A DNA stretch of 64,000 bases from Bacteroidota bacterium. Its GTDB lineage: Bacteria > Bacteroidota > Bacteroidia > UKL13-3. The position numbers and the translations under genes were made by a program. The DNA lies in contig JAIXSO010000024.1 of NCBI GenBank assembly GCA_027484685.1, forward strand, positions 1 to 64,000, in the 5' to 3' direction. Shown here piece after piece: positions 1 to 64,000 of this stretch. The notes under the pieces are model-generated. The model saw only the letters and a list, made by a program, of their open reading frames with translations. It was not told where the DNA came from and did no database searches. Positions within the stretch are counted from its first letter, which is position 1; every line of letters begins with the position of its first letter.

Positions 1-1502
1 CATTTACTCTTGGTGGGATCTAAGGTTGTTTGACTTGGGTTGTTTAAAATAAAATTAAATTGCCTATAACCACATTTATTATCATTCACGGTCCATGCTG
101 GCTCTGGTACTGCTATTACTTTAATATTTATACCTCTAGTAACAAATGCAGGCAATGGACAAAAACGATCAGTTCCGGTTACCGTAAATGAATGAGGTAA
201 TGAACGTGCAGCACTTTTTGGGGGTGTCCAACAAAATTTAAAACTATCTGCTTTTGGACCTTGAATACCTCTTTGATTTAAAATATAATTACGCACAAAT
301 GTAGCATTAGCCATTACAGGATTATACAATCCTGGATTATTCCATTTTAAATCGGTAGTATCAGCTATTATTTGTGGGCTAGATATTAAATCTTGTTGAT
401 CTTCGGCTACTATATCTAAACATATTTGGGTAGCTGCACAAACACTAAAGTTCTGAATACCAGTTTGTAAAACACCATTTCTATATATTTTTACAAGTGG
501 TACTTTATTTGAAGTACATAATTTTGTTTGAAACTGAACATCACGCCTTGTTAGTCCAACTACTGTCCAAACGCCATTTATTAATTTCCATTGAGTTACC
601 TCTATAACTAACATGGCAACAAAAACGCCCATTGGCCTGAACATCACATCACCTGTTGAAGGGTCTATTCTAATACCAGCAGGGGGTGCCGCATTTGGGT
701 TAGGTGCTCCAAAATAAGGAAATGGATACCCGGCACTGTAAGGCGTAATATAACTTACATTTGAGCCAAAACTTTGCATTGATTGCCCAAAAGCATAACT
801 CAATGAATCGCCATCTGGATCTATTGCTCCTAAATTATATACAAAATCAACACCTGAACAAACCAGTGCTGCTGCATCGTTGGTAAAGGTTGGTGCTGAA
901 TTACATGGTGTTTGACATCTGTTTACAATTGCCTCAGTATAATAATTACTTGAAGAAATAGTAGTTAAAGCTAAATTACGGCAGCAAGTACTAAAACCCA
1001 ATGAAACGTTACAACATGAAGCAGGTACACCACTTAAATTAACATTACCTTCGAATGTATAAACTTCAATACCAGGACTATATGTTCCAGCCGTACGGGT
1101 ACCACAATTGGTGCAAATAGTTCTAACCGCTGTACATGTTTGTATAATATCGTATCCGCTTGTAGCTGATACCGCAGCTAAAGTAAAACTTCCAAAATTA
1201 ACTCCCGAACAAGAAGCACTTTTACCTATAATAGTATTATTAAATCCACAACAAGCATTAGCAGTAGTGCAGCCAGAAACACTTCCAGGATTACTACCAC
1301 AACCAGGGCACATTTGCGCTCCAGCGCAATCTCTATAAATTTTCAATATTACTTTATAAACCCCAGGTGTGGAAGTACATTGGTAACTAATATCGCTACC
1401 AACCAAGTGATCTGCATATAATTTTAAATTATTAAAAATAATGAAAATAAATAATAGTAAAACTACTTTAATTTTGGGTGAGTGTATTTTTTTTAGTTTC
1501 AT
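1..1502 (-). CDS. Cys-rich secreted protein, C-terminus truncated by window edge
   Basis: Not in the supplied ORF track because it runs off the left edge. Reverse-strand reading from ATG at 1502 gives MKLKKIHSPKIKVVLLLFIIFIIFNNLKLYADHLVGSDISYQCTSTPGVYKVILKIYRDCAGAQMCPGCGSNPGSVSGC..., open to base 1. It has a signal-peptide-like N-terminus and the 'ADHxVGxxIxYxC...YxxxLKIYRDC' start typical of large Bacteroidota surface proteins. Confidence 0.8.
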   Translation of the reverse strand, partial: MKLKKIHSPKIKVVLLLFIFIIFNNLKLYADHLVGSDISYQCTSTPGVYKVILKIYRDCAGAQMCPGCGSNPGSVSGCTTANACCGFNNTIIGKSASCSGVNFGSFTLAAVSATSGYDIIQTCTAVRTICTNCGTRTAGTYSPGIEVYTFEGNVNLSGVPASCCNVSLGFSTCCRNLALTTISSSNYYTEAIVNRCQTPCNSAPTFTNDAAALVCSGVDFVYNLGAIDPDGDSLSYAFGQSMQSFGSNVSYITPYSAGYPFPYFGAPNPNAAPPAGIRIDPSTGDVMFRPMGVFVAMLVIEVTQWKLINGVWTVVGLTRRDVQFQTKLCTSNKVPLVKIYRNGVLQTGIQNFSVCAATQICLDIVAEDQQDLISSPQIIADTTDLKWNNPGLYNPVMANATFVRNYILNQRGIQGPKADSFKFCWTPPKSAARSLPHSFTVTGTDRFCPLPAFVTRGINIKVIAVPEPAWTVNDNKCGYRQFNFILNNPSQTTLDPTKSK

Positions 1503-1633
1503 AATTTTAATTTATTTATTGTTGAACAAAATTACTACCCTTATGTCTAAATATTTTGTTAACAATATATAATTTGGCATAAATAAATAATTTTTAAGTA
1601 ATAACCACTACTTGTTAGTTTAAATTTCAAATA

Positions 1634-2731
1634 ATGACATTAGTAGATAATATAACTAAAAACCATTTTTCAATTGATGAACCCATTTGGATAGCGCCTA
1701 GTGGCGGACTTTTGGATATTAATTTTGTAGCAAAATTTGATTTACAAAAAATACAAAAATCGTATCCAAACTTATGGCGTTACGCTGATGCAATTGCTAT
1801 TGATCAGTCAAAAGGAATTGTATCATTTAACGAAGGTTTTACTCCACTTGAACCTATAGTAATTAAAAACAAAACAATTTATATTAAACACGAACAATTA
1901 TTTAGCACCGGTAGTTATAAAGACCGTGGCGCTACCACATTAATTACCAAAGCAAAACAACTTGGCATAAGTAAAATAGTGCAAGATAGCAGTGGAAATG
2001 CGGGCTGTGCCATTGCTGCTTATGCTGCTAAAGCGCAAATTAATTGTGAAATATTTTTACCTGAAAATACTAGTGATAATAATATTAGCCAAATGCAAGC
2101 ATATGGTGCTACTATAACTAAAGTAAATGGAGTGCGTAAAGATGCAGCTAACGCAGCATTAAATGCAGCTAAAACAACTTATTATGCAAGTCATTGTTAC
2201 AATCCTTGGTTTTTTGAAGGCACAAAAACTTTTGCTTTTGAAGTTTGCGAACAATTGGGTTGGCAAAGCCCTGATTCAGTAATTTTACCTGCTGGAAATG
2301 GAACCCTAATTATTGGCTGTTACATTGGTTTTAAACAACTTGCTGCTGCTGGCATTATAAATAAAATACCTAAAATTATAGGTATTCAAACCGAAGTTTG
2401 CGCTCCATTATTTTACTCAATTAATAACCAAACACCTCCTTTACCCTTTACCAATAACACTTTAGCCGAAGGAATTGCCATTGAAAATCCACCGAGGGCA
2501 ACTCAAATAATAAATGCAATTTTAAATACAAAAGGTACTATAATTACCGTAAACGAAACCGAAATAAAATTAGCTTGGAAACAAATGGCTTTGCTTGGAA
2601 ATTATATTGAACCAACTAGCGCGGCTACCATTGCTGGCGTGCAAAAATATTTAAGCAATTTTGATTCAACTAATGAACTAATTGTATCATTATTTAGTGG
2701 GCATGGTTTAAAAAGTAAAAGCCTATTTTGA
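1634..2731 (+). CDS. Pyridoxal-phosphate-dependent enzyme, threonine-synthase-like
   Basis: 365 aa ORF with PLP-lysine context 'STGSYKDRGAT', 'SSGNAGCAIAAYAAK' and 'PAGNGTLIIGCY' motifs. Confidence 0.8.
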   Translation: MTLVDNITKNHFSIDEPIWIAPSGGLLDINFVAKFDLQKIQKSYPNLWRYADAIAIDQSKGIVSFNEGFTPLEPIVIKNKTIYIKHEQLFSTGSYKDRGATTLITKAKQLGISKIVQDSSGNAGCAIAAYAAKAQINCEIFLPENTSDNNISQMQAYGATITKVNGVRKDAANAALNAAKTTYYASHCYNPWFFEGTKTFAFEVCEQLGWQSPDSVILPAGNGTLIIGCYIGFKQLAAAGIINKIPKIIGIQTEVCAPLFYSINNQTPPLPFTNNTLAEGIAIENPPRATQIINAILNTKGTIITVNETEIKLAWKQMALLGNYIEPTSAATIAGVQKYLSNFDSTNELIVSLFSGHGLKSKSLF

Positions 2732-2757
2732 ACCCAAAAAATTATTTAAGTTCCAAA

Positions 2758-2856
2758 ATGAAACAAAGAAACTACAACACAAACACCCAAAACACTAATA
2801 ATCAGCATTTTAATTATGTGGTAGATTATTTGTTGAATAAATTAGAATTGAGGTAA
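2758..2856 (+). CDS. Possible 32-aa small ORF between the PLP enzyme and histidine kinase genes
   Basis: ATG..TAA reads MKQRNYNTNTQNTNNQHFNYVVDYLLNKLELR; it fills the gap between co-directional genes. Very short, so coding status is uncertain. Confidence 0.2.
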   Translation: MKQRNYNTNTQNTNNQHFNYVVDYLLNKLELR

Positions 2857-2874
2857 TTAATTTCACACTCTTTC

Positions 2875-4539
2875 ATGCTAAATAGATTATTAAACATATT
2901 AAATAACTTAAGTACTGGTTCCCGATCGGCAATTAGTTATTTTACTATTATATTTTTTGCATTATTGGCAAGTATTACGGCTATAGTATTATTGCAATTC
3001 AGTAAAAACATAGATGAACGATTATCAAAAAACTTTGCACCTGCTATTAATGCTACTAAAGATATTCATTTAATTATAGATGAAAGTAATCGCCATAGTG
3101 CCGCTATTGTTAACCAAAATGATAAAGCTAGCCGACTAAAACTACAAAAAATACTTGATAAACAGTACCGTAGAAGAAAAATATTTTTAATTGAACTTTT
3201 TCAAGAACCTGGTTTAGATAAAGCTAAAAAAATGTTTATTACGGTGGACCAAGCCTACAGCGAGGTAATGGTAAAACAAAGAGAATTATTGAAAATTACT
3301 ACTCCAGTTAATAATACTGAAGCATCTCAAAAACTACTTGCAGAAATTAAAGAAGATATTAGACGTTTAGAACTAAACATTGACGAGATAGAACGTAATG
3401 TAATTGATGCTAGTAATTTTTTACAATCAGAAAAATATAAGAGCTATAGAACGCTTCGTTTTTCGTTATTAATCATGATGATTATATTGGTTTTAATTGC
3501 GGGTATTTCGCTAATTATAACCAACGAAACCATAGTAAACCCAGTAAAACAAGTGAGCGAATTACTCAAAATAATGGGTAAAGGCGAAATTGTAAAATTT
3601 GAAGAGACTACTGAACGGAAAGATGAAATTGGTGATATGATTGAATCAGCAAAAAATCTTTCGTTAGGTATGAAAAATAAGGCTGATGTGGCTTTTCAAA
3701 TTGGTAAAGGAAACTACGAAATTGAAGTTCCATTACAAGGCAAAAACGATAAGCTTGGTCGTGCTTTACTTGAAATGAGAAACAACTTAATGCAGAGCAA
3801 GCAAACAGAAGCAAAAAACTTACATGAGCTTGAGCTTTACACCAAAAATTTAGAAAAAAGAAACAAAGAGTTAGACCAATTTGCTTACATTACTTCGCAC
3901 GATTTAAAAAGTCCGTTAAGAGGAATAAATAATTTAGCTGAATGGATAGAAGAAGACATGCGCGAAAGCATGACTGACGAAACCAGAAAATATTTTCAAA
4001 TGCTTAAAGGCCGCGTACACAGAATGGAGGCTTTAATTAACTCATTACTTAAATATAGCCGTGCCGGACGTATAAGTAACGAAATTGAATTAGTAAATAT
4101 AAATGTAGTAGTAAAAGAAGTTTTAAAACGCTTAAGTCCTGATAATAAATTTGCCATTTACCTAGATAATAATTTTCCAAATGTAATGGCCAATTACCAA
4201 GATATGGACGATATTTTTTACGAACTTATATCCAATGCTATGAAGCATAATTTTAATGCTTCGCCAATAATTAATGTAACCTATAAAACAGAGAATAATT
4301 ACTTTGTATTTTGTGTAGCAGATAATGGTTCGGGAATATCAAAGGAATATCACCAAAAAATATTTACTATTTTCCAAACTTTAGAAACCCGCGATAAAGT
4401 GGAAAGTGTGGGTGCAGGATTAGCAATTGTTAAGAAAATTGTTGAAGAAAATGGTGGTGCCGTTTGGATTGAATCGGAAGAAGGTGCAGGCGCTAAGTTT
4501 TACTTTAAATGGTTAATTCCTAACACACAAAATAGTTAA
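2875..4539 (+). CDS. Sensor histidine kinase (TM, HAMP-like, HisKA, HATPase_c)
   Basis: Two hydrophobic segments, 'FAYITSHDLKSPLRGI' H-box, 'NAMKHN' N-box, 'DNGSGI' and 'GAGLAIVKKIVEENGG' G-boxes. Confidence 0.9.
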   Translation: MLNRLLNILNNLSTGSRSAISYFTIIFFALLASITAIVLLQFSKNIDERLSKNFAPAINATKDIHLIIDESNRHSAAIVNQNDKASRLKLQKILDKQYRRRKIFLIELFQEPGLDKAKKMFITVDQAYSEVMVKQRELLKITTPVNNTEASQKLLAEIKEDIRRLELNIDEIERNVIDASNFLQSEKYKSYRTLRFSLLIMMIILVLIAGISLIITNETIVNPVKQVSELLKIMGKGEIVKFEETTERKDEIGDMIESAKNLSLGMKNKADVAFQIGKGNYEIEVPLQGKNDKLGRALLEMRNNLMQSKQTEAKNLHELELYTKNLEKRNKELDQFAYITSHDLKSPLRGINNLAEWIEEDMRESMTDETRKYFQMLKGRVHRMEALINSLLKYSRAGRISNEIELVNINVVVKEVLKRLSPDNKFAIYLDNNFPNVMANYQDMDDIFYELISNAMKHNFNASPIINVTYKTENNYFVFCVADNGSGISKEYHQKIFTIFQTLETRDKVESVGAGLAIVKKIVEENGGAVWIESEEGAGAKFYFKWLIPNTQNS

Positions 4540-5696
4540 ACTAAAGGTTCAAATCCTATTAAATTCATCACCTTATTGGCTTTGGCTTTTACCTCATCTA
4601 TAGAGTTTGCCAATACCGTAATATGACCCATTTTTCGCAAAGGTTTACTTTCTTTCTTATCGTATAAATGTAAGTAAGATCCCTCTATTTGATGAATTTG
4701 GTCTAGGTTTTTTATTACATATGGCCCACTAAAACTTTTATCGCCCAGCAAATTAAGCATAGCAGCAGGTTTTACCAAACCAGGGCAACCCACAGGTAAT
4801 CCTAATAAAATCCTAGTTAATTGCTCATACTGCGAAGTATAACAAGCCTCAATGCCATGATGTCCTGAATTATGAGGACGAGGAGCAATTTCGTTTACTA
4901 AAATTTCACCAGCATGAGTTAAAAACATTTCAACTGCAAAAACACCTGCACTTTTAAACTGATTAATGGTCTGAATAGCAACAATTTTTGCTTTTTCGGC
5001 CAATGGTTTGCTAATTTCGGCTGGACTAAATAAAAATGTAACCAAATTGGCTTCTGGGTCAAACTCCATTTCTACAGCATCGTAAGCCACTGTTTTCCCA
5101 AAAATATCTTTAGCTACAATAATTGAAATTTCTTTTTCGCAAGGAATAAATGCCTCTAAAACACAAGGAGTTTCAAACGGAATTAAACTATTATCAGCCA
5201 AAATAGCTTTGCTATTTAAAATAGTAACTCCCTTTCCATCGTACCCATCGGTGCGGGTTTTGGCCACAAATTTTTCAGTTCCAAGTTTTGCAATGGCTTG
5301 GTTCCATTCCGTTTTATCATTTACCAAAACATAAGGAGCTGTAGGCACCTGATGGTCGGTATAAAATTGTTTTTGTAAACCTTTGTCTTGTATAATTTGC
5401 AATACGCGAGGTGAAGGAATAATGGTTTTACCTTCATCTTCCAACTTTATTAAAGCATTGGTATTTACATGCTCAATTTCAAAAGTTAACACATCGCTCA
5501 TGGCTGCTAATTCGTTTATTTTAGCTTCATCTTGCAACGAACCTTCAATAAAATTTGTAGCCAAATGATAGCAAGGACAATCTTTTGAGCTTTCTAAAAT
5601 ATTAACACTTACATTTAATCTAAGAGCTTCTTCTATAAGCATGCGACCCAACTGACCGCCACCTAAAATACCAACCTTTTGTTTCAGTAAATTCAT
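4536..5696 (-). CDS. purK: 5-(carboxyamino)imidazole ribonucleotide synthase (ATP-grasp)
   Basis: 'VGILGGGQLGRMLIEEA' N-terminus, 'KTRTDGYDGKGV', 'NEIAPRPHNSGHHGIEAC' motifs. Confidence 0.93.
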   Translation of the reverse strand: MNLLKQKVGILGGGQLGRMLIEEALRLNVSVNILESSKDCPCYHLATNFIEGSLQDEAKINELAAMSDVLTFEIEHVNTNALIKLEDEGKTIIPSPRVLQIIQDKGLQKQFYTDHQVPTAPYVLVNDKTEWNQAIAKLGTEKFVAKTRTDGYDGKGVTILNSKAILADNSLIPFETPCVLEAFIPCEKEISIIVAKDIFGKTVAYDAVEMEFDPEANLVTFLFSPAEISKPLAEKAKIVAIQTINQFKSAGVFAVEMFLTHAGEILVNEIAPRPHNSGHHGIEACYTSQYEQLTRILLGLPVGCPGLVKPAAMLNLLGDKSFSGPYVIKNLDQIHQIEGSYLHLYDKKESKPLRKMGHITVLANSIDEVKAKANKVMNLIGFEPLV

Positions 5697-5711
5697 AATA
5701 TGGGGTGCAAA

Positions 5712-6845
5712 TTAAGCAATTTGTGCGCTTAAAACCTTTGTATAAAATTTTTCGTAAACAGGAACAATATTATTTATGTCAAATTCAAGGGCACGTGCTA
5801 ATGCATTTGCTTTGAATTGTTGCAATCGTTCTTCATTTTCTAGAATATAAATTCCTTTTTCGGCCATTTCATTTACATTTCCAACTTCTGCCATAAAACC
5901 CGAAATTCCATTTTGAACCAACTCTGGAATTCCGCCTGCATTACTAGCTATTACTGGCACTTCGCAAGCCATAGCTTCTAATGCTGCCAAACCAAAACTT
6001 TCGGTTTCCGATGGCATTAAAAATAAATCGCACACACTTAAAATTTCCTCTACCGGATTTTGTTTACCTAAAAACAATGTGCTGTCGCATAAATTTAATT
6101 CTCTGCAAAGCATTTCTGCATTGTGTCTTTCTGGCCCATCGCCAACTAACAATAATTTTGCGGGTATTTTCGCCCTAATTTGTCCAAATATTTTTATTAC
6201 ATCTTCTACTCTTTTTACTTTTCTAAAGTTAGAAGTATGCACAATTAATTTTTCATTTTGCGGAGCAATAGCCTTTTTAAAATGTTCTTTTGATTGTTTT
6301 TGAAAACGTGTTACATCTATAAAGTTTGGTATAACTTCAATGTGTTTTTTTGTTTTAAAATGTCGGTAAGTATCTTGTTTTAAAAAATCGGAAACAGCAG
6401 TTACAGCATCCGATTGATTGATTGAATAAGTTACAACTGGCTCAAAAGCAGCATCTTTACCCACCAAAGTTATATCAGTGCCATGCAAAGTAGTAATTAC
6501 CGGAATATTAATTCCTTCTGTAGCTAAAATATGTTTAGCCATAATAGCTGCCGATGCATGTGGAATGGCATAATGAACATGTAATAAATCTAGTTTTTCA
6601 AACTTAACCACATCCACCAAAGTGCTTGCCAACGAAGTTTCGTAGGGAGGAAAATCAAATAATGGATAAGTGCTTACATTTACTTCGTGATAAAATATAT
6701 TACTCATAAAAGAGTCGAGCCTAGCAGGTTGTTTGTATGCTATAAAATGTACCTGATGACCTCTTTGCGCTAAAGCTTTTCCTAATTCTGTAGCCACTAC
6801 CCCACTGCCTCCATAGGTTGGATAACACACAATTCCTATTTTCAT
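5712..6845 (-). CDS. bshA: N-acetyl-alpha-D-glucosaminyl L-malate synthase (bacillithiol biosynthesis glycosyltransferase family 4)
   Basis: 'MKIGIVCYPTYGGSGVVATELGKALAQRGHQVHFI' and 'HVHYAIPHASAA' are BshA-typical; GT4 'PSETESFGLAALEAMACEVPVIAS'. Confidence 0.92.
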   Translation of the reverse strand: MKIGIVCYPTYGGSGVVATELGKALAQRGHQVHFIAYKQPARLDSFMSNIFYHEVNVSTYPLFDFPPYETSLASTLVDVVKFEKLDLLHVHYAIPHASAAIMAKHILATEGINIPVITTLHGTDITLVGKDAAFEPVVTYSINQSDAVTAVSDFLKQDTYRHFKTKKHIEVIPNFIDVTRFQKQSKEHFKKAIAPQNEKLIVHTSNFRKVKRVEDVIKIFGQIRAKIPAKLLLVGDGPERHNAEMLCRELNLCDSTLFLGKQNPVEEILSVCDLFLMPSETESFGLAALEAMACEVPVIASNAGGIPELVQNGISGFMAEVGNVNEMAEKGIYILENEERLQQFKANALARALEFDINNIVPVYEKFYTKVLSAQIA

Positions 6846-6983
6846 TTAATTAAATACTTTATACTTTTTAAAGTACAAATGTTATCCTTTTGTTTTTATT
6901 AATTTTAATTATTTTATTGATATATTTTCTGTTGCATGTAAACAATTAACCAATAGCTATTTTAGCTTAGTGTAAAATAAAAA

Positions 6984-7010
6984 AACCAACCTTTTAGAGG
7001 TTGGCTTTTA
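6984..7010 (-). terminator. Rho-independent terminator downstream of response regulator
   Basis: Stem CCAACCT (6986-6992) / AGGTTGG (6998-7004), with a poly-T run on the minus strand. Confidence 0.7.
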
Positions 7011-7012
7011 AG

Positions 7013-7726
7013 TTATGAAGCATTTACTACCATTTGATCTACAAATTTGTATCCTATACCTCTTGACGAGTGTAAGAAAACCGGATTTTTAGGATCTGCT
7101 TCAAAATATTTTCGTAAACTCAGCATAAAATTATCAACTGTGCGCGTATTTGGTATAACATTGTAATCCCAAACTACTTTTAAAATATGTTCTCGACTAA
7201 CTACCGTATTTTTATTTTCAATAAGTAATTTAAGCAACAAAGTTTCTTTTTTGGTTAATTCTATAATTCCATCAATACCTTGTGCTTGATGACTATCAAA
7301 GTTAATCCAAAAGTTGCCAAAATGAAAAATATTTGGTAAGGCTTTGTCTAAAGCTTTTATTTTATCACGTTTTTCTAATAACTTCTTTATGCGTAATAAC
7401 AATTCTTCTAAATCAAAAGGTTTGGTTAAATAATCATCACCACCTTTTTTCAAACCTTCCACGCGTTCTGCCGGTGTATTTTTAGCCGAAAGGAAAAGAA
7501 TTGGAATATTTTGATCGTGTAATCTAATGTTTTCGCAAACCATATAGCCATCCATTTCGGGCAACATAATATCGAGTACTACTAAATCGAACTTACGTTC
7601 TCTAAAGGCCTCAATTGCCTTTTTACCGTCACCAACTGCTACAACGTGATAATTTTCTAATTCTAAATTTAATTTAAGTGCATGTTGAAGATTTTCTTCA
7701 TCTTCAACGAGTAAAATATTGTTCAT
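7013..7726 (-). CDS. OmpR-family response regulator
   Basis: Receiver 'ILLVEDEENLQ', 'DLVVLDIMLPEMDGY', 'LTKPFD'; winged-helix 'TRTVDNFMLSLRKYFEADP...RGIGYKF'. Confidence 0.93.
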   Translation of the reverse strand: MNNILLVEDEENLQHALKLNLELENYHVVAVGDGKKAIEAFRERKFDLVVLDIMLPEMDGYMVCENIRLHDQNIPILFLSAKNTPAERVEGLKKGGDDYLTKPFDLEELLLRIKKLLEKRDKIKALDKALPNIFHFGNFWINFDSHQAQGIDGIIELTKKETLLLKLLIENKNTVVSREHILKVVWDYNVIPNTRTVDNFMLSLRKYFEADPKNPVFLHSSRGIGYKFVDQMVVNAS

Positions 7727-7755
7727 AAAAATTGGTTTTAGTTTTTGATAAATAG

Positions 7756-8892
7756 TTAGACGATAAAACTAACCTCAAAGTTGGTTCCATTAGGATGATT
7801 ATTTTTCACTTCAATGGTTGCATGGTGAAATTTAACCAACTTTTTAACAATAAATAGCCCTAAACCTGTTCCTTTTGTTTTACGTGTTTGCTCTTTTCCA
7901 ACCCTGTAAAACTTGTCGAAAAGCCTTTGTTTATCGGCATCGGCAATGCCTATACCTAAATCTAAAATACTTAGTACAGCTTGCTTATTATCGCTTTTTA
8001 AAAGAATTGTAATGTTTTGGTCAGAATATTTTTCGGCATTACTTAAAAGATTAATGATGATGCTTTCTAGGGCAAACGCGTCTCCAGTAATGTACACTTC
8101 TTGCTCTATATTTTTAATTAATCTATTTTCTAGGTTTCTTGGTTTGGCATATGCATCAACTACTTGATTAACCAACTCGCTTAAATTAACTTTAGCCATA
8201 AGTGGCTCATAATGATTAGTTTCTAATTGGGCCGAAAGCAATAAATTATCCACCAAAGTTCTTAATCTATTGGTATCATTAATTGAGTTTTGCAAAATTG
8301 ATTTCTGTTGCTCTCTATCTAAATCGCGTTTTAAAAGTGTTTCTAAATATAGCTTTACAGATGCAATTGGTGTTTTAAGTTCATGAGTAATAGATAATAA
8401 AAAATTATTTTGTTGTTGGTTTAAAGCAATACTTTTTTCAAAGGTTTTATAAACCCATAAAATGCCCCAAATCAATAAGCCAATCATTACCAATCCTTCG
8501 CCAGCATACATCCATTTTTTGCGTGAAAGTTTGGCATTTGAAATATTTGTTTCTCGTTCTAACTTATTGTAAGCTTCCTCTTTGGGCCTAATCAAATAAC
8601 CATTAAAGGGATTAACAGTATCAATAAAAACCAATTCTAAAGTATTGTATTTTTCTTTAAAATAATTTTGCATTTGGATAGTATCCAAAAAATTATCTTC
8701 TTTTAACTCTTCGCCTATATCTGTTGAGGCTTTGTAACACAAAATTTCATCAGCAGCAGTTCGTAACTTACTGTTTTCAATTTCTAAATCATTAATAGTT
8801 TTTGAATTTCTAAAATGAGCGTAACCCCACCAACCAAACGCAGCAACAATGTATATTGATAAAAAAATGAAAATTAAACGAGGTTTATTCAT
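7756..8892 (-). CDS. Sensor histidine kinase paired with upstream-strand response regulator
   Basis: 'LLSITHELKTPIASVKLYLETLL', 'NLLSNAEKYS', 'GTGLGLFIVKKLVK'. Confidence 0.93.
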   Translation of the reverse strand: MNKPRLIFIFLSIYIVAAFGWWGYAHFRNSKTINDLEIENSKLRTAADEILCYKASTDIGEELKEDNFLDTIQMQNYFKEKYNTLELVFIDTVNPFNGYLIRPKEEAYNKLERETNISNAKLSRKKWMYAGEGLVMIGLLIWGILWVYKTFEKSIALNQQQNNFLLSITHELKTPIASVKLYLETLLKRDLDREQQKSILQNSINDTNRLRTLVDNLLLSAQLETNHYEPLMAKVNLSELVNQVVDAYAKPRNLENRLIKNIEQEVYITGDAFALESIIINLLSNAEKYSDQNITILLKSDNKQAVLSILDLGIGIADADKQRLFDKFYRVGKEQTRKTKGTGLGLFIVKKLVKFHHATIEVKNNHPNGTNFEVSFIV

Positions 8893-8932
8893 TTAACAAA
8901 AAAACAAAAAAAATGTATAAAATAAGTTTAAA

Positions 8933-9151
8933 TTATAATTCCCAAGTGTTTTTGCGTTTTGGGTTAATGTACTTTTTAATATTTAACCAAAATGCTAAAA
9001 TTAAGTACACCAATACAGGTGATGCTGCAGTAATGAATGAAGTATAAATAAAATACATACGTATAATATTTGAGCTAATACCAAAGCGTTCGCCAAGGTA
9101 TGTGCAAACTCCAAACACATTTTTTTCTACGTAATATTTAATTTTTTCCAT
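8933..9151 (-). CDS. PspC-domain small membrane protein
   Basis: 72 aa 'VFGVCTYLGERFGISSNIIRMYFIYTSFITAASPVLVYLILAFWL' matches PspC layout. Confidence 0.8.
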   Translation of the reverse strand: MEKIKYYVEKNVFGVCTYLGERFGISSNIIRMYFIYTSFITAASPVLVYLILAFWLNIKKYINPKRKNTWEL

Positions 9152-9207
9152 TATTTTTTATATTTCAAATATATAAATATTGTTCATTCAAAATAGTTTT
9201 ATTTTTT

Positions 9208-12200
9208 TTAGTTCAATATTACCAATTTTTGAAAAGCCTCATCGGTTTTGCCTTGTGCCTTCACTTTTACCTTATAAATATAAACTCCTTTGCCTATTGC
9301 ATCGCCATAATCATCTTTTCCATCCCACTCTATTCCATCAAAACGGCTGGTAGCGGCCAACACATCTTTTTGAATAGATTTTACCAACTTACCACTAACT
9401 GTAAATATTTGAACCAATACTTGCATATCTTGGCCAGCCTTATTATGGTCAAATTGAAAAATAGTTTTTGTAGTAAATGGATTTGGGTAATTGAGCACAT
9501 TTTGAAGCGCAACTTTACTATCGTTAGCTACCAAAAATTCAATTTCGGCTTCGCCAATATTGTTAAAAATATCGTACGCTTGAAACTTAATTTTATTAAT
9601 ACCTAAGGGTAATGATTTGTAATTATAGTTTACAGTTCCAAACTGATAAGTATTTAATGCAGAACGGTAAAAATCGTTCATAATAATGGTATTGGTATTT
9701 TGATTATTCATTACTGCATTCAAATCTCTACCAACTCCTCTACTGGTAGTATTTATACCATTTTCATCATAAATTTTAGCTATAAATAACGAATTTTCAG
9801 GCACCAAACCTCCGTTTACAAACTTCTCATCGTTCATGTACAATTTAATTTCTGGGCCTTTATTATCTACAAAAACAGAATCGGAAGTACCGCCAATTAA
9901 AGCTTTACCTTCATATCCACTTGCATCTACTGTATCGTTATTGGCATAATAACTAATTTTACCATAACCATATTGGTAATCAATATCTTTTGGAACTATA
10001 AAACTAAACGTAAATAAACCATTGGTTACCGTAGCCGAACCTTTATAAATAATATTATTTTGTAGTTTAAAACTATTGATACTAATTGGCTTTTCATTAT
10101 CTACAATTGGGTATTCCGATTCTTTATCAAACACAGTTGGGTAAACAATGCCATTAAAACCAGTCATTAAATTATTGTTTTCATCTAAAACTTGGCCGGT
10201 AACGGTTACTTTGCTCAAGGCTTTTAAAGTATCGGTAAAAGTAGTTATTGGTTTATTGTTAATAGAAGCAGTTTTTACAGTATATTTTGGCAAAGCCAAT
10301 TGCAGCATTGGATCTCCAAGTAGCGTAAAGTTTCTTGTATTTTCATTTGGAAATAAATTTTTGGTTTGCATTAATATTTGCCCAAAAGTTTTTGGGTTCA
10401 TAATGGCATTTGAGTCCAATCCTATTTGGCTATTAAAAATTCTATTTAATTCATCATTAGCACTAGCGTAAACTAATCTAACTGTGGTAAATAAAGCAAT
10501 TGGCCCTCCGTTGGGATTAACCATAGCCAATTCACCTGCGGCTAATCTATCAGGGTCATCAAATCTACTAAACTCGCAGGTTGCGGTCATTAACAAAGGC
10601 ATATTATCCTTACCGTTCCAAGCATTAATTTCATCTACATTTAAAATTCTACGTGCACTCCAACCTACTTCGCCACCGTGGCCAATATAATTAATAATTA
10701 AACTACCTTTATTTACCGAATTGGTAATGGCAGTATTAACCTGAGGAAATCTTTTTCCACCGGCAGTGGCCAAAGGTTCGTAAGCATTGCTATAAATTTT
10801 ATTGATATTAAACTTTTTAAATGGCTTTATATAAATATTTGCAAAACTTTCAGCAGCTTGGTTAAAATCAATTGCATACTCTGTCCATTCATCATCAGTA
10901 ATAAAAGTAAGTTTATTGCGCCAATCACCATAACTACTTTTGGTTTCGTAATGGATAACTTTATCAACTACAGCTTTGGCTTGGTCAATATTTTCGATTG
11001 GAAAACGCCCAATACCTAAATCCATTAAATCGTTTGTATTGGGATTTTCTAAAAAATTACCTTCATTATCGTCCAAACAAACAAAAAAATCATCGGTACA
11101 ATACGATTGAGGATGAGCACTATAAAACTGCTCATAAGTTGGAATATAATTGGTATTAATAAAACCAGTTTGTGTTTTACTTAAATTGCCTTTGTAATCG
11201 TAACTAGCGCGGCCCATTAAGGTAACGTATTTCAATTTATCGTTGGTAGCAGTATATTTTTTATAAAACATACGCAACATATCTCTAATAGCAGTAATAT
11301 CCTGACTTCCCGAACTAAATTCATTATAAATATCGGTTATATTTAACACATGGATTTTCAATCCATTTTTTTGAGTGTGATAAGCCGCTAACTTGTTGGC
11401 TTCGGTTAAAAAATCAGGATGAGTAATAATAATACCATGAGCAGCAGCCAATCCATGAATATTTTGATTGGCTATTTTTCCAAAACTAATTGGTTTTATA
11501 AAATTAGTTCCATCAAAAGCCACAAACCATCTTAAACTATCAGTGTTTACTGCAAATGAACTTAATCTATTGGTTGCATCAAAATTGGTTTGAATTGCAA
11601 ATACTTGAGTAGGATTTGTAACATCCCAAATGGTTAAAGAACGCGAAGTTGTTAATTTAAATTCGGTAATTTTTCCAGCATCCACACTGTTTTTATCACT
11701 GAATAAAATGGGTTTTCCATTATTACGTAAAAATGCACGGGCATTAATGGTGTAAAAATCTAACCAACCATTAGCTCCTTGTGCTATTGGCCCGTTATAC
11801 GAATAGGAAATATCTAACCTATTTGATCTAGATTTTAGAGAAGCTTGCTTAAAATTTAAGTCTGCAAATACACCATCGTAAGTTAATGTTAACCCCGAAC
11901 AAAGTTGGTTCATTACAAAATTTCCGTTTATAGATACATCAAAACTATTATTTTGCGAAGATCTTCCTGCAATATTTGATTGAAATAAAATGGATGCGCT
12001 TGTATCTAAATCATTAATAATATCGGTAAAAGTTCGTTGTGGTTGACGGTTAAAATCTTCACCATACCAATTTCTACCTGTTTTTACAAAATTAACTATA
12101 TCCTCTTCGTGGTGCACCAATGCATCGTAAGAAGTAGAAGTATTATTGGCACCGCTTGCCGAAGCTACATTTGCAATGCGTTTTCCAGCCGAATTACCAA

Positions 12201-13065
12201 CTGTTATATAGTAATAAGTGGTGTCGGAATATAAATTTGGATTATTGTTATACACTTTATTTGTGCTGTTATATGTCCAAACTTCTTTTTGGCCTTGCCC
12301 ATAAAACAAAATAAAATCATTGGTATTAAACTTACCATCGCTTTCACCTTGAACAAAAATGGCATTTTCTTGCAAATCATCGTATCTAAATTTAGCAATT
12401 TTTTCTGGCAACATACCTGCACCATTTCCATAAATTTTTATATTTCGTGGGTCAATTGCATCCACATTAATACCTAATTCTTTTAAAAATGTATAATCAA
12501 TTCTATGTACAGAATTATTTAAAGTGGCAATTTTATACCAACTGCCTTGTGCTAATACCGAATTATTGGCAAAGTCTTTTTTTCCTAAACTTTTTGGCAA
12601 TTCAAACACATCGTTGGTTTCAATTTCTATATTACATGAAATCAATCTTTTTAATGAATTACCTTGTTTAATATAAGGTACAAAGCTTATAAACAAAAAC
12701 GATTGCCTTTGTTCATAAGCTATTTCAGTATTGATTTCAATAGCATTATTTGATACATTTTTTAATGCACTATTTTCCGTTTTTTCTTCTTCATAAACTT
12801 CATCAAAAATTTTCACATTCAAAATTTGTGTTCCACTTTTTCCAACTTTTTTTTGGTAAAAAGGAAGCAGTCCAAATTGGTTTTTAAAAACCGAATTGGT
12901 GAAAAAAGACTGCATTTCGCCACTTTTTGTCAATTTTGGGGTCTTCCAGTCAATTTTGACAAAATTTTTAATTTTATACGCAAACACATGATTTACAAAC
13001 ACTAAAGCTACTAATAGAATGATTGATTTAATATTTTTTTTGATTTGCATGAATAAAAATTGCAT
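9208..13065 (-). CDS. porU: Type IX secretion system sortase PorU (C25 gingipain-like)
   Basis: 1285 aa; 'LIINYIGHGGEVGWSARRILNVDEINAWNGKDNMPLLMTATCEFSRFDDP' catalytic His/Cys region, C-terminal 'NYPNPFTTKTIFQFDHN..GVYIYKVKV'. Confidence 0.9.
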   Translation of the reverse strand: MQFLFMQIKKNIKSIILLVALVFVNHVFAYKIKNFVKIDWKTPKLTKSGEMQSFFTNSVFKNQFGLLPFYQKKVGKSGTQILNVKIFDEVYEEEKTENSALKNVSNNAIEINTEIAYEQRQSFLFISFVPYIKQGNSLKRLISCNIEIETNDVFELPKSLGKKDFANNSVLAQGSWYKIATLNNSVHRIDYTFLKELGINVDAIDPRNIKIYGNGAGMLPEKIAKFRYDDLQENAIFVQGESDGKFNTNDFILFYGQGQKEVWTYNSTNKVYNNNPNLYSDTTYYYITVGNSAGKRIANVASASGANNTSTSYDALVHHEEDIVNFVKTGRNWYGEDFNRQPQRTFTDIINDLDTSASILFQSNIAGRSSQNNSFDVSINGNFVMNQLCSGLTLTYDGVFADLNFKQASLKSRSNRLDISYSYNGPIAQGANGWLDFYTINARAFLRNNGKPILFSDKNSVDAGKITEFKLTTSRSLTIWDVTNPTQVFAIQTNFDATNRLSSFAVNTDSLRWFVAFDGTNFIKPISFGKIANQNIHGLAAAHGIIITHPDFLTEANKLAAYHTQKNGLKIHVLNITDIYNEFSSGSQDITAIRDMLRMFYKKYTATNDKLKYVTLMGRASYDYKGNLSKTQTGFINTNYIPTYEQFYSAHPQSYCTDDFFVCLDDNEGNFLENPNTNDLMDLGIGRFPIENIDQAKAVVDKVIHYETKSSYGDWRNKLTFITDDEWTEYAIDFNQAAESFANIYIKPFKKFNINKIYSNAYEPLATAGGKRFPQVNTAITNSVNKGSLIINYIGHGGEVGWSARRILNVDEINAWNGKDNMPLLMTATCEFSRFDDPDRLAAGELAMVNPNGGPIALFTTVRLVYASANDELNRIFNSQIGLDSNAIMNPKTFGQILMQTKNLFPNENTRNFTLLGDPMLQLALPKYTVKTASINNKPITTFTDTLKALSKVTVTGQVLDENNNLMTGFNGIVYPTVFDKESEYPIVDNEKPISINSFKLQNNIIYKGSATVTNGLFTFSFIVPKDIDYQYGYGKISYYANNDTVDASGYEGKALIGGTSDSVFVDNKGPEIKLYMNDEKFVNGGLVPENSLFIAKIYDENGINTTSRGVGRDLNAVMNNQNTNTIIMNDFYRSALNTYQFGTVNYNYKSLPLGINKIKFQAYDIFNNIGEAEIEFLVANDSKVALQNVLNYPNPFTTKTIFQFDHNKAGQDMQVLVQIFTVSGKLVKSIQKDVLAATSRFDGIEWDGKDDYGDAIGKGVYIYKVKVKAQGKTDEAFQKLVILN

Positions 13066-13200
13066 AAAAAATTTGAAATTAATTATAATTGAAAAATTGT
13101 TGTTCTAGAAAAACAACGAACAAACATACTAAAAAAGTATTTTAAGCTTTATATATTTTATTAAATAACTTTTATTTTACAAAAGACAAACTATAGAACG

Positions 13201-14220
13201 ATGACATTTACAAAAGCTGCACTGTGCAGATTACTTACATACATATTACCGCTGTTAATAAGTGTGCGAGCATATGCTCAGGATCCACAATTTTCGCAGT
13301 TTTATGCAAGTCCGGTTTACACTAATCCTGCGTTTGCAGGATCGAGCACAGTTGGTCGTTTGGTTTTAAATTCACGTAATCAATGGCCTTCGGTTTCTGG
13401 TTCATTCACTACCGTAAATGCTAGTTACGATGAGCATTTTGAAGCAATTAACGGTGGCTTAGGTATACAAGCCCATTACGATGAACAAGGTACAGGTACT
13501 TTACGTACAGTAGGTTTAAATGTGGCTTATGCTTATTTAATTCCAGTAAGCCGAAAATTCAGTATTCGCTTGGCTTTACAAGCAGGTTATATGCAAAAAA
13601 CTGTTGACTTTAGTAAATTTTTGTGGCGTTCTCAATTAGGAATAAATGGATTTACTAGTCCATCTGACGCAGAGCCAGGTTTACCTACCGAAGGAAAAGC
13701 TAATATAACTAATTTTGCAGCAGGTTTCTTAGGCTACAGTAAAAACTTTTATTTTGGATTGTCAACTCACAATATTTTTGAACCAGACCAATCGTTTGCC
13801 ATTACCAATCCAGCAGTTGTAGCTCCAATTTACAGACGTTACACAGGGCATGTTGGTGCCATTTACCCTTTGGTTGAAAGTAAAGTAAAAGGCCGTTCAT
13901 CATACTTATATCCAAATGTAATTTATATGCAACAAGGGTTCGCTGGAAAACCGTTCTGGCAGTTAAATCTTGGTATGTATATTAGTAAAGGTTCGTTGGT
14001 TGGTGGCTTATATGTTCGCCAAACGGCTGCAAACACCGAGTCGATAATTGCTATAGTTGGCTTAAGAACCGAAAAAGTGAAAATTGGCTTTTCGTACGAT
14101 GGAACTGTATCAACTTTAGGTGCCGGTGCCCCAAATTCATACGAGGTTTCGCTCGCGTTTGAATTACGTAAAAAAGTTAGAAGAAGAAATCCAAGGCCAA
14201 TGACTTGTCCTGACTTTTAA
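13201..14220 (+). CDS. PorP/SprF family T9SS membrane protein (copy 1)
   Basis: 'AQDPQFSQFYASPVYTNPAFAGSS' family signature after a signal peptide; terminal CPDF. Confidence 0.92.
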   Translation: MTFTKAALCRLLTYILPLLISVRAYAQDPQFSQFYASPVYTNPAFAGSSTVGRLVLNSRNQWPSVSGSFTTVNASYDEHFEAINGGLGIQAHYDEQGTGTLRTVGLNVAYAYLIPVSRKFSIRLALQAGYMQKTVDFSKFLWRSQLGINGFTSPSDAEPGLPTEGKANITNFAAGFLGYSKNFYFGLSTHNIFEPDQSFAITNPAVVAPIYRRYTGHVGAIYPLVESKVKGRSSYLYPNVIYMQQGFAGKPFWQLNLGMYISKGSLVGGLYVRQTAANTESIIAIVGLRTEKVKIGFSYDGTVSTLGAGAPNSYEVSLAFELRKKVRRRNPRPMTCPDF

Positions 14221-14232
14221 TATATTTGAAAC

Positions 14233-15234
14233 ATGAAAACTACATTGATAAAACTGCTTTTTAGTACCCTATTAACATTGGTTCTAATAAGTGCTTCAGC
14301 ACAAGATCCGCAGTTAAGTCAGTTCTATGCTTCACCAATTTATACCAATCCCGCGTTTGCAGGTGCTGCAAAAAAAATTAGATTTTCGGCAAATGCCCGA
14401 AATCAATACACCGGTTTAAATAAAACTTATAGAACAGTTGTAGCTTCTTTAGATGCTTATGTGCCCAATATGCAAAGTGGCTTGGGTTTATTAGTTTCGG
14501 CCGATCAAGCTGGAGATGGCTATTTAACTACTACTAATTTTGGCGGAGTGTATGCCTATAACTTACAAATAAATAGAAACTGGAATGCCAATTTTGGTAT
14601 TTTAGCCGAAATTCGTCAACGCTCTTACGATTTTAACAAATTTACTTTTGGAGATCAACTAGATCCTATTGAAGGTAAAGTTCGTGCCACAGCCGAAATT
14701 GCAGGGCAAGAACAACGTACATTCCCAAATTTTTCAACAGGAGCACTAGTATATAGCGAATATTTTTATGCAGGTTTTGCTGTAAATAATTTAACAGAAC
14801 CTAATCAATCATTTATTTTAACCGATAATACTGGACAAGCTTTTATTTTACCAAGAAGATATACCGCGCACATGGGGGCAAACATTAGTTTAACTCGTGC
14901 ACGTTTTGAAGCTAATAGGGTTTACCTTTCGCCTAATATTTTATTTATGAACCAACGCGATTTTTATCAAGTAAATGTAGGAACATATATAAAAAAGCAA
15001 GCTTTAACTGTAGGCTTTTGGTATAGGCAAACTAGCAGAAATGCTGATGCTGTAATTTTATTAGCAGGTTTACGATTTAAAAATTTTCGAATTGGCTATA
15101 GTTATGATTTAACTATTTCGAACGCCAGAACTGCAACAGTTGGTAGTCATGAACTAAGTTTAGGTTTTGATATTAACACTCCACAACGTTCAAGACAAAG
15201 AACAGGAAAACCAATTAGATGTCCCGATTTGTAA
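14233..15234 (+). CDS. PorP/SprF family T9SS membrane protein (copy 2)
   Basis: 'AQDPQLSQFYASPIYTNPAFAGAAK' and terminal CPDL; close paralogue of the preceding gene. Confidence 0.92.
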   Translation: MKTTLIKLLFSTLLTLVLISASAQDPQLSQFYASPIYTNPAFAGAAKKIRFSANARNQYTGLNKTYRTVVASLDAYVPNMQSGLGLLVSADQAGDGYLTTTNFGGVYAYNLQINRNWNANFGILAEIRQRSYDFNKFTFGDQLDPIEGKVRATAEIAGQEQRTFPNFSTGALVYSEYFYAGFAVNNLTEPNQSFILTDNTGQAFILPRRYTAHMGANISLTRARFEANRVYLSPNILFMNQRDFYQVNVGTYIKKQALTVGFWYRQTSRNADAVILLAGLRFKNFRIGYSYDLTISNARTATVGSHELSLGFDINTPQRSRQRTGKPIRCPDL

Positions 15235-15312
15235 TCAATCATATTCATTTTCAGCAAATAAAAACTTTTTGAAAAAAAAAGTAATTTTATACACTTAATT
15301 GTCAATTTTCGT

Positions 15313-15320
15313 TATATTTG
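15313..15320 (+). promoter_or_regulatory. Candidate Bacteroidota -7 box (TAnnTTTG) upstream of gldJ-like gene
   Basis: TATATTTG about 28 nt before the ATG at 15348; no well-spaced -33 TTG box was seen. Confidence 0.35.
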
Positions 15321-15347
15321 GAAACTTTAAAGTAATTAACTACGACC

Positions 15348-16790
15348 ATGAAATTAGTAAATCAATTATTGTTTGCATCATTTACAGCAACTATGCTGTT
15401 TTCGGCATGTACACAAAAATCAAGCACTACTGGCTGGAAATATAATGACTCCAAATGGGGAGGATTTGAAAAGCACAAGTTTAAAGAACAAGAAACTGGA
15501 CCAGGTTTAGTGTTTATTGAAGGTGGTACTTTTGTTATGGGTGCATCAGAACAAGATGTGACCTATGATAGAAATAACTTAAAAAGACGTATGACAGTGA
15601 ACAGTTTCTATATGGATGAAACTGAAGTAACTAACTTACAATATTTAGAGTATGTTTATTGGTTAAATAGAGCATATAGTGCTGAAAATCCAATTATTGC
15701 TCAAAAAGCATTGCCTGATACTTTGGTTTGGAGAAATAAACTTTCCTACAACGAACCAATGGTTAATTACTATTTACGTTATCCTGCTTACCGCGATTAC
15801 CCTGTTGTTGGAGTAAATTGGTTACAAGCTGCTGAATTCTGTAAATGGAGAAGTGATCGTGTGAATGAAATGATCATGATTAGAGAAGGTTTAATGAAAA
15901 ACAGTAACCTTAACAAACAAAACGAAGAAACATTCAATACAGAAGCTTATTTGTTAGGTTTAACAACTGTTGATATCAAAAAACAATTAAGAGACTATAC
16001 TCCTGGTGGAAAAAAACGTGATGTTAAAATGGAAGATGGTATTTTATTACCAATTTACCGTTTACCAACAGAAGCTGAATGGGAATACGCAAGTGTGGCT
16101 TACAGAACTGCATCTTACAATGAAAATGTTGATTCAAGAAAAGTTTATCCTTGGGCTGGTTTAACTTTACGTAGAAACGATGCTGAGAAAACTCGTGGAA
16201 GAATGTATGCTAACTATGTAAGAGGGCGTGGTGATTACAAAGGTATTGCTGGTAATTTAAATGATAATTCATCTTATACTTCAGCAGTTAAAGACCAATT
16301 CTATATTCCTAACGATTTTGGTTTATACCATATGGCAGGAAATGTAAGCGAATGGGTTATGGATGTTTATCGTCCTTTATCGTTGGAAGATAACGAAGGC
16401 CTTAACGCATTTAGAGGTAGTGTTTATCAAACTCAAGTTAGAGATGCTGATGGTAATGTAACTGAAAAAGATAGTATGGGTAGAATTATTTACAGAGATG
16501 TAACTGAGGCTGAAAATATTAAAAGACGTAACTATAAAAAGGCTGATAATATTGGCTTCAAAGATGAGTTAAACTACAATGGTGATATCGATCAAAAATA
16601 TGAATACGGTGTAACTTCATTAATTGATAACGCTGCAAGAGTATATAAAGGTGGTAGCTGGAATGATAGAGCTTACTACTTAAGTCCAGGTACACGCAGA
16701 TATTTAGACCAAGAACAAGCAACTGCTACAATTGGTTTCCGTTGCGTAATGGATAGATTAGGCAGCCAAACTAAAAAAGGTAGAAAATAA
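15348..16790 (+). CDS. gldJ: Gliding motility / T9SS lipoprotein of the SUMF1 (FGE-sulfatase) fold, GldJ-like
   Basis: Lipobox 'LFSAC'; 'TGWKYNDSKWGGF...QETGPGLVFIEGGTFVMG', 'FYMDETEVTNLQYLEYVYWL', 'DTLVWRNKLSYNEPMVNYYLRYPAY'. These resemble GldJ more than GldK, and the gene is close to porU. Confidence 0.75.
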   Translation: MKLVNQLLFASFTATMLFSACTQKSSTTGWKYNDSKWGGFEKHKFKEQETGPGLVFIEGGTFVMGASEQDVTYDRNNLKRRMTVNSFYMDETEVTNLQYLEYVYWLNRAYSAENPIIAQKALPDTLVWRNKLSYNEPMVNYYLRYPAYRDYPVVGVNWLQAAEFCKWRSDRVNEMIMIREGLMKNSNLNKQNEETFNTEAYLLGLTTVDIKKQLRDYTPGGKKRDVKMEDGILLPIYRLPTEAEWEYASVAYRTASYNENVDSRKVYPWAGLTLRRNDAEKTRGRMYANYVRGRGDYKGIAGNLNDNSSYTSAVKDQFYIPNDFGLYHMAGNVSEWVMDVYRPLSLEDNEGLNAFRGSVYQTQVRDADGNVTEKDSMGRIIYRDVTEAENIKRRNYKKADNIGFKDELNYNGDIDQKYEYGVTSLIDNAARVYKGGSWNDRAYYLSPGTRRYLDQEQATATIGFRCVMDRLGSQTKKGRK

Positions 16791-16792
16791 TA

Positions 16793-16852
16793 TTACTACA
16801 AATAAAAAAATCCGAATCATGTAAATGGTTCGGATTTTTTTATTTGTAGTAA
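16793..16852. terminator. Bidirectional terminator with a 24-bp perfect stem
   Basis: TTACTACAAATAAAAAAATCCGAA / TTCGGATTTTTTTATTTGTAGTAA around a 12-nt loop, between convergent genes. Confidence 0.85.
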
Positions 16853-16908
16853 ACTGAAATTATGCTATTGAAAAATATATTATTAGAAAATATACTTTAA
16901 ATGAATCC

Positions 16909-17484
16909 CTATTTTCTCCACCTTTCGGCTACTTTTAAGTTATAGTCAATAAAATCTGATAGTCCTTTATCAAAAATTACATTACTTTGAGATATTCCAT
17001 TTTCATCTAATACTTCTTTAGTGAAATGCGATTCGAAAATTTTAGGAGAAATAAATGATTGGCTATTGCTAAAACTAACTAATTTTCCAACCACTTGAAT
17101 TAACTGTAAACAAGGCATTTTTCCTCCTTTACCAGTTGAAACACCAACAAATGCAAAAGTTTTTTCATTGAACAAGTCTATAAAATCGCGCACACCTAAT
17201 GCATTGTACATATTCAATAATTCGGGTGTAGAACTCCAATTGTATTCGGGCGAAATAGTAATAACCAAATCGGCATTACGCCATTTAGTTATTAAATTGT
17301 TTTGAAAAGATGAAAGACTTGCGCTGTTAATGGTTCCTTGATTGATTAAAGGTAAATCGTAATAGGTAAAGTCTACAATATCGGCTTCATGTTGGTTACT
17401 TTCAAGGTATAGCCTAATTGCTTTGGCTACTCTTAAAGTGTTGTTATTGGCTCTAGCTGAACCACTTATAATTGCTATATTCAT
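16909..17484 (-). CDS. NADPH-dependent FMN reductase family protein
   Basis: 'MNIAIISGSARANNNTLRVAKAIRLYL', 'DLVITISPEYNWSSTPELLNMYNAL'. Confidence 0.88.
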   Translation of the reverse strand: MNIAIISGSARANNNTLRVAKAIRLYLESNQHEADIVDFTYYDLPLINQGTINSASLSSFQNNLITKWRNADLVITISPEYNWSSTPELLNMYNALGVRDFIDLFNEKTFAFVGVSTGKGGKMPCLQLIQVVGKLVSFSNSQSFISPKIFESHFTKEVLDENGISQSNVIFDKGLSDFIDYNLKVAERWRK

Positions 17485-17493
17485 TTAATAAAA

Positions 17494-18396
17494 CTATGTT
17501 GTATATTTTTTAACATAGCGATAGATATTAAAGTTTTGCTGATTGCTAATTTCCTTTAAATCATTAAAAATATTTTCGAATACAATATCTTTAACTCGTT
17601 GATTCTTAATTAACATGATAGCTTTTTCAGCTAAAAGTAAATTCTTTTTATTTGATAAATTATTTGCTGCTTGATGCTTTTCAATAGCATCCTGCAAATT
17701 TTGCAAGCCTTCGTATTTATGTGCTACAGTTTTTACTACAGGACTTTCCCAATTTTCCGAGGCATGACTATGAGTTAAGGCACAAAGATTTTTATAAAAT
17801 GTATCTGCTCCACTCCTATCCGATTTGTTCAACACATAAACATCGGCAATTTCCATTACACCACTTTTAATAGTTTGTATATCATCGCCAGCTTCTGGAA
17901 CTAAAACAAGTACTGTTGTGTCGGCTAAACTTGCTATTTCTACCTCGCTTTGCCCTACTCCTACAGTTTCTATAATAACATAATCAAATTGCGCAGCACG
18001 AATTAAATCGGCTACTTCAAAAATTTTAGGAGCAAGGCCACCCAAACTTCCTCGGCTGGCCATGCTTCTAATAAAAATATTTGGATTTAAAAAGTGTTCG
18101 CTCATACGTAGTCTATCGCCCATTAATGAACCTTTATTAAAAGGAGAACTTGGATCAATAGCAATAATGGCTACCTTTTTATTTTGATCTAATAAATGTT
18201 TTGCAAAAGCATTTATTAAAGTACTTTTACCTGCCCCTGGAGGACCAGTTATACCAATTAAAGGTACTTTTTTATTAAAATCTAAATTTTCTAATAACGA
18301 TTCGTAACCTTGGCTATCGTTTTCTACCAATGAAATGGCACGGGCCAAAGCACGTTTATTTCCATTTTGTAAATCAGATAAAAGCTGCGAATACAT
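17494..18396 (-). CDS. meaB: MeaB/ArgK-type P-loop GTPase (methylmalonyl-CoA mutase-associated)
   Basis: 'IGITGPPGAGKSTLINAFAKHLLDQNKKVAIIAIDPSSPFNKGSLMGDRLRM', 'IETVGVGQSEVEIASLADTT'. Confidence 0.92.
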   Translation of the reverse strand: MYSQLLSDLQNGNKRALARAISLVENDSQGYESLLENLDFNKKVPLIGITGPPGAGKSTLINAFAKHLLDQNKKVAIIAIDPSSPFNKGSLMGDRLRMSEHFLNPNIFIRSMASRGSLGGLAPKIFEVADLIRAAQFDYVIIETVGVGQSEVEIASLADTTVLVLVPEAGDDIQTIKSGVMEIADVYVLNKSDRSGADTFYKNLCALTHSHASENWESPVVKTVAHKYEGLQNLQDAIEKHQAANNLSNKKNLLLAEKAIMLIKNQRVKDIVFENIFNDLKEISNQQNFNIYRYVKKYTT

Positions 18397-18417
18397 AATT
18401 TTCTTTTAGAAATAAAT

Positions 18418-19128
18418 TTAGCAAACTAACGTTCCCACTGAATTATCTCCTTCGCATACTTTCAAGAAATTTCCTTCTTTATTCATATCAAAAACTACAA
18501 TTGCTAACTTATTTTCTTGGCAAAGTGTAATAGCAGTCATATCCATTACATTTAAACCACGCTCGTACACTTCTTGATAACTAATTGTTTCAAAGCGAGT
18601 TGCATTTTTATCTTTTTCAGGATCGGCAGTATAAATACCATCAACACGGGTTCCTTTTAAAACCAATTCAGCACCAACTTCTACAGCTCTTAACGATGCT
18701 GCTGAATCGGTAGTGAAATATGGATTACCAGTACCTGCACCAAAAATAACCACACGGCCTTTTTCTAAGTGCCTAATGGCCCTTCTACGAATAAAAGGCT
18801 CACTTATTTGCTCCATTTTAATAGCAGAAAGTAAACGTGTTTTTAAGCCATATTTTTCAAAAGCACCTTGTAAAGCCATGGCATTAATAACTGTAGCCAA
18901 CATACCCATGTAATCGCCTTGCGCTCTATCTACAATTCCGCCCGATACACCTTGAACACCTCTAAAAATATTACCACCACCAATTACAACAGCTACCTCC
19001 ACGCCCATTTCTACTACACGTTTTACTTCGCGAGCATACTGCTCAAGTATTTTAGGATCAATACCATATTGTTGATCGCCCATTAAGGCTTCACCACTTA
19101 ATTTTAGGAGTACGCGTTTGTATTTCAT
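18418..19128 (-). CDS. pyrH: UMP kinase
   Basis: '[23 protein letters not shown]', '[11 protein letters not shown]', '[20 protein letters not shown]'. Confidence 0.96.
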
Positions 19129-19180
19129 TTTAGTTGTTTTTAAAAATTAACAATTATTTATTGTTGCAATAATAGCACAA

Positions 19181-19210
19181 AAAAAAAGTCCCTTTTGAGG
19201 GACTTTTAAA
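19181..19210 (-). terminator. Terminator between tsf and pyrH
   Basis: AAAAGTCCCT (19184-19193) tttg AGGGACTTTT (19198-19207), with a minus-strand T-run. Confidence 0.85.
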
Positions 19211-19217
19211 GATTTTA

Positions 19218-20048
19218 TTAACCAAGTGCAACGCGCTTGAAAGCGTTAACTGTTAAACCTTTTTCTACACCATCTAACATTTGAGAGATGGTTTTTGAAC
19301 TATCTTTAACAAACTCTTGGTTTAATAAAGTATTTTCTTTGTAGAATTTACTTAATTTACCTTGAGCAATTTTTTCTAACATAGCTTCTGGTTTACCCTC
19401 AGCTGCTGCTTGTTCTTTACCAATTTGGATTTCACGTTCTACAATAGAAGCATCAACACCATCTTTATCAACTGCAATTGGGTTCATAGCTGCAATTTGC
19501 ATTGCAACATCTTTACCTGCTGCTAAACTAGCTTCGCTAGGTGCATTGTTTAATGATACCAACACACCTAAACGATTTGCACCGTGGATGTAAGGAACAA
19601 TATTATCGCCTTCCATGATTACGTAATTGATAACATCAATTTTTTCACCAATTTTACCAACTTGTTCAATCAATTTTTCTGATAATGGCAAACCATCAAT
19701 TGTAATAGCTTTTAAAGCATCAACATCAGCACATTTATTAGCTAACGCTAAATCAGCAATTTGATTAGCAAAAGCAACGAAATCTTCGTTTTTAGCAACG
19801 AAATCGGTTTCGCAAGTTAATTGAATAATAACTCCTAATTTATTATTTGAAGAAGTTTTAGCAATAACTGCACCTTCTTTAGCATCTCTATCTGCGCGAG
19901 CTGCAGAAACTTTAGCTCCTTTTTTACGTAAAAAATCAACTGCTGCTTCAAAATCACCATTAGTTTCAGTTAAAGCTTTTTTACAATCCATCATACCTGC
20001 ACCAGTCATTTGGCGCAATTTGTTTACATCTGCTGCTGTAATCGACAT
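19218..20048 (-). CDS. tsf: Translation elongation factor Ts
   Basis: 'VNKLRQMTGAGMMDCKKALTETNGDFEAAVDFLRKKG' and 'CETDFVAKNEDF'. Confidence 0.97.
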   Translation of the reverse strand: MSITAADVNKLRQMTGAGMMDCKKALTETNGDFEAAVDFLRKKGAKVSAARADRDAKEGAVIAKTSSNNKLGVIIQLTCETDFVAKNEDFVAFANQIADLALANKCADVDALKAITIDGLPLSEKLIEQVGKIGEKIDVINYVIMEGDNIVPYIHGANRLGVLVSLNNAPSEASLAAGKDVAMQIAAMNPIAVDKDGVDASIVEREIQIGKEQAAAEGKPEAMLEKIAQGKLSKFYKENTLLNQEFVKDSSKTISQMLDGVEKGLTVNAFKRVALG

Positions 20049-20135
20049 ATTATTTTTTTATTTAATTATTTATGTTTTCTAAAAATTGAGGAAATATTAT
20101 TTAAAAGTAAAAAATTAGCTATTTCCATTTTGTAA

Positions 20136-20171
20136 AAAAGAGAATTTGAACCTAAATTCAAATTCTCTTTT
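20136..20171 (-). terminator. Terminator between rpsB and tsf
   Basis: 15-bp perfect stem AAAAGAGAATTTGAA / TTCAAATTCTCTTTT. Confidence 0.75.
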
Positions 20172-20202
20172 CCCTATATTTTGTTATAAAAGTGTAATAA
20201 AA

Positions 20203-20952
20203 TTAAGCTTCTGTTGTTGCTTCAACTGCTACTGTTTCTTTATCACTTTCTTTTTCTTTATCGCTTTTGCGTTCAGCCATACCTTCAACGATTGCATCGG
20301 TTAAGTATTTTGTAATTAAAGCGATTGATTTAGCTGCATCATCATTAGCAGGAATTGGATAATCAATATTGTTTGGATCTGTATTGGTATCAACTAAAGC
20401 AAATGTAGGAATATTTAAACGGATAGCTTCAGCTACTGCTAAGTGTTCTCTTTTTGCATCAACAATAATTAATGCAGCAGGAGTACGGTTCATATCAGCA
20501 ATACCACCAACTAAACGGTTTAATTTTTCTTTTTCTCTATCTAACATTAAACGCTCTTTTTTATTGATGTTGGTATAAGTACCATCAATACCCATTTTTT
20601 CAATGGTTTGCATTTTTTTGATAGATTTACGTACAGTTTGGAAGTTAGTTAACATTCCACCTAACCAACGCTCAGTTACATAAGGCATGTTAACGCGTTT
20701 TGCTTCTGCTTCAATAATTTCTTTAGCCTGTTTTTTAGTAGCCACAAACATTACTTTGCGACCAGAACGGATAATATTTTTTAAAGCATGAGCAGCTTCT
20801 TCTAATTTAACTGCGGTTTTATTTAAATCTATTAAGTGAATACCGTTCTTTTCCATGAAAATATACGGTGCCATTTTAGGGCTCCACTTACGAGTAAGGT
20901 GACCAAAGTGTACACCAGCCTCCAATAATTCTTCTTGAGTAATTTTTGCCAT
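20203..20952 (-). CDS. rpsB: 30S ribosomal protein S2
   Basis: '[27 protein letters not shown]', '[12 protein letters not shown]'. Confidence 0.97.
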
Positions 20953-20970
20953 TTTTTGTGTACCTTTTGA

Positions 20971-21357
20971 TTAACGTTTAACAAATTGGAAACGCTTACG
21001 AGCTTTTTTCTGACCTGGTTTTTTACGTTCAACCATTCTTGGATCACGTGTTGTTAAACCAACTGCTTTTAAAGCAGGTTTCAGTTCAGCATCGAATTTT
21101 ACAAGCGCTCTTGTAATTCCTAAACTAACTGCTTCGGATTGGCCTGATGTTCCACCACCGTTCACATGTACTTTAACATCATACTGACCAACAGTGTTGG
21201 TAACCTCGAATGGTTTCAAGGCAGCATTTTGCATTACAATTGAAGGAAAGTATTCTTTAACATCTTTACCGTTTACCGTTACATTGCCCGTTCCTACTGA
21301 TAGGTACACTCGAGCAACAGCAGTTTTTCTTCTTCCTAGTGCGTTATTCACTTCCAT
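20971..21357 (-). CDS. rpsI: 30S ribosomal protein S9
   Basis: 'ALGRRKTAVARVYL', C-terminal 'LTTRDPRMVERKKPGQKKARKRFQFVKR'. Confidence 0.97.
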   Translation of the reverse strand: MEVNNALGRRKTAVARVYLSVGTGNVTVNGKDVKEYFPSIVMQNAALKPFEVTNTVGQYDVKVHVNGGGTSGQSEAVSLGITRALVKFDAELKPALKAVGLTTRDPRMVERKKPGQKKARKRFQFVKR

Positions 21358-21359
21358 TT

Positions 21360-21803
21360 TTAAAATTTAAGATCTTTTGGTTGTTGAGCAGCATGCGGAT
21401 GTTCAGCACCTTCGTAAACATATAAGTTACGGAATAATTCCGCACCTAATTTGTTTTTAGGCAACATACCTTTAATTGCATGTTCTACTACATAAGTTGG
21501 TCTACGAACTAGTAACTGCTTAGCAGTTTCAGTTCTCAATCCACCTGGATGTCCAGAGTAGAATTTGTATTCTTTATCGTTTAGTTTGTTACCAGTAAAA
21601 CGAACTTTACTAGCATTAATAACTATAATATTATCTCCGCAATCAACATTTGGTGTAAAGTTAGTTTTATTCTTTCCACGCAACATATTTGCTAATTTTG
21701 TAGAGAAACGGCCTACCGTTTGTCCCTCAGCGTCAAATACATACCAGTCTTTGTTAACGGTAGCTTTGTTTGCCGAAATTGTTTTGTAACTCAATGAATC
21801 CAC
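21360..21803 (-). CDS. rplM: 50S ribosomal protein L13
   Basis: 'DWYVFDAEGQTVGRFSTKLANMLRGKNKTNFTPNVDCGD', 'AIKGMLPKNKLG'. Confidence 0.97.
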   Translation of the reverse strand: MDSLSYKTISANKATVNKDWYVFDAEGQTVGRFSTKLANMLRGKNKTNFTPNVDCGDNIIVINASKVRFTGNKLNDKEYKFYSGHPGGLRTETAKQLLVRRPTYVVEHAIKGMLPKNKLGAELFRNLYVYEGAEHPHAAQQPKDLKF

Positions 21804-22185
21804 AGCTTTATTCTTTTTTTTAGGGACGGCAAAAGTATATTATAATGTTTACAATAACAAACACTTGAAGAAAAAAAAATCAAAAAAATATAAAATACTT
21901 TTAAATTGAGGTAGAATACTTTTAAGATTTTATTTTTTCTAATAACACAAACAACCTTTTTTACTTGAATAAAAAATTGGGAGGCATTTTTTGAATAGTA
22001 GCTTTTTACAAATATTCTAATATTTCAAATAAATTTAGTTAAACAAAGGAAAATTTATTACTACAAAAAGCATTTTTAGTTTAAAATCAATTTTGATAAG
22101 GCACATTTTGGTTAATAACCAAGCTTTATCATTTAAAAACTTTTTAGTTCGTATAAATTTTATTTCAACTGTTCATTACAAATAA

Positions 22186-22220
22186 CAAAGCTACCTCAAA
22201 ATGAATTTGAGATAGCTTTG
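22186..22220 (-). terminator. Hairpin downstream of giant cargo gene
   Basis: CAAAGCTACCTCAAA / TTTGAGATAGCTTTG (one mismatch); T-run is weak. Confidence 0.45.
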
Positions 22221-22239
22221 CTCTAATTAAAAAAACAGA

Positions 22240-25200
22240 TTAATATTTAACCAGTTTTTGTATGAATGTTTGCTCGTTGACAGTTAATTTCACAAAATAA
22301 ATACCTGCATTTAAATTTGCTAAATCATCCATAGAATATGAATTCAGTCCATTAATAGTTTCAATTTTTCGAGTTGCTATTATTTTACCTTGTATGTCAA
22401 TGATTTCTACAACTGCTGGGTTAGCGTTTTCGTTATTAAATAATACTGTAAAGCTTTGATTAAATGGATTTGGAAAAACTTCAAATTGATTATCGTCATT
22501 GTTAGAATTACTTACACTAACAACTTTTGAATAATTGAATTTACCATCGAAATCAATTTGCTTCAAGCGATAATAAATGATATTATTTTCACTTTTTTGA
22601 AATGGATTGTAATCAATAAAATTATAATTTTTCAATGTATTACTATTATTCATGCCTTTCACAAAACCAATTGCATGATAATTATATCCATCAACACTAC
22701 TTTGAATTTCAAAACCTTTATTATTCAATTCAGAAACAGTTGTCCAATTAAGAGTTACATCTTTATTCATTTTAATAGCCGTAAATCGAATTAATTGAAC
22801 TGGTAAAGGGGCATTAGCATCAGTACCTGTAAATAAACCTAAACTATTGGTAATAGTTGGTATACTTATGGTTTTAGCAGAAGTATTTACTGTTGAACTT
22901 GGGTATCCGCTCCAGAAAGTGCCATTATAAGTAGCACCTCTTAAAACACTTTCAGAAAGCACTGTGCCAAGTAAAGCGGGATCGTAATTAAAGGTAGAAG
23001 TGTAGCTGTATGCACTACCACCTGTTGCACTAAGAGCTAAATAGGCATTTAAGAAACGAGTACTTGGTAAAGTGGCTGGAGGGTTAGTGCCACTGTAGTA
23101 TGCTCCAGTAATACTTGAAGGTACGGTGCCTGTGTTACCCCAGTTAATAGTAAGTAAGTCTCTATTTGCAAAACTTATGGTACTAGTTCCGTTAAGTGTA
23201 GGTACTCCGCTTACAGTAACCGCAGGCGGTATAGCTGAAGTGGTAAACTCAGTAGCTCCAATATCGGTTCCTATACCTAATGTAGTACCACGGGTATTAC
23301 CCGCAAAGTCAGTATTAATATTTGCAGAAGTACCACCAGCAATTCCTTTGCCATTTAAGTACCAGTTTTGAGATACAGTAGTTACTACATTTAAGTTTCC
23401 GTTAGCCACATCGGCAAATAAAGCGTTTGGATTAACATTGGCACTTAAATCGGCCCAAGAGTTAGCGTCTCTTAAACTGCTAAGTCTCCAGTTGCTAATA
23501 TTCATATCTGTAGAACCCCATAAGCCAATGGTATTGGCGGAAGTAGAAGCGAGCATATTGTAATTTATACTTAACCAACCACTTCCAGTAGGTATTCCCG
23601 AAATTTCATTGGCAATGGCATAGTTCTTAGCAGTACCACCTGTACGGTTGTTTAAGAGCGCATTGTTTATAAGTCGGGTACCAGAAGTAACCTCACTGGC
23701 TGAATTAGCTCCTCGGTGAAATGCATAAGAAGCTAAACTTCCAGCTGCATTGTTTCCAGTTATCAACACACTATTGTAATAGCAATTAATATCGAAACCG
23801 CCAGATGTATTTTGCCAAATACCGTTGTATTGGGTATTATTGGTTTGTGCATTGCCTAAAGTTATTTGGTTGTTAAAAATATCAATAGCATTGGTAATAC
23901 CAAATGCAACAATTCCGCTGCCTGTTGCCATTGGATTGATAGAAGTAGCCGTACTCAAGTTTCTAATATCATACACTCTATTATTGTTTACACGCGCACT
24001 ATTGGCACTTTGAATAACAATACCCATGGCATGTGTAAGCGTAGCAGTATTGTTGTTGGCACCTATATTATATACAGTATTATTGGCTATAATAGGCCCA
24101 AAGTTGGTACTTGCAGCCAATGAAATACCAAAAGCTGCTGGTGCACTGCTCAAAGAAGTATTACTTGAAGAGGTGCTTAAATTATAAACTCTATTGCCAG
24201 TAATAACACTTACGGTAGATCCTCCTTGTAAAATACCCCCCACACTTACCGTATTTTGAGTGCCTGTGCCACTCATGTTGGCAATGGTATTATTACTTAT
24301 AATAATGCCTGGGTCAACATTGGCAGGTGTGCTAACACTAATACCACGTACAGTGCTACTACCATTGCATACTATGCTATTGGCAATAGTAGCTGCCCCA
24401 ATTATATTATTGGCTATTGTAGTAATACCGCCAGCTACGGTAATACCATTGAAAGCAATAGGATTACCTGGGTTATTTAAAAATAGACCAGCTATTCTGT
24501 TTCCACTTATTGTAGTAGCCACGTTAACCGCAGCTGTAATAGCTATAGCATTGTGGGTAGTAGGAGGGGCTAGTTGTATAGAAGTTAGGTTGGTAGAGTC
24601 ACCAATTATGTTATTGGTAATATTGGTTCTACCGCCTGCAACTATTACGCCATTCCATGCTGTTCCTGAGGCCAATTGAGCAAAGTTTATGTTTACTATT
24701 CTGTTTCCATTTACAGTACTGGTTATGTTATTACCTACATTCAGTTGTATCATGTTCCAAGCGGCTTGCACATTACTAGTCCAGGCTCCACCTCCTCCGT
24801 TTGCGGCCGTACCACCAATTATATTATTGTTTACAGTATGCCCTTCAGAAAGAATGCCACCATTGAACCTAATTGGTAAAGGATTAGCTGTAATTACTGG
24901 TAGGTTAATATAACAGCTATTTCCTGATATATTCCAACCATTACCAGAACCTACTTCAACATTTACATAAACAGAAGAAGCATTGAGTAAATTACAATTA
25001 CTTACCACGTTATTGCTATTTAGCACTAATCCGCTATGGAAACTACTTATTAAAAGACTAGGAACACCACTCGGGAACGATTGCGATTGATCATTTCTAA
25101 TAGTACAATTGGTAATACTATCATTACTATTGCCAAAAGTATTGGTAGAGCTAGCAAATGAAATACCTCCTGCGTTTACTGCATTAAAAGCTAAATTATT

Positions 25201-28200
25201 TGCTGTTTCTATCGTTAAATTATTTAATCTACATTGAGTTGCACCGTTTACAAAAAGTACTACCGGTCCTGAGCTACTGCTATTGCGTATTGTTAAGTAA
25301 TTTAGGGTGGCATTTCCACTTTGATGAGGTACACCTGTTATTTTTACTCTATCTGCACCATTTAGTCTTAGCAAACCTGCAGACACATTACCACTTATAA
25401 TTCTGACAGAAGTGGCTGTTGAGTCAGGCCTGATTGTTAAAGTATAATTACCTGCTCCGGTTCCATCTTCACCTAATTGATTTAAAGCAAAAGTACCCGG
25501 CTCCGTAATATTGGAAGTAATAACAGCCGTAATTGAACCACCAATTGTGTTTCCATTCAGCATTTCAAATAATCCGCCACTTCCTGTTAAAGTGGTGTAT
25601 GTTTGGCCTGCACCTACCTCAAATAAGCTGTTAGCAGGAATTACAGGTAAAAACACGTAAAAGTCGGGATTAAGTGGCTCATTAGTAACAGTATTTACAT
25701 TGCTTGCTATAGCATATGGTTTTTGAGAGCAAATATTTCCAGCTAAACTATCCTCGGCAATTATATAATAGAATATAGTATCGGATGTAAGAACACCTCC
25801 CACAAGTCCATATTGAATTTCGAAGGTAAAATTAGCATTTTTTTCATTGCCCGAATATGAAATAGCTGAAGAACTAACATAAGTACCAGCTATTCCTTTT
25901 TTAAAGTATATTTTCGGTATGCTAGTAGTATTTATTAATGGAACACCTACATTATCTCGGATATTTACATTACTAATAACTAAAGGTCCTATTAAGTTAC
26001 CTTGGTTAGTAGCAGGAGTAAAACTAATGCTAGGTGGAAATATATCTGACGATAAAGTAAATGCTCCTGCATTTGCACCAATATCGAGAGGTGTTAAGGA
26101 AGCACGTAAGTTATTATCAAAATCGGTTGTTACAATAGTTGCTAAGGCTGGATCGCCTGAACCTTCTGCTGGGTTATTGGCTTCTAAACGTAAATTAACA
26201 TCAAAAGCAGGACCTGTAGAGTTTAGGAATAAAGAGTCATTGCTAGTACCACTTTGTAAGTCGTAACCACTACCTCTTAACCATCCTGCTATACCAGTTA
26301 ATGTGGTGTAATCAACTAAGTTGGTACCTGCTATATGCCTACCCACTCCATTGGCACGTAGTAGGTTAAAATTACTTACCAAATTACTAGGATTTGCAGG
26401 CAATGCAGCTAAACGAATAGCAAAGTTTTTACCAGAACCGCCATTGTTAGCGACATTATTAACCAAAATATTATTTCTTATATCATATAATTGAGTTCCT
26501 GTAAGTGTACCATTTAGTCTGATAGCCGCTGTAACACTTACGCCAGAGGTAGGTGCACCGCCTAAATACACACTGTTGTGGAAATATTCAAAATTACCAG
26601 CTACATCATTTAAAAATCCATATACTTCATAAGGGCCCGTAAATAAAGCACTGCTTGAGTCAATTCCTAAGCGTACCATATTATTAGTAAATCGGGTAAA
26701 TGAGCCAGAATTTTGCTGAATGCCAATCATTCTACCAGTTCCAGTGGTAGCTAATTTAAAACTATGAACAAAATTACGAGATACAAAATTAGTAACAACC
26801 GTAGTTGTTCCTTGGTATAAAATACCTACCAAGTTATTATTGCCAGTAACTCCTAAACCTTCAAGGGTATGCACCGTATTTCCATTTATGTTTATTGCAC
26901 TACCAGAACCGTTGTGCATAATTCCTATAATAGCCGATGCTGTAGAAGTATTATTTGAAATACTATTTGATTTGATATTGTGTACCAAATTATTGTTGAT
27001 GGTATGTCCGCTTCCAGAAGATTGCATAATACCTATAACCTGCGTGCTTGTGGGTGTAGGATTGTTATATGCTAAGTACCGCACTGTATTGTTTGATATA
27101 GTTTGACCTGGGTTAAAAGATGAACTCCAAATTCCAATTAAAGTAGCAATAGTGGTAGTACCTGTGTTAACAGAGAATGAATTTAAATTTTCTACTACAT
27201 TATTAGTTATGATAGGTAATCCAGAAGTGTTAGCAATACCCAAAACTTGCGATGAAGATGCAACTGTTCTAGACAAATTGGTCAATCCACTGATAAAATT
27301 ATTGTTTACCTGAATACTAGTGGTAGCACTGCTTATATTTATTCCTATCATAGCGGCTGAAGTGCTACTTGAGGTATTTAGTGAGGAATCTCTTAAATTA
27401 ATAATGCGGTTATTGTTAATTTGAAGTAACGCAGTTTGATTCCATGCACGTATTCCATTTACTGCTACTGATGTGTTGGCAGCAATATTGTTGATATTGC
27501 TAATATTGGCTATGATATTATTATTAATAATACTATTAGAACCTGTTTGACAGCTAATGGCAAGCGTAACACCATTACCTGCGTGTTTAATATTATCTAT
27601 CATTAATGTATCGCCAATATAGTTATTAGTAATAGTGGCAACGCCACCACCATTGTTTACTATAATACCTGTAAAACTATTGGCTCCAGTATTGCTCCAA
27701 TTTATGTTAGCTATACGGTTATTATTGATAAAGGTACCAGTTATAGCTCCGGCACTTACATTTATGCCGGTAAAGTTTAGTACAGAAGCTGTTGGGCCAA
27801 ACCATTCGCCAATTCCACCAAAATTATTACCTCCAATTAAGTTACCACTTATGGTATCGTTATTTGAAAGGGCGGCCGGTGTAAAATTAATTACTGTTGG
27901 TGAGGTTGTGTGTAAACTAACTGTATCTTGAAAGAAAATATTATTCTTGATTCTATAATTATTACCTGTGCCTGTTCCAATAGAGATAGCATTGAAGTTA
28001 AAGTTATAAAAATAGCTATTCTCTATGAGCAAGTTTTCATTTTCTCTATTAACCCCAGTAGTGCCAGATGCTGCAAATAATATACCTGGAAGTGAACCAC
28101 CAGCTACTCTTCTAAAATGGCAATTTCGTATTTCAATATTATCATTTCCGGTAACAAGAGAGGTTGGACTTATACGCACTGCTCCACCAGTAGTTACTGC

Positions 28201-31200
28201 CGTACCTGTATTATTTGTTTCAAAAATTACATTGCTAATTGAATTATCCGAAGCATCATTAAGCATGGTTAAAGCTGGTTGTGAAGTTGCGGTATTTCTA
28301 ATTAAAAGGTTAGTATCTGCTGGAGTTCCTAATGTAGAGAAACCTATAAAACTAACCCTATCTGCTCCATTAATTCTTATCATTCCATCTTGCGTGGTTA
28401 CTGCTCCTGTAAGTACAACTTGACTATTATTTGACGGACGAATGGTAAGTGTGTAACCAAAATTTCCTACTACACCTGAATTAACTTCAAGCCATTGATT
28501 TAAGCCAACGGTACCTAATTCAGTTATAGTTGCTCCCCCTTGTAATAATACCGTAGTATTACCTTGCAATAAGCTGTTGTTAATGGCATTGAACAAACCC
28601 GAAGCACCAGTTAAGGATGTGTAGTTTCCAGTAGGGCCTACCGTTACTGTAAGTGGTATGGGGTTGGCAATGGTATATTGGTTGGGCGTTGCAGGAGCAT
28701 TAATTACATTGTTAGTATTGGTAGCCACAGCGTAAGCAGGAAGTGAAGAGTAATTGCCCACACTATCTTGTGCGATAACATAGTAGCGGATTACATCATT
28801 AGGAATTACACCACCTAATAATGTGTAATCTATGGTAAAAGTCCAAGTACCATTTCTGAAATTACCACTAGCTAAAACTCCATTGGTAGAGAAATAAGTA
28901 CCATTGTTTTTATTAAAATATACTTTAGGTATAAATGTACCTGCTTCTACGCCTGAACTTCCTTCTAAAATTGTAGCAGTAAAGGTTCTGTTTAATATGC
29001 TTGCGGTATTGGTAAGAGCCGTATGATTGATAATAGGTGCAATAGAATCAGCACTTAGTGTATTACTAGCCGATGACCAAGCACCAATATCTACCGGTGT
29101 ATTGGTGGATCTATTATTGTATCCAAAATCAATATTTATAGGTAAGGTTAAGCTATTATCTCCAGTACCTTCTCCCACATTATTACTTGTAGGCTGTAAA
29201 TTTATACTTCCTGCTGCTGCTGCTGGATCAATTAAACCTGGATTGGCTTGTGCACTATTTAAATCAATACCTGATATACGTCTCCAACCTGCAGTACCTT
29301 GCATAGTGGTAGCGTTTCCTGGACCACCGCCTATAAAATTATTGGTTAAACCAGTTCCTGCCCATAATATATTATAATTTATAATACTTTGAGGTGTTGG
29401 AGTAAATCCTAAATTCATGGCATAATTACTTCCAGTTCCGCCAGTATTTTGTACTAAATTAACAAATATATTGTTACGAATATCTTGAATGGCTAAAATA
29501 GCAAACGTTGAGCGAAAAGCAGCAGTAACGGAGGATCCTGAAGTTGGTGTGCCTCCAATGTAAACTGTATTATGATAAAATCTGTTAGTAAATGTATTAG
29601 TTGATACAGTATTATTTATACCATTAATAGCAAAAGGACCAGTAAACGCAACACCTGCTGTATCTATTCCCAAACGGATTAAATTATTGCTAAAGCTGGC
29701 AAAACTATTTGCCACCACTTCAATACCAGTAAATGTAGTAGCAGCGGTACTTCTGCTACCAAAGCTATGTACAAAATTGTTATTACAAAAAGAGTTATTA
29801 CCCAGCAATGTGGTTGATGAAAGGTAGCGAATACCTTGTATAATACCTGTGTTGGCTGTATGAGTATTCACTAATCCAAAAATAGTATTACCTTCACATT
29901 CATTATTTAATACCCCGGAAACATATTGAATACCAGTTATACCAGGACCACTTGTAGTAAAGGCATTGTATAATGTTTTAATGGTATTGTTTGCAACCCT
30001 ATTGCCACTGGTACCTAAAACTATAATACCGTTTAATTGGGTGCTAGTTGGAGTTACTGTTGCAATTGCCAAAGAATCAATATAATTATTTGTAATTAAT
30101 GCTTGACCTGATGAGGCAAAATTAATTCCATTTAATGCATTTGAAGTGCTAGTATTTATATTGTTTGAGCGTGTAAACAAGCCATATATCGTGTTATTGG
30201 TGATGGTAGTAAAACCACTGCTTACATAACAAATGCCATTGATTTGGGTGGTTTGTACTGCTTGTGCAGAGCGTTGGTACAAATGCCTTACTATGTTGTT
30301 TCTAATAATTTGCCCAGGTAAGCCTGATAAATTGAGAATACCATTGATTGCAGCGCTACTTGTAGTTCCAGTAGAAGTGGTGGCCAAACTATCTAAAAAT
30401 AGTCCATCAATGGTATTATTTTCTATGACATGTGTGCCCGATGTAGCCACAATACCAACCATTAGACTGCTATTAGTGCCGTTGTGATTATTTACCAATG
30501 GTTCGTTTGGCGTGCCTATATTGTTATTGGCTATGGTTATCGTATTGCTAGAAGCCGAGGAACCTATTCCAACAATAGAGGCAGCAGTGGATGTACTTGT
30601 ATTTCTAGAATTTGTTGTAAAACCTTTAATGGTATTATTGCTTACATTTACTATTTGCCCTCCACTTAAAGTAATACCTCTAATAGCCGCAGTAGTAGAA
30701 ATATTATACACTGTTATGGTTTTAATTTGGTTACGAGTTATATTGTAATTGGCGGCAGGAGTTGAATTAATGCCAATAAAGGCAGCATTGTTAAAAGAAA
30801 GGAAGGAATCAACCGTATTGCTATCAATATTGGCTACTCCACCAGATAGTTGTATGCCTGTAAAAGCAAGGGTATTAGTAGTAATGGGTAAAAACCAATT
30901 GCGTATTACATTGCCATAAATTGTATTTGATCCACCTAAAGAAGTGGTTACTTGAATAGCTACTCGAGTTATATTGCTGCTATTGTTAAAAGCCAAACCT
31001 CCAGCATTGGCAGCAGAACCGCCAATAAAGTTATTGCTTATAGTATTACTTACAGAGCCACTGGTAGTGCCAGGTGTAAAGCTAATGGCACTCCAAGTGC
31101 TTGTTTGCAAAGTGGTTGTAGCGGTATCGTAAAAACTATTATTGCTTATATTCCAAAACGAACCATTTCCATTATTGGTTGCATTTACCAGAATACCATT

Positions 31201-32955
31201 GAACGAAAAGCTATTGAATTCATTGCCACTTATGTTATTGTTATTGTTTTGCACAATAGCCGAAGCTCCTTGCGAAAACACACCAATTGCATAATTACCA
31301 GTGGTAGAACGGCTAAAATAGTTATTTACAATATTATTGCTATCATTTCCAATGAAACCAGTTGATCCAAGAATATTGACGCTTCCTGCTGTGGTAGAAG
31401 TATTAGCACTGCGCAAATTAATATTCCTAATAGTATTTCGAATTGCGTCATTTTCAATGGTTACTAAAGTACCTGTTAATGATGTATTTACCAAGCTTAG
31501 GTTTCTGTTAGAATTTATTGAAGAGTCTCTTCCATCTAAAATTATATTTTTACTACCTGAAAAGGAAATGACTCTAGGGGTATTACTAAATATAACAGCA
31601 TTATTACCAAAAGCAGGTTTAAAGGTAATGGTATTGGTAGGTGAATTACCTGCAATGTTTCCAAAAGTTAATGGAAATACTTCACCTTTAGCAGCATTAT
31701 AAATTGTATCTATTAACTGAAAAGTAGTTGGGCCACTAACGCCTACGGAGTTAAGTACAGAAATAGCTTCTGTTATGCTTACAAAATCGCCTGTTGTACC
31801 AACAGTAAAAGAACCTGATAAAGGTGGTGTTCTATATATTCTAGAAGCAGTATCATTAACAAGCACAGTATCGGCCACGCTATTAGGCAAACTTGTCCAA
31901 GCTTTAAAGCGATGCAATGTATTGGCTACAAATGGAAAAGTACCCAAGGTTACAGCAACAGTATTGTTACCAGTACCATTTAGTGTATCAATTGGCGATG
32001 TATTATAAGTAACAGGTGTTTGTAAAACACCATCAACCGACCAATTAACATCAACAGTATTAATAACATTGTTTCCAAAATTTTTCACTCTAGCAATAAC
32101 TGTATTTGAGCCAGTGGTGGGGCTAATAGGTGAATCAAATCCAATAACGCCAGCATCGTTAGGTGCCAAGTTTGCTACATCAATTCCAAAGTTTAACTGT
32201 CCAGTTGCAGAGCCCGTTGCAGCTCCTCCAGCAGGACCAAATACCCTAGAATTACCAGTAATATTAGTTTGTCTAGTTTGATTGCCCAGTCCAGCCGAAA
32301 CGCTCATTTCAAATACCAAAGATAACGTAGGATCGTATCTAAAAGGGGTGGTAAGTGGTACCATAATCCAAGTTCCTGCTGCGGCACCTGTTATTGTAAA
32401 TGAAGGGGAGCTAAAAACAGTAGTCATACCAGGGTTAAAAGCAATGGCAGGCCAAGCAGTTATAGTGCCTACATTTTGTGCTAATTTTAATGTAAAGTTA
32501 CTATAAACTGCGGTATTAGATGCAGTGGCTCCTAGTAAAAAATAAATTTTGGTAATAAATCCAGCTCCAACTGGTGTACCTGTAGTTCCGCTTGAATTAA
32601 GTGCTCCTGGAGCAAAAACCCATTGAACTTGATTGGAAGTGGCACTATTTAGTGGAAAAGCATTATCAGCACCTCCAGTATTTAAATTGTAAAATGGCGG
32701 TATAGTCACAGCCGTTTGAGCATGGAGCATTATGTTTATGAGTAACAAAGCTCCTAATAGTAACGTTTTAAATTTACTATTACTAAAATTGAAACTACTA
32801 AACTTGGTAGTTAATGGATCTAACTTTCGGGAAGATTCATTTTTAGTAGTTTTTACTTGGCAAAAATTTTCATAACTAAATTTAGTAAAGGTTTTTTCCA
32901 TATGTAATAATTTTTTATGTTCTACATAATTACTATGTTGAAACTTAAAATACAA
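22240..32955 (-). CDS. Giant right-handed beta-helix repeat protein with T9SS type A sorting domain
   Basis: 3571 codons; many 'I.NN.I..' beta-helix-like coils; C-terminal 'FEVFPNPFNQSFTVLF...LNAGIYFVKLTVNEQTFIQKLVKY'. The more likely start is the internal ATG at 32901 (MEKTFTKF...). Confidence 0.9.
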   Translation of the reverse strand: MYFKFQHSNYVEHKKLLHMEKTFTKFSYENFCQVKTTKNESSRKLDPLTTKFSSFNFSNSKFKTLLLGALLLINIMLHAQTAVTIPPFYNLNTGGADNAFPLNSATSNQVQWVFAPGALNSSGTTGTPVGAGFITKIYFLLGATASNTAVYSNFTLKLAQNVGTITAWPAIAFNPGMTTVFSSPSFTITGAAAGTWIMVPLTTPFRYDPTLSLVFEMSVSAGLGNQTRQTNITGNSRVFGPAGGAATGSATGQLNFGIDVANLAPNDAGVIGFDSPISPTTGSNTVIARVKNFGNNVINTVDVNWSVDGVLQTPVTYNTSPIDTLNGTGNNTVAVTLGTFPFVANTLHRFKAWTSLPNSVADTVLVNDTASRIYRTPPLSGSFTVGTTGDFVSITEAISVLNSVGVSGPTTFQLIDTIYNAAKGEVFPLTFGNIAGNSPTNTITFKPAFGNNAVIFSNTPRVISFSGSKNIILDGRDSSINSNRNLSLVNTSLTGTLVTIENDAIRNTIRNINLRSANTSTTAGSVNILGSTGFIGNDSNNIVNNYFSRSTTGNYAIGVFSQGASAIVQNNNNNISGNEFNSFSFNGILVNATNNGNGSFWNISNNSFYDTATTTLQTSTWSAISFTPGTTSGSVSNTISNNFIGGSAANAGGLAFNNSSNITRVAIQVTTSLGGSNTIYGNVIRNWFLPITTNTLAFTGIQLSGGVANIDSNTVDSFLSFNNAAFIGINSTPAANYNITRNQIKTITVYNISTTAAIRGITLSGGQIVNVSNNTIKGFTTNSRNTSTSTAASIVGIGSSASSNTITIANNNIGTPNEPLVNNHNGTNSSLMVGIVATSGTHVIENNTIDGLFLDSLATTSTGTTSSAAINGILNLSGLPGQIIRNNIVRHLYQRSAQAVQTTQINGICYVSSGFTTITNNTIYGLFTRSNNINTSTSNALNGINFASSGQALITNNYIDSLAIATVTPTSTQLNGIIVLGTSGNRVANNTIKTLYNAFTTSGPGITGIQYVSGVLNNECEGNTIFGLVNTHTANTGIIQGIRYLSSTTLLGNNSFCNNNFVHSFGSRSTAATTFTGIEVVANSFASFSNNLIRLGIDTAGVAFTGPFAINGINNTVSTNTFTNRFYHNTVYIGGTPTSGSSVTAAFRSTFAILAIQDIRNNIFVNLVQNTGGTGSNYAMNLGFTPTPQSIINYNILWAGTGLTNNFIGGGPGNATTMQGTAGWRRISGIDLNSAQANPGLIDPAAAAGSINLQPTSNNVGEGTGDNSLTLPINIDFGYNNRSTNTPVDIGAWSSASNTLSADSIAPIINHTALTNTASILNRTFTATILEGSSGVEAGTFIPKVYFNKNNGTYFSTNGVLASGNFRNGTWTFTIDYTLLGGVIPNDVIRYYVIAQDSVGNYSSLPAYAVATNTNNVINAPATPNQYTIANPIPLTVTVGPTGNYTSLTGASGLFNAINNSLLQGNTTVLLQGGATITELGTVGLNQWLEVNSGVVGNFGYTLTIRPSNNSQVVLTGAVTTQDGMIRINGADRVSFIGFSTLGTPADTNLLIRNTATSQPALTMLNDASDNSISNVIFETNNTGTAVTTGGAVRISPTSLVTGNDNIEIRNCHFRRVAGGSLPGILFAASGTTGVNRENENLLIENSYFYNFNFNAISIGTGTGNNYRIKNNIFFQDTVSLHTTSPTVINFTPAALSNNDTISGNLIGGNNFGGIGEWFGPTASVLNFTGINVSAGAITGTFINNNRIANINWSNTGANSFTGIIVNNGGGVATITNNYIGDTLMIDNIKHAGNGVTLAISCQTGSNSIINNNIIANISNINNIAANTSVAVNGIRAWNQTALLQINNNRIINLRDSSLNTSSSTSAAMIGINISSATTSIQVNNNFISGLTNLSRTVASSSQVLGIANTSGLPIITNNVVENLNSFSVNTGTTTIATLIGIWSSSFNPGQTISNNTVRYLAYNNPTPTSTQVIGIMQSSGSGHTINNNLVHNIKSNSISNNTSTASAIIGIMHNGSGSAININGNTVHTLEGLGVTGNNNLVGILYQGTTTVVTNFVSRNFVHSFKLATTGTGRMIGIQQNSGSFTRFTNNMVRLGIDSSSALFTGPYEVYGFLNDVAGNFEYFHNSVYLGGAPTSGVSVTAAIRLNGTLTGTQLYDIRNNILVNNVANNGGSGKNFAIRLAALPANPSNLVSNFNLLRANGVGRHIAGTNLVDYTTLTGIAGWLRGSGYDLQSGTSNDSLFLNSTGPAFDVNLRLEANNPAEGSGDPALATIVTTDFDNNLRASLTPLDIGANAGAFTLSSDIFPPSISFTPATNQGNLIGPLVISNVNIRDNVGVPLINTTSIPKIYFKKGIAGTYVSSSAISYSGNEKNANFTFEIQYGLVGGVLTSDTIFYYIIAEDSLAGNICSQKPYAIASNVNTVTNEPLNPDFYVFLPVIPANSLFEVGAGQTYTTLTGSGGLFEMLNGNTIGGSITAVITSNITEPGTFALNQLGEDGTGAGNYTLTIRPDSTATSVRIISGNVSAGLLRLNGADRVKITGVPHQSGNATLNYLTIRNSSSSGPVVLFVNGATQCRLNNLTIETANNLAFNAVNAGGISFASSTNTFGNSNDSITNCTIRNDQSQSFPSGVPSLLISSFHSGLVLNSNNVVSNCNLLNASSVYVNVEVGSGNGWNISGNSCYINLPVITANPLPIRFNGGILSEGHTVNNNIIGGTAANGGGGAWTSNVQAAWNMIQLNVGNNITSTVNGNRIVNINFAQLASGTAWNGVIVAGGRTNITNNIIGDSTNLTSIQLAPPTTHNAIAITAAVNVATTISGNRIAGLFLNNPGNPIAFNGITVAGGITTIANNIIGAATIANSIVCNGSSTVRGISVSTPANVDPGIIISNNTIANMSGTGTQNTVSVGGILQGGSTVSVITGNRVYNLSTSSSNTSLSSAPAAFGISLAASTNFGPIIANNTVYNIGANNNTATLTHAMGIVIQSANSARVNNNRVYDIRNLSTATSINPMATGSGIVAFGITNAIDIFNNQITLGNAQTNNTQYNGIWQNTSGGFDINCYYNSVLITGNNAAGSLASYAFHRGANSASEVTSGTRLINNALLNNRTGGTAKNYAIANEISGIPTGSGWLSINYNMLASTSANTIGLWGSTDMNISNWRLSSLRDANSWADLSANVNPNALFADVANGNLNVVTTVSQNWYLNGKGIAGGTSANINTDFAGNTRGTTLGIGTDIGATEFTTSAIPPAVTVSGVPTLNGTSTISFANRDLLTINWGNTGTVPSSITGAYYSGTNPPATLPSTRFLNAYLALSATGGSAYSYTSTFNYDPALLGTVLSESVLRGATYNGTFWSGYPSSTVNTSAKTISIPTITNSLGLFTGTDANAPLPVQLIRFTAIKMNKDVTLNWTTVSELNNKGFEIQSSVDGYNYHAIGFVKGMNNSNTLKNYNFIDYNPFQKSENNIIYYRLKQIDFDGKFNYSKVVSVSNSNNDDNQFEVFPNPFNQSFTVLFNNENANPAVVEIIDIQGKIIATRKIETINGLNSYSMDDLANLNAGIYFVKLTVNEQTFIQKLVKY

Positions 32956-33559
32956 GTAAAACTAAAACTGAAATACAAATATTTAATTATCAGGCAATTA
33001 TTTGTAAAAAAAATACAATCATATCTTATTAAAAAATTTCAGTTTAAATTGTATAAATCTCAAAAAAAATATTAAATTTTAATAATTTTGAAAAAAATAG
33101 AATATTAAAAACAAAACAAGCCAATCAACATATACCTCATTTGGCATTTTTTTAAAGTGAGATTTCTAGCGATATTTTTTGAATTATACTCTATAATTAT
33201 TTAAAGTTTATAAAAGCTAGTAAAATAATTTTGTTTAGAAAAATTGTTTAAATAGGATTTTAAACTAGGTTTAAACAATGGGTTAAATAAAAAAAATCTT
33301 GTTAATAGCCCTTAGCCACTTATCTTTCTAAAACTTATAAATTTACCTTTTAAATAATCTTAGTTTAAATTATTTTATGTAAAAAATAGTTTGGTAAAAG
33401 ATGTTGTTGACCACATTTATAAATTGATTGTATTGCAAAGCTTATTCAAAACAGGGTTCTATGCAAAAGGTTTATGAACACAGTGGTTTAAGCATTAATA
33501 CTTTCAGTACCTTATTTAGGCAAAATGTATGGAATACTTTTTAAGTTTTAATCCAATAA

Positions 33560-33594
33560 AAAACACCAAATGATTTTAAATTATTTGGTGTTTT
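33560..33594 (-). terminator. Terminator downstream of 33616..34617
   Basis: AAAACACCAAAT / ATTTGGTGTTTT, 12-bp perfect stem. Confidence 0.75.
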
Positions 33595-33615
33595 GTAAAT
33601 ATTACAATAATTTAG

Positions 33616-34617
33616 TTATTTTCTGAATTTAGCCACATTTGTTCCTAGGCCAATTCCCAATCCAATATTAGCAAAAAAAGCGCCATTGCCATTTCCTGGC
33701 TGTTGACCAATTTCCATTTTAGTGATAAACAATACCTTTTTCCCTAAAAATGATTGCCAACCTACTCGCCAGCCCAAATAATTTTTACTGTTTTCACTAA
33801 TATTTAAATCAGCATCTTTTAAAAAAGCTTGTTTTCCATTTGGCTTCACATTATAATTTATGAAAGGACTAAACATTAAATCAGCGTAAAAATCGTTCAG
33901 TGAATTATTCCCTTTTTGTGCCCAACCTTCGGGTTTAATTATTAGGTTTACAATATTTCTGTAACTCAAACCTCCATATACACCAATAGTTGTTACAGTA
34001 TAGTTCACAGTTTCATAATTAATTGGATCTTTCAGATAGTCAACAGTACCATTCAGTTTAGCTTTAATCTTCTCACTAGGGTCAGAACCGTTACTTGATT
34101 CACAATTGTTATGAAAATATTGCAAGCCGCCTCTTACTGCAATAATTTGTCGTTTTTGAGCTGGAACTGTTAAGTAAGTTGTACTTGTATATTTTTTATT
34201 TCCACTGCTGTATGAAGAGGATGATAAAACCACCTTAGCATTTGATTTCTTTAAATTATTGGTTAGATAAAACTGACCACCAGCCATAATATGAAAGCTT
34301 TTTGTTAAATCTTTAGGTGCAAATACACCTTCGCCCATATCTGACCAGGCTTTTCTAATATCTAAATCAAGCCTAATTCTATTATTAATGGTAGCATTGC
34401 CGTAAAAATTTACACCAACGCTCATATTGGCCAAATACGCATTAAAATCTAACAAATTAAAAGCACAAAACACATTGTTTTTATCTGGATTATCTTCCAA
34501 AACTTTGTACGAAACTTGTTGAGCGTAATTGACAAGACTTGTAAAAGTTGCCAAAACTAATAAGGTTGCTTTAAGGACTTTATTTTTCATTTTATTTAAG
34601 TTTGATTTATGGTACAA
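33616..34617 (-). CDS. Outer-membrane/secreted hypothetical protein, barrel-like
   Basis: N-terminal signal-like segment 'LKATLLVLATFTSLVNYAQQ', alternating strand-like repeats, C-terminal 'FFANIGLGIGLGTNVAKFRK'. True start is probably MKNKVLKATL, a few codons in. Confidence 0.7.
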   Translation of the reverse strand: MYHKSNLNKMKNKVLKATLLVLATFTSLVNYAQQVSYKVLEDNPDKNNVFCAFNLLDFNAYLANMSVGVNFYGNATINNRIRLDLDIRKAWSDMGEGVFAPKDLTKSFHIMAGGQFYLTNNLKKSNAKVVLSSSSYSSGNKKYTSTTYLTVPAQKRQIIAVRGGLQYFHNNCESSNGSDPSEKIKAKLNGTVDYLKDPINYETVNYTVTTIGVYGGLSYRNIVNLIIKPEGWAQKGNNSLNDFYADLMFSPFINYNVKPNGKQAFLKDADLNISENSKNYLGWRVGWQSFLGKKVLFITKMEIGQQPGNGNGAFFANIGLGIGLGTNVAKFRK

Positions 34618-34734
34618 AACTAAATGTGCTGAAGCGTGCTGAAAATACCGCAGCTTGGGTAAATTACATCCGTGCTGTTGGGTATATTGGCTAAAAAAAT
34701 TATTATTGAATGTATTTAATAGAAAAATGAACTA

Positions 34735-35379
34735 ATGACTAAATCAAAAATATTTATTGTTGACGACCATCAAATAATGGTTGATGGCATTAAATCATTG
34801 CTAGAAATAAATAATAATTATGAAATTGTTGGAACAACCACAAAATCAAACGAGGCTTTAAATAGCATTATTAATACAAATGCCAATTTAGTAATAACTG
34901 ATATTAACATGGATGAATTATCGGGAATTGAACTTACTAAAAAAATTAAGGCATATAATTTTGAAATAAAAGTTTTAGCACTTTCTATGTATGGCGACAA
35001 AGCTACTATTAACGAAATGATCGAAGCTGGTGTGGATGGTTATATTTTAAAAAATACTGGATTAGAAGAATTAACTAACGCTATAAAAACGATAGAAATG
35101 GGCCATGTTTTTTTCAGCAACCAAGTTACGTTAGAAATGCTAAAATCAATAAAAGAAGTAAACTCACCAATTGAAACTAACGAATTTGGACACTTAACAC
35201 CACGCGAAATACAAATTATAAAATTAATAGCTGAGGAAATGAGTAATGCTGAAATTGGTGATAAATTATTTATAAGTGAACGAACGGTAGAAACTCATAG
35301 AAAAAATATTTTCAGAAAGACCAATATAAAAAGCGTAGCAGGTTTAATAAAATACGCAATTACTCAAAAAATAATTTAG
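34735..35379 (+). CDS. NarL/FixJ-family response regulator
   Basis: 'KIFIVDDHQIMVDGIKSLL', 'LTPREIQIIKLIAEEMSNAEIGDKLFISERTVETHRKNIFRKTNIKS'. Confidence 0.95.
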   Translation: MTKSKIFIVDDHQIMVDGIKSLLEINNNYEIVGTTTKSNEALNSIINTNANLVITDINMDELSGIELTKKIKAYNFEIKVLALSMYGDKATINEMIEAGVDGYILKNTGLEELTNAIKTIEMGHVFFSNQVTLEMLKSIKEVNSPIETNEFGHLTPREIQIIKLIAEEMSNAEIGDKLFISERTVETHRKNIFRKTNIKSVAGLIKYAITQKII

Positions 35380-35486
35380 AATATAAGTACTAGTACTTAT
35401 TTAAATTACCCAAAAACTGGTATATGTTTACCACTCTCCTAGCCTTAATTTTGTAATTGAATAGTTAAAATAAATAAAAGCCAAGT

Positions 35487-37445
35487 ATGAATCTAGTTTA
35501 CAAAAAGAACACAATTTTAATTTTCCTATTGGCTTTTCAAATAAATGGCTTATTTGCCCAATCCAATATAACAGATAGTTTAGAAAACCTTTTAAATAAA
35601 AGTAATTCAGATACCATTAAACTTCAGCTTTTGTCGGATTTAAATTGGGAATATTGCAATTCTAATCTTGAAAAGGCCAGAAATTATGCAGAACAAGAGT
35701 TAGATTTAGCCATAAAACTATCGAATAAAAAATATATGGCTCAAGCTAATAATGATATTGGGATAGTTTTGATAAAAGAAAATAAATTTAAGCAAGCTAT
35801 TAATTACCATCAAAATGCATTGGCAATAAGATTAAAGCTTGCAAACAAGGCTGATATTGCATCTTCGTATAGTAAAATAGGACAATGTTATGCTGAAATG
35901 GATGAATATAAACTTGCTTTAAATTATTTACTTAAAACACTAACTATTTACAAAGAACTCAACAATAAAAACTACATAGCATATACACTTAATAATATTT
36001 GTTATTTGTACACCGGGCTAAAAAATTATGATAAAGTGCTTGAATATGCCACCCAATCATACAATATAGCTTTAGCAATAAATGATGAATATTCACAAGC
36101 TTCAGCCCTAGAAAAACTGAGTGGTTGCTTTGAAAAAAAAGGGCAATTTAATACCGCTATTTTATACCAAACCAAAGCTTTAAATATATTTATTAAACTA
36201 AACGATAGCAATGAAATGGCGGCTACCTATAACAATTTGGGGTTTTATTATAGGCAAATTCCGAATAATGTAAAAGCCAAAGCATTTTACTTTAAGGCAT
36301 TAGCAATTGCCAATTCTATTAAGGATATTAATAGCATTGGCATTTATAATAACAATATAGGAAACTTATTCATTACCGAAAAACAATATGATTTAGCTGA
36401 AAAACATTTGAAAATTGCAGAAAAGATTTGCTTAGACCAATCGATGGAAACTACACTGTTACTAACCTACAAATCACTTGGTGACCTTTATGCCTTAACC
36501 AATAGAGGTGAAATGGCTGTGAAAAATTACAATAACTATTCGGCATTAAAAGATTCTGTTTTTAGTAACAATATGGCTGAACAATTCAGCGAAATGCAAA
36601 CAAAATATGAAACCAATGAAAAGGAAATTGCTAACCAATTACTCCAAAAAGAAAATGAAATTACCACTGCTGAACTCAACAGAAGTAACTTAGTTAAATG
36701 GAGTTTATTAATAGGAATTATTTTGGTAGTTTTGGTTTCTTACTTATTTTATAATAGCTATAAATTAAAACAAAAAAACATTTTGAATGCTGAACTATTG
36801 CGCCAAAAAGAAGAAAACAGTATAGCAATAATTGATGCAGAAGAACTTGAACGAACCAGAATTGCCCGCGATTTACACGATGGAATTGGACAACAATTAA
36901 GTGCAGCAAAATTAAATTTGGTGGCTTTAAAAAGTTTGGTCAATACTTCGAAAAAGGAGGAAATAACTTTATTTGAAAATGCAAGTGGATTGATAGATGA
37001 AGCTGTAAATGACGTGAGATTGGTAAGCCATAATATGATGGCCAATTCATTGATAAAACACGGTTTAATTTCGGCTGTTCGCGATTTTATCAATAAATTA
37101 AACCAATCGGCCGTATTGAAAATTAATATTGAAACTTTTGGAATTGATGAACGTCTCAATCCAACCATTGAAATGATACTGTTTAGGGTATTACAAGAAC
37201 TTGTAAATAATATATTAAAACACGCACAAGCTACCGAAGTAAGCATTCAATTTGTAAGACACGAAAAAGAATTGAGTTTAATAATAGAAGATAATGGAGT
37301 AGGATTTGACACGAAGAATTTAGAAAATTATGAAGGAATTGGTTTAAAGAATATCCAATCACGAATAAATTATATTAATGGAAAAGTGTTTTTTGATTCC
37401 TATTTAACCAAAGGAACTACGGTAAATATTGAAGTTCCATTGTAG
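35487..37445 (+). CDS. TPR-containing sensor histidine kinase (HisKA_3/HATPase_c)
   Basis: Signal peptide, repeated TPR units, TM, 'ERTRIARDLHDGIGQQLSAAKLNL', 'EDNGVGFD', 'GIGLKNIQSRINYINGKV'. Confidence 0.95.
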   Translation: MNLVYKKNTILIFLLAFQINGLFAQSNITDSLENLLNKSNSDTIKLQLLSDLNWEYCNSNLEKARNYAEQELDLAIKLSNKKYMAQANNDIGIVLIKENKFKQAINYHQNALAIRLKLANKADIASSYSKIGQCYAEMDEYKLALNYLLKTLTIYKELNNKNYIAYTLNNICYLYTGLKNYDKVLEYATQSYNIALAINDEYSQASALEKLSGCFEKKGQFNTAILYQTKALNIFIKLNDSNEMAATYNNLGFYYRQIPNNVKAKAFYFKALAIANSIKDINSIGIYNNNIGNLFITEKQYDLAEKHLKIAEKICLDQSMETTLLLTYKSLGDLYALTNRGEMAVKNYNNYSALKDSVFSNNMAEQFSEMQTKYETNEKEIANQLLQKENEITTAELNRSNLVKWSLLIGIILVVLVSYLFYNSYKLKQKNILNAELLRQKEENSIAIIDAEELERTRIARDLHDGIGQQLSAAKLNLVALKSLVNTSKKEEITLFENASGLIDEAVNDVRLVSHNMMANSLIKHGLISAVRDFINKLNQSAVLKINIETFGIDERLNPTIEMILFRVLQELVNNILKHAQATEVSIQFVRHEKELSLIIEDNGVGFDTKNLENYEGIGLKNIQSRINYINGKVFFDSYLTKGTTVNIEVPL

Positions 37446-37770
37446 CTTTTTCAGCCACAGATTTTGGTAGCTTAGCGAAATGTTTCCCGCAGATTTCGCA
37501 GAATACGCAGAGTTTCCCACACATTGTTGTTGCCAATAATTTTAGCCACAGATTTCGCAGATAACACAGAATACCAAACTGCCCGTTGTTGTGTCTCCTG
37601 ACCAACAACTTTTGCCACAGATTTCACAGATTTTCCTTAACTCTTTGCTCTGTTTTGTTTCCCGCAGATTTCGCAGAGTACGCAGAGTTTCCCACACATC
37701 GTTGTTGCCAATAATTTTAGCCACAGATTTATCTTAGAAAATTTTTCTGTGAAATCTGTGGCTATTTTAA
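37443..37770. repeat. Dispersed CCACAGATTTCRCAGA-type intergenic repeat cluster
   Basis: Two 74-nt copies (37482-37555 and 37657-37730) differ at only 2 positions; further partial units and a terminal inverted repeat GCCACAGATTT/AAATCTGTGGC (37720-37730/37752-37762). Confidence 0.9.
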
Positions 37771-37774
37771 AAAT

Positions 37775-39910
37775 TTATTTTACTTCGCTCACTCCCAAAT
37801 TCCAAAGTACAAAACTCCACATATCGGCAGCATCTTCTATTAGTTTAGTGGTTGGTTTGCCTGCACCATGGCCTGCTTTGCTATCAATTCTAATCAAAAT
37901 TGGGTTTAAAGTATCGGCTTTGGCTTGTAACTCAGCAGCAAATTTAAACGAATGTGCAGGTACTACCCTATCGTCATGGTCTGCAGTCATTATCATGGTG
38001 GCTGGATATTTTACTCCTTGTTTTACATTATGCAATGGAGAGTATTTTATCAACCAATCAAAATCTTCTTTTTTATCGCTACTGCCATATTCAACAGCCC
38101 AACCCCAACCAATTGTAAATTTGTGGTAACGTAACATATCTAATACTCCAACTGCGGGAATTGCTACTTTAAATAATTCAGGTCTTTGAGTCATACAAGC
38201 ACCAACCAATAAACCTCCATTTGAACCACCATTAATTCCAAGCTTATTACTGCTGGTATATTTTTCACTTATTAAGAACTCCGCTGCGCTAATAAAATCA
38301 TCAAATACATTTTGTTTTTTGCCCAACATTCCGGCTTTGTGCCAATCTTCACCATACTCTCCTCCACCACGTAAACTTGCAATGGCATAAACTCCACCTT
38401 GTTCCAAAAACATAATTCTGCTTACGCTAAAAGATGGTGTTAATGAAATATTGAAGCCTCCGTAACCATAAAGCATAGTTGGGTTATTTCCATCTAGTTT
38501 CAACCCTTTTTTATGCATAATAAACATAGGCACTTTGGTTCCATCTTTACTAGTATAAAAAACTTGTTTAGTTTCAAAATCATCAGCATTAAACTTTACT
38601 TCGGTTTTGCGGAACAATTCTGATTTACCTGATTTTAAATCGTACTTATAAATTTCGCCCGGATTGGTAAATGAAGTAAAAGTATAAAAGGTTTCGGTAT
38701 CATCTTTTTTACCCCCAATGCCGCTTGCAGTTCCAATTCCCGGCAGTGTAATTTCTTCTTTACCTGTTCCATCTGCATTAAATTTATAGATTCTAGTACT
38801 GGCATCTTTTAAATAAGTAGTAAATAATTTACCACCCCAATAGCTTACACCTTCTAGTAAATCTGCACTTTCAGGAATAATGGTTTTCCAATTTTTTTCA
38901 TCTGTATTAGCTGGGTCAACTTCAATTAATCGGTATTTAGCCGCACCTTTATCGGTAGTAGCTAATATTTTATCGCCAATATTATCAACTATGCTGTAAT
39001 TATTTTCAAAACCTTTAAAAAGAGTTTTAAATACTTTTTCGTTTTTACTTAAATCTTTAATCAAAATTTCGTTACCGCTGGTTCCTTCGCTTATATTTAT
39101 AAACATAAAACGCTCATCTTCGGTAATGCCTGCATTGAAATAACGCAACGGATGTTTTTTATCTTCATAAACTAACTCATCAGCACTTTGTTCAGTGCCC
39201 ATTTTATGGTAATAAATTTTCATAAACTCATTGGCATTGCTAAATGCTTTTCCTTTGGCAGGTTCATCGTAACGGCTGTAATAAAAACCATTGCCTTTCC
39301 AAGTAGCACCACTAAACTTAACCCATTCTATTTTATCGGCAAGTTTTTGTTTAGTAGCCACATCCATTACAAAAATTTCGTTCCAATCGCTACCACTTTG
39401 AGCTACACCAACTGCACATAATTTATGGTCTTTGCTAAAAGTAAAACTAGCCAACGAAGCTGTTCCATCATCACTTAATTTATTAGGATCTAAAAATACT
39501 TCAGGCTCACCTGTTAAACCTTTTTGGCGGTATAAAATACTTTGGTTTTGTAAACCTTCATTCTTAAAAAAATAATACCAATCTCCTTCTTTAAAAGGAC
39601 TTGAATATTTGGGAAAATCCCAAATTTCGGTCAAACGGTTTTTTATTTGCGTGCGGTAAGGAATTTGGCTCAAATAGTTTTGGGTTACATTGTTTTCTTC
39701 CTTTACCCAATCAATTACATCAGATGCAGTATCGTTTTCTAACCAACGGTATGGGTCGTTAATATTGGTTCCGTGGTAATTATCGATTTGATTTACAGTT
39801 TTAGTTTTAGGGTATGGTAACATATTTATTTTTTTTTGTTCGTTTTTAGGTGCTTGATTGCAAGCAATTGCAGCCAAAAACGTAATAGGTAAAATGTATT
39901 TTTTCATCAT
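37775..39910 (-). CDS. Prolyl oligopeptidase (S9A family), lipoprotein-like N-terminus
   Basis: 'YPKTKTVNQIDNYHGTNINDPYRWLEND', 'GGSNGGLLVGACMTQRPELF', C-terminal 'SKAGHGAGKPTTK'. The ORF track start at 40018 extends into repeat DNA; the likely start is the ATG at 39910 or 39907 (MKKYILPITFLAAIACNQ). Confidence 0.93.
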   Translation of the reverse strand: MMKKYILPITFLAAIACNQAPKNEQKKINMLPYPKTKTVNQIDNYHGTNINDPYRWLENDTASDVIDWVKEENNVTQNYLSQIPYRTQIKNRLTEIWDFPKYSSPFKEGDWYYFFKNEGLQNQSILYRQKGLTGEPEVFLDPNKLSDDGTASLASFTFSKDHKLCAVGVAQSGSDWNEIFVMDVATKQKLADKIEWVKFSGATWKGNGFYYSRYDEPAKGKAFSNANEFMKIYYHKMGTEQSADELVYEDKKHPLRYFNAGITEDERFMFINISEGTSGNEILIKDLSKNEKVFKTLFKGFENNYSIVDNIGDKILATTDKGAAKYRLIEVDPANTDEKNWKTIIPESADLLEGVSYWGGKLFTTYLKDASTRIYKFNADGTGKEEITLPGIGTASGIGGKKDDTETFYTFTSFTNPGEIYKYDLKSGKSELFRKTEVKFNADDFETKQVFYTSKDGTKVPMFIMHKKGLKLDGNNPTMLYGYGGFNISLTPSFSVSRIMFLEQGGVYAIASLRGGGEYGEDWHKAGMLGKKQNVFDDFISAAEFLISEKYTSSNKLGINGGSNGGLLVGACMTQRPELFKVAIPAVGVLDMLRYHKFTIGWGWAVEYGSSDKKEDFDWLIKYSPLHNVKQGVKYPATMIMTADHDDRVVPAHSFKFAAELQAKADTLNPILIRIDSKAGHGAGKPTTKLIEDAADMWSFVLWNLGVSEVK

Positions 39911-39989
39911 ACTTTGGTAGATTAGTAAAGCAATGATAAACGATTTTTGATTGCAGATTATTGATTTTTGATAAATGGTTTGAATGAGT

Positions 39990-40125
39990 TTTTTAGCCAC
40001 AGATTTCACAGATAACATAGATTATTCTTAAATCTTTTCTCAGTTTTGTTTCCCGCATTCCGATGTATCGGAAGCTGATTTCGAAGGATTTTATTTTGTC
40101 CGTTGTTGTATCTGACCAAGAAGTT
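39990..40125. repeat. Second location of the dispersed CCACAGATTT repeat, carrying a palindromic insertion
   Basis: GCCACAGATTTCACAGAT...TTTTGTTTCCCGCA[TTCCGATGTATCGGAAGCT]GATTTCG...TTTGTCCGTTGTTGTATCTGACCAA. Confidence 0.8.
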
Positions 40126-40184
40126 AAATCAAATATTTAATAGAAAGTGTCGATATTATAATGAAATACCTCAAATAAGATAAT

Positions 40185-40793
40185 CTAATAATTTCCATCT
40201 GTTAATAAACCATCAGGAATATTTTTGGTATTTAGGTTAAAATTAAGTCGAGTGTACTTAAGCCAATTTACCATTTGATTTTCAACATGTAATGATAACA
40301 CACAATTATTTTTATAATACAACATACAATTACTTTTTTTAATAAAATTCGAACCTAATTTATTTCTTATAATAGTAGTATCTAGACCAATAAAGGCCAA
40401 TTCGGGTAAATCATAATCATTGTATCTGGCTATTACCTCAATCAATGTTTCAGTTGGATCGAAGTAATTTTCAAAATATTTGCCATACGGTTTATAGGTT
40501 ACTATTTCCAGACCATTTTCTTGTCTTACTTTCATTTGCCTTTTTCCATCATGGCTATAAACAAATCCCGTTAATGGTTCAAACAAGAAAAACCTATAAT
40601 ATGTTCCCTTCACTTTGGGCTTTAAATAATATTTTCTACTGTTAGCCCCACCACTATGATATTCCCCTTTTTTTTGTTTGAATTTTTGTAAATCAAAGGG
40701 AGTCTTTAGAAAGTTATTTACATTTTGATTGTTTTCACTTAAAAATGATGTTGATAAAAATATTATCAATAAATAAAGTCCTAATTTTCTCAT
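40185..40793 (-). CDS. Hypothetical secreted protein
   Basis: 202 aa ORF with a signal-like N-terminus 'MRKLGLYLLIIFLSTSFLS'. Confidence 0.65.
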   Translation of the reverse strand: MRKLGLYLLIIFLSTSFLSENNQNVNNFLKTPFDLQKFKQKKGEYHSGGANSRKYYLKPKVKGTYYRFFLFEPLTGFVYSHDGKRQMKVRQENGLEIVTYKPYGKYFENYFDPTETLIEVIARYNDYDLPELAFIGLDTTIIRNKLGSNFIKKSNCMLYYKNNCVLSLHVENQMVNWLKYTRLNFNLNTKNIPDGLLTDGNY

Positions 40794-40839
40794 GATATTT
40801 TTATTTCAATTTGATTTATTAATGATGTAACCATAAATC

Positions 40840-40960
40840 TTTGCTCTGATTTGTTTCCCGCATATTTCACAGAATTCGCATAATTTTTTTGTCCGTTGTT
40901 GTGTCTCCTGACCAACAATATTAGACATAGATTTCACAGATTTTTTCACTTTTTGTTATC
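40840..40960. repeat. Third location of the dispersed CCACAGATTT repeat
   Basis: CTTTGCTCTGATTTGTTTCCCGCATATTTCACAGAATTCGC...TTTTGTCCGTTGTTGTGTCTCCTGACCAACAA...CATAGATTTCACAGATTTTT. Confidence 0.8.
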
Positions 40961-41106
40961 ACACTCAATTTTTCGCTTGAGATTGCTTCTCACGCTTTGG
41001 CGTGATCGCAATGAAGTTTTTTACATCAATCTTTAAATATCATTGCTAGCTAATAAGTGTTCCACTATGGCTATGGTCTATTGTCCATATACTATTGACC
41101 AGTGGC

Positions 41107-41718
41107 TCAATCTTTTATATGCGAAACATCATTGGCTAACTCTAAACTAAATTTTTCACCATCAAAATTAAATAGATACAAGCAAGTATTTCTATGCTCG
41201 TAGTTATCCATATTTTTTAAAGGTTCGTTTAACAAAGTGCAAACCAAACTTTTCATAGCGCGGCCGTGCATGCAAATTAAAATGGTGTTTTCTTGTTTAT
41301 TAGCCATAATTATTTTTAATGCTTCTTTTTGCCTTGCTTGCATTTGATTCGGTGTTTCGCCATTTGCTACAGCCACATCATAATTTCCATTATTCCAACT
41401 ATTTACTGCATGTTGGTAAAACTCTCGCTCTTTAAAATCTTGCGCTTTTCCTTCAAAATCACCCCAACTAATTTCATTTAATCCACCCAATTTTTGAAAA
41501 GGAATACCTAAATCAATAAAAGGCTGAATGGTTTGTTGGGTGCGTTTTAAATTAGATACATATATTTTATCAAAAGGAATGGTTTTGTATTTTTCAAAAA
41601 ACTGCAATCCTTGTTTAATGCCAGTTTCGTTTAATGATGTATCAACGCCTTGACCTTGAACAATAGAAAGTTTGTTAAACTCTGTTTCGCCATGACGGAT
41701 GATGTATATTTTTTTCAT
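41107..41718 (-). CDS. Histidine phosphatase family protein (phosphoglycerate-mutase-like)
   Basis: 'MKKIYIIRHGETEFN', 'VSNLKRTQQTIQPF', 'ILICMHGRAMKSL'; start trimmed to MKKIY from the ORF track start at 41763. Confidence 0.9.
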   Translation of the reverse strand: MKKIYIIRHGETEFNKLSIVQGQGVDTSLNETGIKQGLQFFEKYKTIPFDKIYVSNLKRTQQTIQPFIDLGIPFQKLGGLNEISWGDFEGKAQDFKEREFYQHAVNSWNNGNYDVAVANGETPNQMQARQKEALKIIMANKQENTILICMHGRAMKSLVCTLLNEPLKNMDNYEHRNTCLYLFNFDGEKFSLELANDVSHIKD

Positions 41719-41867
41719 AGATATAGCCGCAATTATAAAAAACCAATAGTCAATAATTATCACTATTTGTTTTTGGTAAAAATATTGATTTAAATAGTAT
41801 TTTTAATTACTTGATAAATTTAATTTTATATTCGTAATCGGTAATAATAACCCAATACATTAATTAA

Positions 41868-42395
41868 ATGAACTACACTTTTACAGTTAAATATATTTTT
41901 TTGACATTTGTTCTATTTTTTATTACCCAAAAATGTGGTGCTCAATTTGTTACTTGCAAAGACCCAAATAGAGTTAACTTAGGATTTCCTTGTCCTGACC
42001 CTAGTTTTAAACCCGTTTGCGGATGCGATGGTGTTACTTACCGAAACATTTGCGCAGCAGAAATGCAAAATGGAATTTTACCTGGTCAATGGCGCGATGG
42101 CTCCTGTTCAGGATTAGAATTTGATATATACCCAACTTATACCAATAACAGTATAAATTTTTCATTTATTCAAAATCAATTTAATGCTGCTACCGCTGAA
42201 TTGGCCATCATTGATCAATATGGAGCACTTATGTATTTTAAAAGTTTATATGTTAACCCTTCGTTTTGCGATGGTGTTTTTTGTAAAACTGAAATTTTGA
42301 TTAGCGAAATAGCCAATTACCGACAAGGCGTTTATATTATGTTTTTATACAATGGTAGAGGAGATTATAGGTTTAAAAAATTTGTAAAATACTAG
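41868..42395 (+). CDS. Secreted protein with Kazal-type inhibitor domain and T9SS-like C-terminus
   Basis: 'CPDPSFKPVCGCDGVTYRNICAAEMQNGILPGQWRDGSC' Kazal signature; C-terminal 'RQGVYIMFLYNGRGDYRFKKFVKY'. Confidence 0.8.
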   Translation: MNYTFTVKYIFLTFVLFFITQKCGAQFVTCKDPNRVNLGFPCPDPSFKPVCGCDGVTYRNICAAEMQNGILPGQWRDGSCSGLEFDIYPTYTNNSINFSFIQNQFNAATAELAIIDQYGALMYFKSLYVNPSFCDGVFCKTEILISEIANYRQGVYIMFLYNGRGDYRFKKFVKY

Positions 42396-42396
42396 T

Positions 42397-43815
42397 ATGA
42401 AAAAGCTTTTACTGTTAATATTGATAAGTTTTTTAGCTTTCGAAAGTCAAGCCCAAAATGCCTATAGAATGACTTTGCTAAGCAATTGGAATAATCCAAA
42501 CTTAAATAAAGTAGATACAATAAATATTTGGAACGATTTGATTGGTTATTACGATAGCCTTACTCAAAAGGAATACATTATTGCAGGAAGCACCGATAGC
42601 ATTTACTTTTTTGATATTACCATTCCTACCCAAATTAAATTATTGGATGTAGAGTATGGTTCAGTTAAAGGTGTGATTAACCGCGATTACGAAATTTACC
42701 AGCATTATGTATATTGTGTAGCCGATCAAAACCGAAGCTCTATGCAAATTTACGATTTGCAATACTTACCCGATTCAGTTCATAAAGTTTACGAAGACAG
42801 TGCTTTGGCCATTAATACCCACAGTATTTTTATTGAAGCTAAAAGCAAACGGTTATACATGTGTTCTAATAAATATGCCAATTGGACAAATGGTAATTTA
42901 AAAGAATCGGCTATGGACATTATTTCGTTAGAAGATCCAGAAAAACCAAAATTTTTAGCTAAACTTTATGTTCCAGTCCGTTCAAATGGTGAGGCTGCAT
43001 TTAGGTGGGTTCACGAAAGTCATGTAAGAAACGATACTGCGTATTTATCATGTGGTTATTCGGGTTTATTTATTTACGATTTGCGCGATTTAAATAACCA
43101 AATAATTTTGGGAACTATTGTTAATTACCCTCAAGCGGCTTATAATCACTCTTCGTGGTTAAATAAAAATGGAAATTATTTGATGTTTACCGATGAAAAC
43201 ATAGGGTCGAACATTAAAATTTTTGACATTAGCATCATTCAAGCACCAAGAATAGAAAGTTATTTTATTTCCAACACTTGGGCAACTCCTCATAACTCCT
43301 ATTGGTTCGGAAGTTTTGCAGTAGCTTCAATGTACCATGATGGCGTATTTATATGGAATATTGCGGACACAAAAAAACCACAATTAGCAGCCTTTTACGA
43401 TACTTATCCTCAAAATGCAATTGGCGATTATACTAAAAACTTTGCTGGCTGTTGGGGAGTATGGCCTTTTTTGCCTAGCGGCAATATAATTGCAAGTGAT
43501 AGAACCAACGGAATTTTTGTATTAAAGGCCGATAGCGGATTGCTAAATACCAACGAAATACAACAAACTGCTAAAGCCAATATTTACCCAAATCCGGCAA
43601 ACGATGTGTTAAACATTGCTGTAGAAACCAACTATGCAGACAACTTTGTAGTAACAGTTTTTGACTTACAAGGAAATGCTGTAAAACAGTTTAACCAGCA
43701 ATTTAAAAGCAATTACCTTTATACCGAAAACATTAATGACTTAAAATCATGTTTATATTTTTTAGAAATAAAAGGTAACAAACAGGTAATTAGGCAAAAA
43801 CTTTTAAAGCAATAA
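42397..43815 (+). CDS. Choice-of-anchor-B-like (LVIVD-type) T9SS cargo protein, paralogue 1
   Basis: 'SIYFFDITIPTQIKLLDVEYG', 'THSIFIEAKSKRLYMCSNK', T9SS tail 'IYPNPANDVLNIAVE...CLYFLEIKGNKQVIRQKLLKQ'. Confidence 0.82.
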   Translation: MKKLLLLILISFLAFESQAQNAYRMTLLSNWNNPNLNKVDTINIWNDLIGYYDSLTQKEYIIAGSTDSIYFFDITIPTQIKLLDVEYGSVKGVINRDYEIYQHYVYCVADQNRSSMQIYDLQYLPDSVHKVYEDSALAINTHSIFIEAKSKRLYMCSNKYANWTNGNLKESAMDIISLEDPEKPKFLAKLYVPVRSNGEAAFRWVHESHVRNDTAYLSCGYSGLFIYDLRDLNNQIILGTIVNYPQAAYNHSSWLNKNGNYLMFTDENIGSNIKIFDISIIQAPRIESYFISNTWATPHNSYWFGSFAVASMYHDGVFIWNIADTKKPQLAAFYDTYPQNAIGDYTKNFAGCWGVWPFLPSGNIIASDRTNGIFVLKADSGLLNTNEIQQTAKANIYPNPANDVLNIAVETNYADNFVVTVFDLQGNAVKQFNQQFKSNYLYTENINDLKSCLYFLEIKGNKQVIRQKLLKQ

Positions 43816-43916
43816 AAAAAATTGATAAAAACTGACATTTTGTAACAAATAAATTATTTGTTTATCTGTAAAGTTGTTGATTATAATTTAGTTCGGTCCA
43901 GTTAATATTTAACATT

Positions 43917-44306
43917 ATGAAAAAATTACTCATTTTATTTAGTATATTAAGCTTAAGCTATTTTGGTTCAGCTCAAAATTCATTAATAAGTGTAATTAAT
44001 GTACTAAACCATTGCGAAAAGAGTTTAAAAAAGGAATATAAAACCAAAGATCTTCGAGTGTTTGAAAAAAACAGGAACTACATTTTAATTGAAATAAACG
44101 ATTCAATACTCTATCAAAATAACATAAATAATTTATCCAATTTGTCTTTAACAATTGCCTCGCAATTAATTATACTTAGTGAACAGAAAAATACTAAATT
44201 TCTGAATGCTTATAACGATATAATGGTTTCTTTTATAAGCAAAAAGGGTGTTGTATCAAAAGTATTATTCAAAAAAGTTTATGATATCAAAGAATTAAAA
44301 CAGTGA
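43917..44306 (+). CDS. Small secreted hypothetical protein
   Basis: 129 aa with signal peptide 'MKKLLILFSILSLSYFGSAQN'. Confidence 0.6.
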   Translation: MKKLLILFSILSLSYFGSAQNSLISVINVLNHCEKSLKKEYKTKDLRVFEKNRNYILIEINDSILYQNNINNLSNLSLTIASQLIILSEQKNTKFLNAYNDIMVSFISKKGVVSKVLFKKVYDIKELKQ

Positions 44307-44320
44307 TTTCTAAAAGTATC

Positions 44321-44356
44321 AAAAACGCTACTTCAATAATATGAGGTAGCGTTTTT
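44321..44356 (+). terminator. Terminator
   Basis: AAAAACGCTAC / GTAGCGTTTTT perfect stem (44321-44331 / 44346-44356) followed by T-run. Confidence 0.8.
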
Positions 44357-44467
44357 TGTTAAATTTGATTTATGATATATTCCAAAATAAAAGTAATTTA
44401 AAAAAGGTTTTTAACTAAAGTTCTCATTATTTAAAATAAATCTTAATTTTGAAATCATAAAGAATTT

Positions 44468-45859
44468 ATGAGAAAATTACACTTAATATTATTTGTTTTA
44501 CTTCCAATTTTTACCATTAAAGCGCAGCAAAGCATGAATATGGATTTGCTTGCGCAATGGAATAATACCAGTTTACCCAAAATAGATGGAGACCAACTTT
44601 GGAGCGATATTGGTGGTTATTACGACTCAACCAACAAAAAAGAATATGCCATTTTATTAGGTAACGATAGCTTTTATTTTTTTGATATTACTGAACCAAC
44701 TCAAACCAAATTGGTAACAGTTTTTAATGGTTATTCTACCAAATCAATAAACCGTGATGTAGAAGTTTACGGTCATTATGCCTATTTTGTATCAGAACGT
44801 TCGGGTAGTTTGGGTGGTTTACAAATTTTAGATTTGCAATATTTACCCGATTCAGTGCACGAAGTTTACCGAAGCAATGATTTATCGGTGCAAGCACATA
44901 CCGTTTTTATAGAAGCAGCAAGTAAACGATTATACATTTGTCAAAATTCGAAAAAAATGGGCTTTTCTGCTTTAGACATACTTTCATTAGAAAACCCAGA
45001 ACAACCAACTTTTTTAGCAAGTTTACAAGTTCCAATAAATGGTTTAGGTAGCCCACAGTTTAACCAAGTACACGAAATGTTTAGTAGAAACGATACTGTT
45101 TATTTATCGTGTTACGAGGCAGGTCTTTACATCATGGATTTGCGCGATTTAAAAAATCAAAAACTATTGAGTGTAATTAGCAATTATCCTCAACGGGGTA
45201 CTAACCACAGCAGTTGGTTAAACGAAAAAGGCGATAAAATTATGTTTACCGATGAAAACCTTGGTTCGCCCATTAAAATATTTGATATTAAAGACATTAG
45301 TAATCCAAAACAAGTAGTTTATTTTAACTCGCATCCCAATGCTTTGCCGCATAATGCTTATTGGAAAAATAACATGGCAGTGGTTTCGAGCTACGAAGAT
45401 GGAGTTTACGTATATGATTTAACCGACCCCAATAATCCTAAAAAGCATGCTTATTACGATACTTATACCTTAAATGCCGAAGGTGTTTTTACTGGTTTTC
45501 ATGGCTGTTGGGGAGTTTGGCCTTATTTGCCAAGTGGTAATATTATAGCTAGCGATATTAGCGAAGGTTTATTTGTACTCAAGGTAAAATATGGTGTTGG
45601 TACTAAAAATGTTTTGAAGCCAGAAACTCAGATTTCAGTTTACCCAAATCCTGCCAAGCAACAAGTTACATTACAATTAAACAATGTAAAATCAGCCACT
45701 GAAGCCATCATTTATAATCTACAAGGCCAGGCCATTATAAATCAAATTGTTGCCGAAGGCAATAACCTAATAAATACCTCCAACTTAAAATCGGGTATTT
45801 ATATTTTAAAAGTAAATGAAATTGATTTTGAAAAAACTATAAAAATAATAATAGACTAA
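44468..45859 (+). CDS. Choice-of-anchor-B-like (LVIVD-type) T9SS cargo protein, paralogue 2
   Basis: Colinear with 42397..43815: 'LLAQWNNTSLPKID...SFYFFDITEPTQTKLV'; T9SS tail 'VYPNPAKQQVTLQLN...GIYILKVNEIDFEKTIKIIID'. Confidence 0.82.
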   Translation: MRKLHLILFVLLPIFTIKAQQSMNMDLLAQWNNTSLPKIDGDQLWSDIGGYYDSTNKKEYAILLGNDSFYFFDITEPTQTKLVTVFNGYSTKSINRDVEVYGHYAYFVSERSGSLGGLQILDLQYLPDSVHEVYRSNDLSVQAHTVFIEAASKRLYICQNSKKMGFSALDILSLENPEQPTFLASLQVPINGLGSPQFNQVHEMFSRNDTVYLSCYEAGLYIMDLRDLKNQKLLSVISNYPQRGTNHSSWLNEKGDKIMFTDENLGSPIKIFDIKDISNPKQVVYFNSHPNALPHNAYWKNNMAVVSSYEDGVYVYDLTDPNNPKKHAYYDTYTLNAEGVFTGFHGCWGVWPYLPSGNIIASDISEGLFVLKVKYGVGTKNVLKPETQISVYPNPAKQQVTLQLNNVKSATEAIIYNLQGQAIINQIVAEGNNLINTSNLKSGIYILKVNEIDFEKTIKIIID

Positions 45860-45877
45860 TTGCTGATAATAAAGCAA

Positions 45878-46111
45878 TTAGTCTGAGTTTCTAACATAAA
45901 AAATACGTCCACATTTACGGCACCAAATTTTTTGTAAATGATCAAGTTTAAGGAATTTTTTCATCCACGCACCACGTGCAATTCTTTCTGAATCAGCTGA
46001 TAAGCAATTTTTGCAAACCCTATCGTTCTGTAACTTACTCAGCACAAATAATCGCCCAACTATGAATATCAAAAGCAGTATTAATAAGGGCGAAAAATAT
46101 TTTAAAATCAT
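45878..46111 (-). CDS. Small TM protein with zinc-ribbon-like CxxC..CxxC
   Basis: 77 aa: N-terminal TM then 'CKNCLSADSERIARGAWMKKFLKLDHLQKIWCRKCGRIFYV'. Confidence 0.65.
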   Translation of the reverse strand: MILKYFSPLLILLLIFIVGRLFVLSKLQNDRVCKNCLSADSERIARGAWMKKFLKLDHLQKIWCRKCGRIFYVRNSD

Positions 46112-46208
46112 TTAACTAAATTTTGTTCGCCACAAAAGTAATAATTTAACAATTACTTAAAATACCCATAACTAGGTATTTTATATAAAAAATTATTAAA
46201 ATTTTAAG

Positions 46209-47528
46209 TTAACTATTTTTAGTAAGGGTAAACACAGTAATTTCAGGTAAAATACCCACCCTACCAGGGTAGCCCAAAAAGCCAAAACCGCGGTTAACGT
46301 AAAGTTGCTGTTTATCTTCTTTGTACAAGCCAGCCCAATGTTTGTAAATGTATTGCGAAGGACTCCATTTAAAACCACCTATTTCAACACCAAACTGAAA
46401 TCCGTGTGTGTGGCCACTAAAAGTTACATCAATTTCTTTGTGTTGTTTGCTTACAATACTATCAAAATGGCTTGGATCGTGCGAAAGCAATAATTTAATT
46501 GGCACATCGGGCATATTTTTGGTTGCTTTTTCAACATCACCATATTTCTGAAAACGACCTCTATCGCCCCAATTCTCCACACCAATAATACCAATGCGTT
46601 GGTTATTTTTAGTTAGAGTAATATGTTCATTTCTTAGCAAATTCCAGCCCATATCTTTATGTGCTTTGGCTAAATCGGCAAGATTTTGAGCTTTTTCTTC
46701 ATCGTTTTTCCAAGTACTTACATAATCACCATAATCATGGTTTCCATAAACACTAAACACACCCATAGGCGCTTTTATTTCGGCAAAAATATTTTGCCAA
46801 TCGTATAATTCATCGGTTTTGCTGTTTACAATATCGCCTGTAAAAAAAACTAAATCAGGATTTTCGTCTTTTATCATTTGGATACCACGATATACAGCAT
46901 CGCGATTGGTAAAACTACCTGAGTGTATATCGCTCACTTGTAATAACTTAACGCCTTCAAAACCCGAAGGTAAATTAGGCAAGTATAATTGTACTCTGCG
47001 CACACGGTAATCGTAAGCACCTTTAAAAATACCACGAGTTAAAATAATTAAAGGCACCGCCCCCACTAATAAACCTGTGCTTGCTAAAAACTGACTACGG
47101 GTAATTTTTTCTTTTTCCTCTTCTTGTTCTTCGTGAATGTGTTCTAAGGTATCGCCTTGAGTAGGTTCAGGAATTATATTTTTTTTAGGCGCAAATGCTT
47201 TTAACCAAAACATTTTGGTAAGGCGTTTTAAATCGTCAAAAACTAAAAACAAGCAAACCACAAACTTGGAAGCATATATTGAAAAATAAAATCCATTAAA
47301 ATAAATTTTAAGCATTTTATTATCGTTTTGACCTGGAAATAAAACGCCTTGTAAAAAATAAATAATAGCTATTGTAGGGATTATCCAATACAAATAAGCA
47401 AATATTTTTCGAGTTAAAAGCGATTTATCTCTAACTAATGCTTTAATAGCCTGCCAGCTATACGAGTCGATAAGAATGGTAAATACTATAAAAAAAATTG
47501 ACAGTTTTAATTGAAAGGTTTGTATCAC
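46209..47528 (-). CDS. Membrane-anchored metallophosphoesterase
   Basis: N-terminal TM helices; 'LLQVSDIHSGSF', 'FFTGDIVNSK', 'GVFSVYGNHDYGDY', 'LLLSHDP', 'VTFSGHTHGFQFG'. Confidence 0.92.
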   Translation of the reverse strand: MIQTFQLKLSIFFIVFTILIDSYSWQAIKALVRDKSLLTRKIFAYLYWIIPTIAIIYFLQGVLFPGQNDNKMLKIYFNGFYFSIYASKFVVCLFLVFDDLKRLTKMFWLKAFAPKKNIIPEPTQGDTLEHIHEEQEEEKEKITRSQFLASTGLLVGAVPLIILTRGIFKGAYDYRVRRVQLYLPNLPSGFEGVKLLQVSDIHSGSFTNRDAVYRGIQMIKDENPDLVFFTGDIVNSKTDELYDWQNIFAEIKAPMGVFSVYGNHDYGDYVSTWKNDEEKAQNLADLAKAHKDMGWNLLRNEHITLTKNNQRIGIIGVENWGDRGRFQKYGDVEKATKNMPDVPIKLLLSHDPSHFDSIVSKQHKEIDVTFSGHTHGFQFGVEIGGFKWSPSQYIYKHWAGLYKEDKQQLYVNRGFGFLGYPGRVGILPEITVFTLTKNS

Positions 47529-47632
47529 TTAATAATTGTTATTTAAAAACAGTACAAATAAACACTGCTTTGTACATAAAACAAAAACAGATTTGATAAT
47601 GATTTTGTAAACTTGCTGCGCAATTAAATATT

Positions 47633-48370
47633 TTGAACAACAACAAACACATAAAAGCCTTAAAAGGAAAACTAATAAAACTAAAAAACTGGTTGTTAAA
47701 AGTTTTTTTACTTACTTGGCAATACAGCTTTATGCTTATTATGTTGTACCGAGTGCTGCCTGTTCCAATTACACCACTTCATGTGGTTAGACTTGTAGAG
47801 CAAATAGCTGGTAGCGATGAAGTTAGATTAAATAAATCGTGGCGCGGAATTGATTATATGGGCAATAATATGATTAAAGCAACCATAGTTGGCGAAGATT
47901 TAAAGTTTTTTGATCATTATGGTTTTGACTTTGAACAAATATACAAAGCCTTAGAAAGTAATATTAGTGGGGGCAAAAAATTAAGAGGAGCAAGTACCAT
48001 TAGCCAACAAACTGCCAAAAATTTATTTTTTACACCTAGCCGCAGTTGGATAAGAAAAGGACTAGAATTTTACGTAACCGTGGCCATAGAAGTGCTTTGG
48101 ACCAAACGTAGAATTTTAGAGGTTTATTTAAATATTATAGAAATGGGCAAAGGAATTTATGGAGCTGAAGCCGCTGCCAATTTTTATTATGAAAAATCAG
48201 CAAATGAAATGAGCAAACAAGAGGCCGCGTCTATAGTAGCTTGTTTTCCAAATCCAAGGCGTTGGACCGCAAACAAACCATCAAAGTATATTGCTAGAAA
48301 ACAATCGGTTATAGTTAGGTATATGAAATATGTAAAAATTCCTTGGCAGCAAAAAATCGAGGCTAAATAA
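47633..48370 (+). CDS. mtgA: Monofunctional biosynthetic peptidoglycan transglycosylase (GT51), TTG start
   Basis: 'VGEDLKFFDHYGFDFEQIYKAL', 'RGASTISQQTAKNLFFTPSRSWIRKGLEFYVTVAIEVLWTKRRILEVYLNIIEMGKGIYGAEAAA'. Confidence 0.94.
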   Translation: MNNNKHIKALKGKLIKLKNWLLKVFLLTWQYSFMLIMLYRVLPVPITPLHVVRLVEQIAGSDEVRLNKSWRGIDYMGNNMIKATIVGEDLKFFDHYGFDFEQIYKALESNISGGKKLRGASTISQQTAKNLFFTPSRSWIRKGLEFYVTVAIEVLWTKRRILEVYLNIIEMGKGIYGAEAAANFYYEKSANEMSKQEAASIVACFPNPRRWTANKPSKYIARKQSVIVRYMKYVKIPWQQKIEAK

Positions 48371-48376
48371 AAAATG

Positions 48377-48745
48377 CTAAAACTTGTCTGATTCTCTGTC
48401 TTTATTTTTGGGTGCATTTTTAAGTATATAAAACTTATAATGACACTTTCGACAGTTGTATTTTTTTATTTTATCGGTAAACGAAAATTTCTTAAAAAAA
48501 TCGTTTTTCTTAATTCTTGACAAATCGGAAGTGGCTCCACAATTAGGACATTTAGCCTTAAAATTAAAAAAGTACTTTTGTGTAAAAAAAACTATAACTA
48601 ACCCCAATATAACCGGAACCAAAAAGTAAATATTATCTATTATAAATACCTCTATTGGATTTTCATCAATAGCAAGCAAAAGCTGTTTATTAAAATTCAT
48701 TTCTGGTTTTTGTGTAGTAAAATTTTCCGCAAAATAAACAATCAA
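48377..48745 (-). CDS. Small TM protein with zinc-ribbon-like CxxC..CxxC (probable relative of 45878..46111)
   Basis: TM then 'CPNCGATSDLSRIKKNDFFKKFSFTDKIKKYNCRKCHYKFYIL'. Confidence 0.65.
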   Translation of the reverse strand: MIVYFAENFTTQKPEMNFNKQLLLAIDENPIEVFIIDNIYFLVPVILGLVIVFFTQKYFFNFKAKCPNCGATSDLSRIKKNDFFKKFSFTDKIKKYNCRKCHYKFYILKNAPKNKDRESDKF

Positions 48746-48879
48746 GCTTTAAGCTAAAGTTAAAAGTTATATTTTATTACAAAGTTTAGCTAAAAGTGCA
48801 GTATTTATAAAAATTTAATACAATTGAATTAAACCTTAAGGGCATATTATCATCTATATTTGCCAGCTATTTTTAAAAC

Positions 48880-51723
48880 ATGCTTATAAAATTTATAAAA
48901 CACCCTGCTTCTTTTTTGTTAATTTTCTTTTTTGTTTCCATAAACGTTTTGGCTCAACAAGCACAATTAGTTAAAGGACAAATAATTAATAAAAAAACAA
49001 AAGAGTCATTATTAGGTGTGGTAGTTACCGCTATTAGTAAGCAAGATAGTACTTACAGAAAAAACGCAAGTACCGATAATGCAGGAAACTTTATAATAAC
49101 TAACTTAAAATATGGCGATTATAAAATAAGAGTAACTTATGTTGGCTTTACTAAATTAGAGTTTACAACCAAAATAAATGCTGAAACAGAAAACCTTGGT
49201 TCTATTGGAATAGAACAAAGCAATAGTCAGTTAAAAGATTTAACTATTTCGGAAAAAGCCATTCGCTCGCAGCAAAAAGGCGATACTACTGAATACAATG
49301 CCAACGCTTTTAAAACCAATCCTGACGCCAATGTGCAAGATTTGGTAACCAAAATGCCTGGCATTACTGTTGAAAACGGAACGGTAAAAGCACAAGGCGA
49401 AAATGTGCAAAAAATTACCATTGATGGAAAAGAATTTTTTGGAGACGATGTTGCCCTTGCGCTCAAAAATTTACCTGCCGAGGTAGTTGATAAAATTCAA
49501 GTTTTTGATAGACAAAGCGACCAAGCTCAATTTACAGGTTTTAACGATGGCAACACAGTAAAAGCCATTAACATTACTACCAAATCGGGCAAAAGTAATG
49601 GTGTTTTTGGACGCGTATATGCAGGCGGAGGAACAGATGAAAGATACAGTGCTGGTGGAAATTTAAACTTTTTTAAAGGCAAACAGCGTATTTCGGTTTT
49701 AGGATTGAGCAATAATATAAACCAACAAAACTTTGGCTCGCAAGATTTACTTGGCTTGGCCAATACTGGCAATCAAGGCCGCGGAGGTATGGGTGGTAGA
49801 GGTTTTGGTGGTGGTGGATTTGGTGGTGGAATGGGCGGAATGGGCGGTGGAAACCCAAGCAATAATTTTTTAGTTGGAAACCAAGGAGGTATAAATACCA
49901 GCAACTCAGGTGGTATTAACTTTAGCGATACTTGGGGTAAAAAAATAAATGTAACCGGAAGTTACTTTTTTAACCAAACCGATAATACTACCAATAGTCA
50001 ATTGCAACGCATTACCATACTTAATGGTGGCACTAGCCAATTTTTTAACCAAAATAGTATAAACACCAGCAGTAACCAAAACCACAGGTTTAACGTAAGG
50101 TTAGAATACAATTTGGATAGCAATAATGCCATTATACTTACACCTAAATTAAGTTTTCAAGATAATGGTTCGGTAAGTAATATTTTAGGAAGTAATATAT
50201 TTAACAGCATTTTATTAAATAATACCAATACCAACAATACAAGCAAAAACAGTGGAGTGAGTTTGAATAACAATATTTTATTTCGCCATAAATTTGCTAA
50301 ACAAGGGCGCACTATTTCATTCAATTTAGGAACCGATATAAACGATAAAAACGGCAGCAGTACTTTAATAGCCAATAACCGTTACTTTACTCCTACAGAC
50401 TCTACTGCTTTAATAGACCAAAGGACTATTACTACAGGCAACACAATAACTCACTCAGGTGCTATTAATTATACGGAACAGATAAGTAAAAATGGTATGT
50501 TGATGTTAAACTACTCGCCTTCGTACACCATTAACAGCAATAACAAAGAAACCAATAATAAAGATACTGCTAATAAAGAATACAATTTATTTAGCAATAC
50601 CTTATCGAGCAATTTTGAAAATACGGTAAATACCCAACGCGGAGGTTTAAATTACCGACTAAAAATAGGCGAAAAAGCTAATTTTATGGTGGGAGCTAAT
50701 TACCAATATGTATTACTAGAAGGAGTTCAAAAAACGCCAACTGATTTTAAAGTTCAAAAAACATTTAACAATATTTTGCCTGGGGCTATGTTTAGCTACC
50801 AATTTAACAAAAAAAGCAATATCCGTATTTTTTATAGAACCAATACCAATGCACCAAGTATTAGCCAATTACAAACCGTAATTGATAACTCAAATCCGCT
50901 AAGTTTAAGTACCGGAAATGCCGATTTGAAACAAGAATATAGCAATACTTTTGTTACCCGTTATGGTTTTTCGAATGCTGATAAAGGAAAAACTTTTTAT
51001 GTATTTATAAATGCCAATGCTACTCAAAATTATATTGGTAATACTACTTATACAGCCCGCGATAGCAGCGAAAATGTTAATGGAGTTATCTTAACCAGAG
51101 GCTCACAACTGAGCAAACCCGAAAACTTTGATGGTTATTATAACCTAAGCAGTTTTTTAACTTATGGCTTTCCGGTAAAAAAACTTAAAAGCAATTTAAA
51201 CCTAAACTTAGGTACTACTTACAGCCGCATACCCAGTAAAATTAATAATTTAACCAATTTTGCCAATACTTATGTTATTACTTCGGGGTTTGCACTAGGT
51301 AGTAATATCAGCGAAAAGGTTGACTTTTCGGTATCGTACACTGCATTTTACAATATTGTAGAAAACACCATCAATGCTAGGCTGAACAATAATTATTTTT
51401 ACCAAATTAGTTCGGCTAAGTTAAATTTATTGCCTTGGAAAGGACTTGTGTTTAGAACAGAAATTACCAATACTTATTACACAGGTTTGGGCAGCGGTTT
51501 TGACCAAAATTTCTTTTTATGGAATGGTGGTATTGGTTATAAATTCTTAAAAAACAATGCTGCTGAACTGATGCTGAATACCTTTGATTTTTTAAACCAA
51601 AATAATAATATAAGCCGCACCGTATCGGGCAATTTTATTGAAGATAACAGAACACAAGTAATTAACAGATACTTTATGTTGGTATTTACTTACAATATCA
51701 GAAGTTTTAAGGGCGGAAGGTAG
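48880..51723 (+). CDS. TonB-dependent-receptor-like outer membrane beta-barrel with N-terminal carboxypeptidase-like regulatory domain
   Basis: 'VKGQIINKKTKESLLGVVVTAISKQDSTYRKNASTDNAGNFIITNL', plug-like 'VQDLVTKMPGITVENGTVKAQGENVQKITIDGKEFFGDDVALALKNLPAEVVDKIQVFD'; Gly-rich insert GGMGGRGFGGGGFGGGMGGMGGG. Confidence 0.9.
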   Translation: MLIKFIKHPASFLLIFFFVSINVLAQQAQLVKGQIINKKTKESLLGVVVTAISKQDSTYRKNASTDNAGNFIITNLKYGDYKIRVTYVGFTKLEFTTKINAETENLGSIGIEQSNSQLKDLTISEKAIRSQQKGDTTEYNANAFKTNPDANVQDLVTKMPGITVENGTVKAQGENVQKITIDGKEFFGDDVALALKNLPAEVVDKIQVFDRQSDQAQFTGFNDGNTVKAINITTKSGKSNGVFGRVYAGGGTDERYSAGGNLNFFKGKQRISVLGLSNNINQQNFGSQDLLGLANTGNQGRGGMGGRGFGGGGFGGGMGGMGGGNPSNNFLVGNQGGINTSNSGGINFSDTWGKKINVTGSYFFNQTDNTTNSQLQRITILNGGTSQFFNQNSINTSSNQNHRFNVRLEYNLDSNNAIILTPKLSFQDNGSVSNILGSNIFNSILLNNTNTNNTSKNSGVSLNNNILFRHKFAKQGRTISFNLGTDINDKNGSSTLIANNRYFTPTDSTALIDQRTITTGNTITHSGAINYTEQISKNGMLMLNYSPSYTINSNNKETNNKDTANKEYNLFSNTLSSNFENTVNTQRGGLNYRLKIGEKANFMVGANYQYVLLEGVQKTPTDFKVQKTFNNILPGAMFSYQFNKKSNIRIFYRTNTNAPSISQLQTVIDNSNPLSLSTGNADLKQEYSNTFVTRYGFSNADKGKTFYVFINANATQNYIGNTTYTARDSSENVNGVILTRGSQLSKPENFDGYYNLSSFLTYGFPVKKLKSNLNLNLGTTYSRIPSKINNLTNFANTYVITSGFALGSNISEKVDFSVSYTAFYNIVENTINARLNNNYFYQISSAKLNLLPWKGLVFRTEITNTYYTGLGSGFDQNFFLWNGGIGYKFLKNNAAELMLNTFDFLNQNNNISRTVSGNFIEDNRTQVINRYFMLVFTYNIRSFKGGR

Positions 51724-51745
51724 TTGTTGGATGATTGAATTGCTG

Positions 51746-51761
51746 TCCCGATAAATCGGGA
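51746..51761. repeat. Short palindromic element TCCCGATAAATCGGGA
   Basis: TCCCGAT aa ATCGGGA; same family as 40058 and 62594. Confidence 0.75.
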
Positions 51762-52020
51762 GTTGAATTGTTTTCACGCAAGGCGTGATTTAATTGGTTA
51801 ATTGCATGTTGTCAATTGCTAATTGCTTATTGCTTTTTCCCATTGCCTATTGCTTATTACTTTTTCCGTTGGCTAAAGCCGAACGGCAATTGATTTTTTG
51901 CTGATATTACATTGCTTATTGCCGCCTCGTCATGCCGCAGGCATCTTCCTTAATTAACTTTAACCTTTCCATTATCTTTTGAGTAATTTTTGTTTTGACT
52001 TTATATCTCATATACACTCA

Positions 52021-52262
52021 TTTAAAAAATACGGTTTTCGATTGAAACAATAAGGTTTTAAGGTAGGAAAATGGACTTTTAAACTCAAACAATAGGGTTT
52101 TAAAATAAAACAATACGGTTTTGAGATAAAACAATGCCATGTTAAAGTGAAACAATGACATGTTAAGTTAAAGCAATATGGTTTTAGTTTTAAACAATAC
52201 GGTTTTAAAATAGAGAAATGGGTTTTTAAAGTTAAGCAATGCATTTTAAAACCAAACAACGG
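52021..52262. repeat. 21-nt tandem repeat (minisatellite), about 11 units
   Basis: Consensus AACAATACGGTTTTAAAATAA. The C of 'CAAT' (or equivalent position) falls at 52048, 52069, 52090, 52111, 52132, 52153, 52174, 52195, 52216 and 52237, exact 21-nt phasing. Confidence 0.9.
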
Positions 52263-52466
52263 CTTATGCGAGCTTTATAAAATGCGACTAGATATTTACA
52301 CTAAAAATCCTTTCAAGCAGAGTTATTTGAGAGGATTTTTTTCTTGTAGAAACCTTATAAATTTTCCTTGAATGTATGTTAAAGAAATTTATATTCGTAA
52401 GCGACAAGTAAAAAACGAATGTTTTAAAAACTTTCGTGTATAAATGAGTTACCTGCCATTTGAAGA

Positions 52467-53210
52467 ATGAAACAGACAACTAAAATATTGACCATTCTGA
52501 CAATCTTGGTTAGTTGCACTTCAACTACTAACAAGACAGAGAATTCAACTAAAATGGTTGATTATGGTAAAATGATTGAAGAATATTTACAGAAAAAGAT
52601 AATCGAGCCAACAATAGTGTTTAATAATGACGGGCGAGAGGAGATTGATTTATTAGAGCATAAAATTAAATGGAGAGATTTAGAGAAAGGAATTGAAATA
52701 ATAGTTGACAGTCACATAATTACAACTTCAGACAAAGTAACTTCCAATGCAGTTTGGGGCTCTACCGCTGACAGTGTGAATTTTGCCAACTTCTTACAGC
52801 AAGTTAAAATTTATGAATATGACTCTTTGATTGGATTTGTCCTAACTAGTAGTCCTTGCACCGGACTTGGCTGTAGTGTGAATTATCAAATCATTTACGA
52901 CTTAAAAACAAGAAAACAGACCTACTTTGGTCGCCTTAGGACAGGATCCGAATTTGTACTTTATCACTTCAACTCAGACGAACGACTAGATTATTTAAGC
53001 AAAACATTCTATGGCAGAAATGCCAAAGGAATTGACACAACAGAATTCGTCTTATATAGTCAGACCAAAAAGGGGAACTTTGAAGAGTTTAAAGCAGATA
53101 AACAAGAAAGATTTTGGTTCAAACATATTTACACGGAGTTTCAAACTGACTTGAAGAATGAAGGATTTGAAGAAAAATGGATAGAAAAGATAAATAAAAA
53201 CAGCAGGTAA
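52467..53210 (+). CDS. Hypothetical lipoprotein
   Basis: 247 aa, 'MKQTTKILTILTILVSCTSTTNK' lipobox. Confidence 0.75.
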   Translation: MKQTTKILTILTILVSCTSTTNKTENSTKMVDYGKMIEEYLQKKIIEPTIVFNNDGREEIDLLEHKIKWRDLEKGIEIIVDSHIITTSDKVTSNAVWGSTADSVNFANFLQQVKIYEYDSLIGFVLTSSPCTGLGCSVNYQIIYDLKTRKQTYFGRLRTGSEFVLYHFNSDERLDYLSKTFYGRNAKGIDTTEFVLYSQTKKGNFEEFKADKQERFWFKHIYTEFQTDLKNEGFEEKWIEKINKNSR

Positions 53211-53333
53211 CAGCACCTACCCGAAAGTGGCGGTTCAGTGGTACAATAAAGCTTTGTGCATCTATCAAAGTTGCTGCTTGGTTGACAGTGAAGTGCTTCG
53301 AAATCGCCACCTTCGGGAGCTCTCAAACCGTTA
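53208..53333. repeat. attC-like long inverted-repeat site between two orphan lipoprotein ORFs
   Basis: TAAC (53208-53211) ... CCCGAAAGTGGCG (53220-53232) ... CGCCACCTTCGGG (53305-53317) ... GTTA (53330-53333). Confidence 0.5.
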
Positions 53334-53344
53334 GCACTCATTTT

Positions 53345-53854
53345 ATGACTATAAAAACGACATTCATATTAACAATTTTAATTTTGATTTGCGGACTTAT
53401 TTCTTGCGAACCATATAATGCATCGCAAAAAGCAATAGAGAATAAATCTAACTTTTCACTTTCAATAACAACATATAATCACGCTGAACAAATATTTAAT
53501 GGCATTACCACCTATGACCTAAAAAATGACACTTTGAAAATTCACAGGTCATTTATGTTTTCAAATAAGGACACAATGTTATTTTCAAAAACAATTGACA
53601 ATAATTCCATAGAACAAATAAGGATTATACGTATTGACAATTTGAAGGACTTCTATTTCAACAATTGCATAATGGCTACAAGTGGAAATGAATATTTTAT
53701 CTCAACGACTTTCGACACAGTTAATAAGAAAATTTATCTTCATCACTACTACCACAAACAAATTGAAAGATTAATTAATGAAGTTAATAAAAATATACCA
53801 GACAATTTAAAACTTAACTATTTAACGAGTGAAACTAAACAGGACTGCAAATGA
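53345..53854 (+). CDS. Hypothetical lipoprotein
   Basis: Start revised from 53282 to the ATG at 53345 (MTIKTTFILTILILICGLISCEPYNA), which gives a lipobox; the upstream extension lies inside the inverted-repeat site. Confidence 0.7.
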   Translation: MTIKTTFILTILILICGLISCEPYNASQKAIENKSNFSLSITTYNHAEQIFNGITTYDLKNDTLKIHRSFMFSNKDTMLFSKTIDNNSIEQIRIIRIDNLKDFYFNNCIMATSGNEYFISTTFDTVNKKIYLHHYYHKQIERLINEVNKNIPDNLKLNYLTSETKQDCK

Positions 53855-54016
53855 AAACAAGTGATAACAGGCATTTGGCTAAAAGCGATTTCAGTGCTCC
53901 GCAGGTACAATTGTGGTTAATAAAACATTAGTTTTTCAATAATAGATTCTGATATGGTTTTAAAACCCAACCGTATCATAAGGTACAAAATAAAAAGTTA
54001 TAAAAATCACCATTAA

Positions 54017-55564
54017 ATGAAAAAAGGAAAATTTTTCAGTTTTATACATAAACATATTGGACTTATCTTATTTTTCATTATGATTCTCCTAGCTTTAATA
54101 AGTTTTGATGAATATGGTGTAAGCTGGGACGAACCTCAACAGAGAAGAACAGGAGAAGTAAGTTACAATTATGTTTTTTCTAAAGATTCAAGTCTTTTAA
54201 CTTGGAAAGACAGGGATTATGGTGTGGCTTTTGAACTCCCATTAATTATACTCGAAAAAACATTTAATTTAACCGATAGCCGAAATATTTACTTAATGAG
54301 GCATTTAGTTACACATTTATTTTTTCTACTAAGTTGTTATTTTCTTTTCCTACTTATTGACCATCTCTATCAGAATAAGCTTTTATCAACTATTGGTTTT
54401 TTACTACTTGTAATACATCCAGGAATATACTCTCATTCTTTTTTCAACACAAAGGATATCCCATTTTTGTCTATGTTTATTATTTCTATGTATTATTCGG
54501 TAAAAGCATTGGATAAAAAAAACATACTTAGTTTTATAAAATTAGGAATCTGCATTGGCCTATTAATAAATATAAGAATTATGGGGGTAATTATACTTGT
54601 GTTTATTGTTTCCTTATTAATAGTAGATTTATTAAGAAATCAAAACAAAAAACTACCAATAAAATTAACATTAATTCTTATCCTATCCACTAGTATCACT
54701 TTATATATCTCATGGCCCTATTTATGGATTGATCCTGTAAATCGTTTTGTTTTTGCATTTACAAATATGTCGAAATTTAGATGGGACGACACTGTTTTGT
54801 TTAATGGTAAAATGATAAAAGCAACTGAAATTGATTGGACTTACTTGCCTACATGGTTCTCTGCAACAACACCCATTATCTATATATTATTAGGCGTGTT
54901 AAGTTTATTATTACTTATTCTTAAATTTTTAAAAACTCCTCTAGCATTTTTAGATAATTCAATTAAAAGACATAACCTACTTTTTTTGGCCTTATTTATC
55001 TCCCCTATAATGGCCGTAATAATACTCCATTCTGTACTATATGATAGCTGGAGACAATTATACTTTATTTATCCATCTTTTGTGTTACTTATAGTTTACG
55101 GACTTTCATTTTTAGCAAAAAGAAACAAAAAAGTAAATATTGTTGTTCTCGCTTTGTTATTCTTTTCAATAATCAGTACCTTAACTTTTATGGTTAATAA
55201 TTTCCCTTTACAATACGTTTATTTTAACAACTCCTTCTTATTTGCTCCTCCTGAATACATTCGAAAGCATTTTGAAATGGACTATTGGGGAGTATCGTAT
55301 AAACAATCTTTAGAATATATATTAAAAGTTGACAAGAACGCTTCCATAAATGTTTGTGTAGAAAATGCCCCAGGAATAACTAATTTAGGCATATTACCCG
55401 TTGCTGACAGGGGCAGAATTAATATGGTATCTAGAGAAGAGGCTACCTATTTCATTACTAATTTCAGATGGCACCCACAAGATTATAGTGAATATGAAGC
55501 TTTTAAATTCTATTCCATCAAGGTAAAAGACAACACCGTAAGTCAAATTTTTAAATTGAAATAG
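54017..55564 (+). CDS. Polytopic membrane glycosyltransferase (GT39/ArnT-like)
   Basis: Multiple TM helices; 'EYGVSWDEPQQRRTGEVSYNYVF' acidic loop and 'HPGIYSHSFFNTKDIPFLSMF'. Confidence 0.75.
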   Translation: MKKGKFFSFIHKHIGLILFFIMILLALISFDEYGVSWDEPQQRRTGEVSYNYVFSKDSSLLTWKDRDYGVAFELPLIILEKTFNLTDSRNIYLMRHLVTHLFFLLSCYFLFLLIDHLYQNKLLSTIGFLLLVIHPGIYSHSFFNTKDIPFLSMFIISMYYSVKALDKKNILSFIKLGICIGLLINIRIMGVIILVFIVSLLIVDLLRNQNKKLPIKLTLILILSTSITLYISWPYLWIDPVNRFVFAFTNMSKFRWDDTVLFNGKMIKATEIDWTYLPTWFSATTPIIYILLGVLSLLLLILKFLKTPLAFLDNSIKRHNLLFLALFISPIMAVIILHSVLYDSWRQLYFIYPSFVLLIVYGLSFLAKRNKKVNIVVLALLFFSIISTLTFMVNNFPLQYVYFNNSFLFAPPEYIRKHFEMDYWGVSYKQSLEYILKVDKNASINVCVENAPGITNLGILPVADRGRINMVSREEATYFITNFRWHPQDYSEYEAFKFYSIKVKDNTVSQIFKLK

Positions 55565-55565
55565 T

Positions 55566-56318
55566 ATGAGTAATCAATTTCATACTGTTATGGTTATTCC
55601 TTGTTTTAACGAGGGAAAAAAATTTCAATTAAACAAATACAAGGTTTTTATTTTAAGTAATCCCAATGTATTAATCTGTTTTGTTAATGATGGATCAAAA
55701 GAGAATACTTTAGTAGTTTTGAAAGAACTACAAAGAGAGTTTCCAATTCAAGTAGACATAGTATCGTATGAAAAAAATATTGGAAAAGCAGCTGCCGTAA
55801 GAACCGGAATTAATCACAGTCTCCTTAAATATGAATTTGAATATATAGCTTACTTAGATGCTGACTTAGCTGTTTCCCTAGAGGAGTGCTTAAGCCTAAC
55901 TCAATATTTAAGCAATGGTATCGAATTTTGTTTTGGATCAAGAATTGCTAGAATAGGATCTACAATAGAAAGAAAAAGGTCACGATTTTTAATTGGAAGA
56001 TTTATTGCAACACTCATTTCAAATATATTGTCTTTAAAAGTTTATGATACTCAGTGTGGCTGTAAACTTTTTACAAAAAAACTTTCTAAAGAGGTTTTTT
56101 CTGAGGTTTTTATATCAAAATGGCTATTCGATGTTGAAATTTTTTTTCGAATAATTAAGTTGTATGGAAAACAAGAAAGTTTAAAAGTAATGTACGAAGT
56201 CCCTTTAATTAATTGGGTTGACAAAGGAGATTCTAAGGTTAAATACACATATGTATTGAAAATATTTTTTGATTTATATCAAATCAAAAGAAAGTATACC
56301 AGCTCTAACAAATCTTAA
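55566..56318 (+). CDS. Family 2 glycosyltransferase (dolichyl-phosphate hexose synthase-like)
   Basis: 'VIPCFNEGKKF', 'CFVNDGSKENT', 'NIGKAAAVRTGI', 'YLDADLAVS', 'DTQCGCKLF'. Confidence 0.9.
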   Translation: MSNQFHTVMVIPCFNEGKKFQLNKYKVFILSNPNVLICFVNDGSKENTLVVLKELQREFPIQVDIVSYEKNIGKAAAVRTGINHSLLKYEFEYIAYLDADLAVSLEECLSLTQYLSNGIEFCFGSRIARIGSTIERKRSRFLIGRFIATLISNILSLKVYDTQCGCKLFTKKLSKEVFSEVFISKWLFDVEIFFRIIKLYGKQESLKVMYEVPLINWVDKGDSKVKYTYVLKIFFDLYQIKRKYTSSNKS

Positions 56319-56396
56319 AAAGAATAAAATAAAATTTATTAAAAATGCTTCTACAAGCTACTCAAAAGATAGCTTTTGGTGGTTATAAATAGGTGG

Positions 56397-56439
56397 TTTA
56401 AATTTTACTTTGTTTTTTATGCTTTTATAAGCATGTTTA
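56397..56439. repeat. Partial copy of the 141-nt border repeat
   Basis: TTTAAATTTTACTTTGTTTTTTATGCTTTTATAAGCATGTTTA, near-identical to the 3' ends of copies at 57284 and 58770. Confidence 0.8.
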
Positions 56440-56497
56440 CATACAGTTTGTCAATTGTTATACTCTGACGTTGGCGGTAATTTATAATAAATAGACA

Positions 56498-57235
56498 ATG
56501 AGGAAATTAATCTTAAACACATTTTTTTGTTTTCTGGCAGCACTTTCTTTTGGACAAAATAAATTAAAGGCTGAGTTAAAGTACAAGCCTAAAAATATTG
56601 ATGAAGCGGTGTTTCAACTCGAAAAAATGTTTCACGATACAACAAAACAGAATATAATGGCTATGACAGAAGGCCAATTTATTCGTAATTTTCATTTTAG
56701 TCTGGGCATATGGATAAGAAATAATTGGGGGCTTTGGAAAAGTGGAGAACTATCAAAATACTTTAATTCAATTGGCATTTTTCATCCAGATGATATGTCG
56801 GGCATAATCATGACTTCGTATTATAGACACTTGAAAGGAATAGACCGAGATTTAGATAAACAAGTTAAATATTACCAAGACCACTGGAAAGCGGCAAACG
56901 AACATTTTAACAAACTGAAATCTGACACAACTTACCAACGAAAAGTAAGAGAAAGACAAGACTCTTTAAACAATGAAAGATTAAATAAGAAAAAAGCAGA
57001 ATGGACTGCAAACAAAGTAGTAACTGGATACTTAGGTTATCAATGTGGTTTTTTTGACCTAGGTGAACAAACAAAAGTAAAAGGAACCATTTTAAGATGG
57101 GACGGAAACAAATTGACAATTAAAATAATTGAATATTTTGAAGAGCGAAAAAAGAAAAGAGTTATTAAGTGTAATGCCATACAAAATGACATGGTAACTA
57201 TTTATAACCACGAAAATTTTAGCCTAGTAGAATAA
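56498..57235 (+). CDS. Hypothetical secreted protein
   Basis: 245 aa, signal peptide 'MRKLILNTFFCFLAALSFGQN'; contains 'FIRNFHFSLGIWIRNNWGLWKSGELSKYFNSIGIFHPDDMSGII'. Confidence 0.75.
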   Translation: MRKLILNTFFCFLAALSFGQNKLKAELKYKPKNIDEAVFQLEKMFHDTTKQNIMAMTEGQFIRNFHFSLGIWIRNNWGLWKSGELSKYFNSIGIFHPDDMSGIIMTSYYRHLKGIDRDLDKQVKYYQDHWKAANEHFNKLKSDTTYQRKVRERQDSLNNERLNKKKAEWTANKVVTGYLGYQCGFFDLGEQTKVKGTILRWDGNKLTIKIIEYFEERKKKRVIKCNAIQNDMVTIYNHENFSLVE

Positions 57236-57283
57236 AAAAGATACTGCAATACTTCGCCTATGTAGATGTATAGAAATGCATTA

Positions 57284-57424
57284 CCAACAGAATCATAAGT
57301 TTCGCCCCTATGGGGCTTTGGTTGTTGAGGTTTTATTTTGTGACCATACTGTCGCTCCTATGGAGCTTGCCTAAGGTTAGTTTAAATTTTACTTTGTTTT
57401 TTATGCTTTTATAAGCAAGTTTGT
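57284..57424. repeat. 141-nt border repeat, full copy 1
   Basis: ACAGAATCATAAG...GCCCC-TAT-GGGGC...GCTCC-TAT-GGAGC...TTTATGCTTTTATAAGC; matches 58770-58910. Confidence 0.85.
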
Positions 57425-57501
57425 TTGTAACAAGTCAAATGCTTTTAATTTTTGCCGATTTATAAAAAAATGTGCTTAACAATATTTTACACAACCAAAT
57501 A

Positions 57502-58068
57502 ATGAAGGAACTCATTTTACTAATAACCTTTTCAGGTATTGCCCTTCTGCTTTTTGTTATAACACTCCTACTAGGTTTAACAAAAAAGAATACTAAACTT
57601 AAACTAACTGCTTTGTTATCATTTTTTGTTTTTGTAGGCTTTACAGTATGGACTTGTTATACTTTTGTAAACAAAACTTATAACAAGGTAACAACAGCTT
57701 TTAAACCAAGAACTGGCTACGAAATTTATGATGCATTATTTGAAAAAAGACAAGCTGACTGTGTTAAAATTTTGAACTACCAAGACCAAGTTATTCCTAA
57801 AATTGATTATGCCATTTGGCTTCACTTTGAAAGTTGCCCCACTGAACTAAAAAGAATACTTAGTTTACATCACTTTGAAGCTGAACTAGCACATACCAAA
57901 GGGTGGAACACCAGTGGACCAGCGGCTGACGCAAATTGGTTTAAACCAGAAACACTTGGCGATAGTATTTTGGTATTTACTTACAGCAAAGATGGCTATG
58001 GAAATGGGCAATACATTTATAGTTCACTTGATAGTTCAAAAGTATTTGTTAAAGATGTGCTTGACTAA
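57502..58068 (+). CDS. Hypothetical membrane protein
   Basis: Start revised from 57472 to MKELILLITFSGIALLLFVITLLL; two hydrophobic segments. Confidence 0.6.
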   Translation: MKELILLITFSGIALLLFVITLLLGLTKKNTKLKLTALLSFFVFVGFTVWTCYTFVNKTYNKVTTAFKPRTGYEIYDALFEKRQADCVKILNYQDQVIPKIDYAIWLHFESCPTELKRILSLHHFEAELAHTKGWNTSGPAADANWFKPETLGDSILVFTYSKDGYGNGQYIYSSLDSSKVFVKDVLD

Positions 58069-58235
58069 AAATAGCATAAAATGAACTAATAAGCACCATG
58101 TATGAAACACAACGCTTCTGGTAGATACACACTATTTTAATTATTGTTCATACAATAACTTTTTGTTTATATCGTTACTTAAAGATTGAAAATAGATTCA
58201 CACACCAATTAATCTAAAGGCTTAACATAAAAACG

Positions 58236-58691
58236 ATGCTTGAAAAAATAAAAAAACATTCAAATCTTCTAATTGCAACAATAACAATTCCGCTGATTTG
58301 GCTAATATTCATCTTCCTTACATTTGGTTCAAGTACTGTGCTATACATTATTCCTTTGCTGATTTTGATAGCTCAAATAATCTTTCTAGTGATCCATAAA
58401 AAAAAGAAATTACTGCTAATGGTTTTGTTAAATCCTGTTACAATTTTTTTGTTTTTTTACACTGTTAAACCAATATTTAATTATTTAAATAAAAAGCCAA
58501 CCATCATAAAATGTTGTTATTATTTACCAACTTCTCCAAAATTTGATAATAGTAATTTGGTTTATTTAGATTATTTTGATGATGATTGCGATTGGGAAGG
58601 ATTTTATTACTACACGTTAGAGGTAAATAACTTTATAACAAATGAACTAATTACATTATTTGGCAATCCAATGGCAACGCAGAACATGTAA
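58236..58691 (+). CDS. Hypothetical membrane protein
   Basis: 151 aa with three hydrophobic segments then soluble tail. Confidence 0.6.
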   Translation: MLEKIKKHSNLLIATITIPLIWLIFIFLTFGSSTVLYIIPLLILIAQIIFLVIHKKKKLLLMVLLNPVTIFLFFYTVKPIFNYLNKKPTIIKCCYYLPTSPKFDNSNLVYLDYFDDDCDWEGFYYYTLEVNNFITNELITLFGNPMATQNM

Positions 58692-58769
58692 ATTTAGCAT
58701 AACTAATTTTTACTAGTTAAAGTAATGTAAACAAATTTTTCATCCTTGTTTGAATTTATCTTATCGTCT

Positions 58770-58910
58770 CCAACAGAATCATAAGTATCACCCCGATGGG
58801 GCTTTGGGTTGGTGAGTTTTTGTTTTGTTACAATACTTTCGCTCCTATGGAGCTTGCCTAAGGTTAGTTTAAATTTTACTTTGTTTTTTATGCTTTTATT
58901 AGCATGTTTA
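58770..58910. repeat. 141-nt border repeat, full copy 2
   Basis: ACAGAATCATAAG...CCCC-GAT-GGGG...GCTCC-TAT-GGAGC...TTTATGCTTTTATTAGCATGTTTA. Confidence 0.85.
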
Positions 58911-58949
58911 CCCAAGATTATTTTTTTAATTACATAACTGGTTATAACT

Positions 58950-59624
58950 ATGATTTCAACACAAAATATTAATCTTTTACCCGATAGCAATGCTTTAGTA
59001 AAAATAAGTAAAGCAATTTCTGTTTTAGATGCCATCATTTCGCAAGAATGGGAGTTTCGTTACTATTCATTTAATTCAAAGTGGAGCAAAAATGAAGCTT
59101 GTTTGGAAATGCGAAATGGCGAAGGCAACCAAATGCTAATATTATTTCGCGAAGACGGCTGTGTAATTAACGGCTTTGCAAACGAGTATGAGCCACAAGA
59201 CTTAAACCATTTAACTAAAAACATGCCAACTATATTTAACGAATTTATGTTTGGTGAACCTATTCAGGCAATTGGAACTACCTTTTGTGTTTGGACAACA
59301 ACTTTAAAAAATTGGCAAGTTGGACAACTTGAAAACCATGAAGATGGCTCGGAAGAAATGCTTTTTATTTTTGACGGAAATCCACAAACTTATATTGATT
59401 GGGCCACAGAATATTTTGAAGGAAGTTATACAGAAAGCGGCATTCCGCTAGCTACTGTTTCTAAAATTTATAATGGAGAAACCTTAACAAAGGAAATGGT
59501 TTTATCAATTGTAGATGAGTTGGAAGATTGGGAACAACTAGAAAAAGATTTAATGGAAATAGATTATCCTTACAACTTTCAAGACAACTCCACGAAAGGA
59601 AAAAGCAAATGGAAGTTTTGGTAA
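58950..59624 (+). CDS. Hypothetical cytosolic protein
   Basis: 224 aa acidic ORF 'MISTQNINLLPDSNALVKISKAISVLDAII...NGETLTKEMVLSIVDELEDWEQLEKDLMEIDYPYNF'. Confidence 0.65.
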   Translation: MISTQNINLLPDSNALVKISKAISVLDAIISQEWEFRYYSFNSKWSKNEACLEMRNGEGNQMLILFREDGCVINGFANEYEPQDLNHLTKNMPTIFNEFMFGEPIQAIGTTFCVWTTTLKNWQVGQLENHEDGSEEMLFIFDGNPQTYIDWATEYFEGSYTESGIPLATVSKIYNGETLTKEMVLSIVDELEDWEQLEKDLMEIDYPYNFQDNSTKGKSKWKFW

Positions 59625-59670
59625 ACCGGCAATAAGCCAAATAGAAACCACAAAATAATAATTAAAACGA

Positions 59671-60735
59671 ATGGGTACACACATACACGTTACTCCACAA
59701 TATAAATTCAATAATAACAATCAAATTGATTCGGATAATTTATTGACAGAAGAGTTGATTAAAGAAGTTTTGGACAACTCAGTTACCCGTATTCAAATTT
59801 GTCTTTATACCAAAATACCTGCCATCACTTATGAAGTTTTAAATGATAAAATATTAGCCCTAAAACCTGAAATTGAGTTACGCATTTATGGTGGCCAAAT
59901 TGACCCCAAACACTTAAATAAACTTACCAATGTAACCAATATTTCAATTGATTATGCTTCATTTTCAAAAGCACCTAGTTTTGAATCAATGAAAAATCTA
60001 ACTTCATTAGCCATTGAAATAGACGATTTAGCGGATTACAATTTTTTAAATACGGTAACTGAAACATTAACATCTTTAAGCATTTCATCGTATGCTACTG
60101 AGTTTGATAAAATTGATATTTCTGTAATTCAGCGTTTTAAAGAGTTGAAATTTTTATACATATCAGGGCATTATAAAAACACAGTAAGTTTAATATCAAA
60201 TTTTGAAAATATTGAAACATTAGTGCTACGCAAAATCAAAACAATTGAAGACCTAAACTTTGTTACCAATTTTAAAAAACTGAAAAAACTGCATATTAAG
60301 TCGCTTCCAATTAAAAACTTCGAAACCCTTTCGCAGCTTAAGCAACTTGAGTTTATAGAATTTTATAATATCAAAAACTTAAATACCCTCGATTTTATAA
60401 ATGATATGGATTCCTTAGACCATATTTTCTTACAATCGGCAAATAACATAACGGGCTTTCCAAAGCTTAAGTCTACCAGTAAATTAAGGAAAATTGAACT
60501 TTGGTATATGAAACAAATGAAAGACTTTTCACCATTAGAAAACTTACATTCGTTAAAAGAATTTGTTTGCAGAGAAATGACGCTTAATGAGCCAAATGAT
60601 TTCTTACCCATTTTAAAAAACAACCATATAGAAAAAATTTATATTTGGTTTTTAAAAGAAAAACAAAGGCAAGAAATGAACAAGTTATTTCAGCAATATA
60701 ACAAAGTGTTAGCTGATATAAATTTTATGTATTGA
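59671..60735 (+). CDS. Leucine-rich-repeat-like hypothetical protein
   Basis: Repeated L..L.I......I..L..L..LK.L.FI units across 354 aa. Confidence 0.7.
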   Translation: MGTHIHVTPQYKFNNNNQIDSDNLLTEELIKEVLDNSVTRIQICLYTKIPAITYEVLNDKILALKPEIELRIYGGQIDPKHLNKLTNVTNISIDYASFSKAPSFESMKNLTSLAIEIDDLADYNFLNTVTETLTSLSISSYATEFDKIDISVIQRFKELKFLYISGHYKNTVSLISNFENIETLVLRKIKTIEDLNFVTNFKKLKKLHIKSLPIKNFETLSQLKQLEFIEFYNIKNLNTLDFINDMDSLDHIFLQSANNITGFPKLKSTSKLRKIELWYMKQMKDFSPLENLHSLKEFVCREMTLNEPNDFLPILKNNHIEKIYIWFLKEKQRQEMNKLFQQYNKVLADINFMY

Positions 60736-60771
60736 TTGTGATTGTGTGTAATAAAAAACAAAATATTTATT

Positions 60772-61155
60772 ATGGACAATAGGACAAAAGATATTATTAG
60801 AAGATTTGCTGATTCATGGATAGAAACTGAACTGTTTTATAACGACTTAATTACTAACCATAAGGAATTTGAAAGACTAAAGCCTATTATTCAATTTATT
60901 GAATTTTTAAAACAAAACGGAGAGGATAAATTTTTTAGATTAGGAACATCTATTCATATTTTAGTTATTTCTCGCTATGTAAATTATGGACTTCGTAAAG
61001 ACCAAAAGTGCATTAAAATTGAAGCTTTTGACAACAAATTTGAAATAAAATTATGTGATGGAAACAACACTTACAGACAATATTTAGTAGATAGTTTGCA
61101 CGACAATAGTGTAAAAAAGTTATTAGAAACTCTGAAAGAAACTTTAATTGATTAA
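60772..61155 (+). CDS. Small hypothetical cytosolic protein
   Basis: Start revised from 60742 to MDNRTKDIIRRFADSWIETELFYNDL; 127 aa. Confidence 0.6.
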   Translation: MDNRTKDIIRRFADSWIETELFYNDLITNHKEFERLKPIIQFIEFLKQNGEDKFFRLGTSIHILVISRYVNYGLRKDQKCIKIEAFDNKFEIKLCDGNNTYRQYLVDSLHDNSVKKLLETLKETLID

Positions 61156-61200
61156 TCAGATTAAATTCAAAAATGAATTGAAAATTATTTTACTTTAACC

Positions 61201-62739
61201 ATGAAAAAACTTGTTGCTTTATTTATACTTCTAATTAGTTTTACTAATTTATTTGGACAAAAATATTTTTCGAAAATGTTTGATGTAAATGGGCAATGGG
61301 AAAATTTTTGGGGGGTCTTAGATACAGTAAACAACTCTTTCAAATTGATTGGCTCTCAGGCCTCTTTTTTAACAACTGATAGCTCAAGATTTGGTTCAAT
61401 ATTTATTGGCAATTTAGATTCAAGCTTAAAATTTCAACAAAACTTACTAATAGCAAAAAATTATTATGAACAAAATTATCTTAGTTCTTTTAAAAATAAC
61501 AACAGAAATTTTTTATTAATGGGCACTGTTGATACCAATGTTATTGGAAGCTATATATTAAATGAACTTGATAATAATTTTGACAATGTAATTTGGAGCA
61601 AAACATTAGCAATTCCATCAGAATTTGGTAGCACCAGTTGGACAAAAGTTAAAGATAAAGTTTATTTATTTGGACGGAATGGAAACTATGCCCTAAGCTC
61701 CATACCAGGTTTTTTTGTTATTAATTTAAAAGATACTAGTACTAAATATTACCGAATAGGAGGAACTGGTAAAATAATAAATAATGTATTACTGGCTAAA
61801 GACAGTAATTTTATTGTTAGTGGAATACAGTATTTAGGAACAAATGGAAACGACTCTACCTTTGGATGGTATGCTAAAATTGACACCCTTGGCAATACAC
61901 TTTGGAACAAAGTATTGGATAGGAAAAGTGAATTAATGTGTGAGTATGTATGGGGTACAAACGCGAATGGAAACTATTATCTAACTGGCACAAATTATGC
62001 AAATTATCCTACATTATGGTATCCGAAAGTTTATGGAGACACTTCATTTTGTTATATGTTGAAAATTAATGAGCAAAATGGTGAAATAGAATGGAAAAAA
62101 CGGTTTCTATTTAGTGTTAATCAAGAAAGGGGTTTATTAACGTCAATGGGATCCATGACCTATTATAAAAGCAATCTGTACAGTTTGTTATCTCACAATT
62201 TAACAAGCACCAATAACCAATATATAATGTTTGCTAAGTTTGATTTGGAAGGTAATATACTTTGGAAAAGGTTGTTTCAGCAAGCCAATTACAGTAACCG
62301 TGCTTATAGCCTTACGCCAATAGCTGATGGTTTTTTAATATGTGCAGATGGCAAAGACAGTACAAGAGCTAAAGGCGATGCAGATGCTTGGTTAATAAAA
62401 ACAGATAGCAATGGCTGCATTATACCTGGCTGCAATGCTAAAGACAATGTAATACAAATTATAAACCCCGAAAAAGTATTTACTGTGTACCCCAACCCCG
62501 CTCAAAACGAAATAAATGTAAGCACTGAAAATTTGAATGTAAAAATTGAAAGTTTAGCTGTTTATAATTTGCAAGGGCAACTTTTAAAATTTCGTCCGAT
62601 AGCTATCGGACAAGCTCAATTACCAGAAAAAGAAATAACAAAAATTAATACGGAAGACTTAGCCAATGGCAATTACTTATTAATTATTACCACTAACAAA
62701 CAACAAATGGCTGGGAAGAAGTTTGTAGTGGAAAGGTAA
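61201..62739 (+). CDS. T9SS-cargo secreted protein (beta-propeller-like) with C-terminal sorting domain
   Basis: Signal peptide 'MKKLVALFILLISFTNLFGQ'; 'GCIIPGCNAKD'; 'VFTVYPNPAQNEINVSTEN...ANGNYLLIITTNKQQMAGKKFVVER'. Confidence 0.82.
   Translation: MKKLVALFILLISFTNLFGQKYFSKMFDVNGQWENFWGVLDTVNNSFKLIGSQASFLTTDSSRFGSIFIGNLDSSLKFQQNLLIAKNYYEQNYLSSFKNNNRNFLLMGTVDTNVIGSYILNELDNNFDNVIWSKTLAIPSEFGSTSWTKVKDKVYLFGRNGNYALSSIPGFFVINLKDTSTKYYRIGGTGKIINNVLLAKDSNFIVSGIQYLGTNGNDSTFGWYAKIDTLGNTLWNKVLDRKSELMCEYVWGTNANGNYYLTGTNYANYPTLWYPKVYGDTSFCYMLKINEQNGEIEWKKRFLFSVNQERGLLTSMGSMTYYKSNLYSLLSHNLTSTNNQYIMFAKFDLEGNILWKRLFQQANYSNRAYSLTPIADGFLICADGKDSTRAKGDADAWLIKTDSNGCIIPGCNAKDNVIQIINPEKVFTVYPNPAQNEINVSTENLNVKIESLAVYNLQGQLLKFRPIAIGQAQLPEKEITKINTEDLANGNYLLIITTNKQQMAGKKFVVER
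62594..62611. repeat. Palindromic element GTCCGATAGCTATCGGAC inside CDS
   Basis: Perfect 18-nt palindrome; encodes RPIAIGQ in frame. Confidence 0.8.
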
Positions 62740-62998
62740 TTCAGAAACGGCCGTTGAGCAAAGCCCAAGTGACGTTTCGGCTCCGCTCAACGACCACTTT
62801 TCGGCTTCTAGCAAAACAACAACAAACGTCATGCTGAGGAACGAAGCATCTTTAAATGGAGCGGAAAAAGCAAACAACACATTATAAAGTTCCTTCATCC
62901 GCTATGGCGGAATCAGGATGACGCTCCCACACCTTTTTATGCTGAATTATTTTTGAAATAATGGACATGAAAGCGTCTTGCTGGAAGCATCTTCCTTG

Positions 62999-63085
62999 TC
63001 TAAGAAATTTATTCCAAACGGAATTTATTTTATTAAACTACAAAGCACAGAAGGCGAGTTTACCCATAAAATTGTGATAGAATAA
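62999..63085 (+). pseudogene. Orphan remnant of a T9SS C-terminal sorting domain
   Basis: Reads SKKFIPNGIYFIKLQSTEGEFTHKIVIE* with no usable start; the upstream sequence is repeat-derived. Confidence 0.65.
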
Positions 63086-63091
63086 TTGTAT

Positions 63092-63121
63092 AAAAAAAGC
63101 CATCTTTCGATGGCTTTTTTT
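63092..63121. terminator. Bidirectional-type terminator between the T9SS remnant and scoA
   Basis: AAAAAAAGCCATC tttc GATGGCTTTTTTT perfect stem. Confidence 0.85.
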
Positions 63122-63127
63122 AGTTTT

Positions 63128-63826
63128 TTATCGTTTGGTAACGGTTAATTGTTCAATGCGTTTTTCGTAATCGGTACCTTTAAAAATACGGTTAACGTAA
63201 ATTCCAGGAGTGTGAATCATGTCTGGCTCCAATTCGCCAACAGGCACTAATTCTTCTACTTCGGCAATGGTAATTTTACCAGCCATAGCCATTAAAGGAT
63301 TAAAGTTACGCGAGGTAGCTCTAAATACTAAATTTCCATGTGCATCGCCTTTCCAAGCTTTAATAATGGCAAAATCCGATTTAAAAGCATGTTCTAACAA
63401 ATATGTTTTTCCATCAAACTCGCGGGTTTCTTTTCCAATGGCTACTTCGGTTCCAACACCTGCAGGTGTAAAAATAGCCGGCATTCCGTAACCTGCTGCC
63501 ATACAACGTGTAGCCAAAGTTCCTTGTGGAATTAACTCCACCTCTAATTCGCCACTTAATAATTGGCGCTCAAACTCTGCATTTTCGCCTACATAGCTCG
63601 AAATCATTTTTTTAACTTGACGTGTTTTTAGCATTAAGCCTATTCCAAAATCGTCAACACCAGCATTATTACTAATACAAGTAAGGTTTTTTACTCCCTT
63701 TTGTACCAAGGCATTGATAGAGTTTTCAGGAATACCGCAAAGACCAAATCCACCCAACATAATTACCGCACCATCTTCTATATCTTTTATGGCTTCACTA
63801 GCATTTGCAACTACTTTTTGTAACAT
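63128..63826 (-). CDS. scoA: 3-oxoacid CoA-transferase subunit A
   Basis: '[25 protein letters not shown]', '[11 protein letters not shown]', '[29 protein letters not shown]'. Confidence 0.94.
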
Positions 63827-64000
63827 GATTATATTTTTTTATTTTTTATTTTATGATTGAAAGATTAGAAAATTGAAAAATTATAAGATTGAAAAATTAC
63901 AAGGTTTGAAAGTTACAATTGCTAATTATTTCTAAACAATTTAACAACCCAACAATTAAACAATTAAACAATTTAACAATTTACCCCCTTATTCAATAAC

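Follow-up and report, generated by a model that had tools for sequence, protein, structure and literature searches.

Is the 126-bp structured element between two lipoprotein genes of a Bacteroidota genome the recombination site of a mobile gene cassette, and if so, to what kind of integron does it belong? We analyzed the window, the whole stretch of 64,000 nucleotides at positions 1 to 64,000 of contig JAIXSO010000024.1, in which the element lies at 53208-53333 on the forward strand. Sequence comparison makes it highly probable that the element serves a mobile gene cassette as its attC-like site, within a Bacteroidota system that resembles integrons.

An earlier note on the window had described the element as an attC-like candidate, and its individual features were confirmed. 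The stop codon TAA of the upstream open reading frame (53208-53210) forms the start of TAAC, the arms CCCGAAAGTGGCG (53220-53232) and CGCCACCTTCGGG (53305-53317) are complementary save at one position, and the closing GTTA (53330-53333) is followed by the next ATG at 53345. The element proved larger than described there, its cassette reaching back to the boundary G52448|T52449.

Copies of the element and their arrays

The window element scored 101 bits (E 4.5e-20) with R1, a covariance model built from 28 copies that include the window copy itself. No Rfam family matched the window element. Other copies, which the earlier note had proposed to look for, were numerous both in the same genome and in its relatives. 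R1 detected at least 19 copies of the ~126-bp repeat in the same genome and gave matches in at least 102 of 117 relatives, these counts being lower bounds because 30 candidates were scored per genome; BLAST returned 5-6 matches in the same genome and the repeat in 35 of 58 relatives. Matches were also obtained in all of the named Bacteroidota tested (5/5), and none were obtained in ten non-Bacteroidota genomes (0/10) or in six loci around true integron integrases.

Iterated nhmmer profile searches of the fetched loci revealed same-strand, head-to-tail arrays, mostly with a spacing of 0.5-1.5 kb and one small gene between two copies. Single copies outside arrays also occurred. In an alignment of 78 copies, the ends were near-invariant (AACAG ... 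CAAAACGTTA), and the arms changed yet were still paired. In the window copy, the outer arm differs locally (TTCGGGAGCTCTC for TTCGGGTAGCTGC), a small change that may make it weaker.

Two further elements were observed next to copies of the repeat. In three genomes (L036:4355-5890 with the repeat end at 5984, on contig C23 of the same genome; L020, L051 and L054), a DDE transposase element (DUF772/DDE_Tnp_1_6) directly abuts the attC end, ...AACGTCAGG[AT]TGTGAAAAAACT; this insertion sequence seems to target these attC sites. At seven places in genome G029 (L053:9524, 11806 and 17008; L054; L077), the left edge of a single attC copy adjoins an AT-rich repeat of ~110 bp ending in CTACCGCAGGTTTAGTT, which is perhaps the end of another attC-targeting element.

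Pairing between cassette starts and cassette ends

In integrons, the beginning of a cassette is complementary to the stretch that precedes the TAAC of its own attC, the two being brought together in the circular cassette. We compared the five bases after GTTA (positions 5-9) with the reverse complement of the five before the next TAAC in 35 cassettes. The two matched at 126 of 175 positions, against 65 ± 6 of 175 for shuffled partners (z = 10). Positions 12-15 also matched (z = 5.4), and the two flanks of the same repeat copy, used as a control, did not (z = 0.2). Such complementarity would follow if the unit were a circle that is cut within GTTA and restores its attC upon excision. Pairing across the cassette, with none within one copy, thus indicates that the mobile unit is a gene plus a repeat with its junction within GTTA.

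The longest open reading frame lay on the attC strand in 51 of 52 cassettes, and the reading frames mostly began close behind GTTA and stopped just before the site. The cassette cores were GTTA in 47 cases and GTTG in 5. None of the 52 fits GTTRRRY, in agreement with the departure from this consensus that the earlier note had pointed out.

The window holds an attI-like core and two cassettes. The attI-like site (52390-52451, +) has the core TATAAATGAGTTA at 52439-52451, the same core as integrase-linked attI-like sites, for example that of locus L070 (ATATAAATGAGTTA); it is preceded by ATTCGT/ACGAAT arms and has no integrase beside it. Degenerate tandem repeats of 21/42/84 bp are present just upstream, at 52020-52249. 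Cassette 1 (52449-53330, +) runs from TTACCTGC after G52448 to the last G of its own repeat and carries a gene for a putative lipoprotein of 247 aa without a family (52467-53210, +). Its start GTTACCTGC (52448-52456) is the exact reverse complement of GCAGGTAAC (53203-53211). Cassette 2 (53331-54000, +) carries a gene for a putative lipoprotein of 169 aa, likewise without a family (53345-53854, +), and its start GTTAGCAC (53330-53337) pairs at 7 of 8 positions with GTGATAAC (53861-53868). Its right end is uncertain, as it is closed by a degraded second attC-like repeat (53865-53940, +) of which only the 5' part, TAACAGGCATTTGGC..TTCAGTG, is present (nhmmer 14.8 bits; cmsearch 17.6 bits, E 0.08). 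A search for an integrase or a recognizable integrase remnant in the window found none. Given this and the degradation of the second repeat, the window array may be frozen.

Folding and covariation of the rebuilt site

Folding alone would not have made the case, which conservation and copy number do. When the single strands were folded, as the earlier note had suggested, the in-array DNA was only slightly more stable than its shuffles (z = -1.2), and the RNA form gave z = -2.9. We then rebuilt the site of 52 cassettes as it would be in the circle and compared its folding with that of the in-array form; a few of the pairings among these 52 extend over more than one repeat and could be mistaken. 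The bottom strand of the rebuilt site was more stable than that in the array in 51 of 52 cassettes, with means of -30.3 (circle) and -22.6 kcal/mol (array); for the window cassette, the values were -27.9 and -19.4 kcal/mol, respectively. In 39 rebuilt sites, 92.6% of cells paired, compared with 61.3 ± 1.0 in shuffled ones, and compensatory changes on both sides were found in 26 of 29 pairs; the nine core-adjacent box pairs among them arise partly by construction, because cassette starts were picked for a match (≤1 mismatch), whereas the outermost four pairs and the inner ~16-pair stem were not used in picking the starts. The two-level stem is present, with an asymmetric spacer of 1 versus 6 nt.

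Integrases and attI-like sites at array heads

Directly upstream of many arrays, on the same strand, we found genes for tyrosine recombinases of ~345-370 aa. A conserved attI-like site ending in ATAARCNAGTTA lies ~95 bp behind the integrase stop codon, and the first cassette follows at once. At seven loci, the start of the first cassette is an exact 9/9 partner of the left flank of the first repeat. The order integrase-attI-first cassette is also seen in the named Algoriphagus ornithinivorans, Cyclobacterium, Winogradskyella and Seonamhaeicola, with GTTGT as the cassette start in the latter two. An IntI-like tyrosine recombinase, another item on the earlier note's list, heads such an array in the same genome as well: contig C24 (locus L079) carries an integrase, attI and two cassettes, this integrase not being beside the window array.

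The attI GTTA is the exact end of five contigs, which come from different genomes, and a sixth stops one base earlier. Assemblers behave in this way if the downstream sequence varies between cells, and the contig ends were read as natural evidence for an exchange point.

Co-occurrence of repeat and integrase was assessed over 117 genomes, with E ≤ 1e-40 as the threshold for presence of the integrase family, and was redone with the covariance model because DNA BLAST, which missed diverged copies, had been unconvincing. The integrase family was present in 71 of 102 repeat-bearing genomes and in 1 of 15 repeat-free genomes (Fisher p = 4e-6, a value to be taken as support and not as a clean probability, since the genomes are related). 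Some genomes have repeats without the integrase.

The catalytic residues R, K, H, R, H and Y are invariant in the array integrases. From the catalytic Lys to HxxR there are 64-65 residues, compared with 105-106 in seven true IntIs and 64-75 in Xer-like proteins; the IntI-specific insertion (around patch III, I2 helix) is thus absent. The best NCBIfam match was NF040815 ("site-specific tyrosine recombinase/integron integrase", XerA-like) at 208-237 bits, with a cut-off of 220. With the integron-integrase profile TIGR02249, the array integrases scored 194-208 bits, below the cut-off of 265, and no integrase exceeded this cut-off in any of 58 genomes; as the whole profile also matches Xer, the class was judged by spacing and tree. 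A tree built from 81 proteins grouped the new family with IntI, apart from Xer (94/93). IntI formed one clade on a long stem, which the best tree placed among insert-less relatives; an alternative in which the new family forms one clade, sister to IntI, was not rejected (AU p = 0.40). The AlphaFold model predicts an extra N-terminal bb-a-bb-a domain (mean pLDDT 81.5, whole chain), and the nearest solved structures were XerA and the integron integrase 2a3v.

The insert-less integrases nearest to IntI in the tree come from metagenome-assembled genomes labelled Undinarchaeales, Firmicutes UBA5388 and Spirochaetia (L145, L151, L152), and no R1 repeats were found in these genomes. Plasmid NZ_CP041688 of Chryseobacterium sp. 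SNU WT5 (L092) encodes an integrase of 61% identity and carries an attI-like core and two 126-bp repeats, together with IS110, a group II intron gene and a 176-bp segment repeated four times.

Cassette contents and neighborhood

The cassettes encode short lipoproteins, unknown proteins and defence-like proteins, the last including NB-ARC/TPR, TIR-type, KAP NTPase (PDC-S20), HNH, GmrSD and DUF5615 types. Many cassette genes resemble those of anti-phage defence proteins (L129, L131, L078, L124, L072, L079), including the AAA_21-type ATPase of the second cassette of L079. Defence genes are common in Vibrio integrons too.

The two window genes are orphans, as had been supposed: among 244 relatives, the cassette 1 gene has no homologue and the cassette 2 gene has one relative at 27%. 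Upstream, the transglycosylase and outer-membrane genes show conservation within the genus. Behind them, six relatives have neither the cassette genes nor the genes beyond. Conserved synteny of the flanking genes, which the earlier note had named as an argument against a cassette, was not found in the relatives.

Alternative explanations

Classical integron debris (CALIN), in which canonical attC sites have no IntI of the known family with them, would resemble the window in its cassette logic, its stop-codon overlap and its lack of a local integrase. However, GTTRRRY fits 0/52 cassette starts and the window sites are not canonical attC sites, R1 finds nothing in the six loci of true integron integrases, and with 0/58 genomes above the TIGR02249 cut-off and array integrases lacking the IntI insertion, we consider such debris improbable. 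Many genome-wide copies, single copies outside arrays and a hairpin structure would also suit a non-mobile structured intergenic repeat or MITE (bacterial interspersed palindrome), spread by a transposase and merely lying between genes. The two ends of such a repeat would pair with each other, whereas here the start and end of gene-plus-repeat pair and the flanks within one copy do not. The shared orientation of 51/52 cassettes, the single gene per interval and the integrase and attI at array heads also speak against this origin, which appears very improbable.

The RNA form folds better than its shuffles (z = -2.9), which would suit a terminator or attenuator at the 3' ends of lipoprotein genes. 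Yet no Rfam family matched, the outer stem is absent from the transcript and appears only in the site rebuilt from both ends of a cassette, and the cassette genes are unrelated to each other; we regard an RNA element as extremely improbable as the explanation, and an RNA role could be a secondary function. The mobile cassette with its attC-like site is favored by the copies, the IntI-like tyrosine recombinase heading the arrays and the non-conserved flanking genes, so the earlier note's cassette reading is essentially right. Its "divergent class" also holds, and membership of the IntI/attC family as defined does not, as the integrases lack the insertion and the cores are never GTTRRRY. This is not a classical integron, and it is new as to integrase class and site architecture.

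Proposed mechanism

In the proposed mechanism, a cassette would comprise one small gene and its ~126-bp site. On excision as a circle at GTTA, its first ~14 bases would join the site end and add an outer stem of 9 bp + 4 bp, absent in the array, onto the inner imperfect stem of ~16 pairs. The IntI-like tyrosine recombinase, whose gene lies immediately before attI and reads in its direction, would bind the site in its folded single-stranded form and connect the cassette with either attI or a further attC. As this would occur in a single orientation, cassette genes would be read away from attI. Which strand is used and the exact cut within GTTA are predictions. The integrase of contig C24 could act in trans on the two-cassette array of the window. 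The repeat family, the array logic, the integrase-attI-cassette order, the covariation and the orientation were established from sequence, and by all comparative signs the system would work like an integron; its activity and expression are predicted.

Tentatively, these arrays could represent a second, phylum-wide kind of integron in Bacteroidota, with integrases that never had the IntI insertion and recognize long cassette-specific stems. If this is true, the integron mode would be older than, or independent of, the insertion regarded as essential, and IntI would have branched off from this group.

Comparison with known systems

Both IntI integrons (class 1, Vibrio superintegron) and the new system have a tyrosine recombinase, an attI and arrays of single-gene cassettes in one orientation. 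They also share TAAC...GTTA attC ends, a cassette start complementary to the attC 5' end, a junction within GTT(A) and a C-terminal SP[LF]D signature. Unlike IntI, the new integrase lacks the ~40-aa insertion and has the extra N-terminal bb-a-bb-a domain, and its attI lies downstream of the integrase gene. Compared with canonical attC, the new site is ~126 bp long with an asymmetric 1-versus-6-nt spacer, and in place of GTTRRRY its core has GTTR followed by variable bases that pair over 9+4 bp.

Xer acts at a single dif site, where it resolves dimers, and to our knowledge heads no cassette arrays. XerA/Xer (PDB 5hxy, 4a8e; NF040815) was the best structure and family match and shares the insert-free catalytic core, but Xer forms a separate group in the tree (94/93). 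An integrase that reads towards attI and the cassettes is shared with Treponema and archaeal integrons (PMC3607928, PMC9668308). Such integrases are known from Treponema (PMC3607928), where, in contrast to the new cores, the R' box GTTAGGT is canonical. Archaeal attIs lie downstream of intI, and the archaeal IntIs are described as carrying the IntI-specific domain (PMC9668308), which the new integrases lack. A survey of tyrosine recombinases calls the insertion "essential for integron function", yet "not fully conserved" in an integron-like subgroup of simple tyrosine recombinases (PMC8138268). The new proteins may fall in this subgroup as described there; its insert-less members are not linked to cassette arrays in the passages considered here, whereas the new ones are.

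For Bacteroidetes, IntegronFinder 2.0 reported only integrase-only elements and one complete integron, in Salinibacter (PMC9024848). In the openly accessible journal literature that we searched, we found no description of the Bacteroidota system, which may have been reported elsewhere. Surveys of integrons depend on canonical attC models and on the IntI insertion, and in them Bacteroidetes figure as almost lacking integrons (PMC9024848). If the arrays work, they would be a gene-capture platform in most genomes sampled from the class, carrying unknown lipoproteins and many defence-like genes. They would also cast doubt on the function ascribed to the IntI insertion and open the origin of integrons from Xer-like enzymes to testing.
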